Assembly: GCA_021018995.1 (NCBI GenBank)
Contig: JAJIZI010000021.1
Location: forward strand, 248,001 to 312,000
DNA: 64,000 bases
Direction of reading: 5' to 3'
DNA from: Chloranthus sessilifolius
Lineage: Eukaryota > Streptophyta > Magnoliopsida > Chloranthales > Chloranthaceae
Shown piece after piece: positions 1 through 64,000 of the stretch; the first letter of the stretch is position 1, and each line of letters starts with the position of its first letter. The notes beneath the pieces are model-generated. The model was given only the letters and a program-made list of their open reading frames with translations, was not told the DNA's origin and made no database searches. The translations under genes were made by a program, and so were the position numbers.

Positions 1-2362
1 CGGAACAGATACCAAGGGCAAAACAGGGATTCTGAGTTGAGAGGTAGCTTATAGAGGAAGGAAGGGGAGACAAGAGAGGAGAGACTTCCACTCTTCTTCT
101 CCTTCATCCCCTGCCCTAACTGCTCCATTAACTGGAGATCTGTGCTAAGAAAGTTTGAAAGAGATCCCTGGTGAGAGAAGAAAAGGGTTAGCAAGAGAGA
201 AGATGAGAGATTTCTAAGCTAGAGGAGCTAGACCTAAGTGATTGAGTTACCTGGGGTTTAAGATTGGTGTGAGAGACCTTGATCTGACGAACCAGAGCTG
301 AAGAGCTTATCGCCGGATCCGGATCGAGGAAGAGCTCCGAGATCTAGGTTTGAAACCCTCTTTTCGGGTCATTGCCGGAACCCCAAGAAACCCACGAACA
401 AGGTGAGTTGTGTGTGTTAAATAGGGTTAAATGAGTAGTTTAAAGGGTGTGTTTATGATGTATTAATGGTGATTGCACAACCATTAATGGAGAGAGAGCA
501 AAAATGGAAGGAAGGTGAACTCCATTAATGACAGCTTTGCTGTCATTGGTGATCGATCACCAAGGTGGTGATCGATCACTGAGGGTTGGTGATCGATCAC
601 CAAGGACTGGTGATCGATCAATCTGTATAAGCCAGAGAGTTGAGAAGTTGAGGCCCGAGGTGGTGATCGATCACCAAGGTGGTGATCGATCTACAATGAG
701 TCTGGTGATCGATCACCAAGGTGGTGATCGATCTACATATAGAGCAGTGACCGATCACCAAGGTGGTGATCGATCAATTTGTATAAAAATTAATGAGGAC
801 AGAGGGAGGAGTTTTTGAAACTTGCTATGGTGATCGATCACCAAGGTGGTGATCGATCTACAGAAGAGTTGGTGATCGATCACCAAGGAGGTGATCGATC
901 AACCTAGACTGTGTTGAGGAAGAGATATGGAGGTTGGTGATCGATCACAATGTGGTGATCGATCTGGGTGGTGATCGATCTACGGTGGGTGGTGATCGAT
1001 CACTCACTATTTTGTCTCTTGACTTCATGAAGTAGACACCGGGATATTGTGCGGGTAGTTCTCCGACATTCCTAACACTTAATGTCTTTGTGCATATGGT
1101 ATAGGATAAACCACGACACGTCGAAAAAAGCTTTGGATTTGCTTAGAAGATAAACCGATCCGAGGTAGGGAAAATTCAACTTAAAGTGTATCTAAATTTA
1201 ATTGCATGATATCTTAACATCGTATTCTATCTCTGATTTTCGAAAGCATGCCTGCATATGTATTAAACTCGATTCCGTATTCGATATCATTTCTTCTTTG
1301 CATATGCTCTGATAATAATCTGCTCTGATAATCTGCTCTGAAAATCTGATTCATGAGGTAATAAGTATGTATTTGATTTGAGGTTTAATATTCAGACGAT
1401 CCCCACCGACTCGGCGGTATATCCGTTTCTTGCACAATGTGCAGTTGCTTGAAAATCCTCGGCAAAATATGCACTCCATGTGTGGGGCATTATTGCATTC
1501 CTGAAAATTGTTCATTGAACGACGATTGGTTGGGGTTTCCTATCGGCACAAATCTGGCTACCACGTGATATATATACACGGGAGTTACTTAAGTTAGAGA
1601 TATGTATGATTTAAGTCATTTAAATCTAATAAGCACAGCATCTTGCTAATTCCGAAGTTCAGTTTACTTTTGCCAGTTATGCATTCTGATTTCCTGCATG
1701 TTTGAGCATCAATCTATATCTGTTCAGTTTCGTTTCACTTATCGATCTAAGATATGTTCTGCAATCATGTTTAATAATTTAGATGTAAATTAATTGAAAT
1801 TCTTCTACTGAGCTAGGATGTAGCTCACCCTGCTTTCTGAAATCTTTTAGGTTCTGAGGCTGCAGTGCCCGGTACTGAGAGCGATCCGGATTATCAGCCG
1901 GATCCCGAGGCCGAGGCAGAGGACGAGGAGACGGACGTTCAGGCGGACGAGTTCTATCCTTAGCCTGGGTATTGATGCCCGACATTTTGTACTTTTGATC
2001 TTTTGGATTTACGGTGTGCCTGGTGGCCACCTTGGTATAAACATATGTAGTTCTACATTTATTTATTATATGTTAGTCCACATTCCATTCCGGAACCACT
2101 ATCGGGAACCATGGTTTGGGTGATGTACGTCCATCACCGATGGTTCTTCCTGGTTCCTTTTTGGGAAGGTGTATGTTTTTCCTTACATTTAAATATTGTT
2201 GACGTGTATTTAGTGTAGGAATTGGTTGACTCCGACTACCGCTGCTCGGATGTGTCCACCTAGCTTCCGCTATATGCGCGGACACGTGTGATCGATCCGG
2301 GATCATCCAGAGTATGATCCTAATGGCACGGGTTTCTGGAAACGGAAATCCGGGCTGTTACA
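1..2362 (+). mobile_element. 3' part of a long Ty3/gypsy-style LTR (left end outside window)
   Basis: The stretch ends in CCGGGCTGTTACA at 2,362 and resembles in layout two other long LTRs in this window (24,421-27,227 on the minus strand and 56,417-58,793 on the plus strand). Shared landmarks are a donor-like AG|GTGAGT near 402, a tract reading GAGCTAGGATGTAGCTCACC near 1,811, an acceptor-like TTTTAG near 1,850 followed by an acidic reading tract, and a CACCGATGGTTC block near 2,136. No primer-binding site follows the end, so it is a solo LTR or a 3' LTR. The TGTAA...TTACA-type ends are typical of Tekay/Del chromoviruses, but no coding region is present to prove the family. Age is not measurable because there is no partner LTR. 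Confidence 0.7.
540..1010. repeat. Array of GATCGATC-centred palindromes inside the LTR
   Basis: About sixteen copies of a GGTGATCGATCACC-type palindrome, many paired through CAAGGTGGTGATCGATC, are spread over 470 bases with variable spacers. The array lies between the donor-like site at ~402 and the acceptor-like site at ~1,850 of the LTR. Reading frames through it are repeats of VIDHQGGDRS and are probably not coding. Confidence 0.9.
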
Positions 2363-2427
2363 ATTTTAGTAGTTGTTAGATACATTAAAAAAGATAATAG
2401 ATTTCAATACCTCATACTTCTTATCAG

Positions 2428-5197
2428 GTATGGGCCCTTGAACGCATACCTGTCTTAGCTCCTGCTTCAATACCCATGAGATTTCCAAGGTATCAGAGGT
2501 ACTACTCATATGTTCCGCTACAGCGCGAAATGTATGAATTCGCTTTGAAAAGTGTCGAGGTAAGAGAGCCTATAACTGTGTTGTTGCTTTAGTGGTATAT
2601 ATTTTATCAAAATTTATGTTGATGATGAAATATAATGGTTTTCGTAGGTGACGACCGAGATTAAAGTCACACTTCAGGAATCTAGGATGTCAGTCATTCT
2701 TGATGCCTTGAACGCAAGAGCACTAGAAGGCAGTAAGGCAGAGTTGGTTCTAAAGCGAGTAGCCAGTGTAGAGAATCAGATGCGATTGATGAAGAAAGAA
2801 ATGCATGATTTGAAGGTATTATATAAAAGTAAAAATTAGGGGGCTTCATGATTTTCTTTTCATTTTCGTTTCAGTATAATGTCATAATAATATAAAATAT
2901 GTTAATACAGCACCCGAAGAAGAAAAAGCCTTCGGTATCAGAATCCAAAGTAGAAGGTGTACGTATGAAGTCGTCGGAGAAAGTCCGAAAGGTAGTACAG
3001 AACATTGTTCAATTCGTTTATAATCAACAATTAGTGCCCTGGGACAAATATTCACATCATTACCCACTTGCGTACTAAATAGGAATCAGGGATCAATACA
3101 ACACCTCGAAGTGAAAGTGTAAGATAACAGAGGAATGACCAGCGAAATAACGCTCCCATGGTATCGCCTCATATTTTTTACCTAGATTATCTTTTTTAAA
3201 ATACTATCCCATTAATGTTATTGACATTTTTTTTTTTTAGATTTTCTTTTTTAAAATAGTATTTCATTAATGTTATTGACATCATTACGCACTCGCGTAC
3301 TAAACAGGGATCAGGGATCAATACTACCGCTCCAAGTGACAATGTAAGACAACAGAGGAATGAGCAACCAAATAACGCTCCGACCGTATCACCTCGTATT
3401 TTTAACTCAGATTTACCTTTTTAGAATGCTTCACATGAATTTTTAAGATAAAAATTTTTCTCTATCATAAAACAGGGGTATAACATGAGATTTTCATTTG
3501 AATCAAGAGAGGAGGATGCGACAGTACCAAAGAATACTAGAGTTGAAAAGGATTTTATCGACATCGAGAGTGATGGGCAAGAACTGCTACGAGATAATTC
3601 TACAAATCCAACCGTAGGTCAATCTAGAAATTATAACGTAGAGGGCATGAAAGAGGAGTTGCACAAGTCCTTTGAAGAAATAGGGAAAAGAGTGCCGAGA
3701 AAGTCATGTTGGTTGAAAACTCCATATCAAGCATATGAAAATCCGAGGAGAACGAAGAATAAGATGAATGCTAAGGAGGTGCGTAAGTTTTTTTTACTAT
3801 AATAATAGATCAGTTCAATACCCATGCTTACTCTAACTCTGTATAGCAAGTGGGGTTTGAAAATCACACTGCTAAACGAGAATTAAGCTTCGAAGAAAAT
3901 TGTCTCGTCGAAAAGTACTGGCGTGACCCGAATGACAAGTTAGTTTTCGTGTACCTATTTTATTTGACTCCTACTTAGGCATTAGGAAGTATGTTATGAT
4001 TTATAACAATTAGTTAAAATTTTGTACAGTCTCTTCGTTAATCCTCATGGGGTAAACGTGAAGAAGAGTTCATGTCTTATAAGAGAGAAGTGATACCCCT
4101 CTCAGAGCTTCGAACACAACGCCCCCCGGTTTGGCTATCAGGAGCGGTAAGAAAGTGCCTAATTCATTGTCGTAAATAATTGAGACGTTTAAATTAGATA
4201 TGTTTGTGACATTACTAATTTTTAACGGGTGAATAATATAGGTTATGGATGCGTATATAGTTTTGTTAAAGAAAAGACAGGAAAAATACAAGGATCAATT
4301 CCAGTCGTGCCATATTTTCCATACGTGGTATCTTGTAAGTCGTATCATCATCCCATACAATCCTTTCATTATGAATGAAATTAGGTACTTTACCGTACTT
4401 CTTGCCATCAGGTTTTGTTGTGTAATGCGCATAAGGAATATGAGAAACTCGTGGCCCGGGATAAGGATGCAAAGAAATTGGATGGTTCATTGCCAACAAC
4501 CTTAATATTAAGTCGCAATTTAATAAAAGCCTCTGACCCAAAACATGTTGGATATCCAATTACTAGGGTCGATAAGGTAATATTTGTTGAGTTGGGTTCT
4601 AAAATTTCCATTTGGGCTTTATCATGCGAATAATTGGTTGATTTTGTGTGCAGATATTTATTCCCATACACAGGGAGTCACCTGGACATTGGGCGCTGTT
4701 TATTATCAATGTAAAGGAGAAGAGGGTTGAGGTCCTCGATTCATTGGATTGTAATCCTTTGTCGAAGTACCAAGAGGAAACTATTGTGTTGGTAAGTTTA
4801 TTTGTCATAGAACATATTAAACTACTCCCATGGTTGTGTTAAACATTGCTAACTACGTTTCTTCCTGGAAGATATATAGAATGAATTTTTGCCACTGCTA
4901 TTGAGCCATCTGGGAGACGACATGTTGGATTTGGGTAATTGGTCATGGTTGGGTCCTGCAGACATTCCTAGGCAGACCAATGGCTGGGATTGTGGAATGT
5001 TCGTCCTAAAATATAGATTATTCTTCCCGCGGCCTTCCCTATTCCTTCAACCAGGTAAATTTTTTTTGAGTTCGTCGCCTTTACTAATTCAACTTTCTTC
5101 CTGAATTGAGCCTTTCATTTTTTGATACCAGGAAGACATGATATATTTTAGGCGGCGAACGGCATTTGAGATCATTGTGGGGGCAGCCGAACCATAG
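2428..5197 (+). pseudogene. Ulp1-type (C48) cysteine protease gene of transposon style, multi-exon, 5' end missing
   Basis: A spliced gene whose C-terminal part is a SUMO-protease-like (Ulp1, peptidase C48) domain of the kind carried by plant MULE and CACTA transposons. Exons inferred from GT-AG borders and open phase: 2,428-2,559, 2,648-2,815, 2,911-2,991, 3,476-3,778, 3,847-3,938, 4,030-4,146, 4,242-4,334, 4,412-4,576, 4,654-4,791, 4,872-5,054 and 5,132-5,197 (ending MIYFRRRTAFEI... and TAG). The protease motifs are ESPGHWALFI (catalytic His), VLDSLD (Asp) and QTNGWDCGMFV (Gln of the oxyanion hole and catalytic Cys), in the right order. A basic KKKKPS stretch in the third exon could be a nuclear signal. 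The frame does not hold through the exons at 4,030 and 4,872, so this copy is probably dead. Upstream exons would fall where the long LTR now lies. Whether it belonged to a MULE or a CACTA element cannot be told. Confidence 0.75.
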
Positions 5198-5540
5198 ACG
5201 CTTGCTGACACAGGTATACAAATGATAGTACAAGAGAACACCTTTTTGGAATTTGTTCAGTTACATTCACTTCACTAGGCCTGATAAGCATCTAGATGTT
5301 TGTGGTAATGTCTTGTATAAGTGAACTGGTTCTCTCACATTACATTCACTAGGGGTGATAGGCATCTAGATGGAATTGGTTCTCTCACATTCACTGAACC
5401 CTATATTCACTGAACCCTATATTAATTTTTTTGGCTCAATTAATGAAGTAGGTCCTCAAAATTGTTTTCTCCCAATCTTCGATGCGAATTTTATTTTCAA
5501 TGAGGGTCATCAAATCAGACAACACACATTTTTAATGACA

Positions 5541-5812
5541 CTACAAAAAAAAGGAATTTTGGAGACGGTTATTATAGACGGGTTTTCGAAGCCGTCTCCA
5601 CTAACCATTTATTAAAGACAGCTATTCAAAAGCCGTCTCGAATGTTTTTATTAGGGACGGCTAAGGCCGTCTCCCTATATAAAATAACATATAGAGACAA
5701 TCATGACCCTCTCAATAAGGATCACTTCATGTATAGTTAGGTGAGAACTTTAGGAGACTATCCTAAAAACCGTCTCCAAAAGTCTCATTAACACCAATAG
5801 ACACGAGTTCAA
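5541..5812 (+). mobile_element. CACTA (En/Spm) transposon terminus
   Basis: CACTACAAAAAAAAGG at 5,541 is the classic CACTA end, and it is followed by subterminal copies of an AGCCGTCTC / GAGACGG motif in both orientations (5,559-5,790), the expected transposase-binding repeats. The element should extend rightward. I found no matching GTAGTG end, so it is a truncated or eroded remnant. The Ulp1 gene lies on the outer side of this end, so the two are not obviously one element. Confidence 0.75.
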
Positions 5813-6159
5813 GCCGTTAGGGTCACTATTTTAGTGCATAGGTTTTCATATTTTTGTTTAGCACTGTATAAAAACTCTTCCCATATAAAATGAGTTGCAT
5901 ACACGACCTCTATTGTTTTTCTGAATTTGTCTCCCCCCCTCTGTCCCTCTCCAAAAAAGTGGGTGTAGACCTGGTGTTGTGGTGGAAACAAGGTGGTACA
6001 AAACCATTTTTTAGTACAGAAAAATTGTTTCGTTCCCACCACAAAAGACGCCAAATTCAATAGGCTACTATTTTCCCGAAACTTCTTGATTCATGACTCT
6101 GTTAAGAGATTCATTTGGCACAAGTTATTTTCCCCTCGATCTCTTTTTTCTTTTTTTTG

Positions 6160-6245
6160 TAGGTGAGCCGAGATTGAACCTGCGACCTCAATCTCCTCTT
6201 ACTCGAAGTAGACAACTCTGAAAGCACCAACTCACACCCCATAGA
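6160..6245 (-). mobile_element. tRNA-derived SINE-like fragment
   Basis: Read on the minus strand it contains CAGGTTCAATCTCGG, a good B-box of a tRNA-type RNA polymerase III promoter, downstream of GTGAGTTGGTGC, a weak A-box. A T-rich run (A-rich on the element's strand) lies at 6,143-6,160, as expected for a SINE tail. Short and eroded. Confidence 0.4.
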
Positions 6246-6760
6246 TTTTCTCTTAGATGGCGTAGAAGACTGCTCAGAGGGAAATGCAGAACATAAGAAC
6301 TCCTCGTCCTCCATAAAGAAGCTGTAAATTCTCTATCATTAGCAAAAAATGTAACGCATCCTCCTTAAACCCAGATGCAACACCCATCTAATTAAATTTT
6401 TGACCAAAGCAGAAGACTAATAGAAAGACTCCCAGTGTCTCAGTTGTCATTATAAAAGCAGAGCACTTGTAGGCAATCCAAAGTTGCATGACTAACTTTT
6501 ATAACTTTTTTTTCTCTCTTTAAAGATTTTTCAACACTTGCTCTATGAGGCTCGTTTTTATATCAATATTCAATAAGTTCTTATAGCTCCTCTACAGTGA
6601 AAACCTATCCCTCGTGTTTCATACGAGATATAGATAGATCTATCCCTTTAAGAAATGCATAAGTTTTGGCATATAAACCTATTGTTCAATAGCAACTCAT
6701 TGGTTGAGTTGATTAGTTTACATAGTTTTGTTAGTGGACGAGTTAACCTACAATGCAATG

Positions 6761-6841
<81 letters not shown>

Positions 6842-8707
6842 CATTCCATCTCGGCACCCTAATTCGACCAATATATAAGCCTACCATTAAATATTGACTC
6901 ATTGGGTGAGTTGATTAGTAGATATATTTTTATTAGTAGATGAGTTAGACACTGAGAACTTACAATGCGATAAATGGTATTTACCTTGTTAAAATCCTCA
7001 AAAGTGTGATTTGGTTATAGGTACTTAAGAGCCAATGGGTGATGCCTAATGGTAGTTTCACAATGGACCTAAGACATTTGTGGTGCTTAGGGACAAGACG
7101 CTTGTGTGGGGTCTCGCTAGCATAGTGTAGTTGGCGCTTATTGTCTACGTTTGCCTTCCTTCTATCTTTATTGTAGCAATTCTTGAGTACGTATCCTTCT
7201 GTTTATATTGTCTACAACCGCTCATTGAAAACAATTTGTTTGTAATAAGATTGCTCATTGTACACAACTACTACACAAAACATTATTCCATCTACCATAT
7301 CCCATAAAGTGGCCCGAGAATTAAGTGCAGTGTTAACCTATAAGAACTTATTGAATATTGATTGTTATCAGTGTGAACATTTTCTTAGAAATTAATATTA
7401 AGAAGTGAAAAACTTGTAAAAAGGCCATTTTGGTATTTTTTCGGTTATATGATACATATCAGGTTTGAGATGGTCTGATATTTGACCTCTGTGACCCGAT
7501 ATTTGACCTCATACAGAATCAGAGGTTATATTGACCGATATTTAAAACCGTGAGCAACAGTATAACTTAAAGGGCATAGAAATCCGTTCGGGCCTCGAGA
7601 TCCATGAGAAACAAAACGTCAGCTCATTACTCACGTGGTGCTGGTTGCTTTGGGACACAATCTGAAGATCAAACATCCACCATTTGATATCACGTGTACC
7701 AAAATGATGCCGCTTGTACAAAAGGAATCACCCATTCACTCATTGAGAGTGAACTTAAAAGATTTAGTATCAATGAGTGTACCAAAATGATGCCGCTTGC
7801 ACTTAATTCTCGGGCCACTTTATGGGTAAAGTTTAAACTTTATGGGATAGGTTTTCACTGTAGGGATAGGTTTTCACTTAAACTTCTCCCATATGATATG
7901 TCATTCATCCATCCATGGTGCCTCGGTCAATCTCCCTCTAAACTTGTCAAGCACAGTAAGTCCATAAAAACTTGTCAAATTATACAAAAAGAGTCGATAT
8001 AAACTTTTCATCTTCCACAAAGTGGGCTGATAAACATTTATGGAGAAATTTCCACATGGTCTCACGTTTTAACAACGAACTTCATTTCTACTATTTAGCT
8101 GATGCAATTTCAATCTGTTGCAGGTTCATTCACCTTTTGATAGCAATCGGAGGCATACTTGTCATGGTGGAAGTAAGGATTTGCAGCTTTCATATTCGTT
8201 GATCGCGACTGGAAAGAGGCGAAGAGTGCAGTCTACTTGTTAGGGGTGTAAATTATTGTTTGGTATTATATGTGAAATCTACATGTAAAATGAAGGGTAT
8301 GTAATGGTCAAGCCACAATTTGCAGTGGGTAGTTTATATGCTGTTGGTGCCACATTTGCATTGTTTACTCATTCTAGGTAAATTATACTACATTTTTTTC
8401 AGCTCTTATTTTGGATGGACACCTTAAGTTTTCCAGGCATGATTTAAAATATCAGTTCCTTATGGATCGCAACAATAGGTATATTCTGGTACCGGTGTCT
8501 ATAAAGAGGATATGAAAATGTATATTAATATGTTTGTATCAGCCGGTGCCCATCAAGACCTTTTCTTGGAAATTCTAATCAGTTGGTAGTACTTAGTGGA
8601 CGTCCGAACTTGAAATCTCACTCTCATTTTCATTGCAGGTAAAAAGTAGAGCTTATTGCTTGGTAAAATTTTGTAAGGGAGTAAAGTATCAAATGGTGCA
8701 AATGTGG
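6246..8707. other. Gene-poor stretch with one (TA)n tract and a local duplication
   Basis: No gene recognised. It holds the (AT)n microsatellite at ~6,764-6,836 and a local duplication of TGTACCAAAATGATGCCGCT (near 7,696 and 7,778). A phrase around 7,300 (CCCATAAAGTGGCCCGAGAATTAAG) recurs inverted near 7,800. The sequence around 8,120-8,400 reads like the tail of an old transcript, but nothing supports a gene. Confidence 0.5.
6764..6836. repeat. (AT)n microsatellite
   Basis: About 36 AT units without interruption. Open frames through it (IYIYIY...) are artefacts. Confidence 0.95.
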
Positions 8708-8720
8708 GTGTTATTAAAAT

Positions 8721-8742
8721 CGGCAATAAAATCGGCTAGGTT

Positions 8743-8810
<68 letters not shown>

Positions 8811-8955
8811 TTTTTATTATATATATTTGTTTTATTAAATCTATCCTTATTTTTAACCATTAGATCATTTTTTAATAAATAAGTAGCTGAGAAGGTTAAT
8901 TGGCTAATTTTAGAAATAGAGGTATTTTTTAACCTAGCCGATTTTATTGCCCAAC
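8721..8955. mobile_element. Short inverted-repeat element with (AT)n core
   Basis: GGCAATAAAATCGGCTAGGT near 8,722 is repeated inverted as ACCTAGCCGATTTTATTGCC at about 8,933-8,952, with (AT)n at ~8,758-8,808 between. This looks like a MITE of about 230 bp. The right end overlaps sequence shared with the Helitron copy at 32,750, so the element may be older than, or part of, that Helitron family. Confidence 0.55.
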
Positions 8956-10463
8956 CTTACTTTTTTATTATGATTTAAAATGCTAAACAAGACTTACAAT
9001 TTTATTCATTAAAACAAAATACAAAAAGAAAAAAATAATAAAATAAAACAAAAACAATCATATGTGATTAACATGGACCCAGACACCTAGGACCAACTCT
9101 TCTATTTAAACTGTTCATTTATAAGATATCCATTTAATGATCATAATTTTTGTATATGCGCATGAGTTAGTATTAGGTAAGCATCTCGAGTACTTAGGTG
9201 CTCAACCACTTTTTGAGATTTGTGTCACGTAAAAACACCATATGAAATTTTCAGTGCAAAATTTAGCATTAAATATGTTCTTATCATCGGATTTAACGCA
9301 ATCAAAAGCCACAAAGAATTAATGATATCATGCAAATCTAGATGATAGAGACCGTGTTTCATGCCAAATTCTTGACGATCTTCAATTGTTATGAATCTGG
9401 AGTTCATGTTCTGTGCCAAATTTTTATACCAAAAATATTTGTTTGTATAAAGTATTTGGCTTGTGTACTTTTATATGGTACTCATTTCACCTCTAAGCTA
9501 CACATGACATATAGGATAAAGGAGACATTACTTGCACTCAGAAATTTGGCCCTTGCATTATGTTTAAAACAAAGACCTACAAGTTTGGCGACCTCTGCTA
9601 TAAGAAAACTCCATCTAAACCGTTTGATTTGGAGCCCATCATTCAAAGATATAAAGTACAAAAGATTAGCACGAAATATAATCTTTATCATGTGATTAAA
9701 TATAGTCGAAAGCTATTATTTGAATCAACAGTTGAATCAAATAATAGCTTTTGACTATATTTAATCATATGATGAAGATTATATTTTGTGCTAATCTTTT
9801 GTACTTAACATCTTTAAATGATGGGCTCCAGATCAAATGGTTTAGATAGAGTTTTTATATAGCAGAGGTTGCCAAACTTGTACGTCTTTATTTTAAACAT
9901 GGCGCAAGGGTAAAATTTCCGAATGCAAGTAATGCTCCCACAAGATAATCGTTCAAGTGTCCATAACGTCATTAGTGGGGTGAAAAATAATCTCCAACAT
10001 TATCTGTTTAAACTTATGAAATTGCATCAACATCAATATCATTAAAAACCTAATATTAAATTGAGTCAACCAATGATGTCATTACCAGTTCACCACTTTA
10101 TGTTACAGACAGCCACCACATTCTGTGAATAAGAACTGTTGAAAAGGAGTGGACATCCACGGTCTAAAATGTAGTCAAATGATAAACAATTCACTGTGCT
10201 ATGATGTGTGAGGCAGTATCCAAACTTTGGTTGAAGTTTAGACCACAATTTTTTTTTTTTAATAGATGACAACATACGACATTACACACGATCCCAAAAA
10301 AAGTACTATCTTGGAATCAGGTGTTACGTCGCATATGATATGAAGTCTGAATGCATAGGTTCATTCATACATTAGAATCCATAAATCTTTTTCATTTTAT
10401 AAATTTATTATTATTTTTATGAAATTATAGAGCAACATATGCAAGCACGTGCATGTTTATTAG
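8930..10463 (+). mobile_element. Helitron 3' part, interrupted by an insertion at ~9,179-10,305
   Basis: Segments 8,930-9,178 and 10,305-10,463 align, in order, to 32,745-33,144 inside the short Helitron described there (shared phrases ACCTAGGACCA, CATGAGTT, GCATAGGTTCAT, TTATAAATTTATTATTATTT). The end GCACGTGCATGTTTATTAG followed by T is a Helitron-like 3' terminus with a short hairpin just before it. The ~1.1 kb between the two halves is absent from the other copy, so it inserted later; it contains the palindrome at 9,521-9,938. Confidence 0.65.
9521..9938. repeat. 418-bp near-perfect palindrome (foldback element)
   Basis: The left arm (from GGAGACATTACTTGC) is repeated as the reverse complement in the right arm (ending GCAAGTAATGCTCC), each arm about 205 bases, meeting at ~9,729 with practically no loop (GAATCAACAGTTGAATC). 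Only scattered mismatches separate the arms. A transcript would fold into one long hairpin. No coding content. Confidence 0.85.
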
Positions 10464-10689
10464 TGAATTTAAAAGTCTATCAACCTCATAGCTTATCTTG
10501 GATGGAGTTAAGACATAGTGAAATCAAGATTACAAATTAATTGTATTCTCAAATCTATGACCGTTCATTTGAAAATAGCTAGTACATTTACTAATTTTCA
10601 GTCTATATTTTCCCTCTTTACAAAAAAAATAAAGCTTATCTAACAACATCCATCTACAGGGTGAAACACGTTTCCTAATAAAATTAAGA

Positions 10690-11085
10690 GTACCGTTAAA
10701 TTCACTCATCAAATCTTTGAGGGCACCCACGCCAAAAACACATTGACAGCTTTGAATCAAATGATATAAATCATTTCTCGGTCCAATCTTTCACATAAGG
10801 ATATTGAATTCGTGGAGGTACAATCCCACAATATATAATTCATGGAGGTACAATCCCAAAATATATTTTTTATTTCAAGTGGTACATATCCAAAATAAAA
10901 GTTACCTTAAAATGAGGTGGCACTCATCTTGCTCAATTTAAGGTCACATTTTGGGATGTGCAGCAAGTGAAATAAGGTACACTAAAATCAAATGATATAA
11001 ACCTCCTTCAGCTGATTTAAAGAAGTCAATGGGTTTCAACGTGGGTGCCCGCAAAGATTCGGCAGGTGAATTTAAAGGTACGCTA
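10690..11085. repeat. Copies of a dispersed 'AATCTTTGAGGGCACC' repeat
   Basis: CAAATCTTTGAGGGCACCCACGCC at ~10,710 followed by CATTGACAGCTTTGAATCAAATGATAT and CCAATCTTTCACATAAGGATATTG recurs, diverged, near 11,030 (inverted), 22,870, 31,990, 45,650, 46,030 and 47,750. A degenerate dispersed repeat family of unknown type, about 150-200 bp per copy. Confidence 0.5.
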
Positions 11086-11094
11086 AAATTAAAA

Positions 11095-12086
11095 GGGGAA
11101 TTTATCAAATTGACCTTGTCAGATACACCTTTTTCTGTCAGGAATCCTATATTTTCACCTTTCACCTAACCGACCCACTCTAAACCAAGCCAGTTTCAGC
11201 TAGCATAAAAAGTTAGAAATACCCCTTCTTACACTTTTTTTCATTCTACATAGTTTAAAATTTTAAATATTTGCACTTTTTTATATTTACCCGATGTGGA
11301 ATAAAATCTATGCCGTCTAATTTGAAGGCCACAATATAAAATTGATGGTGTCAAAGATTGATATGAAAAAAAGGCGATATCGCCTCTTAAAAAAAAAAGA
11401 AAAATAAATTAAACAGTCAATGGTGACTCTCTAAATAGTCGCCATTGACTATAAAAAAATAAACAAATAAATAAAATAAAATAAATAAATAATTAATTTT
11501 TTAATAGTCAATAGCGATTGCTTACACAGTCGGTATCGACTGCTTAAAGAGGCGATGACAACTCTTTAAACAGTCACCATTGACTGTAAATTATTATTAT
11601 TATTATTATTTATTTATTTTTACAGTCGATGGCGACTGTCTAAACAGTTGGCATTGACTGTCTAAACAGTCGATGACAACTATTTAAAGAGTTGACATTG
11701 ACTGTTTAAAGAGTCGCCATCGCTTCTTAAAACAGTCGGTACTGACTGTCTATAGAGTTGACATCAACTGTTTAATTTAATTTTAATTTTTTTTAAGAGG
11801 CGATATTGCTTTTTTTTCGTGTCTATCTTTGGTACTATCAATTTTATATTGTGACCTTCAAATTAGACGGCATAGATCTTGTTTCACATTGTGTAAATAT
11901 AGAAAAGTGCAAATATTTAAAATTTTAAATTATGTAGAACGAAAAAAATGTAAGAAGGGGTAATTCTGACTTTTTGTGCTAGCTGGAATTCGCTCGACTT
12001 TGAGCTGGTTGGTTTGGTTAAAGGTGAAAATATAGGGTCTTTGGCAGAAAAGGTGTATCAGGCAGGGTCAAAATGATATATTTCCC
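11095..12086. mobile_element. Mutator-type foldback MITE, 992 bp, with 9-bp target duplication
   Basis: Flanked by the identical 9-mer AAATTAAAA at 11,086-11,094 and 12,087-12,095, the target-duplication size of Mutator-like elements. The long terminal inverted repeats begin GGGGAATTTATCA (left) and GGGAAATATATCA (right, reversed) and run roughly 300 bases, including AGGTGTATC, GTAAGAAGGGG, and ACGGCATAGAT / ATCTATGCCGT. The centre (11,400-11,780) is an imperfect ~22-bp satellite built on GTCGCCATTGACTGTTTAAA in both orientations. No transposase. Confidence 0.85.
11400..11780. repeat. Imperfect ~22-bp dyad satellite in the MITE core
   Basis: Alternating direct and inverted copies of CAGTC(G/A)(C/A)CATTGACTGT and GTCGATGGCGACTG, separated by TTTAAA or TCTAAA. 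It sits between the long inverted repeats of the Mutator-type MITE. Confidence 0.8.
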
Positions 12087-12299
12087 AAATTAAAATGATT
12101 ATTTCTGCCACCTGTGCAATTCCCATTAGGCTAGCACTGGAGCTGCTGCTCAGGCTAAGTACCAAATAACAAACAACTCCAAACTAAGAGTCAGATAGCC
12201 TTATGCCCTCATCTATCGATGTAAGTATTACGTGGTCGACCGTGCACATGTGCATGTCCCCAAGTACCGCAAATCGTGTAGACCTGATTACGGGTGAGG

Positions 12300-12797
12300 A
12301 CTCCGTGCTCTTAAAATTCGTGACCATCTCGAAGCCAACGTGTGGAGGACCGTGCACGTGTCGTCAGTTCAATAATGGACGGCCTATAAGTTGGAACCAA
12401 CCACCAATCATATCATAATATATATAAATGAAGAAGCAACTAGTTGGACACGGAAACTGAGCTTTTGCGCACGAATTTTGCATGCAAAGGCATAATCTCT
12501 GTGCGCAAGTAGTTTCTCCCTGCTACATTTTTCTTTGTAACCTGAATTATTCTTGTTTCTCTCTCTAAGATATTTTCAACAGAAGAGAGAGAGAGAGAAC
12601 GAAGAAGGGAGAGAGAACAGAGAAAAGAGAGAGAACAGAGGAGAGAGAGAGAGAGAGAGAGGGAGAAAGTTCTGTTTTTTCATCTCTTTGTCTCCTGAAT
12701 TATTGTTTTTTCTCGCTAAGATATTTTCTACAGAAGTGAAGAGAGACAGAGAGAGAACAAAGAAGAGAGAGAGAGAGGGAGAAAGCTCTGTTTTTTT
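12300..12797 (+). promoter_or_regulatory. Probable promoter and 5' leader of the CIPK-like gene
   Basis: ATATATATAAATG at ~12,417-12,429 is a plausible TATA box. GTGCACGTGTCG at ~12,353 contains an ACGTGTC core, as in ABA-response elements. The leader (about 12,450-12,797) is rich in GAGA runs and contains a local duplication: TCTAAGATATTTTCAACAGAAG (12,564) and GCTAAGATATTTTCTACAGAAG (12,715), each followed by a GA-rich run and GGGAGAAAG(T/C)TCTG. Inference from position; expression is not shown. Confidence 0.45.
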
Positions 12798-13255
12798 ATG
12801 TTGAAAGAAGAGATTAGAAAGAAGGGAATGCGATTAGGGAAGTACGAATTGGGACGAACGCTTGGGGAGGGAAATTTCGGAAAAGTGAAGTACGGGAAGA
12901 ATCTCGATTCTGGTCAAGGATTTGCTGTCAAGATCTTAGACAAGAATAGGATTCTAGACCTTAACATCGACGATCAGGTCAGTTAATCAGAGAATCTCGT
13001 TTCGTTTTTTATGTGTCCTCTGATTTTCGAAATTTTGATCTTCTTCTTCGTTTGGATCTTCAAATCTCCATGTGTATTTTAAATTCTGAGGTTTTTTAAT
13101 TTTTATTTTGTTTACGACAGGTTCCATTTCTCTGTTTTCAGCTTTTATACATATTATTTATTATAAAAAAAACATTTTGAATTGTGGCAGGTAAAGAAAG
13201 AGATCGGAACTTTGAGGCTACTGAAGCGCATCCAAACGTGGTTAGATTATATGAG
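12798..13255 (+). pseudogene. CBL-interacting protein kinase (CIPK1-like), two 5' exons only
   Basis: Exon 1 (12,798-12,977) encodes MRLGKYELGRTLGEGNFGKV and on to AVKILDKNRI..., which is the start of a CIPK/SnRK3 kinase domain: the glycine-rich loop GEGNFGKV and the ATP-binding Lys of AVKI. It ends at a GT donor after ...DDQ, the position where CIPK1/CIPK17-type genes have their first intron. Exon 2 (13,191-13,255) reads KKEIGTLRLLK and then, two bases out of phase, HPNVVRLYE; it is 65 bases against 63 in phase, and the base after it makes AT in place of the GT donor. No later kinase exons or NAF/FISL domain appear up to the Copia insertion or beyond it. In an intact relative the product would phosphorylate targets when bound to a CBL calcium sensor. 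I read this as a 3'-truncated pseudogene. Confidence 0.8.
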
Positions 13256-13992
13256 ATAAGAACTAAATTACTATTTTTTATTTGTTTCTGATTAATTATC
13301 TATCTTCCTTTTTTTTCGATTGGGAAACTTCCAAGGCCTTGGTCGTCGGATGCTCGGATCTATCTTTGATTTCCATTTTGGGAATTTTTTTGTATGCATT
13401 TTTTAATGCAGTTTTGGGAATTATTTGCGAGTATGGATCACTTGTAAAGCACGTATCTTCTTTCTAAGTTACGGGCACGTTCGGTTGGGTGTAGTATTTG
13501 GCCCGATATATCCACTTTACAGGTGATATTTTGCTGACTGGATTACCTGTAAAATTTGCAACTAAAATCTTCTTTTTGTGTTTACAACCAAACGAACAAT
13601 GGTTGTAATATTTTTAAACACTTTAGAATATTGGGACATTTGCAATTGACAAAACTAACATTCTACATGAGGCAGACCTTAATCAGGCACCAGTGTATGA
13701 AGTTAGGAATGAAAATTTATCTCTTTTCTTGAGGAGTTTCTTTCTTAACCAAGATGTATTTCTAACAATAGTTGATGCATCTTTATTAACAAAGATGTGC
13801 GCAGTGAGGCAACATAAAAAACTTGAGGCATCTTTGTTAAGAAAGATATGCAGATGAATAAAATAAAAAATTGAGGCATCTAATAGTCAAAACTCCCCAC
13901 CCATGATGTCGTAAGTATATAAACATTACAAAAACCCCCCAAATGACAACATGATGGAAACCTCATTACAACCACAACAATATTATGAGAAA
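13256..13992. other. Unassigned DNA with a MITE-like start
   Basis: No gene seen. GGGCACGTTCGGTTGGGTGT at 13,473 resembles the ends of common plant hAT/Harbinger MITEs, and the inverted phrase ACCAAACGAAC lies at ~13,589. ATCTTTGTTAAGAAAGAT-type phrases recur at 13,750-13,850. The Copia element inserted at 13,992. Confidence 0.4.
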
Positions 13993-14805
13993 TGTTGAAT
14001 AAGGTTTAATCCCAACCACCAGTATCAATCAATTGAGGTGGAAAAATCAATCGATTGAGTTTGTGAAATCAACTACCGGTGTCAATCGATTGAGACTGGA
14101 AAGTCAATCGATTGACTGATGAGCGGATGCAGACCCGCAGGACTGACTGTTGACTGGTGTCAATCGATTGAGGTTGGGATGTCAATCGATTGACTGATAG
14201 ACTGACATAGATCCGAAAGTTTTGAATAAGTGGCTAATTTCGAGAAGTTCACTTTAGCCAAGGTTTCCTAAGTTATTAGGAGACTATTATTAGAAGTATT
14301 TTGAATACTTGCAACTCGTAGGAGATTTGTGAGTTACGTATCCAAAAAGGGCTTGGAGCCTATTGTGAGAAGGTTTTTTTCTCTAGGAAAAGAAAGAGCT
14401 TGGTGAAAGCTTCATGTGAGAAATCTGTGAAAATACTTTGAAAGAAAAAGTATTAAAGAATAGCTTGGGGATTGAAGATTCGATTGAAGCCGTTCTTGTA
14501 TTGGAATCGTGATTATATTCCGGTAGATCTCTTTTCTATTATTTGAAGAACCGCGTCCTTGGCTTAACAATGGATTTGTTGTTGAAGATCGTGTCAGATC
14601 TTGATTGAGTTTGCACTAGAGAGAAGAGTGTGTGTGCTGTAAACATTCAATAAAAATAGTGCATATACTCCCGTGGACGTAGCCCTCGATTGGGTGAACC
14701 ATGCAAATCTTTGTGTTGTGCGTGTGATTATTTTTTGCTTGAATCTTCTTATTTTTCCGCATTCATCGCGATAGGGAGTTCGTAGAGTGGATAGAATTCC
14801 TAACA
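13993..14805 (+). repeat. 5' LTR of the Copia element
   Basis: Starts TGTTGAATAAGG and ends CCTAACA. It contains several TCAATCGATTGA palindromes at 14,027-14,195, spaced by short purine-rich DNA. Confidence 0.95.
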
Positions 14806-17335
14806 AGTGGTATTATAGCCAGGTTTACGCTACAATGGCGATGAAGGTCTCAAATGTATGATTTGAGGTAGAGAAGTTTTCTGGGAAGAATAACTTCGCT
14901 TTGTGGCAAGTCAAGATCACAGATCTCATTGTCCAACAAGGCATTGATGATACCCTACTTGGAAAAGAGATGGGGAAGAAGACAGAGATGTCCGATGAAG
15001 AGTGTAACTCTATTGATAAGAGGGCCGTAAACACTATCCGATTGTGTTTGTCCGATGAAGTTCTGTACAACGTTCTTCACGAGAAGACTACCGGGGATCT
15101 GTGGAAGAAGATGGAATCTCTCTACATGACAAAGTTGTTGTCCAACCGACTCTTTATGAAGAAGCAACTCTACACCCTTCGTATGAAGACTGGTACGCGT
15201 ATTGATGACCATTTAAATTCGTTTAATAAAATAGTTAGTGAACTATTGAGCATTGAGGTGAAACTTGAAGAAGAAGATCTCGCACTTCTCTTGCTAACCT
15301 CATTGTCACCATCTTATGAGCACCTTGTTACCACATTAATTTATGGTAAAGATACTATTACCGTCAAAGAAGTGACTGCTGCACTTCTTTCTGACGAATT
15401 GAGAAAACAGCCCGAATCTAACTCCGAAGGGATCAGTCTCTTAAGCGAAAAGGGTCGAAACTATGATCGCAAAAGAGACAAATTCAGAGGGGATAATAAA
15501 TCAATGAGAGGAAATAGCAGGTCCAAATCTAAGGGTGACAGAAAGGATATTATCTGTTACTTCTGTAAGCAATATGGACATATTCGCAAATATTGCAAGC
15601 AGAGATTGAATAATAATAATGGTGATGAAGGGACTTCGCAACAGGCTAGTATTGCTAAGTCAGATTTCGGTGAAGACCTATTGTGTGCATTGTTAAGCTC
15701 CAGTCAGTTTGATGATAGATGGATCCTAGATTCAGGAGCATCGTATTACATGTGTCCATACAGGAATTGGTTTGACCAGTATAAGGTAGCCAATGGCGGG
15801 ACGATTTTGATGGGGAATGACAGTGTATGTGAAGCAGTGGGTATCGGTTCGATCAAAATCAAGATGTTTGATGGTTGTGTTCGCACTCTTACTGAGGTTA
15901 GGCATGTGTCTGATTTGAAGAAAAATCTGATCTCGTTGGAGGCATTGGATGAGATAGAATGTCGAGTCATTCTAGAATTCGGTAAACTAAAGGTTGTACG
16001 TGGTGCTATAACCGTGATGAAAGGTGAAAAGATGGGGAATCTGTATACTTTAGCAGGCAACACAATCAGCAGCAGTGGTGTTGCGGCTACAAAAGATTAC
16101 AAGGACCTTTTCAGACTTGTGGCACAAAAGGCTTGGTCACATGAGTGAACGTGGGCTGACAGAGCTCATAAAGAATAAGGCGATTTCTGAAATTCAAACT
16201 TGTAAACTGAATTTTTGTGAAGATTGTATCTTTAGAAAACAGAAGAAAGTCAGTTTCTCTACTGGAAAACACACTTCGAAGGGGATGATTGATTACATGC
16301 ATTCAGATGTATGGGGACCGGCTAAAGTCACTTCGGTAGGTGGAGCCAACTACTTTGTGTCATTTATAGATGACCACTCCATGAAAGTTTGGGTGTATCC
16401 GATTAAAAATAAATCAGATGTGTTTCAGAAATTTAGGCAGTGGCAGAGTATGGTTGAAAAGCAGACAGATAGAAAGGTGAAGATTCTCAGATCAGATAAT
16501 GGTGGTGAATACTTGTCATCAGAGTTCAAGGCTTACTATGAAAATCAAGGGATTGTTAGGCACTTAATAGTTCCTGGAAACCCTAAGCAAAATGGTGTAG
16601 CAGAGAGGATGAATAGAACACTATTGGAAAAAGCGCGGTGTATGTTGAACCATTCCGACTTGAGTCATGGGTTTTGGGCAGAGGCAGTGAACACGACATG
16701 TTACTTGGTCAACCGATCTCTTTCAGCAGCATTGAATTCGAAAACTGCAGATGAGGTTTGGTATGGAAGACACGGGAGCTACTCTCACTTGAGGGTGCTA
16801 GGATGTGCGGCTTATGCATTACTTCAGGGAAGTGAACGATCCAAGTTAGATCTAAAATCCAAAAAGTGTCTTGATTGGCTATGATGAAGGAGTCAAGGGT
16901 TATCGTTTATGGGATACACAATCTCACAAAGTGATAGTTGAAAGAGATGTTACTTTCAACGAAGATGAGTTTCCGATGAAAAAGGCGGAAGACAAACCTC
17001 AGTCATCTGGTGAACCTCAGGTACAAGTTGATGTTGAAAGACATAAGCAAGATGAGAAAGATAATGAAGATGGCACAGTTTCTCAAGACTTGCAGTCCCA
17101 GGTACCGGTTCAGACTACCTTGAGAAGATTAGAGAGGATGAAGAAACGTCCTGAAAAGTTTAAGGACATGGTTCCATTAACACTTGCACTTATAAAAGAG
17201 AATGCAGTAAACATGTTGATTAAACCGGCTATACAGAAGAAGTTTGGGCATTGCCTAAACTTGATTAACACTTGTCGAAGTCGTTGACGCCCGTTGGGGC
17301 GGTGACGTGGTTGGGGATGAAACCTTGGTGGAGAT

Positions 17336-18147
17336 TGTTGAATAAGGTTTAATCCCAACCACCGGTATCAATCGATTGAGGTGGAAAAATCAATCGATTG
17401 AGTTTGTGAAGTCAACTACCGGTGTCAATCGATTGAGATTGGAAAGTCAATCGATTGACTTATGAGCGGATGCAGACCCGTAGGACTGACTGTTGACCGG
17501 TGTCAATCGATTGAGGTTGGGATGCCAATCGATTGACTGATGGGCTGACATAGATCCGAAAGTTTTGAATAAATGGCTAATTTCGGGAAGTTCACTTTAG
17601 CCAAGGTTTCCTAAGTATTAGGAGACTATTATTGGAAGTGTTTTGAATACTTGCAACTCTTAGGAGATTTGTGAGTTACGTATCCAAAAAGTGCTTGGAG
17701 CCTATTGTGAGAAGGTTTTTTTCTCTAGGGAAAGAAAGAGCTTAGTGAAAGCTTCATGTGAGAAATCTGTGAGAATACTTTGAGAGAAAAAGTATTGAAG
17801 AATAGCTTGGGGATTGAAGATCCGATTGAAGCCGTTCTTTTGTCGGAATCGTGATTATATTCCGGTAGATCTCTTCTCTATTATTTGAAGGATCGCGTCC
17901 TTGGTTTAACAACGGATTTGTTGTTGAAGATCATGTTAGATCTTAATTGAGTTTGCACTAGAGAGAAGAGTGTGTGTGCTGTAAATATTCAATAAAAATA
18001 GTGCATATACTCCCGTGGACGTAGCCCTCGATTGGGTGAACCACGTAAATCTTTGTGTTGTGCGTGTGATTATTTTTTGCCTGAATCTTCTTATTTTTTC
18101 GCATTCATTGCGATAGGGAGTTCGTAGAGTGGGTAGCATTCCTAACA
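17336..18147 (+). repeat. 3' LTR of the Copia element
   Basis: Same start, end and TCAATCGATTGA array (17,369-17,540) as the 5' LTR; the two are about 94-95% alike by eye. Confidence 0.95.
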
Positions 18148-19436
18148 AGAAATGTAAATGAAACCCACATTAATAGAAAAGAGGTAAGAAACACAAAAAA
18201 AAAATAACAAACAAAACACAAAAAACCCAAAATCAGGGAATTATCAATCTTACCTGCAGAGAAGAAGCCCTTTCTGAGCTTTTAAGACCATCTCCTTCTC
18301 TTTACAACTGAGAAAACCACCATTCTCGATGGCGATTGAAGATCTGGTCCATTTTTTCCATCAGATCTTCAAAGTTCTATATGCCTGCGCCATCGTGTCC
18401 AATCTCAGCAATTACAACCCATCTTCATTAAAATCTTTCACACACCTGACCTGGAACACATGCAAGTTCATCCTACCTCCACTGCAAACCTGGTTCTCCT
18501 TCATATTCTGAACCAAATAGGGTATAGGAGACTGGTTGGAGTGGTTGTATGATGATGAATGACTGTTTCTGCTGCTTAAAAGCCTTTTATTTGCTATAAT
18601 AAAAATGGGTGGGATGGTGTAAAAGTAGCCGTTAATGTCCGTTGGAAATAATTCCTATAAAAAAATTGTGTTACGAGGCAGGAGGCTCGTAAGTCAAAAT
18701 TATTACCTGAAAAAAGAATAATTATTTATACGGACTCAATACGTTGACCCGAACGAGTGGATCCGTAATAAATGCTACCGTTGGAGCCAAAAAAGACATT
18801 GTCCGCGTAAAATATAGTGAATACGCCCAACCTAACGTACCTTAAGTGAACAACATATAAACTCCTGATTTATATGCGTTGTCAGCAATTGCACAAGACG
18901 GAAATGAAACGACGAGGGTAAATTTCGGTAAAAAAACCATAAACAAACGAAAAGTACGGAAGTGGAGGAAGTTAGGAGTACGGGAAGAATATGGGAAGGG
19001 AAAATTTGGCGAAAATATAAAAATTAGATATATCTTAAAATTAAAATACATATTTTCTCAAAAAAAAAAATACATATAGAAATATATTTAATTAAACATA
19101 TTTTCATTTAAAACTTGTTTTATATAATAAAAAAATGTATAAAATGCATTTTAAATGGAAAAAATAACACTTCAAAAGAAAAAATGTTGTTTCTTGTTTT
19201 TGGGGGTTGATAAATCCACCCTTTTTGACTTTTTACTTAACATTAGGAAGAAAATATCTATCAAAGCCATAATTTCTCATATGTTCTTGTCTTTGATTTT
19301 TAGTGTTATAAATGTCAAGGGTCTTGAAATAGGTAGGAATTGGGTCATACATAGCCTACCATGTGTATGTTATCTTTTGATAAGATCAAACCCCAAATCT
19401 TGTCAAAAGTGTATTAGACAAAAAATGATTCTATAA
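18148..19436. other. Unassigned DNA with one small open frame
   Basis: An open frame of 60 codons at 18,329-18,511 (plus; starts MAIEDLVHFFHQIFKVLYAC, ends WFSFIF) has a fair start context (CGATGG) and a hydrophobic C-terminus, but I recognise no family and it may be chance. The rest is AT-rich, with A-runs at 18,190, 19,060 and 19,120. No continuation of the CIPK kinase is seen here. Confidence 0.4.
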
Positions 19437-19899
19437 TGCGGAATTAAACACTTAAAAAGAATCAAGATTGAAATATATAAAAATTATACCTCCAGCCATT
19501 GATGCTTATTCAGTCTTTCTCATTGTTTCTCTCTCTCTCTCTCTCTCTCTCCATCTCTCTCGGTTTTGGCACTTCCAAACTCTACTCACTCTAGTTAGAT
19601 GGTGTAAAACTGAAGGGGCTTGAGTGTGTGAGTTTGGGGATCAAACCAAGGTATTTATAGCCAAAGCTTCCATCAAGCCTTAGTGGCTACATGTCCCACA
19701 ACATAGGTAATTTCCACAACTTCCAACTTTAGATATCATGAGTAGTTTCTACAACTTCCAACTTCATGGGTAGTTGCCACAACTTCTAATATCATGGATA
19801 GTTTCCATAACTACAAAAGTGATGGAGACTAGGAGTGGACTACTTTAAGAGCTCCTTAAATTAAGGGAAGTTGGAGACCTCTTTGAGAAATGGTCTACA
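19437..19899 (-). repeat. LTR of the reverse Copia fragment
   Basis: 463 bp, ends TG/CA on the minus strand, directly downstream of a polypurine tract. A TTCCACAACTTCCAACTT-type phrase repeats three to four times at 19,709-19,815. Confidence 0.8.
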
Positions 19900-21680
19900 T
19901 TCTCCCACTTGGTCCACACTCTAATCTAATGTCTCATCTTAAACCCATCGATAATTTGTATTAAGTAATAAGTACATGAATCATAACGATAAGTCTTCTA
20001 ATGACGAGTATTACCATCCATGTATTACTATATATTTATAACTTATATGGCAACAATTTCTTAATAAATAAACCCTATGTTTATTCTTGGTCCAACACAG
20101 ATGAATTTTTTTAAAATTAAATTAAGGTGCACATCAATATAAGAAAAACATAAGAATAATTAAGAATTTCTATAAAATGACATTGTCAATACAATGAAAA
20201 ATTACATAATGGAATCAAGTCTCATATTTGCTACATGATTCTTGAATTTAAACGGTGGCATGCCCTTTGTCAAAGGATCGGCGATCATTAGCTCAGTGCT
20301 GACGTACTCAATGATCACTTTCTTTTCTTTAACATGTTCCCTTATGGCTAAATACTTAATGTCAATATATTTACTTCGACTTCTATTTTTGTTGTTCTTA
20401 GTCATAAAAACAGCAGCTGAATTATCGCAATACATTCTCAATGGCCTAGAGATAGAATCCATAATTTTAAGTCCGAAAATGAAACTTTTAAGCCATACAC
20501 CATGTGAAGTAGCCTCAAAACAAGAGACAAATTCAGCTTCCATAGTGGAAGTTGCAATCAAAGTCTGCTTTGCACTCCTCCATGATATAGCTCCATCAGC
20601 CATGAAAAAATATGTATCTTGATGTCGATTTGCGTGAATCAATGCAGCCAACAAAATCAGAATTGAGTAGCCAATTACTTTCAAATTGTTTGTCCGTCTA
20701 TACATAAGCATGTAGTCTTTGATTCCTTAAAGGCATCTCATTACTTTCTTTCTAGCTCTCCAGTGGTCTAAACCTGGATCACTCTGATATCGTCCCAACA
20801 TTCCCACAGCAAATGCAATGTCAGGTCTTGTACATACTTGAGCATACATTAGGCTTCCGACAATAGAAGCATACGGAATACTCTTCATTTGTTTCCTTTC
20901 AAGGTTGTTCTTCAGGCATTGGTTCAAATTGAACCTATCACCCTTCACAATGGGGGCTACACTTGGTGAACAATCCTTCATACGAAATCTCTCTAAAACT
21001 TTATTAATATAGGCTTCCTGAGATAGACCTAAGATACCTCGAGATCTATCTCTATAGATCTTAATGCCAATGACATAAGATGCCTCATCCATATCCTTCA
21101 TTTCAAATTTTTTAGAGAGAAAATGTTTCACCTCATGCAGAAAACCCTTATCATTAGCTGCTAGCAAAATGTCATCCATATATAAAACAAGAAAGCAGAC
21201 TCTACTCCCATTGACCTTCTGGTATATACATTGATCCATAATGTTTTCTACAAAAGCGAATGAAGAAATTACATTATGGAATTTTAAATACCATTGGCGG
21301 GATGCTTGTTTTAAACCGTATATGGATTTCTTGAGCTTGCAAACCAATTGCTCACCATCACTAGAGGGAAATCCTTCAGGTTGTTTTATGTTAACCTCCT
21401 CTTCTAGATCTCCATTGAGAAATGCCATTTTCACATCTATTTGTTACAACTCTAAGTCAAAATGGGCTACTAATATCAAAATAACGCGCAAGAAATCTTT
21501 CTTAGATACAGGAGAAAAGGTCTCAGTGTAATCGATTCCTTCTTTCTGAATGAATTCCTTAGCAACGAGTTTTGCCTTGTATCTATCAATGTTGCCCAAT
21601 GAGTCTTTCTTTGTTTTAAAGACTCATTTACATTCAATGATTTTTACACCATTAGGCAACTCAAAATTTGGCCATAGCCT
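19437..21680 (-). mobile_element. Copia retrotransposon fragment with one LTR (reverse)
   Basis: Read on the minus strand: reverse transcriptase (FLNGDLEEEV, PEGFPSSDGEQLVCKL, LYMDDILLA), then RNase H (ISWRSAKQTLIATSTMEAEF, ADPLTKGMPP), then a purine tract (AAGTGGGAGAATG) and an LTR at 19,437-19,899 (TGTAGACC...TTAATTCCGCA), with a TATA-like TATAAATACC read on the minus strand near 19,655 and a (CT)n tract. gag, protease and most of integrase are absent and there is no second LTR. The coding part is broken, with several breaks. The upstream coding edge at ~21,590-21,650 closely matches the one at 63,194-63,270, so the two fragments belong to related families. Confidence 0.9.
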
Positions 21681-22615
21681 TAACATTTAGGGTCTAAACT
21701 CTCAATGACCGTCCTATATGATAGTCAATTATTTATCCCATGTGATACACACCCCAAAAAGTGATTAAAAATCACACTTTAGCATTATGGGTGCCACATG
21801 ATTTCGGATTACTTTTTTGGAATGTGTGTTATGTGAAATAAAAAAATTAAGCCTCTTATGATACACAATTGATCTAAGGATTCATTGTATAAAAGATTAA
21901 AATGATAATCGAAATGGTCTATTTGCATCCAACGAATTTTGAAGGGTACTGTAATTAGACTTCAATTAAGAGTCTAATCAAGTTTTATTGGGATAAAGAG
22001 GTAATTAGACTTCAATTAGGAGTCTAATCAATTTTTATTAGGATAAAGAAGTAATCGAGAGGAGAAAATATAGGTGCTCAAGAGTCGAGCATTTTAGTTT
22101 CTAGGCTAGTTAGGAGCAATTTAGTCCTAATACTCGTGATTTGTGCCAATCAAAGTAAACGTGACCACAATCATAAGCCTACTTATAAGAACCAAAAATC
22201 TTAATCTAGAGAGAATAAATCTAACACCATCCAATAGATTGTTACTCTGTTAGAGGTTGCAAATTTGATCTAATGGCATTAGATCAAGTTTAATTTTATC
22301 TGATTTGATACCTGGTACTTATAACAGATTATATATTAAAATACTTTTATTAAGATTCCAACACCTGATTTTTTGAATTTGTAAGCAGGGTCAAACCCAA
22401 AAGTCACATAGCAGTTGACCCACAGTTACGTGTTCAAGGTGAGTGTTTAGTTTATGATGAAGAGAGGAATTCTGCACACATGCTATCATCCTTCTATTAG
22501 CTGTAATAACTCATATTAAACTATACTTATATTATGAGTTAGAGGCATTTTAGGTATGAAAAATTGACAGAAACTATTTTACTTTTATATGGTAGTAAGA
22601 TAAGCTATAACGTTC
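21681..22615. other. Unassigned DNA with an inverted copy of Helitron-related sequence
   Basis: No gene seen. Segment 21,955-22,140 is the inverted relative of 32,385-32,565 in the short Helitron: GAGTCTAATCAATTTTTATT (rc of AATAAAAATTGATTAGACTC) twice, and CTAGGCTAGTTAGG against CTGACTAGCCTAG. An internal direct duplication AATTAGACTTCAATTA(A/G)GAGTC occurs in both places. Confidence 0.55.
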
Positions 22616-22617
22616 AA

Positions 22618-22795
22618 GGATGCAAATTTCGGTTTCGGTGGAGACCGAAATTGAAATTTTGAATTGAAATTTCCGCTGAAAACTTCAACACTAAACAAAA
22701 ATCCTGATAATTTGAGTTAACGTTTCGGTCTTGGTGGGGACTGAAACCAAAATATTTCAGCCAAAATTTGGACACTTTGGCCGCAATTATGAACC
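22618..22795. repeat. Dispersed 'CGGTTTCGGTGGGGACCGAAA' repeat
   Basis: TTTCGGTTTCGGTGGAGACC and TTTCGGTCTTGGTGGGGACT, each followed by GAAA(T/C)... inverted arms, form a degenerate foldback. A relative is at ~48,365-48,490. Probably a hAT-type MITE family; target duplication not resolved. Confidence 0.5.
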
Positions 22796-23299
22796 TTGAT
22801 TACGTTTCTTGCTTGTAATCTACAAATCTATTTTTAGTTATCAATTAATTACCATAAGGGTAAGTTTATTAACACCCGCAGAATCTTGGAGGGCACCAAT
22901 GTCAAAAATCATTGACTGCTTGAATCGGACGATGGAGATCGTTCTTCGCCCAAATCTTTCACACAAGATATCTTGAGATCATGGAATTACCATCAAACGA
23001 TTAGTTTTCTACTCCACGTGGTAAAAATCCGAAAACATGATCAAATGATCACGTGGCATACATCATGTCAAACTTGATTTTTAGATCGGGTATCGATCCA
23101 TGGAGAACCGATACGTATCGGCCGATGCTAATTCAACGCGCTAACTTTAAAAAAAAAAGGAAAAAAAAAATATTTCCAGCTCAAACCAATACCGAGTTTG
23201 AGGACTGCTACGTATCAGTATTGGCCAATTTTTTATTCCTTGGATGTATGGATTGCTTTAATGCCCATAATGGGTGGCCACCCATTTTAGTCTAACAGA

Positions 23300-23336
<37 letters not shown>

Positions 23337-23697
23337 GGGAGCCAGTTAGGTCCTCCAATAGAGGACGGTGACCGTCCTCCAAGATATACATGGAGCTCCA
23401 TGTAGCACCCAAAATACTGTTTGGATGTCACGTAGAGCATAGGAGGACGATTTAGATTAATATTTAAAAATAAAAAATTGAAAAAAAACTTTTTAAACCC
23501 ACGAGTCAAAGTTTGACGGGTTTCATTGGCCCACATTTCACAGTTCAAAAAATACACGGTAGAGATGAGTTTTCAATTATTATTTTTTACAAAGATAATC
23601 TAAGCAATGCACCTGAGCTCCACATGGCATTAAAATAATATTTTGGGTGCTATGTGGAGCTCCACGTGGAAGCTTGGAGGATGATGACACCTTTTCC
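23337..23697. mobile_element. 361-bp MITE between (TA)n tracts
   Basis: Inverted ends: GGACGG...CCATGTAGCACCCAAAATA at the left and TATTTTGGGTGCTATGTGGAGCTCC at the right, plus ...TCCTCCAA / TTGGAGGA nearer the tips. TATATATATA lies immediately on both sides (23,326-23,336 and 23,698-23,708). No coding content. Confidence 0.75.
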
Positions 23698-24019
23698 ATA
23701 TATATATAGGCTCAGGGATATACGCACGGACGTAAAGATATCTCTACGCCAATTGATATGCGGCGCGACACGTAGCGTCCATTTTGTGAAGTGATGGGTG
23801 GTATGGGAACCACTTTACAAACTAGAGTTACGATTTTAAAATATTTTAATACCCTTCTAGCCGTCATTCTTGACTTTTTTAAATTTTCTTTATTTTCTCT
23901 TTCTTCTCCAATTTTTTTAATACCCTTCTAGCCGTCATTCTTGACTTTTTTAAAGTCTCTTTTTTTCTCTATTTTTTCAAAAAAGTGTCAGACTTACTTT
24001 TTCATACATATTTTGTACA

Positions 24020-24420
24020 AAAAATGTGGCGCCCGATAGCGAAGCGCAAATACTTCGGAAGCGAAGCGCCGACGCTCCTAAAATGAAGCGTCGGTGCTCC
24101 TAAACGAGGCGCCGACACTTTGTTTTGAGGCGCCGACGCTTCTAAAAAAATAAAATACAATAAAATACAAATTATCGAAGCGTCAGTGCTTTGTTTTGGG
24201 GCGCTGGCGCTTCATAAAAAATAAAAATAAAAATAAAAAAAATTTAAATTTTTTTTAATTTTTTTTAAAAAAAAATCGAGGTGTCGACACCCCTAAACGA
24301 AGTGCCGACGCTTCATTTTGGGGTGCTGACACTTCCATAAAAAAATAAAAATAAAAATTCGAAGCGCCGGTGACCCTAGGCGTCGACTCTTCTCTGCAGA
24401 GGTGCTAATGCTTTGCTACC
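24020..24420. repeat. CG-rich ~22-bp dyad satellite in MITE copy 1
   Basis: Imperfect units such as GAAGCGCCGACGCTCCTAAAA and GAGGCGCCGACACTTTGTTTT alternate in orientation; A/T-runs break the array at 24,150-24,280. The CG content is far above that of the surrounding DNA. Confidence 0.85.
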
Positions 24421-24594
24421 TATGACAGCCAGGATTTTTGCACCCAAAAACCCGTGCCATCAGGATCATAAACCTTGATGATTCCCAGAACAAACTATAG
24501 AGTGTCTGCTCGTCTAGCGGAAATCAGAGCAGATACAAACTAAAGTGGCAGATCGAGTCATCATATAAGGCTCTAAAAAGAAAGAAAGAAACAA

Positions 24595-24600
<6 letters not shown>

Positions 24601-24664
<64 letters not shown>
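24601..24664. repeat. (AT)n microsatellite inside the reverse LTR
   Basis: About 32 AT units. Confidence 0.95.
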
Positions 24665-24666
<2 letters not shown>

Positions 24667-25824
24667 CCAAAAGAATATACATCCTTAAAAAGGAACAAAA
24701 AAGAACCATTAGTGATGGATATCCATCACTTAAAACAATGGTTCCCAATAATGGTTCCTATAGAATATATAAAACTATAAGTAAACATCTACAGTAAATA
24801 AATACAGAAAAGTGGCCACCAAACACACAGATAATCCAAAATATATGTACAGATCCCAAAATGTAAAACTAAGTACCCAAACTATTGATAGAACACGTCA
24901 GCATGGTGTCAGTATCCTCCTCCTCAGCCTCAGCCTCGACCTCGGGTTGATTATCCGGGTCACTCTCTATGCCGGGATCCCTAGCCTCAGAACCTATGAT
25001 ATAAAAACAGGGTGAGCTAACCATCTAAACTCAATAGAAGAAATTCAAGTAAGTTGTATCTAAAATGTAAAACATGGTTTACAGAACATAGCTCAGAACA
25101 GATAGTCAAATCAGAGAATGCAGACAGAAGTGATCAGATGTCAGATGCAGAACTTAAAAGAAAGTGAATAGATGCAAAGTATCAGAATGCAGACTTTAAC
25201 TTCAGAGTTTTCAGATGTTATGCATATAGTATTTAGTGACTTAAATTCTATACTTAAAATAACTCTCGTGAATATAGCGCGTGGTAGTCAGATTGGTTGC
25301 CGATGGGTAACCCCGACCATCGTCGTTCAATGAATAATTTCTAATATTTGTATCGAGCCTCTTCAAATGAGAGTAACTTGTGCCAGGGGATTTACAAATC
25401 AGATACACAGATGTCCCGCCGTGTCGATCATGAGTATCTTGCCACGTCCGGGGGATTCGTCACATGAACTTTAAATCAATACATATACAGAACCTCAGAA
25501 ATCATATAGCAGAGTACAGATACAGAAATCAGATTGCAGAAATCATAGATAACAAAGCTTTCATTGATATACGTGACATGCTTTTAAAACAGAAGTCAGA
25601 ATACAGATGCTAGGAGACCATGCAATCAAAATCATATATAAGTTAAGTTGAACTTTTTCTACCTCAAATTAAGTCTTTCTAAGCAAATCCAAAGGTTTTT
25701 AAGGTGTCTTGGTTTTAACCTAGACCATACGTACAGTGTACTAAGTATCAAACGTGTCAGAACAGTAATTGGTATACTGTCCAACAGTGTTTTTCCCAGA
25801 AAACTAAAACAAGCAAAACAGGGG

Positions 25825-26490
25825 AATTCGATCGATCAAATTCCCTATTTGATCGATCGGATTCACTATCGGATTGATCAATCACTCCATTTGATCGATC
25901 GGACCTCTTTTTCTTCAAAGACAGGATAGAGGAATTTGATCGATCAACTCCCTATTTGATCGATCGGATTCATAGTTTGATCTATCAATTATCATGTTTG
26001 ATCGATCAGGACCCAAAATTTCACATATACAGAACAGAGGAGTTTGATCGATCAACTTGCTTGTTTGATCGATTGGATTCTTAATTTGATCGATCAATTT
26101 TTATAATTGATCGATCGGATTTCAAAGTCAAATTTTCAAAATTTTAGACCTCCTGTTCTATAAGGCATTTATATGATTCGATCGATCAAATCCCAAATTT
26201 GATCGATCAATTTCACACTTCGATCGATCAATTTCCCTAATTGATCGATCAGTTTACCACTTGATCGATCACTTTATATTTGATCGATCAGTTCCAAATT
26301 TGATCGATCAAATTCCAATCTGATCAATCAAATCCCAATTTGATCGATCGGATTTATTGGGCATTAACTTCTTAAAAATCACCCTCCTGTTCTATAAGGG
26401 TTTATATAGTTCGATTGATCAAATCCCAAATTTGATCAATCAGATTATAAATTTGATCGATCAAATACTCAATTTGATCGATCGAAAAAG
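25825..26490. repeat. Array of TTGATCGATCAA-type palindromes in the reverse LTR
   Basis: More than thirty GATCGATC cores, most in TTTGATCGATC(A/G) context, spaced by short AT-rich DNA. The position corresponds to the array at 540-1,010 in the first LTR, but the flanking bases of the palindrome differ (TTGATCGATCAA here, GGTGATCGATCACC there). Confidence 0.9.
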
Positions 26491-27523
26491 TTAATTTATG
26501 TCATAAATGCCTTTCGTTGATTTTAACCCCTATTTCAACCCTAAGTCTTTATGATCCTCCACGAATCATTCAAGCACACATTAACACATATTTATGACAT
26601 TTGAACTCTACAAATACCTAATAACTCACCTCTTTGATGGTTAATTCTTGGTTCACGGCATCCTCGGTTCAAGGTGGGTTTTGGATTCAGGATTCAAGAG
26701 TTCACGGATTCGAGCTCCCCGATGAACTAGAGGTGTATCCCCACGTCAACACAGGGACGTGTATTGCCTTCCCAATAGATTCGACGTACATACATCAATT
26801 CCTTCACGTTCTAAATCAGAGGGTCCGTAACCTAGGGTTTTTCGAGTCTCGGCTTTCTCAAAGAGTTCTCTCACACTGGTAATAGCTCGTAGGCAAAAGT
26901 TTTTTGATCAAAGAAGAGAGGTAGATGGTATTCCCTAACTTTCCTTCTCTTATAAGCGAACACATGGAAATATCTTTGATATTTCCATTCCTAATTCATT
27001 AGCTCTGATGTTGGGCGCATACACTACACTCACGTGTATAACATTCTACAATGAATCTCATTGCATCTCAGACTTGTGTCACAAATGACCTATGACTTTA
27101 CACGAGTACAAATTAATAATATCAATACTAATATTATTATTTTAAAATTTTCAGTTTAACTCGTTTTCCTTGCTAGGCATGCATACCAAAGTAGTTAAGT
27201 GCGTTTCAGAATTTTTGCGTTGTTACACTATCGAGCGCTCATATTTTTTTGAGTAAAATATATCTAAAAAAGTAAATCTGACACTTTGTTTGAAAAAAAA
27301 ATAGAAGAGAGAGAAAAGAAAAAGACTTCTAAAAAAGTCAAGAATGACGACTGAAAGGATATTTAACTTTTAAAATATTTTAAAAGTGTAATTCTAATTA
27401 GTAAAGTAGTTCCAATTTCACCCATCACTTCACAAAAGGGCGCTATCTGTCGCGCCCATATCAATTGGCGTAGAGATATCTCTACGCCCGAGCGCATTTT
27501 CCCTTTTTCCATATATATATATA

Positions 27524-28251
27524 CTCCAATTGATATGGGTGCGACATGTAGCGTCCTTTTTGTGAATTGATGGGTGGCATGGGAACTACTTTACTAACTA
27601 GAGTTACGCTTTTAAAATATTTTAAATTTATTTTAATAAAAAATGTGGTCTCCTATTAGCGAAGCTCTAGCACCTTGGCAGCGAAGTGCTGGCACCTCGA
27701 AAACGAGGCGCCGACACCTCGAAAACAAGGCATTGGCACGTCGTTTTAGGAGCGCCGACGCTTCATTTTAGGGGCTTCGACGCCTTGTTTTAGTAAGCGC
27801 CGGCACCTCATTTTAGGAAGCGTCGGCGCCTTGTTTTAGGAAGCACCGGCATTTCGATTTTGAGGAGCCAGTGCTTCGATATGGAGGTGCTAGCGCTTCG
27901 ATTTTTTTTTTATCGAAGCATCGGCGCCCCTAAAACGAAGCGTTGACACTTCGATATGGAGGTGTCGGCGCTTCAATAAGAATTTTTTTTTTTTTTTAGC
28001 GAAACATCGGCACCTCAGCGCCAGCGTGCCAACGCTTGCTGTCGAGGTACTAGCGCTTCGCACTGGGAAGCCACATTTTTTTATTAAAATATACCTAAAA
28101 AAGTATGTTTGACACTTTCTTAAAAAAATGAAAAGAAAGAAAGAGACTTTAAAAAAGTCAAGAATGACGAGTGGAATGGTATTAAAATAGTTTAAAAGCG
28201 TAACTCTAGTTAGCAAAGTAGTTCTCATGCCATGTCGCACCCATATCAATT

Positions 28252-28254
<3 letters not shown>
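27524..28254. mobile_element. Long-inverted-repeat MITE between (TA)n tracts (copy 2)
   Basis: Inverted ends CCAATTGATATGGGTGCGAC at 27,526 and GTCGCACCCATATCAATTGG at ~28,234. Arms continue as in copy 1 (GGCATG(G)GAACTACTTT, AACTCTAGTTA, CAAGAATGACG). The core is a long CG-rich satellite (GAAGCGTTGACACTTCG-type units, 27,655-28,075). The outermost GATATCTCTACG part of copies 1 and 3 is missing at both ends. (TA)n tracts abut both sides. Confidence 0.8.

Positions 28255-28314
<60 letters not shown>
28255..28314. repeat. (AT)n tract between MITE copies 2 and 3
   Basis: About 30 AT units, directly joined to the ends of both neighbouring elements. Confidence 0.95.
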
Positions 28315-28316
<2 letters not shown>

Positions 28317-29191
28317 AAAAAGAAAAATGTGCTCGGGCGAAGAGATATCTCTACGCCAATTGATATGGGCGCTACAGGCAGTGCCCTTTTGTGAAGTGAT
28401 GGGTGCCATTTGAACTACTTTACTAATTAGGGTTACACTTTTAAAATATTTTAAAAGTTAAATATCCTTTTAGCTACCATTCTTGACTTTTTTAGAAGTA
28501 TTTTTCTTTTCTCTCTATTCTCTTTTTTTTTCTAACAAAGAGTCATATATACTTTTTCAGATATATCTTACTCAAAAAAATATAAGTGCCGGGTAGCGAA
28601 GCGTTAGCACCTCTGTAGAGAAGCGCCAACGCCTCATTTTAGGGTCATCGGCGCTTCAAATTTTTATTTTTATTTTTTTATGAAAGCGCCAACACCCCAA
28701 AAGGAAGTGTCGGCACTTCGTTTAGGGGCACCGACACTTCGATTTTTTTAAAAAAGAAATTTTAAAATTTTAAAATTTATTTTTTTATTTTTATTTTTTA
28801 TGGAAGCGCCAGCGCCGCAAAATGAAGCGCTGATGCTTCGATAATTTGTATTTTATTTTATTTTTTTGAACACACCGGCGCCTCAAAATGAAGCGTCGAC
28901 ACCTCATTTAGGGGCATCGGCACCTCGTTTAGGGGCGCCGACGCTTCGTTTTAGGAGCGTCGGTGCTGCGCTTCTGAAGTGTTAGCGCTTTGCTACCGGG
29001 CGCCATATTTTTGTATAAAATATGTATGAAAAAGTAAGTCTGACACTTTCTTGAAAAAATAGAGAAAAAAAGGGACCTTAAAAAAGTAATGAATGATGGT
29101 TGGAAGGGCATTTAAGTATAACCCTAGTTAGTAAAGTGGCCATGCCACCCATGGTGTAGAGATATCTCTATGCCTCATACCCCCGACCTTC
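28315..29191. mobile_element. Long-inverted-repeat MITE between (TA)n tracts (copy 3)
   Basis: Inverted ends GAGATATCTCTACGCCAATT near 28,341 and TGTAGAGATATCTCTATGCC near 29,156. The core satellite (28,590-29,005) again has GAAGCGCCAACGCCTC / GGGGCGCCGACGCTTCG units. (TA)n tracts lie on both sides (28,255-28,314 and ~29,193-29,211). Confidence 0.8.
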
Positions 29192-29218
29192 TATATATAT
29201 ATATATATATAATCTTTA

Positions 29219-30268
29219 TCCTTAAATATGAAAATAAAAATAGTTTCCATCAAATTTTTATGCCTAAAATGCCCTTAACTTATATCTTATAGCGAATTCC
29301 CGAAAACAGAGTTAAAATAAAAAATCTTAAATCTTCAAGTAGAACAAAAGTCTGGCTGGGTTCTCTTTCATGTGCTGTGCACTCTGCAGACCGCCCAATC
29401 TCAAACCCTAGCGTATACCCCTAGGGTAAAAAACATAAATAATCTTTTTCCAAAATTCAAAACCTCAAAATATATATTTGAATGAAGAACACACAGCAGA
29501 TCTCATCGATCCCAGGGACAAAACCAAATTAAATCAACAACAGGGGCTACACGGATGCAGATCTACTACATCTGATGTCAAAGCTGTGTTCTTTTCTTCT
29601 ACTTTGATCATGATTACCAAAAAATAACACAATATTATTATAATTATTTCTTCTTTGGTTCTTCTTCCTCCAAGATTTTGTCCAAAATCCAATCAGATAC
29701 ACTGAGTGCTTCATTTTATTGTTTTAAAGATTAGATTTTTATGATCCTCTCTCTTCTAGTTGGTTGGCTGGTTGGTTTTTTCTTCAAAGATTTGATTTTT
29801 ATTAGGTTAGCACAGTAGATCGACTATATATTAACACCCAAAACTCACGCCGATCAAACATTCATAATCGTCTGATCAACATTACAATTCAAAGTTTCAA
29901 TTTTTGTCATCGTAACACCCGCAAACCCTAAAATTATGCAAAATACACAGCGGATCAAACATGCCTAGCCGTCTGATTAACATTACGTGCCAAAGATTCG
30001 ATTTTTGTCACCGTATCACCCGTAAACCCCCAAATTATGTAAAAAATCACATTGCAGATGGAACACTCCTAGCCGTTTGATCAACATTACATGTCAAAGT
30101 TTTGATTTTTGTCAGTGCAACTGCGCAATACCCCATAAACCCCCAAATTATGTAAAAAATCATGTCGTGGATCAAACACTCCTAGCCGTCAGATCAGTTT
30201 CTTATTCTTCACCGCATAATAAGCTTACAATGCTTACTATTATGGGTTTTTAGGGCCTTTGAGATATA
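29219..30268 (+). mobile_element. Helitron 5'-end-like segment with minisatellite
   Basis: TCCTTAAATATGAAAATAAA at 29,219, preceded by A, followed by AATAGTTTCCATCAAATTTT and CCTAAAATGCCC, parallels the 5' ends of the Helitrons at 30,269 and 32,331. No 3' end of its own was found before the next Helitron begins. It may be the 5' edge of the large decayed Helitron whose genes lie at 37.6-44.3 kb, with later elements inserted; this is inference. Confidence 0.5.
29850..30205. repeat. Minisatellite, ~105-115-bp unit, about 3.3 copies
   Basis: Units begin around (C)GGATCAAACA(T/C)(T/G)CCTAGCC, contain GATTTTTGTCA and end CCCAAATTATG(T/C)AAAA. Copies drift by substitutions and small indels. Confidence 0.8.
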
Positions 30269-31867
30269 TCCTTACTAATATATAAAAGTAAAAATAGTTT
30301 CTGTCATATTTTCATACCTAAAATGCCCCTAAGAGTTACTACCCTTCTCCCGATTGTAATTGCAAAATCTGATAATTAAACTAGGACTCTAAAAATCTTC
30401 TAATTAAACTAGGACTCTAAACTAGCCCATATGTAATTCTCTCTCTCCCATGTATATGACTCAGGCTAATAAATATCTCTTTCCCCTCATTGAAATTTTA
30501 TAAAATAAAAGGTGGAAAAAAAAAATCATGCACAGATTTTTCGTTAAGCAAGTAGTCTCTCATTAACACATCGTTTTTTTCCCGATTTCAGGTATGTTTA
30601 TATATCTTTGTTTTATTTATGTCTCTTAATTTACTTTGATTTATTTTTGACCAATTTAATATTTTATTGATGGCATGAATCTTATCCAAGATTTTGTATT
30701 TTTTTATTCATCCTGAAATAGTTAAATTTTCACAGATTTTCGTTAAGCAAGCAGTCTCTAATTAACACATCATTTTTTTCCTATTTCAGGTATATTTATA
30801 TGTCTTTATTTTATTTATGTCTCTTAATTTGCTTTGATTTATTTTTTACCAATTTTATGTTTTATTGATGACATGAATCTGATCTAAAATTTTATTTTTT
30901 TATTCATCCTGAAACAGTTAGATTTTCATTCGGGTTAAATGAATGTGGACATTAATTTATTTTTTATTTATTTATATGTGTTATGAGATTAACTGTTGGG
31001 GATAATATGTTTTCTATTTTTTATTTATCAATTGGGGATATGGATTAGTTGTTTCACACAAAAAGATCATATCTTTATATTATTATCTTGGTCTGGCTTT
31101 GATGTGGAGGCAATAGTTATAGACATAAGAATTATAAGATACAATTTCGGATTGGGTTGTTTGTAATTTTATATCGGATGACACAAATCGAAACTAGTTT
31201 ATTTTCGCTATGGTCCGATATAGACGTGCATTTTTATAATCAGAGATCTTTGTGCATGCCTGTAAATGAGATTGGATTAAGAAATATCATATGGGTCTTT
31301 GCTTATTTTGTATTTTGATACAGTTATTATTTTTTTAAAACTTGAATCACCGGATCTCCATTCTTCGGCGCCTCGCTTCCCGAACTTGAATCGTCGGATC
31401 CCATCAAGAAGAACACTAAATCACTATCATTAAAATGAGAATAAGATGAAGTTTATATACCGTTCGAGAGAAATGATCAGCAAGAGATGCACCCCAACCT
31501 CCATCTCCAAACAACTCTTCTGTGATCGAGTCACCGAAAAGAATGATCTTGGGTCGCATCTCTTTCTCTCTATCGGCAAATCGACTCAAATCAAATCTTC
31601 AATGTGTTTATTCGATTTCTTTCTTCTTCTATTTTCGTCTGGGTTTGCTTTCTGTTATATATGGCATGTAATCTGTTCTAGGATATGATATGGTTGAAAT
31701 ATGTTAAAAGATATCGTAGTAGTTTAATAATTAGAGTTTTTAAAATATAAATATATTAATTAAAAATTCTAGGTGAATCCTAGCCATTGAATTTAATTTT
31801 AGTTTTAAGGGATGAGATGATTTCTAATCCTGCAATCCACGTGCATTTGCACATGCATCTTTACTAG
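30269..31867 (+). mobile_element. Non-autonomous Helitron, 1.6 kb
   Basis: The 5' end is TCCTTACTAATATATAAAAG, preceded by A. The 3' end is GCACATGCATCTTTACTAG followed by T, with a GTGCATTTGCAC hairpin just upstream: the TC...CTAG ends, A^T insertion site and subterminal hairpin of Helitrons. Inside, a ~200-bp tandem duplication (30,533-30,734 and 30,735-30,930; TTTTCGTTAAGCAAG(T/C)AGTCTCT). An open frame at 31,446-31,688 has no recognisable product. Confidence 0.8.
30533..30930. repeat. ~200-bp tandem duplication in the Helitron
   Basis: Two adjacent copies from ACAGATTTT(T)CGTTAAGCAAG to ATTCATCCTGAAA(T/C)AGTTA, differing by scattered substitutions. Confidence 0.8.
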
Positions 31868-31959
31868 TGAATTAGAAAATTAATAAGAAGACATAGATAC
31901 TAGCTTTTTAAAGGATTCATAGAGCTGAAGTCTCTTCATAGGCTTGTAGATGTCTGATT

Positions 31960-32110
31960 AAACATTAGTTACCATTAAATCCGCCCACAGAATCTTGAAA
32001 AGTGTCTCCCTCAAAATCATTGATTTCTCTAAATCAGGTGATGGAGATCTTGTTTTGCTCCCATCTTCTAAACAAGGGATCTTGAGCATGGTATTAAATC
32101 AGAATGATTT
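31960..32110. repeat. Copy of the dispersed 'AATCTTGA...GATGGAGATC' repeat
   Basis: CAGAATCTTGAAAAGTGTC, AAATCATTGATT and GGTGATGGAGATCTTGTTTT, GGGATCTTGAGCATGG match the family seen at 22,870 and 46,030. Confidence 0.5.
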
Positions 32111-32330
32111 ATGATTTGAATCATACGATTCAAATCGAATCAATACCTATTTCTATTTGAATCGTAAAGTCAAATCGTAACATGCCTAATTTCGGTCAAA
32201 TATTTTTTGAATCGTAAAAATTGTTTGAATCATAAGATTCAATTCGAGTCGGACAGTTTGAGTCTATCATGTGACACCTTGAACAATGTCGCACAATGTC
32301 ACTTAAAATCACTTTTGTTTGTTTTTTTTA

Positions 32331-33144
32331 TCCTTACTACTATATAAAAGTAAAAATAGTTTCTTTTAAATTTTGTTTTCACATGTATTAGGACCAAATT
32401 GCCCCTGACTAGCCTAGAAACTAAAACTCTTGAGCACTTTTATTTTCTCCTCTTCGGGATTATCTCTTTATTCCAATAAAAATTGATTAGACTCCTAATT
32501 GAAGTCTAATTACCTCTTTATCCCAATAAAATTTGATTAGACTCCTAATTAAAGTCTAATTACAATATATAATTATTCTTGTATTATATAGAAATATTTT
32601 GAAAAAATCTTGTATTTAAGAATATGTGGTATTCACTATTAATTCGAGAATAATTATTTTAAAAAAAATAAATAGTCCCTCTTTATTTATTTTTAAATTT
32701 TTTTTCTCTAGATCTATTCCTAAACATACCAAATTTTGTCAAGTTTTTTCGAATTTTAACCTAATCGATTTATTGCCCAACCCGACTTTGTGATTATGAT
32801 TTAGAATGCCAAACATGACTTGCGATTTTATTCATTAAAACAAAGCACAAAAAGAAAAGAAAACAAAAAAAATAAAAACAACCATATGCAATTAGCATGG
32901 ACCCAGGTACCTAGGACCAGCTCTTCTTATTAAACCGTTCATTTCTAAGATATCGATTAAATGATCATAATTTTGGTATAGATGCATGAGTTGATATCAG
33001 GTGTCACGTGGTATATGATCTGATGTTTAAATGCATAGGTTCATCCATACATTAGAATCTAAAGATCTTTTCCATTTTATAAATTTATTATTATTTTTAT
33101 GATTTTATAGAGCCATACGTGCAAAGCACGTGCATGTTTACTAG
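32331..33144 (+). mobile_element. Non-autonomous Helitron, 814 bp
   Basis: The 5' end is TCCTTACTACTATATAAAAG, preceded by A. The 3' end is GCAAAGCACGTGCATGTTTA then CTAG, followed by T, with the CACGTG hairpin before it. The 3' 400 bases align to the split copy at 8,930-10,463, and 32,385-32,565 align inverted to 21,955-22,140. Confidence 0.85.
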
Positions 33145-33244
33145 TATATATTATATATATAGAGAGAGAAATTATCATAGAACTCGAGTCACACGTGACT
33201 CAAGCAAGTTATGAGTCAATGCTGACTTCAGCAACATGGTGTTG

Positions 33245-33245
<1 letters not shown>

Positions 33246-33301
<56 letters not shown>
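33246..33301. repeat. (AT)n microsatellite
   Basis: About 28 AT units. With the shorter tract at 33,145-33,162 it encloses ~80 bases carrying ACTCGAGTCACACGTGACTC, perhaps a remnant of another (TA)n-flanked element. Confidence 0.9.
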
Positions 33302-33302
<1 letters not shown>

Positions 33303-34647
33303 TAACCTATAAAGGGAATTGGTGTTTTCATATTTTCGTTGAGCCATGTTTCAAAATGGCAAAACCCTCCTTAGCTATGAAAGGTTATTTTTTATCAAAC
33401 TTTATTCATTGTGGAATTAGTTATTTATATCCCTCTAATTTGGTAAATTTACATCTTACTTGAATAAATTATAAATATTCATTAGGTACAGCCTTTTTAA
33501 GTGTTTATTCTATGTAAGTATGATATATATAACTTTTGTATTTAATATTCTATAACGCTTTCTGATGTTGCAGAAAGCTTATCTTTGCATCTTTCTATTT
33601 TGTACATAATCTTTACGCGTGTGTGATGAGAAACTTATAAAAGAAAGTTCATCATCGCAAATGCGAATACAAATCTGTGCATCTAGGAACCCTCGCCACG
33701 TGCTGGATACAGGTACATGCGGGAATGATCTCCAACGCTAAAGCACAAGAAGCCTTCAACAATTTTCAAAGGAAGTTGGTGGTGAGGTTGAAGAAGACGC
33801 AGACGAAACTGAAGACGAAGACGATGCAGGCAGAACTGAAGACAAAGGCGACGTTGAAGAAGGGGGTGAGGAGGAGGAAGAAAAGATGATGATGACGACG
33901 CTTGCTTTATTTATTTTTTTGGGTTTTTTGTATATGAAATTTTGTCTTTATTTTTTTATTTTTGGGTTTTTTGCATCTGAATCTTTTTGGTTTTATTTTT
34001 TTGGGTTTTTAGCATAGGATGGAAGGTTTTGGGGGTGTTGTTTTTGCATCTGAAAACCATAATCTCTAACCTAACACAGGTATGTTCGTTTCTTTAGCTC
34101 CTTGAAATTGTTTTTCCCTTTTTTATATTATTGATCTCTAATATTCATACTAGTTTTGAGATTTTTGCATCTGAAATTGTCTTTATTTTTATTTTTTCAA
34201 TTTTTTGCATCTGAATAATTTATTTTTTTGTGGGTGTTCCGCATCTGATTTTTTTTTTTTTTGTCTTATTGATTTTCAATATTCTGCACTCACTCATACC
34301 AGTTTTGGGTTTTTTGCATATGAAATTTTTACTTAATTTAATTTTTTTTTTAGTTTTTTGGCTCTATCTAATACACCAAAAAACAGAGAGCGCAGAATAT
34401 AAATCGTTTCTTCTTTTCGGTTCTATCTAATATGCCATAAACAGAAAGTGCAGGATACGAATCGTTTCTTCAGCTCTTTATGATTTTTTTTTCATTTGAA
34501 AATCCGAACCTCTTGACAAGATCAAAAGTCACCCAATCTAGGCTTCTGCACATAGGTATTTTTCATTTCATGTTCTCTCTCTCTCTACTATATAAACATT
34601 TAGAGAGGAGGATTCAGCTCTATCTAAGACTTGTGGGTTCTACTTCT

Positions 34648-34697
<50 letters not shown>

Positions 34698-35330
34698 TGA
34701 ATTGTTTAATATATGGATTCTTATTCACTACCCATGTAAGTGCCAACATCAATGTCTAAATTATTTCTCAATACTTTTGCTATTTTCATTGCAATGTGTC
34801 TACTATGTTTATGATGTTGTTCATAATAACAATACATTGCATTTATTTTGAAATCCAGATGCCTGAAACATATGTTCGCAGTTATGTGAACCTTCAACCC
34901 TTTCTTGGTATCTGCGTCAACCTACTTAGCATCTATTTATTCAGTGCCTATTGCTCGAAATATATCATACAACGGACCAGATGCAACCTCCAACAGAGGT
35001 CTTCAATCGAGATTGTCATCCTCCTATATTAATTTTAACCAAACTTCTCTTAATCCATGCACCAATATGGTCAACTACATCGATAATAATGAGTGTCTTA
35101 ATGAAATAGTAGTTGAAAGATCAAATATTTTAACAGGAATTATACAAAGTAGTGAGCGTGAACAACATATTTTATATTAGACAGAAAGAGGAATTTATGC
35201 CTACTATGTTACTCCCAGTGTCAGTCCATAGATAAACATAAGCCATGTACATACTCATCAAGGGGTTGTACGTCTTGCCTCTGCTTCTTCGTCTTCAAAT
35301 AAATATGCACACCCACAAATTGAACACTCT
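33302..35330. other. Unassigned AT/T-rich DNA
   Basis: No recognisable gene. A lysine-rich open frame at 33,677-33,889 (plus) is low-complexity. GGGTTTTTTGCATCTGAA-type phrases recur at 33,920-34,330. An (AT)n tract lies at ~34,653-34,694. TCTCTACTATATAAACATTT at ~34,583 resembles a Helitron 5' end but lacks other support. An open frame at 34,905-35,180 has no product I recognise. Confidence 0.4.
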
Positions 35331-35344
35331 CATATTGTGAATGG

Positions 35345-35860
35345 AGACAACCTGATCAGGGATGGGTTAAACTAAACTTTGATGGGTTTACAAGAGGCAA
35401 CTGTGAGAGAATAAATGGAATGACCATAATTAAAGATCCAGTTGAATCCTGTTGTGATGGTGTCTTTAGAGATGATAGGGGATTTGTAACTCTTGCCTAT
35501 GGGGATCAATTGTGCCCTTGTAAGCCTTACTTAATAGAGATTCAAGCTTTAGTTCATGACCTTCGTCTCGCAGTCGAGCGTGGTTGGACTAACATTTGGA
35601 TTGAAGGGGATGACCAACGGTTGGTATATAGTGTAGGCGGTGTGCATCCAAACCATGTTCCTTCATCCATCGTTGGAGAAATCAGTGGTCTACTTTAAAA
35701 ATCTCCCCATATAAAATTACGCATATATATAGAGAAGGCAACCAAGTCACTCATCTTCTGCGTATAAAAGCTTACAAAGGGGAAAAAGATAATGTGTGAG
35801 AATGGACTTATTTGCCTTTTAAAATAAAGAAAGTTGTCTCTTCAGATCGATCAGGACTTG
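35345..35860 (+). pseudogene. Plant RNase H-like (RVT_3) domain fragment
   Basis: WVKLNFDGFTRGNC at ~35,363, GVFRDDRGFVTLAYGDQLCP, IEIQALVHDLRLAVERGWTN and IWIEGDDQRLV follow the order of the plant RNase H-like domain found at the end of L1-type LINEs and in stand-alone genes. The acidic residues of the active site (D in FDG, E in IEIQAL, D in EGDD) are visible. Beyond the stop near 35,696, REGNQVTHLLR still fits the family's C-terminus, so the copy is broken. It lies upstream of the Helitron genes and may be captured DNA or a LINE remnant; the sequence does not decide. Confidence 0.65.
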
Positions 35861-36124
35861 GGTATATTAGACAGAAGTCATCCAATGCATTGCAACATAA
35901 TTAATTCTACTGCACTGTGTGTCCTGTAGTTTCCTTTTTTTGTTTTTATGATGTCATATTTGGGAAAGGACAATGATTGTACTCCTCTATCTTCGTTTAA
36001 TATAATTTTGTACATTTTGAACCTCATTTATCCTCGATCTAAAATATGTTTTCCTTTTCTAGGAGATGAGAAAATTCCATAGACATTTCCTGCTATTCCT
36101 AACATGCACTCTCTCAAGAATAAG

Positions 36125-36262
36125 GGCATTATTAAATTCCCACCAATATCGGGAGAACTATCTTATTGTCTCCCCAAGTTCCTATCTTCATCGAAATGGA
36201 AATTTGGGAACAAGACAACTTTCGGGGGGTTTATCTTCTCTGCAGTTATAACGATGAAGAAG
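36125..36262 (+). pseudogene. Possible fragment of a nepenthesin-type aspartic protease
   Basis: The reading PPISGELSYCLPKFLSSSKW followed by KFGNKTTFGGFIFS resembles the (K)FSYCLP...SSKL(N)FG...G stretch of plant nepenthesin/CDR1-like aspartic proteases. It is too short to be sure, and no flanking exons were found. Confidence 0.3.
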
Positions 36263-37620
36263 TGAGTTGCGTACTTTGCAATCCATATATCATGGATTAT
36301 ACGTGATTCTAATATAAGATCATCTGTAAGAATGTGCCACGTATTTTATGATGCATGGATTATTAACTTGTTTTCTTTCTCGGTAATTCAAATGCTGAGT
36401 AATAATTTTTTGTTACGTTTGATGCAACGTGCATGATAGATTGGTTCATTGTGGGAGAAGTGGAATGGTATACATAGTAGATGTTATTCGAAGTTGAATG
36501 TGATGATATTTCTTAAATTTAACTGGAAAAAAAGGATAAACCTATAATTTTGAATTGAGCATTATGAGGCGGATTCCCATCTTCAATCTTCTATTTCCAT
36601 GCTTGAATGATAAATAAAAGAAGTCCATTGTTTCTTTCGATAAAATTATGATGAGTGTTCAGGTAATAAACCCTTCTCTAATGGGGACACGACCTCGTCT
36701 ACAATTTAACATAGAATGGAGAAAGAGGATATGGAACGCAACACATTCTATTGCCTTCCTGGATGAATGGATTCCAACAACTTCATTGGTACCATCTATA
36801 AATGGTCTATTATCTTCGTAAATCTGAGGGGTGGTGGCATTAAGCTAACTTAAGCTAAGTAATTCATACAAGCATTAAAATAACGAAATGACATTTTCAT
36901 TTTCCTTTATCATGTTCTATTGTTAGATATAAATTTTCCTGCTATCATATTAATCAATATATACTTTAGTTGAACTTCTTTTCCTTGCGTCCTACAAATT
37001 TTTAAACTTCCTTGATTTTGATGTTCTATAATTACTATTCTTCTTATTTTCCATTTCTTCTCATTTATTGGCTAACACTTTCATTCGCTTCCTTCCACCA
37101 GGCCTTCCACCACTTGAAGAGCGGCTAAGGAGGGCTACTAATTGGTAGACATCAAACCTTTCACTTTATATTTCATTCTCTATTTTCTTTTCAGTTATGT
37201 GCAGTTGTTTACATATAAATATTTGCATAGTTTACTTAGCGAGCACAATCATACTTAGCGAGTCCAATTACTTAATATCACAATACCTGTTCAGTTCTTC
37301 AATACTATTATATGTTTCTTCACTTCGGTGATATACATTTTACCGATTACGAATAAAAATATAATGTATATCAAATATGTTCTTAGGAGGAATTACAAAA
37401 TTTTGCGGGAAACATGCAAAATAACAAAAAACAAACTATCACCTGCTCTCTTTTAATAACTTCTTCATAGATAAACTTCTTCCAATTTTGAATCTACTCT
37501 TACTGTATTTCTATCTAATTTCTCCATCATTCACTATCATTCGATATTCCTTCAACTAATTATTCCTTCGTTCTAGAAGATATTACATTTACATACGGTT
37601 GGTCAAATTTTAATAAGTTG
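36263..37620. other. Unassigned AT-rich DNA upstream of the Helitron gene
   Basis: No gene recognised. CCAGGCCTTCCACCACTTGA at ~37,100 reads GLPPLEERLRRATNW, possibly a small exon remnant. Confidence 0.35.
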
Positions 37621-37624
37621 AATT

Positions 37625-40600
37625 ATGGATAATAACCAGCAAAGGAAGCATAAATATGAATTGTCCATAGCTCAAAAAAAGAGAAAAAATGAAAGAATCT
37701 GATAAAGGAATCTCTTGATGGGAGTTTATCAAAAGGAGACTTTACTGTCGAAACGTAGAGAGTTATCTAAGAAGTGTAAGATTCAGAGGTTCTTGCAGTA
37801 ATGCAGTACAATCAAAAGAAACTCCTACTCAACCAATGCTCCTTAATACACAAGTCGAAGTAACCGCCCCATCAATTGCAAGTACATTTCTCCTTATCCT
37901 ATTATACACTCCATTATATAATTTTTAAAATAACGAATTTCATTGTGAGTATCCTAACAAAAATATTTCTCACTTAATCTTCGCATAGGTACATCAGCCT
38001 ATCGGAGAGAAAAGAAGAAAGGTGTTGCTAAGTTAGTTAGAGTCGTTGGTACTAGAAATTCACAAATCCGTCTGACAAACAAGGAGCGTGAAGTAAAAAT
38101 GATAGCTGATTGTATTTACTGGGGGGGGGGGGGGGGGCAAAACATATTAAAAATGAACCTCCAACGTTCTGTTGTTATAAAGGTGAAGTCTCTTTACATA
38201 CAGTTGACATACCAGATGATTTATATGCTTTATACACTTTTACATCAATGGAATGTAAGAAATTCCGTAAGTACATCCGTGCTTATAATAACATCTTCGC
38301 TTTCATTTCCATGGGAGTTAAGCTTGATAATGATATTGTCAATTCCTCTACTGGCATTTATACACTCAGAGTTCATAACCAGATTTACCATTCTCTTTCA
38401 TCATTAACCCCTCCAAACAATTGCGCAGAGTTCCTACAATTATATTTCTATGATACTAAACATGAGGTTGATAATAGGCTTCTTCACTTCCCAGAGCTAC
38501 ACCGGCAGACAGTTGAAAGATTGATTTCAATTCTAGAAAGTAATCCTTACACATTATTTCTATGAAGTTTATGTGGCTTGCAACCTCTACATAATTACTC
38601 AATTGTTATTAGAGAGAATTGTGGCCTAGATCAATGAGTGTTTAACCTACCTTCGACATCCCAAGTAGGAGTTGTTTTAACATAATGGTATAATGAAGAT
38701 GGGCGGTATAAAAGAGATATCATTGTGCACGGACAATCAGGTGAATCTTACAAAATCCATTCGAGTTACGGTTGTTATGATCCTCTACAATATCCTTTAA
38801 TTTTTTCCTACGGTCAGACTGGATGGCACAGGGGAATATTAAGGAACTCATGCAACCAACCCACCTCCAATGCTCAACACTGGGCAAATAATGCTACACC
38901 ACTCAATGAGGTTGCTTTCCAACAGATTCTTCAAGAAGAAGGTATTCAATAGAAAATTAATTTCAATAAATTTGATTTGAAATAAAATAATTATTACTTT
39001 ATTTTACGACCTTAATATCTTCCCAATTCCTATATTGCTCAGGTGACGTTTTTGAGAAAAATCGTAAACACGTCTCATGTCGTTAGTATTATGCATATAT
39101 GTTCCAGATAAGAAGTACTATTCGATGCAGTGCTCTGAATAGTGGCCGTTTATTCCAACAATATGTTGTTAGCATGTACGTCAAAATTGAAACTACAAGG
39201 TTAAGTTATTACTATAACAATCGGGCAGCTATACATGCGGATTTATACCAAGGAATCGTCGATAGTATTGCTGCAGGCGAACAACATGATTGTAAAGTTA
39301 GGAAAAGAATAGTCCTTCCAGCCTCTTTCATATGAGGACCTAGAGCTATGCGACAGAGATATTTGGATTCAATGGCTTTGGTACAAAGATATGGTAAGCC
39401 AAATATCTTTCTTACAGAGATAAAGGCTCTACTTCTTCCTAGAGGAGGCTCAAAATCAACCAGATATTACATCTTGAATTTTTCGAGCTAAAATTGATGA
39501 CTTGAAAAAACAACCCTTTGAGCATTGCATTTTTGGTTGAGTTGTTACACATGTTCATGTTATTGAATTCCAAAAAAGGGGTCTACCACATGCACACTTT
39601 CTACTTATATTACACTCGGAAGATAAATTACTAAATTCAGGTGATTACGACTAATTAATCTTTGCTGAAATTCCAGACAAGATGAAATATTCATTGTTGT
39701 TTGAACGCGTTGTCAGACATATGATGCACGAGCCTTGTGGTAATATGCGTCGTTCCTCTCCTTGTATGATTAACCAACAATGTCGTTTTCATTATCCTCG
39801 ATCATACTGCGATGTCACAACTCAAGCTAAGAACACTTACCCACTGTACCAAAGGAGGAATAACGGCCGAGAAGTTGAAGTTCGTAGTCATCTTCTAAAT
39901 AATCAATGGGTGGTTCCTTATAACTCATATTTGTTGCTATGTTATAATTGTCATATTAACGTCGAAATATGCTCAACCATTAAAACTATAAAATATCTCT
40001 ACAAGTACATCAATAAGGATCATGATCACATTTCCATGCATTTTGGATCAGATGGTATTGAATATATTATTGATGAGATACAACTTTTCCAAAATGCTAG
40101 CTGGGTGTCGCCTCCAGAGGCCATTTGGAGAATTTATGCATTCCCTTTAAGTAAAACATATCCAACAGTGCAAAATTTACAGTTACATTTGCCTAACCAT
40201 CATTTTGTTACATATTGGAAAAACCAAAAAGTTACACACGTGGTTGAAAATGATTATAATAAGTGTACGACACTCACAGAATACTTTACTGCAAATGCAA
40301 CTGACCCTGCTGCAAAGAAGTATGTATACCGTGAATTTCCAGAACATGACATTTGGAATTCACTTGACCGGTTTTGGAGTAAACGAAAACATTTAAGAGC
40401 TATTGACCGTATTGCTACAGCTAATCAAAGAGGAGAGCGATATTATCTACGTATCTTAACCACGTGCTTGGATCGACATCATTTGAAGATTTACTCACAA
40501 TTAATGGGAAAGTAGCTGGATCATTTCGAGAAGCCGCCTTGTCCTACGGATTATTAAAAGATGATGCGAACATCCTAAATTGCTTACAAGAAGCCAACAC

Positions 40601-42205
40601 ATTAGCAATGCCATCAACATTGCGAAGATTATTTGCTATAATCCTTATTTACTGTGAATCAGCTGATGTAAAAGTGTTATGGGAATCTATGTCCCCCCAA
40701 ATGGGGGAAGACTTTCATGATATTAGTCAAAATAATGCTTCAGTTCTTGATGCTTATGTTCTAAATGACGTAGGAACTATGCTTAAAGAAATGGAAAAAT
40801 CTTTGTCAGATTTTGCTCTTCCACGTGTTCAACTAGTTGAAACTATTAAAGGGAACCAGCCGGCTGCAACTTGTCCTAGAAGAGATATCAACCAATTAAA
40901 CCCTACTCAACTATATGCGTTGGATACAATAATGAGATGTATAGACAATTGTCAGCCTAAATTCTTCTTCACCGATGTCCCAGGTGGAATAGGCAAAACA
41001 TTTCTTTATAGAATTTTACTTGCTAAAGTGCGATCAACTGGAAATATCGCTATTGCTACAACAATGTCTGGTGTTGCTGCATCAATTCTTCCTGGTGGAA
41101 GAACTTCTCATTCACCATTTAAAATATCCATTGACATTAGCTTAACAAGCTTATGTGGATTAAGTAAGTAAAGTAGTGATGCTGAACTTATAAAAGAGCT
41201 ACCATTATCGTATGGGATGAGGCACCGATGTCGAAAAGATATGCATTTGAGGTCCTCAATCGTATTCTTCAAAATATAATGGACAAAAATATAATTTTCG
41301 GTGGTAAAATTGTTATCCTTGGTGGAAATTTTAAGCAAGTACTCCCTGTTGTCCCTCAAGCAACTAGAGCAGAAACAATAGATGCAAGTCTAATTAATCC
41401 ATACCTTTGGAATGCTGTGGAAAAGTTGAAATTAAATCATAATATACATGCAGAAGGTGATGCTGAGTACAGTCGTTATTTACTCCAAATAGGAGATGAC
41501 ATCGAAGAATCTTTTATGGAAAACTTAATAAAAATACCATCAACTATGATCATTACATATAATGAACACACCAACTGTTTGGAGAAGCTAATTGATACTA
41601 TCTTCCCATCTTTGGAACAACAGATACGCAATATAAATTATTTAGCCGACGGAGCTATTTTGAGCATGAAGAATGAATACATTGATCATGTCAATCATAT
41701 CATCATTTCCAACATTACAAGCGAAGAGATTGTCTACTATAGTTTTGATATTACAGTTGACAATGTTGACACCTCCCTACCGCAAGAATTCTTGAAATCT
41801 GATTCCCCAAATAGTTTGCCGCCTCATAAGTTGATATTAAAACAAAATTCCCATGTTTTATTATTGCGAAATATTAACCCTAAAAGCGGGCTTTGTAATT
41901 TCAGCGTAATATGCGTTGAAATTGCATCTGGTCAACATAAAGGAAAAGAAGTACTCCTACCAAGAATACCTTTATGTCCAGCAGAAAATGAAGGTTATCC
42001 ATTCCAATTTAAAAGGAAGCAATTTCCGATACGCCTTTCATACGCAATGACTATTAACAAAGCACAAAGACAAACAATCAAGTAAGTTAGAGTTTATCTA
42101 CCTGAACCCGTATTCTCGCATAGACAACTCTATGTCGCATTATCAAGAGGCGTTTTAAGGGAAGGTACTAAAATATTAATGAAACCAACACCTAAGAAAA
42201 TCTAG
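37625..42205 (+). pseudogene. Helitron replicase-helicase (RepHel), decayed
   Basis: The rolling-circle transposase of Helitrons: an HUH endonuclease fused to a PIF1-type helicase. It begins near ATGGATAATAACCAGC (37,625; lysine-rich start). The N-terminal Helitron-like region is at 38,150-39,340. The HUH motif reads RGLPHAHFLL at ~39,583. QCRFHYPR and YLYKYINKDHDH follow at 39,780-40,030. The helicase carries Walker A (GGIGKTFLY, ~40,985), Walker B (WDEAPM, ~41,215), GGNFKQVLPV (~41,322), SYAMTINKAQ (~42,037) and LYVALSRG (~42,130). The reading is spread over all three frames with at least half a dozen stops or shifts, so it is inactive. An RPA70-like gene follows in the same direction, as in many plant Helitrons. 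The outer ends are not certain: the 5' end may be 29,219, and no 3' CTAG end was found. Confidence 0.9.
38121..38137 (+). repeat. G17 homopolymer inside the RepHel remnant
   Basis: Seventeen G in a row in AT-rich coding-derived DNA. The reading of the protein changes frame at this run. Confidence 0.9.
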
Positions 42206-42345
42206 TGGCCTACATATACCAAAAAATCGTCTACCAAGAAGTGTTGGATAGTGTAAACAAATAGACTTATAACATCATGTTCATACACCAAAATATACTA
42301 CCTAACTATTATTTACATCTGTCACATCGTGCTTAAAGTAGGATC

Positions 42346-44262
42346 ATGGAAAAAGGGAAATCACCGATGCTATCAAAACGCCAAACTTTCGCGACAATCA
42401 AATCGGGAAACAAAGATTGGAAGGTCAAATGTCGCGTTCTATTGAAAGTAAACACTCGCCTTTATAATATACCGAAATCCTACGGCTCAGTTATGTCAAT
42501 CACATTGGTAGATAATAGAGGTATGTAATGAGTCGACTTCATTTACAAAATATTTTCTATCTTCTTCATTTGTTTTCATTACCTTTTCCATATTTCAAGG
42601 AACAATAATCCAAGCTACCATATTCAACGAGATTATTCAGCTCTTTGACCCAGTTATTAATCTACATGGTACTTACTATATATCCAATAAGTTATTAAAC
42701 TACATGCTACTTACTATATATCCAATGGCATAGTGGAAAAGGCAAACCCAAGATATAGTGTTAGAGAAATCAATTTTGAATACATGGTACTTACTATATA
42801 TCCAATCAGTTATTAAACTACATGGTACTTACTATATATCTAATGGCACAATGGAAAAGGCAAACCCAAGATATAGTGCTGGAGAAATCGGTTTTGAAAT
42901 AGGGTTAGACAGATACATAACTATTGTTGTAATCGATCATGATGATGCAATAATGGAACGTCCAAATTATGTGTTAGCCCCTCTAAAATCTAGGAGAGAT
43001 CATCTCCATTCACATACTCTCACAGGTCCTATGCAATTCACTACTTCTACTAAAGTTTTTTTTCTTACCATTGCTTTACTTAATTCTATGTTTCTAAAGA
43101 CACTGTTGCAGCTGTAGTTGATATAGATGATCACACATCAACAATATGTAAACGAGATGGAATTGAAACTTTACGTCGAAAGGTCGCACTTGTTGACATA
43201 GAGTACACTATTTACCAACATCCTTTTCCCTCTTTAATTTTGGTTTCCACATCGTACCTGTCACCTATAAATAAACTACAACTTCATTGGTTAAAATGAC
43301 TACAATTGCAGCTGCGTGGACTCCACTAACCTAACAATCTGGGAAATCTAGCAGCTAAAGAAGGGGATCCGGTAAAAGAGAGAATCGGTTCTTATCCTAT
43401 TATACCAGCCACTTCAATAATAGTCCAAGAATACAACAGTACGTTCCCCTAATAACTTGCATTATCTATACTACATGTCTAAAATAAGTTTAAATGTTAG
43501 CTGCAATTAACTATCCATCATATGCAGGGAAAATTTCTCTTTCGACAACAACAAATTTAGTAGTTTAAATTGACCCATAACTAAATGAGACAAGAAGAGT
43601 TTCGGAAGTGGTATACCTTATATACTTCTCCCCATTTTTTTTTACTATTGGCATATGATATACTCTAATTAGGCATTCGATTCTGATAGGCTTGGTAAAA
43701 ATAAAGGAGTCAATTCTATTTTTCTTAAATTCTCGTTGACATCAAACTCTAATGTTACATGAAGATAAGAAAATATCAGACATTGTTTCCTCTACTAACT
43801 TCACTGAATTACAAGTAACTATTATGCATCATCGCCATCTATTTTCTCCATCATTGTCTAGAATATAACCTATAATCTCCCCTCACTATTTGGCCTTACC
43901 CAATAGGGTCATGGTTATACGTTCCACGCACATTTTCAAGAGGTCAGAAATACCACCAACCTGTGGTACTTAACATGTAAAAAATGCACTAAAAAAGTGA
44001 TAAAAGAAAACAATAATCGGGCATGATCAAATTGTGACCCTCAGAATCTTGAGACTACTTACAAGTCTACCTCCATCTCATCATCCATGCTACTAAATAT
44101 TTGAAATCAATATATATGTTCTCTTCTAATTTTCTTCTCCCTATTCCACATGTATAGGTTACATACAAAGGTTTATGACGATAGTGGCAACATGTGGATC
44201 ATTTCATAAAGAAGTCGATAAATTGTTACAATTTAATATTGATGATCTAAGGAAGTTAGAGG
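42346..44262 (+). pseudogene. RPA70-like single-strand-binding protein gene of the Helitron, decayed
   Basis: Downstream of RepHel in the same orientation. The first exon reads KVKCRVLLKVNTRLYNI...GSVMSITLVDNRG, then GTYYISNGTMEKANPRYSAG and FEIGLDRYITIVV, which fit the first DNA-binding OB fold of RPA70. Later pieces (KERIGSYPIIP ~43,380, KISLSTT ~43,532, YKGLMTIVATCGSFHKEVDK ~44,165) fit later OB-fold exons with intron-like gaps between. Plant Helitrons often carry such a gene, presumably to coat single-stranded intermediates. There are several stops and a tandem duplication in an early exon, so it is not functional. Confidence 0.75.
42663..42885. repeat. ~115-bp tandem duplication in the RPA-like pseudogene
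   Basis: TACTTACTATATATCCAAT(A/C)AGTTATTAAACTACATG and GGCA(T/C)A(G/A)TGGAAAAGGCAAACCC occur twice in a row, with few differences, so the duplication is recent relative to the decay of the gene. Confidence 0.75.
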
Positions 44263-44411
44263 TATATACTTGTTCCTCTTTTTATCTCTAATGATACATA
44301 ACATGCCCAAATTGCACTTCTTATATATGTGTTCTTTCTTCACACAAGATTCGAACATCGCCCAATTGATCAAATGTATGTCAGGGTGTGTAAGGAAGGC
44401 ATTCTACTTCA

Positions 44412-44412
<1 letters not shown>

Positions 44413-44474
<62 letters not shown>
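44413..44474. repeat. (AT)n microsatellite
   Basis: About 30 AT units, just downstream of the RPA-like remnant. A perfect palindrome ACAAATTTCGTCGAAATTTGT lies at ~44,512. Confidence 0.95.
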
Positions 44475-44478
<4 letters not shown>

Positions 44479-44529
44479 GAGCTTACAAGAAATTGTATGT
44501 AAAGCATCGTAACAAATTTCGTCGAAATT

Positions 44530-45060
44530 TGTCAAAAAGGGGGGGTCAAACAAAAAATTTTGGGAAAATTTCGGTATTTTTTGATCATTTTTATATTTTT
44601 CGATGAAATTTTGATAAATTTCGGTATTTTGTTTTTATGTTAATCTTTTTAACATTTTATTATTATTATATATGTTAGTAATTTAGTATATATTATAGTA
44701 TTTTTTTTAAAAAATATTAAAAATACTTTTAATCTCCAAAACTTTTCTGAATTTTTTTGGAAAGGTATTGAAATTAATCCAAAATTAATCGGAAATGTGC
44801 TAAAGTAACTCCCACGAAAAATGGCTGAAAACGAAATTTGCAACTATGACGTAAAGTGACTTTAGGCGGTGAATAACCAAACGATCAAAGAAGCGTAGAG
44901 CTGCTCTATTTGATTTTGTCCAAATTCTCTTTCGTGTGCTTCCCACGTGAACAACGGGCAGGGCAAAGGTCCAACTTGATTTCGTCAAGTGTATTTCCAG
45001 CCATTGGATGAGAGAGAATCTTAAATTTCACGATTTTCCATTTTATAAAATCTCAGTTTC
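44530..45060. other. Unassigned AT-rich DNA
   Basis: No gene seen. Rich in GAAATTT(C) phrases of the kind also found at 48,570-48,680 and 52,180-52,250. Confidence 0.4.
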
Positions 45061-45069
45061 TCATATTTT

Positions 45070-47400
45070 TTGTTTTTTTAAGGATATACTCCCCACTGTC
45101 ATTTAAGCACCAAAATAGTGCTATATCTATCATTGATAGGCTGAAGGTGTAGGTAATCCAGACGGATAAAAGTAGTAGATAAATTGAAAGACACTGAACT
45201 CAAAAATCAATTTTTTGGAGAGGTTTTAAGTTGTAATCATCCGATATGTGCACTCGAATACCCACCGTTGTATTTAGTTTTAATGATTGATATTCAAACT
45301 TATCAATCGGATGATTCATATCCAATATGTCCAATGGACACAATTCTTTGGCTAAAACATCTTCTAATGCTTGATTGTTGCATAAACCATTTAGATTGAT
45401 TATAAATTGATGCCACATGACATATTAGTAAACCACACTTTAATGGTGTGAGATAAAAAAAAATTTAATTGGATAAAGTTATTGGAATATCAAATCTTAT
45501 AAAAGCAGAAGACTTTGATTACCTGAATAAGGTAATCGACCCATTTGAATTGGGACACATGTAATGTGGTCTCATTAAATTATTTTGATGAGTTAAAGAT
45601 TAGGGTACAAGTATTTGCAGCCAAAGATTTGGTCTCGGTAATTGATGGTTCCACCTTTAACACAGTTGACTGACTTGATACAGATGCTGGAGATTGTTTC
45701 TCATCCAAATCTTTTATACAATAGATCTTGAGATTCACTTACTAGATGGTCAGACATTGATTCCACATGATACACATTTCTAAAGTGATCCGATAATCCT
45801 TCTCATGGTACGTCATGATCACGGTCACTTTTGATGATGTGTGCCACGTGGAGTCAAAATATGACCATCTAATAGGTGGGTCATGATCTTAAGATCCATT
45901 GTGTGAAAGATTGTGACAAAAAACATTCCCCTAATTCCAGGAAATCCTTGGACCTAAAGGTTGCAATATTATCAACCTCCCATTGGGATATCGGCCCAAT
46001 CCTTCTTTTAAATGAGTACTAGATCTTTGAGTTTACTCACGCTGAATCTCATTGATGCTTTGAATAAGATGATGGAGATCATTTTTCGTCTCAATCTTAC
46101 ACACGATGGATCTTGAGATTATGGGCATACCATTAGATGATGAGTTTTTTAAGTTTCAAAAAACAACCTTTTGTGCCATGTAAAATAAAAAGTTGACTAT
46201 GATGGTAAATCATGATTTCAAGGTCCATCTTGTGAAAGATTGGGACCGAAAGTAATTTCTATCTTTTGATTCAAAGCAATCAACAGGTTTTATGAAAAAC
46301 AATGCCACTTGTTAAAAAGTGACCATGCAACAAGTCGGTCATTGGAGTTGACTTTTTTCCCATTGTGATAAAAGGGTGGGATAATATTGTATGAAGGACA
46401 TATTTTATGTAGATGAAGCGTAGATGACTAATGTAGCATAACGCAATTGGTTGCAAGTGTAATGGGCCTCAATTAGTGCAGGTTGATATAGTCACTTACA
46501 TTACGCCACGTCAGCCAGCTCCACTTTGCGTTCAACAAATATGTCCATTTATAATTTTCCTAAAAGGGTTTCCACAATTTGGAGATGAGTCAAGAGATTC
46601 ACCTTTGTCGACTTCTTGTCTTCTTAAAATAAATAAGACACCAACTTTTGAGAGGTTTCTCTTGTTTAAATCCCCTTCTTAAATTAGAAGGCCGGCTTTT
46701 TAGAGGATTGCGACTCTCCGACCGTCATTCAAACACCAAATGGTGATTAAATCTTACACCATTAAAGGTCATAGATGTGAGTAATCCACCAAAGTGATAG
46801 ATATATACATAAAAGGGAAATGGGTCTTTATACCTTTGAAGTGTGATTTATCATTGTGCCATGCGGCACACATCTATGATCAATCTAAATTGCCCAAGTA
46901 GCAATCGATCGTTGGAACATATCCTGGCCAAATGATCATGCTTATAAGTGGATGTAAACCATTTGATGATCGCGTGAAGTTTAATATCAGTCATGAAAAT
47001 TAAGAATAATCGTTAGTATTAGAGAGCATAGATTAGATGCCTCAAATCTCTCAAAAAGTGTGATTTTTGAACCCATTGAACTTCAATTGATGATATATCA
47101 CTTTGACTGTATGGATTTTCATAAGCCAAGAAATAGTGTAGGATTGTTTAAACATCATTTAGTGTTAAAATGACGGTCAGGAGAGCCGGTCTCGTTGAAT
47201 ATAATATCATCTGTTGTTACTAGTTTGAATGGTTGATATTAAAGTTCATAAATCGGATGGTTCACATCCACTTATAGGCATGTTTCTTTGGACTGAGATA
47301 TTTTCTAATGTTAGTTGCCACTTGGACAATTTAGCTTGGTCAAGAACGTTTGCCACATGGCATGATGATAAATCACACTTTCATGGTTTGGGGTAAAAAA
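45070..47400. mobile_element. Cluster of related foldback/MITE sequences
   Basis: Pieces around CCGTCATTCAAACACCAAATGG (46,720), CTGTCATTTAAGCACCAAAA (45,095) and the inverted AGTGTTAAAATGACGGTCAG (47,160) mark one family. A second inverted pair is 46,836-47,000 against 47,225-47,400 (GTGTGATTTATCAT...TATAAGTGGATGT and inverse), with a further copy in direct orientation at 45,240-45,465. Between them lie two copies of the dispersed GGAGATCATTTTTCGTCTCA repeat (45,640 and 46,030). Individual boundaries and target duplications could not be resolved. Confidence 0.55.
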
Positions 47401-48212
47401 TAGAAAAATTATAAACCCTAGATATTCAAACCTACACAAATCCTAGACAGCAGATTTGGGGAGTGAAATTACCATTTTATCCATGCGCCTGTGTCTAGTC
47501 ATAAAAATTGCCAAATTTTTCGATCAATACTGATATGACATTTGATACCTTGCTTTCATCACAAACGCCGTGTTTGAAATTCAGTTCTTGGAAGTGTAAC
47601 AACAATTCCATGCTACTACTTCCTTGAAACTGAATTCCTTCGGAAATATCACTTCTCGTCTCTGATAATGTTGGGTGAGAAGTGACTTCCCTAAAATTTC
47701 AGCTTCATTTTTCGATTAGATTCATATTACACTTACCGAATTATTGAGGGCACATATGCTTAAAAAGCTAATTGTCTGCTTTAAATAAGATTATGAGATC
47801 GTTTTTCATCCTACCCTCTTTTCACATTCTCCAACTTTAGTCCCCATTCCGCAAACAAAGCTACCACAATCTTATTGGAAAGTTTGAGGACCTCATTCCA
47901 ACTAATATTGCAAATATTCATTTAATTGATTCATCCCAAACTTAAAAGCCAAATTTCAAAAAATGGAGTACACACTAATTTGCCTTTGGATTATATAAAA
48001 AAGGAGACATTTATGTATCTCAAGGACTTCTTTTGCATTAGGATTATTTTTGAGTCTAAAAAATCTGTGAAAGTCAAATTCTCATAAAATTCTACACCTA
48101 AAAGGGCATGTTATCTAACATCAAGAATGGATACAACCCATTTTCTCTCAAAATGTCGGCGAATCCAATTTTGGAATAGAGTGGTCCAACTTGGTAGTAG
48201 GAATTGAGTTTT
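47401..48212. other. Unassigned DNA
   Basis: No gene recognised. A worn copy of the dispersed ATTGAGGGCACATATGC...GATTATGAGATCG repeat lies at ~47,740-47,810. Confidence 0.4.
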
Positions 48213-48350
48213 TGTTTTACTTTTTTTGTTTGTTTTTTCAATTTTATGTTACGTAAGCTAAGATCGAACATGTGACCTCAAGGTTGTGGCATAATGCACC
48301 TTCTAGTTGAGCTACAAGCCAAACCCCAAGTCATCCTCAACCAACGATCA
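48213..48350 (-). mobile_element. tRNA-derived SINE (reverse)
   Basis: On the minus strand: GGTTTGGCTTGTAGCTCAAC (A-box region), then GAGGTCACATGTTCGATCTT (B-box), then an A-rich tail (T-rich 48,213-48,240 on the plus strand). The two pol III boxes at the expected spacing support a SINE. Confidence 0.7.
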
Positions 48351-48359
48351 AACACTCGG

Positions 48360-48500
48360 ATTTCATTTCGGTTTCAGTGGGGACTGAAACCAAAATTTTG
48401 AATTTTGGCCGAAATCTTCAATTCAATACAGAAAATACCAAAAATATGAGTTTGAACCATCTTCAGATTTCGGCCAAAAGTTTGAATCATGCCTTCAACT
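48360..48500. repeat. Second copy of the 'CGGTTTCAGTGGGGACTGAAA' repeat
   Basis: TTTCGGTTTCAGTGGGGACT and GAAACCAAAATTTTGAATTT match the repeat at 22,618-22,795. Confidence 0.5.
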
Positions 48501-48954
48501 AATAGGAAACCGTGACCATGCTTAAACAGTTCTGCAGTCACCAAAATGGCCGAACTTTTGAAATTTTCTTGAATAAAGTGGGATTTTTTTGTATCGCAAA
48601 TTAATCAGGAATTATTCGCAAATTTTATAGAAACTTGTGTGTTTTTAAAATTTTCACAAAATTTGTGATTATTTTGTGACATATTCAACAAATCATGACT
48701 TTTTTTTTACTATTTGTAAATTCTTTTATACTTTTTAATCTTAATATTTACTTTATATACTTTTTTCTCCGATTTTTCATGTTTTTGCATGGGTGTAAAA
48801 GTGTCTGGGCAGAGACCAAATGTAAGTGACCCATCAACAACTTGTCTATCAATTTTGGATCAGCTTTGTGAGTCCTATTTTAGGACTCATTTTGGCTAAA
48901 CTCTTTTGACATTTGAGAATCCTCTCTATTTCCTTTCACCACTACCCTTTTGAG

Positions 48955-49125
48955 TTTTTTTTTCCCTTATTATCGGTAAAAGCTATAATTTCATTGATAA
49001 AAATGAGAATTACAGCTGAACAAAAGGGTCGACCAAAGAGCTCGAAAGGAAAAAAAAAAAAAAAAAAAAGGAAAAGAGAGAATAATACAATACAAGGAGA
49101 GAGAAATAAAGTACAATAAATACGC
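48955..49125 (-). mobile_element. 3' end of an L1-type LINE (reverse)
   Basis: On the minus strand: GAGCTCTTTGGTCGACCCTT, then TTTTTATCAATGAAATTATAG, then TTTTACCGATAATAAGGG and an A-run. A pyrimidine-rich stretch, an ATCAATGAAATT phrase and a TACCGATAA-A(n) tail are typical of plant L1 3' ends. Coding region absent. Confidence 0.5.
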
Positions 49126-49407
49126 CAACCGTATCCTTCCCTTCGAACCTTTTGAATAAACTTGAAAGGCTACATCCTTGCAATGAGTTTTCTGTATTTT
49201 ATTATGAGATAAGCCTCTTTATATAGAGGATGATCCAATCAATTAAAATCTAAAAAGATCTTTAATTATTTAAAATAAGTTTTAAACTATTTAAAGTATT
49301 TTAGGAAGTATTTGTGTGTGATAATCTCCAAGATGCAATTAAATCTCCACTACACCCTCAGCTTTGTCATATTCCCTGTGTTGTCTTGAGATTTAACAAG
49401 ATCAATT

Positions 49408-49500
49408 CCTATCATCATCATCATCATAGCCTATCTCATCTCTTTGGGGTCGGCTTTGCGAGTCCTATTTCTCCACTCGTTTATGTTCAACACTAAGCTC
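49408..49500 (-). mobile_element. 3' end of an RTE-type LINE (reverse)
   Basis: On the minus strand: GACTCGCAAAGCCGACCCCA, AAGAGATGAGATAGGC, then (TATGA/TGA)n microsatellite tail (ATCATCATCATCATC on the plus strand). CCGACCCCA followed by a TGA-type tail is characteristic of plant RTE LINE ends. A worn relative (GGATCAGCTTTGTGAGTCCT) is at ~48,857. Confidence 0.55.
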
Positions 49501-49614
49501 TCCATAACTTTGCAACAAGATCAATTCTTATGCATCAAGTTAATCTAGTTTACATATTGGGTCCTTATCATGAACACTACGGCATTCTCGTCATTGTCCA
49601 CTGATTTCTTGCAT

Positions 49615-51985
49615 TCAGTGAAGGCTACCGACTAGTGAAGAATATATAGCATCATCTAGTACTGCATTTTTTGGACCGAACCGATCAAACCGATCAAACC
49701 GTCGGGTTTAGACTGGTACCGGTTTGGGTTTGGTTTGGAAAAAAGGAAAACCGAAAAGTTTGGTTTGGTTTCGGTTCCAAGCCTCCCCAAGGCGAAACCA
49801 AACTAAACCGAATGTAGTTTGTAACTATATATATATATAGGCGGGGATTTTGATTAATTTTAAAGGGCATTTAAGTAAAATGTATATTTTTTTTTATAAA
49901 ACCATACCCTTGTCTTTAGCCTATTCCTAAATCCTAAAGCGGTAAAGTAGAACTTATAGAAAAATCGGTTGAGAAATTGAGAAAATTTTGACGTGTAAGT
50001 AGAACTTATAGGAAAACCGAAACCGACCAAACCAAACCGAACCGAATTGAATCGGGTTGGTTTGGTTTAAGAGTTGGACGGTTTGGTTTGGTTTGAAAAT
50101 CTAAAAACCGATTAAGACCGGTTTGGTTTGTGGTTTTGGTCCAAAACCGACCAAACCGAACCAAATACACCCCTAGCGTCATCTGGCATTAGGCCAGACT
50201 CAATCATTTGATCATACAATCTAAACGCCTCCTCCGACCTCCCTTCCTTAGACAAACCAGATATCACCGTCGTGTCAGTAACCACATTCGGAACTACACC
50301 TTTCTTAGGCATTTCATCAAACAATTTCATCGCATTGTCAATGTTACCAACCACACGATGACATGGATTAACGATGTGTAAGTGTACACATCAGGAAGCA
50401 TCCCTTTCTTTTCCATTTCATCTCTAAGCTTATCGACATCCTTCATCATGCCTTTCTTGCTATACCCATTGATCATCGCATTGTAAGAGATGGTATTTGG
50501 CTGAATGCCCTTCTTCTCCATCTGGCGAAACACCCTCTTTGCCTCAACAAAATTCCCTTCTTTGCAATGTAACTCTATCAAGGTAGTGAAGACTACGGCA
50601 TTTGGAAAGATGCCCCTATCCATCATAGTATACAAAAGCCTCTTGGCTTCGTCTCCTCGATTCAACTGACATAGCCCGGTAGCAATTGTGTTATAGGCAT
50701 AGACGTCGAGTTCCAGACCTTCCTTCTCCATTATAACCTGCATTTTGAGGGCTTCCTCTAGCGTTCCCTTCTTACCATCCATCAAAGTATTGAACACTAC
50801 ATGATTCAACTAGATTCCTTTACCCTGCATTTTGTCCCTCAAAATCTTTGCAGCGTCCATTTTCCCTGCCTTGCAAAGCCCATTAATCAATGCCCATAAA
50901 TATGGGAATTCGGATTAAGACCTTTCTCAACGCATTCGTCGAAAAGGGCAAATGCCCTCTTCATATTTCCAGCCCTACAGTACACATTGATGATTGAAGT
51001 ATACAGACACAGATCTCCATCTACTCCTCTCTCATTCATTTCACCAAACACCTCTTGTGCTTTGTCAATCTTACCAAAACTAAAAAGCCCATAAATGATC
51101 AGGGTATACGTCACTGAGGTGCAATCTATGCCATCTTTATCAATCAAATTCAATACCTCATTGACCTTATTGAAATCGCCTCTCTTCGCATAAGCCTCTA
51201 TCAGTGAATTATAAGAATACATAGTTGGATTGATACCTCTATCAACTACTTCCTCTATAAGATATCTAGTTCTCTTCATCTCCCCATTCTTCCCATCAAC
51301 TACCACAATCACACAATAGCTCGTAATGTCAACGCCCGATTCGAGCATTCTACGAAAGAATTTCAGGGCACAATGTACCTTACCAGACTTCCTTAGAGCA
51401 CATAGATAAACACTACAAGACCTCTCATTAATCACCCACCCATTAGTTTTCATGTGCTCAAATGTTTCAGAGGCTTCTTCAAACATATTACCATCTCAAT
51501 AAACCCTAAACAGCATATCAAACACCTTTGCTAAAACCCTTGTCTCACTGCAGGAGCAATTCCCCAACAAATAAACCATAACATGAAATGGGCAATTCAG
51601 ATTATCTCTAAGGGCAACAGATCTTATGAGATCTTTAGCTAATGGGTAGTTGTTATTCTTGATTAGCCTGCAGATTAGGGTTAGGTAGGCTTGGGGATCA
51701 TGTTTATATAAGTTGGGTTGCTTTTGTTCTTGTTGGTGTAAGAAGTTGAAGTCTAAGCAGGTTTGGGGTTTGAGTTTACGGTTTAAGAGGATGAGGTGAG
51801 TGATTTGGGGTTTAAGAGAGGGGAGGAGGGTGGAGGGTTTAAGAGATTTGAGCCCTGAAAAAATTAGGGCTTTAGATATCCCTTCTGCAATTTTAGTGAC
51901 CGTTGGATATGAAGGAGGGCTTTGTAGTTTTGAGGAATAAATTCTTTAGCTGTTGAGCCGTGGCAGTGAAGAAGTGGAAAAGGGA
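49615..51985 (-). pseudogene. P-class pentatricopeptide repeat (PPR) protein gene, broken
   Basis: About a dozen 35-residue P-type PPR motifs (e.g. PTMYSYNSLIEAYAKRGDFN, PNTISYNAMINGYSKKGMMK, PNAVVFTTLIELHCKEGNFV, PNVVTDTTVISGLSKEGRSE). Such proteins usually bind organelle RNA. The reading occupies three frames: 50,887-51,486, 50,327-50,809 and 50,176-50,354. There is a stop just before MFEEASETFEHM, another before LNHVVFNTLMDG, and shifts near 50,890 and 50,340. The N-terminal part (about 51,490-51,985; includes QPNLYKHDPQAYLTLICRLI) also has stops. A 519-bp MITE (49,657-50,175) sits in the codons for GLMPDDA; beyond it the frame goes on as IYSSLVGSLH and a stop at 49,615. In the intact state the protein would have had roughly 600 residues. 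Lesions are too many for sequencing error; this is a decayed host gene. Confidence 0.85.
49657..50175. mobile_element. hAT-type MITE, 519 bp, inserted in the PPR gene
   Basis: Ends TAGTACTGCATTTTTTGG (left) and TAGGGGTGTATTTGG (right, reversed) are inverted relatives of the common hAT end TAGGGGTG. Flanking 8-mers GCATCATC (49,649-49,656) and GCGTCATC (50,176-50,183) form an 8-bp target duplication with one difference. The arms are repeats of ACCGAACCAAACC / GGTTTGGTTTGG, and the centre has a short (AT)n. No transposase. Confidence 0.85.
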
Positions 51986-52359
51986 AGATGAAGCATGGAG
52001 TATAGGAGTTGGTATTAGGTGCCTGGCCGTGCACCTGGGATAGGCAGTACACAGGTCTATCTTTCATGGAACAATAGTCAAACTTAAGAAATTCACGGAT
52101 ATTATAAGGTTAATGGGGCCTTACCTTAGTTAGGTCCATAGTGACAAATTTGGCCAAAATAGGGGTGGGACGAAACTTTCGGTGAAATTTTAGTGATTTC
52201 GCAAAATTTTGTTAATTTTGTAAAATATTAATAATTTTTTTCTTAAAAAAAAATTGGCCATTTTTTCCGAGGGTAAAAGTAGCCATGTAACAAGGAATAT
52301 GTAACTTACCCATTCGGCCATTCCCACATTATTTTGCTGCCACGTGGTGCACTAAATCA

Positions 52360-52615
52360 CATGATTGGGTGCCACGTAAAGGAACGGCTTGATGAGTATA
52401 TTTATTATAAGAAATATTAAAATAAGTAATATAAAATAATACAATCAATAAAGTCAATTGCACAGAAAATGAACAGTAGAATTATTTAGTTTTACAGTTA
52501 TTTTCTAAACGGTTGACACCATTGATGGTACAATTTCATATATTTTTAATCACCATTTTTCTATAATAATTATGATCATCGAGTTGCTCCTTTACGTGAC
52601 ACCTGATTATGCGAT
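52360..52615. mobile_element. ~250-bp inverted-repeat element (MITE)
   Basis: CATGATTGGGTGCCACGTAAAGGAACGGC at the left and GAGTTGCTCCTTTACGTGACACCTGATTATG at the right are inverted relatives; AT-rich centre. It lies between the PPR pseudogene and the last TPK exon. Confidence 0.6.
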
Positions 52616-52842
52616 TGGGTGCTATGTGACAACAAACTAATGTGACACTCCATTTCCAATTTTGTCCAAATAACTAAGCATCATTTGAAATCATAAAGTC
52701 ATAAAAGAGAATGCTCATCAAAGTGTTTAAACCATTTAATCTGTATAGACCGTAAGAAGTGCTTGAATTCTATGGTATTGATTCTCACATGAATTTACAT
52801 TCTCCGTAAATAAGACACAAAAGTTTACCTTTTCTTCGCCCA

Positions 52843-55800
52843 CTATAGAGATGCTTGCCCATGCCGCCCTTCTTTCCGATCATCTAGATTACCCAAGAGA
52901 TCAGTGATGGTAATCTTCCCGGAGTTGTTGGGGTCGAGCTTTTCGAACTCATTACAGATTAACAGTATATCATCCTCTCCAATCTTTCCCATCTCTTTGA
53001 GCTTGTAGATTACGTAGTCCGATTTACTAACAATGGAAACAAGAAGAATTAAGGACCTTATTTAATGAGATTAAATTGTTGACACAAAAACTATATTGTA
53101 ACCAATAATAAAATAATAAAATTTTGGATCGAGTGAAGAATTTTCAGCATCTACTGCTTCCAATGGCCGTAGCTATGCCGGGTCGGTGGCATATACAGTT
53201 ATAACCAACAAATTTAATTGCTGGTATAATAAATTTGATATGGGGAGGTTCATCAGGGGTAACTGACTCCACTGTACATGGAAAAGTAACCCAATGAACC
53301 TCTCTGATTTTCATCACCAGGTCCAGCAATCAAAGTTGTCCATTTGTGTTTGTGATCACTAATCAGCAAATAAGATTTCTCGATATCATGTAGTTGGTAA
53401 AAGTCAAGCAAATCAGTTGGGTAGTAGGAAACTTTCCTCAATGGCACCAAAACGGAAGCCATACATATCGAGCTTTGAGTACCGGGCGTCATCTCTCAGA
53501 TGACCTGATTGTATCAGAAACTTAGTGGCAGTAGAAAACAGCTAAATCAATAGATCTATGTACAAGATAATAAGCTATTTTGGGCCTGGAGCATCTATGG
53601 ATAGCTAGATTCATTAATGGGATGGCACTAAACAGAAGATTGATAACTTCAACTCTAGTCAATTTAGCTGGATCACCGACAGATGGCACACTAACCTTAC
53701 CGGACAGAACCTAACTTATGATGAAGGGTTGTTTATTGCTTTTGACATAATCCACACCACAATTATACGAGCAACCCTCTCTAAAGTTTAAATTTGTATT
53801 AAGCTTGATTATTGGGGTTATCAATAAAATGACCCTTTTAAATGTATACAGAAAAATTTTCATTTTTTGTTTCGTATTATTGGATAAAGATTGGGCTTGG
53901 TTTAAGAAGAAAATGCATTCCAAAGAGAAATATTTTATTACTCAGAAGCCTCTTCTAATGTATCCATGGTCACTGTCCTAAAGCTCTCCTTCACACTAAT
54001 CCAATCAATCCCAAACCAATGCTCTGCAAAAGAACTCAAGACATCCTGAATCCTTGATTATTCTTTGTATCACTTTGGTAAAAAATCAGTGACCTGATTT
54101 TACAGACCAAAATCATACATGTGAGCTGATCTGACTGCGGGCAACGAGTTGTCCACTAAGTTGAGCACAGGCAAGAATGTGGGAGGCAGCACCTACCATA
54201 CCCAGATTACTAATTTAGCTACACAGAGCTTTGTTGTGATTTAGCAGTTCCAAAAAGCCATGCATGCACAGGGATACAGGTACCCATGTTATATTCATAT
54301 TATATCATATAATATATAATCGTACGTAGTATGAATTTTTTCAATTACTTATTTATATTTTTGTTAATTACAAACATAATAATGTAATTGAAAATTCCAA
54401 AATAGTGGCAACAATAAAACAAGGTACCAGAAAGCATAAGCCTCCGGCAGTAAGTAATTTTTAAGGAAACCTCACATGGTCTCCATATACGTGCTCCTTA
54501 TGCTTGATTTATAAAGTGGAAGTACCACTACGGGTGGCTTTGAGAAGTTTCATTGATCATTCCTCCTAAAAGAACTCAAGCAGAGGCATGGTTAAAGATC
54601 TCAGTTTTCCGTCCTAGCCTGATGCTGAGACGAGACACTACGTGTAGCCTTGTCAGATGATTCAGTGCAAAAAGTAGGCCAATATAGCTGTTGGAGATGT
54701 AATATGTGGTGAAAAAGGTGTTAGTAACACCGGATACGCTAGTATGAGAGATGTGCATAGTATTTTTAGTCCTACATGAGTAAATCTGTAATTGGCCTCT
54801 ATGGAGCCCTTCATATAAAAGGTCCCTATAGCAGCTTTTGTCATTTTATACAAGAATATGTGCAATCTCTTCTCCTTCATGCTCAAACAACGATGTTTTG
54901 TCCCAGATGTCTCATTTAAGGTCTCTATAGCAGCTTTTGTGACCGTGTTCTGATTCAAGGTCTCTAAAATCGGACGGGATTCGCTTAGCTGGGCCAAGTT
55001 CTGATTTTGATTGGGTTGATCTCAACTTGCTGATTTGTTTACCAAAATCACACTGGGGAACTCCCAACAGGTGAAACAATCACTAACAAATTTCTACTCT
55101 CGTTTTTTTACTTCCAGACAATAGTTCAATGAGGAGAACATAGCATCCTCATGCATGTGTAGTCCATAATTAATTGATCGTGAAATTTCTTTTTTTAATA
55201 AAATGGTCTATATTGAAGATACAAATCGAGGCATCTAAGGGTCATATGTCTTCAAAATATAGCTTGTCCTCTTGGAAGAAATCTGTCACCCCTTTAGGGC
55301 CTTGCATAAGTTGCAAACGCCGCACCCTAGTAACATGAATCTTCTACCTAACATGCCGCTCCTATACACCACACCCTTCATTAAGCCCTCAAGTCATAAA
55401 GAAGCTAATCTGATTATAAAGCCTTGACTGTTTGAACATTTACTAGACATTCAAATGCCTAATGGGGGGAGGGGGGTTGGCGCGATGGCCAAGATCACAC
55501 CCTCATGAAGCAGAGGTTCTGAGTTCGAGATCCATCCCTTGGTGGCCACTCATAGGGATTCATCCCTACTGACTGATACGTATGATGTGTCGGGGTTGCA
55601 CGTACCCAGGAAGGTAGTCGGGTGCTCTATGAGGCTGGATACCCCGTTATCAAAAAATAAAATGCATTCCCCAAGATGGGAATGTGAAGAGAATTCTGCA
55701 AATCTTGCCATCGATAGTTTGTAGCTGTGTTACTTAATTCGCTGTGGCACCCTAGGAACAGCGAATCGGTTTGGAGCAAGCTAATTCGCGGTCAGTTCAG

Positions 55801-58800
55801 TCCGATTCGGCCCCAAGGGGCAAACTTGGCGAATTACAACATTAGTGAACATAAATGACTTTAAAAACATATCTTTGAGGCAGGGAGATTCAAACCCATG
55901 ACCTCTTCTACTTAATGCTCACCTAACCAACTGAGTTGACTGCCTTACAAGTAACTAAATATATCTCAATTTATCGTTTGCTTACAAAAAAATTAATAAT
56001 AAATAAATAAAACTCATCCTACCCCTAGCGAATCGGGTTCCATGACGGTAGCAAATTGCAAATTACGAACTCAAAAGCGAATGAGCAAATAGTGAATTAA
56101 GTAGCAAAGGTTTGTCGCAGTACTCCGTTATAACAAAGACCAAAGAAAATAAATTTTTTCTTGTTACCCATAAGACCCCATGAGTTGTTGACAATTCTAA
56201 TTTCTCAACACTTTGATGCTAATTAAAAGAACCCACCCATCAGATCAAACCACACTAAACTCGCAAGACCCAAGCACAATTTGAAGTGTTCTACACATAA
56301 ATGCTTGGTACGTAGAACAACTAAGATTCAATACAGGCATTTTGATGATAATTAAAAGGACCCATTATTCAAAATTGAACTAATTCGCAAATACCAAGTA
56401 GAATTCAAAGTGTTCTTGTAATATCCCGAAAAATTGACTGTTTAACTTTGACCTCGAGATCCGTGCCCGATTGGTCATGGGTTGATCAAGTGATGGTCAA
56501 ACATTGAATTCATAAAGCTATGTACTAATGTGAGATTAGTATGACCTAAGTGTAGAGTATTGTGCTAAGTTACAGTCACATACACATATCTCTGGTGTAT
56601 GTGTTTAACACACAAGCAGGAGAGAGAATAAAAGGGTTTTAATAACCCTAGTTTCTTTTTTGTTTGATTATTGAAGAGAGAGTTAAGAGGAGAGAGAGAG
56701 AGGAGTAAAGAGGAGTTATTGAGGAAGAAGTGGATGCAAATCAAGAGGAGATTAGAGCATTCATTGACGGATTCAAGCGATTGGGATTGTGAAGCAAATG
56801 ATGGAACCCTAGCCATCAAACCCAACAGATAAATCCCTTGAGGGGATTCTTGAGGTGAGTTTTTAATTGAAGTTAATGCATAGATTGTAGATGTTTAAAT
56901 TCAGTTAAATATGCTTAAAAGGGTAGATTAAAGGTATAGAAAAAGAAAAGAGAAAGATTTGGAAGAACAGCCCGGAAGGGGGCTGAATCTGGCCAAATCG
57001 ATTAATCGAAATTGGAGTTCGATTAATCGATTTTGGCCCAGAAGTTAAAAAGTCATGAAAGCCCGATTTCGATTAATCGATTTGGAAATCGACTAATCGA
57101 CTGGGTACCTCTAGTGGCTGGAGAAAAGAGACTTGAAAAAATCGACTAATCGAGTTAGAAAATCGATTAATCGATTTTGGATTTCGATTAATCGATTTGG
57201 GACCGATTAATCGATTTGGGTTTCGATTAATCGATTTTGGGAATCAATTAATCGACTTTGACAGTTTTGCTTAACTTTCTAAGTTTTCTTTGAGATTCAT
57301 TGAGGGTCCAGGACCTTCTTCATTACATCTTTAGTGATGTATTGCATGTGTTATGATGTACCATAGGTGGTACGTGTGAAAGCGAGCACAAGGAGCCACG
57401 TGGGACTTTGATGCTTGGATCATCAGCGAATTGAGGTAGGGAACACCTTGAACATGTACTTTAATTTCAAGAGCATGTATGTAGTGATATAATTATCAAT
57501 TTTGAAGTTGTTTTAATTATGAAAAGCTTTGTAAAAATGGGTACGTGTGTGACACCAAAAATGTGATAAAGGCATCTGTGTGATGGAAGTAATTAAGAAC
57601 AAGTAATCTAATGAGATTGAGACATCCCCAGGGGATGAGAAAGTAATAAAGGTATCAGGTGTGATGCGGGTATATATACATCCCAGGGATGTATACATAG
57701 GGATTGAATAATTACTGTTGAGGCCTAACTGATATAAGATAGCACACTTACACGGTAAACAACTATATGTAAAGCACATGTTATTTTTGTTTGTTATTTG
57801 AGGTTTGATAGGATACCCCACCGACGTGGCGGGATACCCATGACTGACGCGGCAGGATATCCGTGACCGGTATGGCGGCGAATCCGTACACCAGTACGGA
57901 GGTTTATCCGTAACCGTAAGTACATCCTAGGGATGTTGTGTGATATTTAACCCCACCGCCTAGTGAGAAAGGGGCTTGGGTCGTATTTCCAAGGAATACA
58001 TTTTTACAACTGTCTAATTAGATGACGATGAAGGGTATCTCATCGGGGGTCGATGCTATATTACTCGGGGATTACTTTAGTTGAAGATTTAAGTTTTGCT
58101 TTAAGCCTATTCAGTGTCATTCATGATAAATTAACAGTAAAGTAAGACATGCTAACTACCTGTAAACTTGAATGCAATTCATCAAATTTAAACTGTTTTT
58201 CTAGTAAAAGCATAGAAACATCATGCTTAAAGTATCATGGAATATATGGGAGTTTTAGCTTATATGTTCATTGTGCTTGTTCCCTATTGAGCTAGGATGT
58301 AGCTCACCCTTTAGACTATACGTCGCAGGTCCATTGATAGCAGCAGCTGAGGCTTCGGGGGACGTAGATCCGGGTGATTCGGATTACGCGCCTGGAGACG
58401 AGTTGGAGCCTCCACCCGAGGACTTCTTCTAGGAGACCCTGCTGTGTACTTTGATAGAGAGTCAGTTTTGAGAGCAGATTGTACGGCTTGGTATATCAAG
58501 CCTTTATTTTTATAAACATGTAATTAAACTGAGTTATTCTTTTGGCTAACCGTCTGGGGTGATCCGTTTATCACCGATGGTTCAGGTCAGTTCTCTATTC
58601 ATGCAGTGGCATGAAAGTAGAACTGTCTTTTGCATATGTCAGTTGGACATATTAACTATTTTCCGCTTTATGAGATTATTTACTTATTTATTTGTGCTTG
58701 TTATACCAATATTTCGTGCATAGTTTTGGGGCACGGTCTGGAGGATCGTGTTGGTGGCACAGGTTTCGGGGTGCCGAAATCCGGGCTGTCACAGTTCTAC

Positions 58801-60604
58801 ACATAATTGTTCGGTTGGCAGAACAACTACGATTCATATTCCAGCATTTTGATGCTAATTAAAAGGACTCACAATTCAAAATTGAACTAACTCGCAAAAA
58901 CCAAGTAGAATTCCATGTGTTCTACACATAATTGTTCAGCTGGCAGAACAACTATAATTAATATTCCAGCATTTGGATGCTAGTTAAAAGGGCTCATAAT
59001 TCAAAATTGAACTAACTCGCAAATACCAAGAATAATTGAAAGTGTTCTAACAATACTTTCTCGGTTGGCAAAACAGCTACGATTCATATAATCTCATTTT
59101 GATGCTAATTAAAAGGACTCATAAATTCAAAATTACACTAATTTGCAAAAACCCAAGAAAAATTCAAAGTGTTCTACATATAATTGCTCGGTTGGCAGAA
59201 AATCTATGATTCATATGCTCACATTTTGATGCTAATTAAAAGAATTGATGTTCCAAAATTAAACTTATTCGCAAAAACAAAAGTAAAATTCAAAGGGTTC
59301 TACACATAATTGCTTGGTTTGTAGTCAGTTAGCTCTTCAAGTTCACAGTTTGCTATATTCTCAGTGGAATTAAAAAAGAAATTGCCCAAATCAGTCCACA
59401 GTTTAGAGATTATTAGAGAGAACTCAGTAATTAACTACATTTCTGGATTATTTTTAATGAACTACATCTACAGCACGAATACTTTTAATGAACTACATCT
59501 ACAGCACGAATACTTTTAATGAACTACATCTATAGCACGAAAACACCGAAGATAAAATAAATAGGAGAAAAATTGAAAGTTGAACCTGATAAAGCCATTA
59601 TTATTGACATCTGCGGCAAACAAATCCTCTACAATCATATCCCTGTTCAGAATCCAATACGTAATTCTCCTATACCGCTGCTCGGTCCTCACCTCTGCCA
59701 AATACAAAAATGCCCGAGCCATCGCAAGACTCGATAAAAAAAGCCAAACTGAAGCGAATAACCGCCCCAACAAAGTCTTGAATGCTCGATCCCCGTACCC
59801 AACGGTAGTAACCGACATAATCGAAAGATAAATCGAATCGACCCAATCCAATTTCTCCACAAAATATAAAACCAAAGACATTGGTACAATGCAGAGTATA
59901 ACAACACCAAGAGCCAAGCCCACCTTCATTGGATTCCCCATCCTGCCCTCCTTGACATCCCCATCCCATTTCTCACGGTTCAAAATCATATTCTCTTGTA
60001 AATCCCACATATAATTCACCACCCCTCTAAGCAAAGAACTGATAAATCCAAAACCCACTAACACAAACAAGCAACAAAACACTTTCGTAACCGGAGTCGT
60101 AGGGACAATGTCACCATACCCGATCGTGCTTATGGTGACGATAGAAAAATAAAACGCATCGACAAACGCAAAGGTCCTGTTGCCTGAGAAACTTTTGCGA
60201 TAAAACAGGTACACGATGATGCTGATCAAGAAGTAGATGAAGATCAAGATCAGGGCTTGTCCGATTTTGGGATTCGATTCGAGTTGGGGTTTGGGCATGT
60301 GGGGATTAAGGTCGCCTATTATGGCCATGGTGGGGGTGGTTTTCCTGCGGCGAAGGTTGTTTTTTTTGCGAGAATTTGAAATTGGGTCTGGGAATTTGTC
60401 TTCATTTTCTTCGCTTTGATGTGTGAGGGATTGAAGACTTTCAGGGGTGATCTCGAAAGTGCTTTGATGTGTAGGGGATTGAGGACTTTCAGGGGTGATC
60501 TCGAAAGTGCTTTGACGTGTGGGGGATTGAGGGCGGGTGATCTCTTCATCTTCATCTTCCAGGTGAGTTCTTGATGGAGAGGTGAGAAGGGGTTCTGTTT
60601 CCAT
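52843..60604 (-). CDS. Two-pore K+ channel (TPK/KCO family), two exons
   Basis: Exon 1 is 59,586-60,604 (start ATG, METEPLLTSP), exon 2 is 52,843-53,026, ending GQASL and TAG; splicing CAG|GTTCAA to GTTAG|TAAATCG restores GFISKSDYVIYKLKEMGKI, the canonical joint of the family. The product is 400 residues (plant TPKs have about 360-440). Order: acidic N-terminus with a 16-residue tandem repeat (26-64); a basic patch with RRKTTP (86-91), which fits a 14-3-3 R-x-x-T-x-P site; TM1 ~115-136; first pore loop with TIGYGD (~160-165); TM2 ~171-195; TM3 ~228-249; second pore loop TVGYGD (~267-272); TM4 ~279-303; two C-terminal EF-hands (DVNNNGFISKSD, DPNNSGKITITD). Family members act mainly at the vacuolar membrane as Ca2+-sensitive K+ channels; location here is inference. 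The 6.56-kb intron holds transposons and a minisatellite. The frame is fully open, so it looks functional. Confidence 0.93.
53144..53500 (-). other. Unassigned exon-like fragment in the TPK intron
   Basis: Open frames on the minus strand (53,253-53,492 starting MTPGTQSSICMASVLVPLRK, and an overlapping one to 53,144 ending CHRPGIATAIGSSRC) have protein-like composition, and they overlap at an R-G/E junction (ENQR). I recognise no family. It may be debris of a captured or transposed gene. Confidence 0.3.
53951..54070 (-). other. Unassigned C-terminal exon-like fragment in the TPK intron
   Basis: On the minus strand an open stretch reads IQDVLSSFAEHWFGIDWISV then KESFRTVTMDTLEEASE and a stop. 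Composition is protein-like, but it is short, with a stop just upstream. Family unknown. Confidence 0.3.
54071..55465. other. Unassigned part of the TPK intron
   Basis: No recognised gene or element. GCTGCTATAG(A/G)GACCTT-type phrases repeat (minus strand, ~54,820 and ~54,925), suggesting an old repeat. An open frame at 54,662-54,997 (minus) has no recognised product. Confidence 0.35.
55470..55664 (+). mobile_element. tRNA-derived SINE, apparently full length
   Basis: TTGGCGCGATGGCC (A-box) at ~55,477 and GAGTTCGAGATCC (B-box) at ~55,521, then a body ending CCCCGTTATCAAAAAATAAA. AAATGC occurs directly before (55,453) and after (~55,660) it, a likely short target duplication. It lies in the TPK intron in antisense orientation to the gene. 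Confidence 0.8.
55729..56106. mobile_element. MITE with nested SINE
   Basis: TGTTACTTAATTCGCTGT at the left and ATAGTGAATTAAGTAGCA at the right are inverted relatives, and inner GCGAATCGG(T/G)TT phrases are shared. A SINE fragment (55,876-55,965) interrupts it. Confidence 0.65.
55876..55965 (-). mobile_element. tRNA-derived SINE fragment (reverse)
   Basis: On the minus strand GGCAGTCAACTCAGTTGGTT (A-box region) and GGGTTTGAATCTCCCTGCC (B-box) at tRNA-like spacing. Confidence 0.6.
56417..58793 (+). mobile_element. Solo LTR, long Ty3/gypsy-style family, with 5-bp target duplication
   Basis: TGTAATATCCCG at 56,417 to CCGGGCTGTCACA at 58,793, flanked on both sides by GTTCT (56,412-56,416; 58,794-58,798). 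Shared family landmarks: donor-like GAG|GTGAGT (~56,852), GAGCTAGGATGTAGCTCACC (~58,289), acceptor-like CGCAG (~58,329) followed by an acidic reading tract, and ATCACCGATGGTTC (~58,571). ATTAATCGATTT palindromes fill 56,998-57,260. No internal region, so a solo LTR. The perfect duplication suggests it is the youngest of the three. It is antisense in nothing: it reads against the TPK gene. Confidence 0.92.
56998..57260. repeat. Array of CGATTAATCG palindromes in the solo LTR
   Basis: About twelve (T)CGA(T/C)TAATCGA cores at variable spacing, in the same part of the LTR as the GATCGATC arrays of the other two copies. Confidence 0.9.
60410..60527 (-). repeat. 48-bp tandem repeat in TPK exon 1
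   Basis: Encodes QSPTRQSTFEITPESP, QSPTHQSTFEITPESL and QSLTHQS: a 16-residue unit, 2.4 copies, in the cytosolic N-terminus. The frame is kept. Confidence 0.85.
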
Positions 60605-61640
60605 TTGGTTTTTTGGTTTCTGATGATGAAAAAAAAACCAGAAAAGAGAAGAGATTAAGATTCAATTTCGCGGGGAAGTTTGGTAATCGGGAAAATAAAA
60701 AAAAATATAAAAATTATAAAAATATAATTAAAAACAATATATATATATAATATAATATAATATAATTTTATGATTTAGATAATAATGTAAATGACAAACT
60801 AATAAAACCAATGCATGTACACAAACATACATAGCACTCACCAGAAACTTTTTCTATTTATTTTATTTTTTATTTCAAAAAAGTGGCAAAAACAACAAAA
60901 TGAATCAGCGAAAAAACCCCAAAATTGGAGAAATAATCAGAGAAAAATCTAGCAAGTTGGGGAAAAAATCAGAGCAAGTTGGGGGAAAAATACTCCAATA
61001 ATCAGAGCAAGTTGGGGAAAAAATCCAGCAAGTTGGGGAGAAAAAATCAGAGAAAAAAAATAAAAACTTATAAAAATATGCAATAAAACTTACAAGAATA
61101 TGCAATCAGAGAAAAATCATAGCAAGTTGGGAGGAAAATACTCTAAGAAGAAGAGAGCTTACGTGAGACGAAGGGTTTGAGATTTGAGAGAGACGAGACT
61201 TGAGATTCTCCAGACGTCCCAACACTCCAGCCGTCCCAGACTCCAGATTCTCCAGACTCCAAAGTCCAAACTTCGGTGACGATTCGGTGACGTAGAGCAG
61301 ACTAGCAGCGAGAGTTTGAGAATAGAGAGAGGAGAGACCAGCAGAGAGCCGTCCCACTCCTTTTCGTTACTTTTTAACTTTTCACCTTTTTTACTTTTGA
61401 CCTTTTATATATATATATATTATATATATATATATATAAAATATAAAATATTAAAAGCTTTTAACTTTAAGTGGCAATTGGTATTTTACTATTTAGAAAC
61501 TTAGCCGACTTCGGAATTTTCGCGACTTGTGCGAATTATTTGCCAACTTTGCGAATTTCGGGCATTTAGGCGATTTTTCAAAAATTCAACAATTTTTGTG
61601 ACTATGCCTATACCTGTAAACCACTGTATATCCCTTCCAA
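60605..61640. other. Upstream region of TPK with short tandem repeats
   Basis: Would contain the TPK promoter and leader (minus strand). AT-rich 60,690-60,780. Repeats of AATCAGAG(A/C)AA and AGCAAGTTGGGGAAAAA at 60,905-61,125, and of CTCCAGACTCC/GTCCCA phrases at 61,195-61,265. A (TA)n tract lies at 61,407-61,437. No gene recognised. Confidence 0.45.
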
Positions 61641-61649
61641 AATCATCCA

Positions 61650-61880
61650 ACGTTGGAGACGCCCAGCTTCCAAAATCGCCCAAGGTTTGAAACATGAAGC
61701 TTCGAAAATCGCCCTAGATCCAATAAATACTCTAATCCAGTAAGCAACCTAATCTCTCTTCCAAAATCGAGCAAGGTTGGAGACGAGAAGGTTCGAAAAT
61801 GGCCCAAGGCTGGAGACGAGAAGGTTCGAAAATCGCCCAAGGCTGGAGATGTGAAGCTTCGAAAATTGCCCAAGGTTGGA
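61650..61880. repeat. ~36-bp tandem repeat
   Basis: GGAGACGAGAAGGTTCGAAAATCGCCCAAGGCT-type units, about five copies, in frame on the minus strand as GDFRTFSSPAL. Probably not a real protein, since the flanks give no gene. Confidence 0.8.
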
Positions 61881-61974
61881 GACGGCTAGCTTCTATCCGC
61901 ACTTGTGGGGTTCCTAATCATTGAAGGTGGGTGATGGAGTGTTTTCGGAGACGGATAGCTTTGATCCGATCGTG

Positions 61975-62150
61975 TGAGGTTGGTAACCATCGAAATTGGG
62001 TAAGTGAAGGTTCCATTTGATATTTTGAAGTCATTGACAAGCGAAGGTCAATCGACCCGATCGTGTGGGGTTGGTAACCATCGAAATTGGAATAAGTGAA
62101 GGTTCCATTTGATCTTTTGAAGCCATTGACAAGCGAAGGACAATCGAATC
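61975..62150. repeat. ~87-bp tandem duplication
   Basis: GAGGTTGGTAACCATCGAAATTGG ... CATTGACAAGCGAAGG(T/A)CAATCGA occurs twice in succession with few changes. A donor-like GAGGTAAGTTTT lies further on at 62,401. Confidence 0.8.
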
Positions 62151-63180
62151 CATCCCATGGTCGGAGGCACCGACGGAGAGAAGAACGTGTGCTTCATCCA
62201 GTATGGAGCATGTGTGGAAATCTGAAACGGGGAAATGAACCCAAAACCCAAAATTGTGTTCTGCGATGGACGAGGAAGACAAAGAGATACAGCGAAATGC
62301 GATCTGATTAGGGATTTCAGTATACATTGTTGAGATTGAGATTGGAATATCACCGACTACAGCCGACGTCTTTGATCATCTTGTGCAGCCGGTTGCAGAA
62401 AGAGGTAAGTTTTCCTGGGTTGGATACTGATAATGAGAATTTTATTATATTTTGTCCGAGAATTGATATGATAATTGCTGCAAATTTCAGTAGGTTTCGA
62501 TGAGTTGTTATATGATCATCTCTTTAATTTCCCAATTGTGTGGGGTTAAAAAAATTGTAATGGTAATTAGAACCATATTCTCGGCGCCATTTGGAAATAT
62601 TTGTGGGAAATGTGAACTGCGAAATTTGAATGTCAGTAAGAATCTTATGAAAATCAAGTAAAAAATAAATATTTTCTATATTAATCGTCAATACTCGGAA
62701 ATTAAAAATTCTCATTTATTTGATGAACTTTATTAATTGGGTAGCATATTGGGAATCAATAAATTTCTTATAGGGTAGGGGTAGGGGTAGGGGTAGGGGT
62801 AGGGGTAGGATGTGTTTTCGAATAGGTATTTGGATTTAAGAGAAGTGTATAAAATCTAGTCATTTCCAATCTAGGATTGTAAATATTTTGATTTAAAAAG
62901 GTACCATATGAATGTAAGCATTGTATTTGAATTTGGCTGAAATTCACGTAATGTTTTAGTAGATAAGTTACATAAATATAGATTTGATGTTAAAAATATC
63001 TTTGAGGCCTTCCATCGAGTAGCTCCGGTGCATCGAAAAATAACTTATTTACTCTCACAATATCCCAAATGTAACATTTACCGGTAACTGAAAATGTTCA
63101 TCCAAACACCATGAAAATTGTCACTGAAATTATACTAGTGACACCACCACCAATATATTAGAAACCACATCAGCAAAAAT
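62151..63180. other. Unassigned DNA with a (TAGGGG)n tract
   Basis: No gene recognised. A stretch ending at the donor-like site 62,401 could be an exon (plus strand) of an unknown transcript, but there is no supporting homology. Confidence 0.35.
62771..62809 (+). repeat. (TAGGGG)n short tandem repeat
   Basis: Six units of TAGGGG. Similar to, but not the same as, the usual plant telomere unit TTTAGGG. Confidence 0.9.
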
Positions 63181-63189
63181 ATAGAAAGA

Positions 63190-64000
63190 CTCAATGTTGC
63201 CCAATGAGTCTTTCTTTGTTTTAAAGACCCATTTACATTCAATAATTTTTACACTATTATGCAACTCAACAAGATCCGAGACTCTGTTACTATTCACAGA
63301 ATTCATCTCTTCCTTCATGGCATTGTATTATAATTCTGCTTCTTTGCAACTCATGACTTGTGAAAAGGACTCGAGATCATTTTCGACTCCAATGTTGTAG
63401 TCAGATATGTTATAGATACACAACATAATCATCAGAAATTGTTGATCTCTTTGATATAATAGATCTTTTTAATGTTGTACCATCATCTTCCTGAGAAGCA
63501 TGCAGTTAAACTCTTTGTTCAAAAGTTCGTGGCAACTCTTGAACTACCTGTTCAACTGAAATGTTGTCAGCAGCTTGTGAAATTTTAACGATTGGTTGTT
63601 CAACACCAGTTTCAACTTGAGGGGTGCTATAAACAATAACCAATCTATCCCTTGAGGTGGAAGGTTGAGATTCTGAATGATCATTCTCATAAACTATGTT
63701 CCTGATTTGATCACTTCCACTGATCAAGGCATTTTCAAGAAATTTTTTATTTCTTGATTCCACAAACCTAGTGGTGTGAGATGGGCAATAAAATCTGTAA
63801 CCTTTAGACCTTTCAGCATATCTAATGAAATACCCAATAATTGTCCTTAGGTCCAGCTTCTTCTCTTGTGGGATATAAATTCCCACTTCAAACAAGCATC
63901 CCCAAATGTGCGCAAGTCCCAAACTCGGTTTCCAACCTTTCCATAATTGAAATGGTGTTTTAAAAACAACCTTAGTTGGAACTCGGTTTAATATATACAC
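63190..64000 (-). mobile_element. Copia retrotransposon fragment (reverse, runs off the window)
   Basis: On the minus strand: the end of the integrase region (MYILNRVPTKVVFKTPFQLW, LGLAHIWGCLFEVGIY, IGYFIRYAERSKGYRFY) followed by the linker to the reverse transcriptase (SESQPSTSRDRL). The left edge at 63,194-63,270 matches 21,590-21,650 of the other reverse Copia fragment. No LTR in view. The part seen is broken, with at least one or two breaks. Confidence 0.85.

Follow-up and report, generated by a model that had tools for sequence, protein, structure and literature searches.

Four inverted-repeat elements stand end to end in the genome of Chloranthus sessilifolius with nothing but TA microsatellite between them, and the question is how such an arrangement came about. 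We analysed a stretch of 64,000 nucleotides (the window, in whose numbering all positions are given) from contig JAJIZI010000021.1. Very probably the array arose by serial, non-nested insertion of non-autonomous MITEs of two families, most probably derived from Mutator, into a TA microsatellite.

Layout of the array and its single interruption

Positions 23337-29191 are occupied by four adjacent foldback (inverted-repeat) elements, here called E1 to E4, and all five joints consist of pure (TA)n (12, 11, 13, 60 and 20 bp from left to right). The microsatellite lies directly at 8/8 element ends, as these were delimited in this analysis. The left border of the array is a (TA)6 tract (23325..23336 in the tract listing), into which a (CT)13 tract at 23300-23325 runs directly from its 5' side. 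On the forward strand follow E1 (23337..23697, a 361-bp foldback MITE of a separate family), the 11-bp TA tract of the E1/E2 junction (23698..23708) and E2, whose left part (23709..24420, the left arm plus internal GC-rich repeat units) is separated by an insert from its right part (27228..27510, the right arm with the perfect 22-bp palindrome GGCGTAGAGATATCTCTACGCC). A TA tract of 13 bp (27511..27523) leads to E3 (27524..28254, 731 bp, forward strand), a member of the E2/E4 family, and one of 60 bp (28255..28314) to E4 (28315..29191, 877 bp), which lies on the reverse strand, in the orientation opposite to E2. The right border is a tract of 20 bp (29192..29211). The first-pass annotation had described four side-by-side inverted-repeat elements with (TA)n at every junction and lengths of 361, about 990, 731 and 877 bp, and both layout and lengths are borne out; E2 comprises 712 + 283 bp, and its 990 bp follow by arithmetic once the insert and one copy of a 5-bp repeat are subtracted.

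Self-BLAST describes a linear array in which none of the four elements interrupts another and an LTR-like insert in E2 (24421..27227, forward strand, 2807 bp) is the sole interrupter. The insert is flanked by CTACC and CTATC (a 4/5 match), holds no frame of at least 110 codons and carries its own bare 67-bp TA tract (24599-24665). A diverged second copy lies elsewhere in the window at 2196-1089, with 66.8% identity to the insert across 1160 columns. We infer that it is a solo LTR. The possibility that it is part of E2 was rejected in view of its LTR-like ends, the 4/5 flanking repeat and the diverged second window copy. The insert is datable relative to E2, after which it arrived, and this is the only event that can be ordered: since no element interrupts another, the order of arrival among E1 to E4 is not readable.

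Element families and the position of their borders

Three elements had been assigned to one family and the fourth set apart by its different arms, a division that self-BLAST confirms with E2, E3 and E4 on one side and E1 on the other. E2 and E4 match on opposite strands (81% over 533 columns, 89% over 276 columns), and E3 matches both of them in the arms and the core. E1 has no match to E2-E4; at E up to 1e-3 it hits nothing besides itself. Inverted-repeat arms are present in 4/4 elements; those of E1 match each other at 74% over 112 columns, and arm K80 distances are 0.04-0.22. Foldback was assessed for three elements and exceeds that of shuffled sequence in each: E1 (z -9.2, 100 shuffles), E3 (z -26.8, 20 shuffles) and E4 (z -10.8, 20 shuffles).

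The tips quoted earlier need revision: the arms are real, but in E2 and E4 they continue 23-28 bp past the proposed tip (reaching 26, 28, 27 and 23 bp outside an ATAT-centred core) and E3 is without this outer part on both sides. Both E3 arms lack the palindrome-bearing portion and start at about CCAATTG, and the E3 tips are unlike those of E2 and E4. TA occupies the E3 position that matches the arm palindrome of E2/E4, the centre of which is ATAT. The palindrome, written in three forms, occurs in none of the available papers, and the arm motif had 0 exact matches in viral contigs, a result of little weight for a plant family.

E1 to E4 are non-autonomous, being without a transposase of their own. 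Mutator transposase was absent from the results of a Pfam search of all 26 frames of at least 110 codons in the window (exons in shorter frames could escape it). Only one frame of this size lies within the elements; it crosses the joint between E3 and E4 (27890-28414) and matched no Pfam family at E up to 0.01. Domains above the cut-off in the window were copia-type gag, integrase, reverse transcriptase, RNase H-like (RVT_3), PPR, PIF1 and ion-channel.

The TA tract appears to be the border of the elements, and the starts of homology give this non-circular support, weaker for E1. Between the right arm of E2 and the left arm of E4 (E2R/E4L) homology starts at the first base past the TA tract in both, and between the two arms of E3 (E3L/E3R) 1-2 bp from the tract. 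In E1, alignment of the two arms begins 38 bases in on the left and 16 on the right, and the outermost bases do not match. Overall, homology supports the border at E2R, E4L, E3L and E3R, and weakly or not at all at the other four ends.

It might be argued that unrelated MITEs are simply chance neighbours within a TA-rich stretch. The window is indeed TA-rich, as it holds 16 TA tracts of at least 10 bp against 0.37 expected from dinucleotide content (first-order model); 10/16 lie outside 23320-29215 and one more lies inside the E2 insert. Nonetheless, 5/5 joints are solely TA and homology starts at the joints, and the filtered list of inverted repeats outside the array contains none that touches TA: their outer ends all lie 332 bp or more from any TA tract of at least 8 bp, and 0/6 ends of the three longest foldbacks outside the array lie at a TA tract. 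Chance placement was consequently rejected, and we give it practically no probability. As 0.00225 of window positions touch a TA tract of at least 8 bp, the fifth power would be ~6e-14, a figure that overstates the case, since the element ends were themselves delimited with the help of the tracts.

Probable insertion into TA and its alternatives

Under serial insertion, a transposase from elsewhere (our assumed source) would insert each element into (TA)n, and the TA left on both sides would be the target for the next, the array extending without nesting. Slippage could later lengthen or shorten the tracts. A retrotransposon would have landed in E2 once E2 was present, and would then have shrunk to a solo LTR. 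We infer this order of events. The source of the MITEs is probably Mutator. Against the account, no duplication of 9-10 bp is legible within TA repeats (8-11 bp is the target duplication of Mutator-like MITEs), none of the 26 long frames of the window encodes a Mutator transposase, the outermost bases of the two E1 arms mismatch, and the ends of E3 are unlike those of E2 and E4. One array plus analogy with published systems suggests that the E2/E3/E4 family may target TA. The first-pass annotation had proposed Micron-like elements that land in TA microsatellites or create them on insertion, repeatedly at the same site; this fits the anatomy, the published arrays (PMC5907723, PMC8449440) and related elements (PMC4486113), and may hold for E1 to E4.

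The TA tracts might instead be products of the elements, with ATAT at or near the termini growing through slippage or gap repair, rather than their targets. Joint lengths ranging from 11 to 60 bp, the ATAT at the centre of the arm palindrome and the TA at the corresponding position in E3 all agree with this, and empty sites of maize TAFTA are reported to have been 6-8 bp of TA, which grew once the element had inserted (PMC5907723). However, bare TA tracts are common in the window, so targets exist, and for rice rSaTar2 20/51 sites are unoccupied TA tracts in the other subspecies (PMC5907723). We consider the product account unlikely, though with a real chance of being right. The two roles of TA are not mutually exclusive. 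By a more speculative and very improbable suggestion, the E2/E4 arm palindrome would serve as another site of cleavage or hairpin repair, and its ATAT core would seed the microsatellite; if so, the element itself would make the landing pad of the next element.

Entry could also have proceeded by recombination between TA tracts, for instance of excised circles with TA filler, instead of direct insertion by a transposase. This was proposed for SaTar elements, many flanks of which misfit a 10-bp duplication and which also use microsatellites other than TA (PMC5907723), and here every joint is plain TA and offers homology. The SaTar authors nonetheless call the idea speculative (PMC5907723), and its products would be indistinguishable from those of serial insertion; we regard it as rather improbable.

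Segmental duplication of a single element as the main account was rejected, given that E1 is unrelated and that E3 differs in core and ends. A narrower version holds that E2-E3-E4 form one large inverted duplication in which E4 mirrors E2 about a fold centre located in E3, so that only E1 and one ancestor landed. The orientation of E4, reverse to E2, is as this predicts; same-side arms are closer (E2R/E4L 0.898, E2L/E4R 0.891) than cross-side arms (0.845 and 0.838), and mismatch rates do not differ significantly between E3L/E3R (3/72) and E2R/E4L (28/275; Fisher p 0.16). Yet the same-side closeness is equally expected of two family copies with distinct left and right arms, and two copies would be expected to face opposite ways in half of all cases. 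Moreover, E1 has no counterpart to the right of E4, and E3 is distinct in length, core and tips. Segmental duplication is consequently disfavoured for the E2/E4 pair, and the large inverted duplication seems to us improbable.

Relation to known TA-associated elements

A matching architecture is that of SaTar, TIR elements of guayule, rice, sorghum and citrus that are flanked by TA or other microsatellites, measure about 400-1700 bp in guayule and 380-1900 in rice, and form non-nested multimers of unrelated TIR elements with microsatellite joints, one rice member being interrupted by a Ty3 element (PMC5907723). Its authors argue that many flanks misfit simple cut-and-paste (PMC5907723). We liken the present array to SaTar by architecture (non-nested, joined by microsatellite, one member interrupted), whereas several SaTar families form a 9-10 bp duplication and have an autonomous partner, neither of which is seen in this window. 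The pineapple Ac-mMITE-1/2 (53,014 elements of 210-570 bp, recently amplified) have 46.1% of their full-length copies in clusters and a CT/GA tract beside TA on one side (PMC8449440). They share with our array the TA flanks, the clusters by adjacent insertion and the one-sided CT/GA. The present elements differ in measuring 361-990 bp, with arm K80 distances of 0.04-0.22. In Medicago truncatula, 90% of MuTAnT elements are 200-300 bp long, an autonomous mudrA-like partner is known and some empty sites are TA tracts (PMC4486113). MuTAnT resembles the present elements in its modular foldback TIRs, TA microsatellite flanks and variable distal tip, although the available part of its report describes no arrays (PMC4486113). 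Rice Micron (rSaTar2), a MITE of about 380 bp in (TA)n (PMC5907723, PMC12550479), is similar in its insertion into (TA)n, a likeness by description and not by TIR sequence.

TA-joined MITE arrays have already been described from several plants, among them rice, guayule and pineapple; the present array is a clear further example of this known kind, not a novelty. It lends more weight to the view that end-to-end stacking through TA microsatellites occurs in some Mutator-type MITEs, and the symmetric loss of the outer arms in E3 offers a concrete test of whether TA tracts are merely used or also created. The window also holds a Mutator-like insertion that is not in TA, the inverted repeat at 11095-12086, which has G-rich tips and is flanked by a perfect 9-bp duplication of the kind that fits Mutator-like elements.

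Anatomy of the array and its TA joints

Four foldback (inverted-repeat) elements lie within 23325-29211: E1 (23337-23697), E2 (23709-24420 and 27228-27510), E3 (27524-28254) and E4 (28315-29191). Their joints are TA tracts of 12, 11, 13, 60 and 20 bp from left to right (23325-23336, 23698-23708, 27511-27523, 28255-28314 and 29192-29211), with no other sequence in between. The first-pass annotation had described four inverted-repeat elements side by side with (TA)n at every joint, and this is borne out: all five joints are pure TA and the array anatomy is real. The chance figure for five TA joints (6e-14) is inflated, since the tracts themselves helped to define the element ends. At the left border of E1, (CT)13 passes straight into (TA)6 (23300-23336), a compound microsatellite resembling the CT/GA tracts sometimes present on one side of the TA in pineapple Ac-mMITEs (PMC8449440).

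The same annotation assigned three elements to one family and set the fourth apart, which agrees with our results: E2, E3 and E4 form a single family, and E1 has no match to them at E up to 1e-3 (BLAST within the window). E4 is the reverse of E2, with 81% identity over 533 columns to the left part of E2 and 89% over 276 to its right part. The cores of E2-E4 contain diverged 21-23 bp repeat units, many of them built around a GCGCCGACGCTTC-like motif with partial self-complementarity as judged by eye; the arms of E1 are 74% identical over 112 columns. E1, E3 and E4 fold as single strands far more strongly than their shuffles, with z scores of -9.2 (100 shuffles), -26.8 (20 shuffles) and -10.8 (20 shuffles), respectively.

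Element ends, and duplication or separate landings

The tips proposed earlier, GAGATATCTCTACGCCAATT and CCAATTGATATGGG, had to be given up as outer ends of E2 and E4, where the arms continue 23-28 bases past the core. Between the ATAT-centred core and the start of the TA lie 26 (E2 left arm), 28 (E2 right), 27 (E4 left) and 23 (E4 right) arm bases. The strongest non-circular indication of the TA tract as the border comes from the E2 right and E4 left arms: both start with GGAAAAAG, and their alignment reaches the first base of each. The other two arms align only loosely with these in their outermost part. As the arms of E1 align only past the first 38 bases (left) and 16 bases (right), its outer tips receive no confirmation from its own arms.

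The arm core is palindromic, and perfectly so over 22 bp in the E2 right copy. Allowing up to three mismatches, TAGAGATATCTCTACGCC has 8 matches in the window (0.01 expected): all four ends of E2 and E4 are hit on both strands, and no other window site is. The same search finds the palindrome on neither side of E3, where arm homology begins with CCAATTG at 1-2 bp from the TA. That E3 is symmetrically shortened, at the palindrome centred on ATAT, is the one detail that stands out. The palindrome letters gave no match in a literature search, which was by letters only and does not thereby establish the novelty of the family.

Arm identities range from 0.81 to 0.96 over 15 pairs, and K80 distances are 0.04 (E3 left/right), 0.11 (E2 right/E4 left), 0.12 (E2 left/E4 right), 0.13 (E2 left/right) and 0.22 (E4 left/right). 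Same-side pairs of E2/E4 arms are closer than cross-side pairs, a pattern that fits a mirror duplication giving rise to the E2/E4 pair as well as it fits two copies of a family. The divergence of the two E3 arms does not differ significantly from that of the E2 right/E4 left pair (p 0.16), so that arm distances alone leave both readings standing. Separate landings are favoured by the absence of a counterpart of E1 and by E3 having a core and ends unlike the others.

Controls and published microsatellite-targeting elements

TA tracts are abundant in the window (24 of at least 8 bp; 16 of at least 10 bp, against 0.37 expected under a first-order model). Nevertheless, among the inverted repeats of the filtered set, the four elements apart, no outer end lies less than 332 bp from a TA tract, and none of the six ends of the three longest ones (9521-9938, 11095-12086 and 52325-52644), used as controls, is at TA. 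The foldback at 11095-12086 (about 1 kb, 74% self-complementary) is a Mutator-like MITE in non-TA sequence, given its tips GGGGAA/TTTCCC and perfect 9-bp flanking duplication AAATTAAAA. In neither of the other two controls do the two ends share an exact repeat above 5 bp. The first of these (9521-9938) is a 418-bp foldback, 88% self-complementary, with left tip GGAGACATTACTTGCA and without a clear target duplication.

SaTar elements are described as non-autonomous Mu-like TIR elements with microsatellite flanks, often (TA)n; in guayule, rice, sorghum and citrus they stand in linear, non-nested arrays whose members are unrelated (PMC5907723). For rSaTar2, 20 of the 51 japonica chromosome 1 sites correspond to empty TA tracts in indica, and 9 are common to both; many SaTar flanks are said not to fit cut-and-paste, recombination of circular intermediates being proposed instead, and Micron is placed in Mutator on the basis of its TIRs (PMC5907723). 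Non-nested clusters with TA joints hold 46.1% of full-length pineapple Ac-mMITEs (PMC8449440). MuTAnT combines modular foldback TIRs, variable distal ends and TA flanks with an autonomous partner, and its empty sites carry nine TA repeats on average (PMC4486113). Micron, described as a superfamily of MITEs, is extensive in Poaceae and Rosaceae, while all but a few of the other surveyed species lack it (PMC12550479). Our array agrees with this published class in the features open to testing here, which suggests that its elements target TA and are probably of Mutator origin.

Among all 26 window frames of at least 110 codons, no Mutator transposase exceeds the Pfam cut-off; the domains that do are copia-type gag, integrase and reverse transcriptase, RNase H-like, PPR repeats, PIF1 helicase and a K2P-like ion channel. 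The copia, PPR and K2P-like channel frames, along with the kinds of transposon present, point to a plant source. The sole frame of this length in the array elements (27890-28414) spans the E3/E4 joint and has no Pfam match.

The insert in E2 and neighbouring elements

E2 is split by a 2807-bp insert (24421-27227) that starts with TATGACAGCC and ends with TGTTACA; CTACC stands on one side of it and CTATC on the other. A diverged copy in reverse orientation is found at 2196-1089 (BLAST, 66.8% over 1160 columns); by eye its homology extends to about 2362, where it starts with TGTAACAGCC on the reverse strand. From these ends and flanks, together with the start of the diverged copy, the insert would be a solo LTR with its second base altered. 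The two regions (24421-27227 and about 2362-1089) represent a single LTR-like sequence in two diverged copies. In the insert no frame reaches 110 codons; it is rich in TTGATCGATC repeats and holds a bare 67-bp TA tract, the like of which is absent from the diverged copy among the tracts listed.

PIF1-like helicase domains occur in adjacent frames (40425-41168 and 41186-42082) of 39655-42082, a region that may represent a helicase gene or the decayed remnant of a Helitron. A Copia-type LTR retrotransposon occupies 13993-18149; its LTRs, about 815 bp long and 95% identical, enclose domains for gag and integrase.
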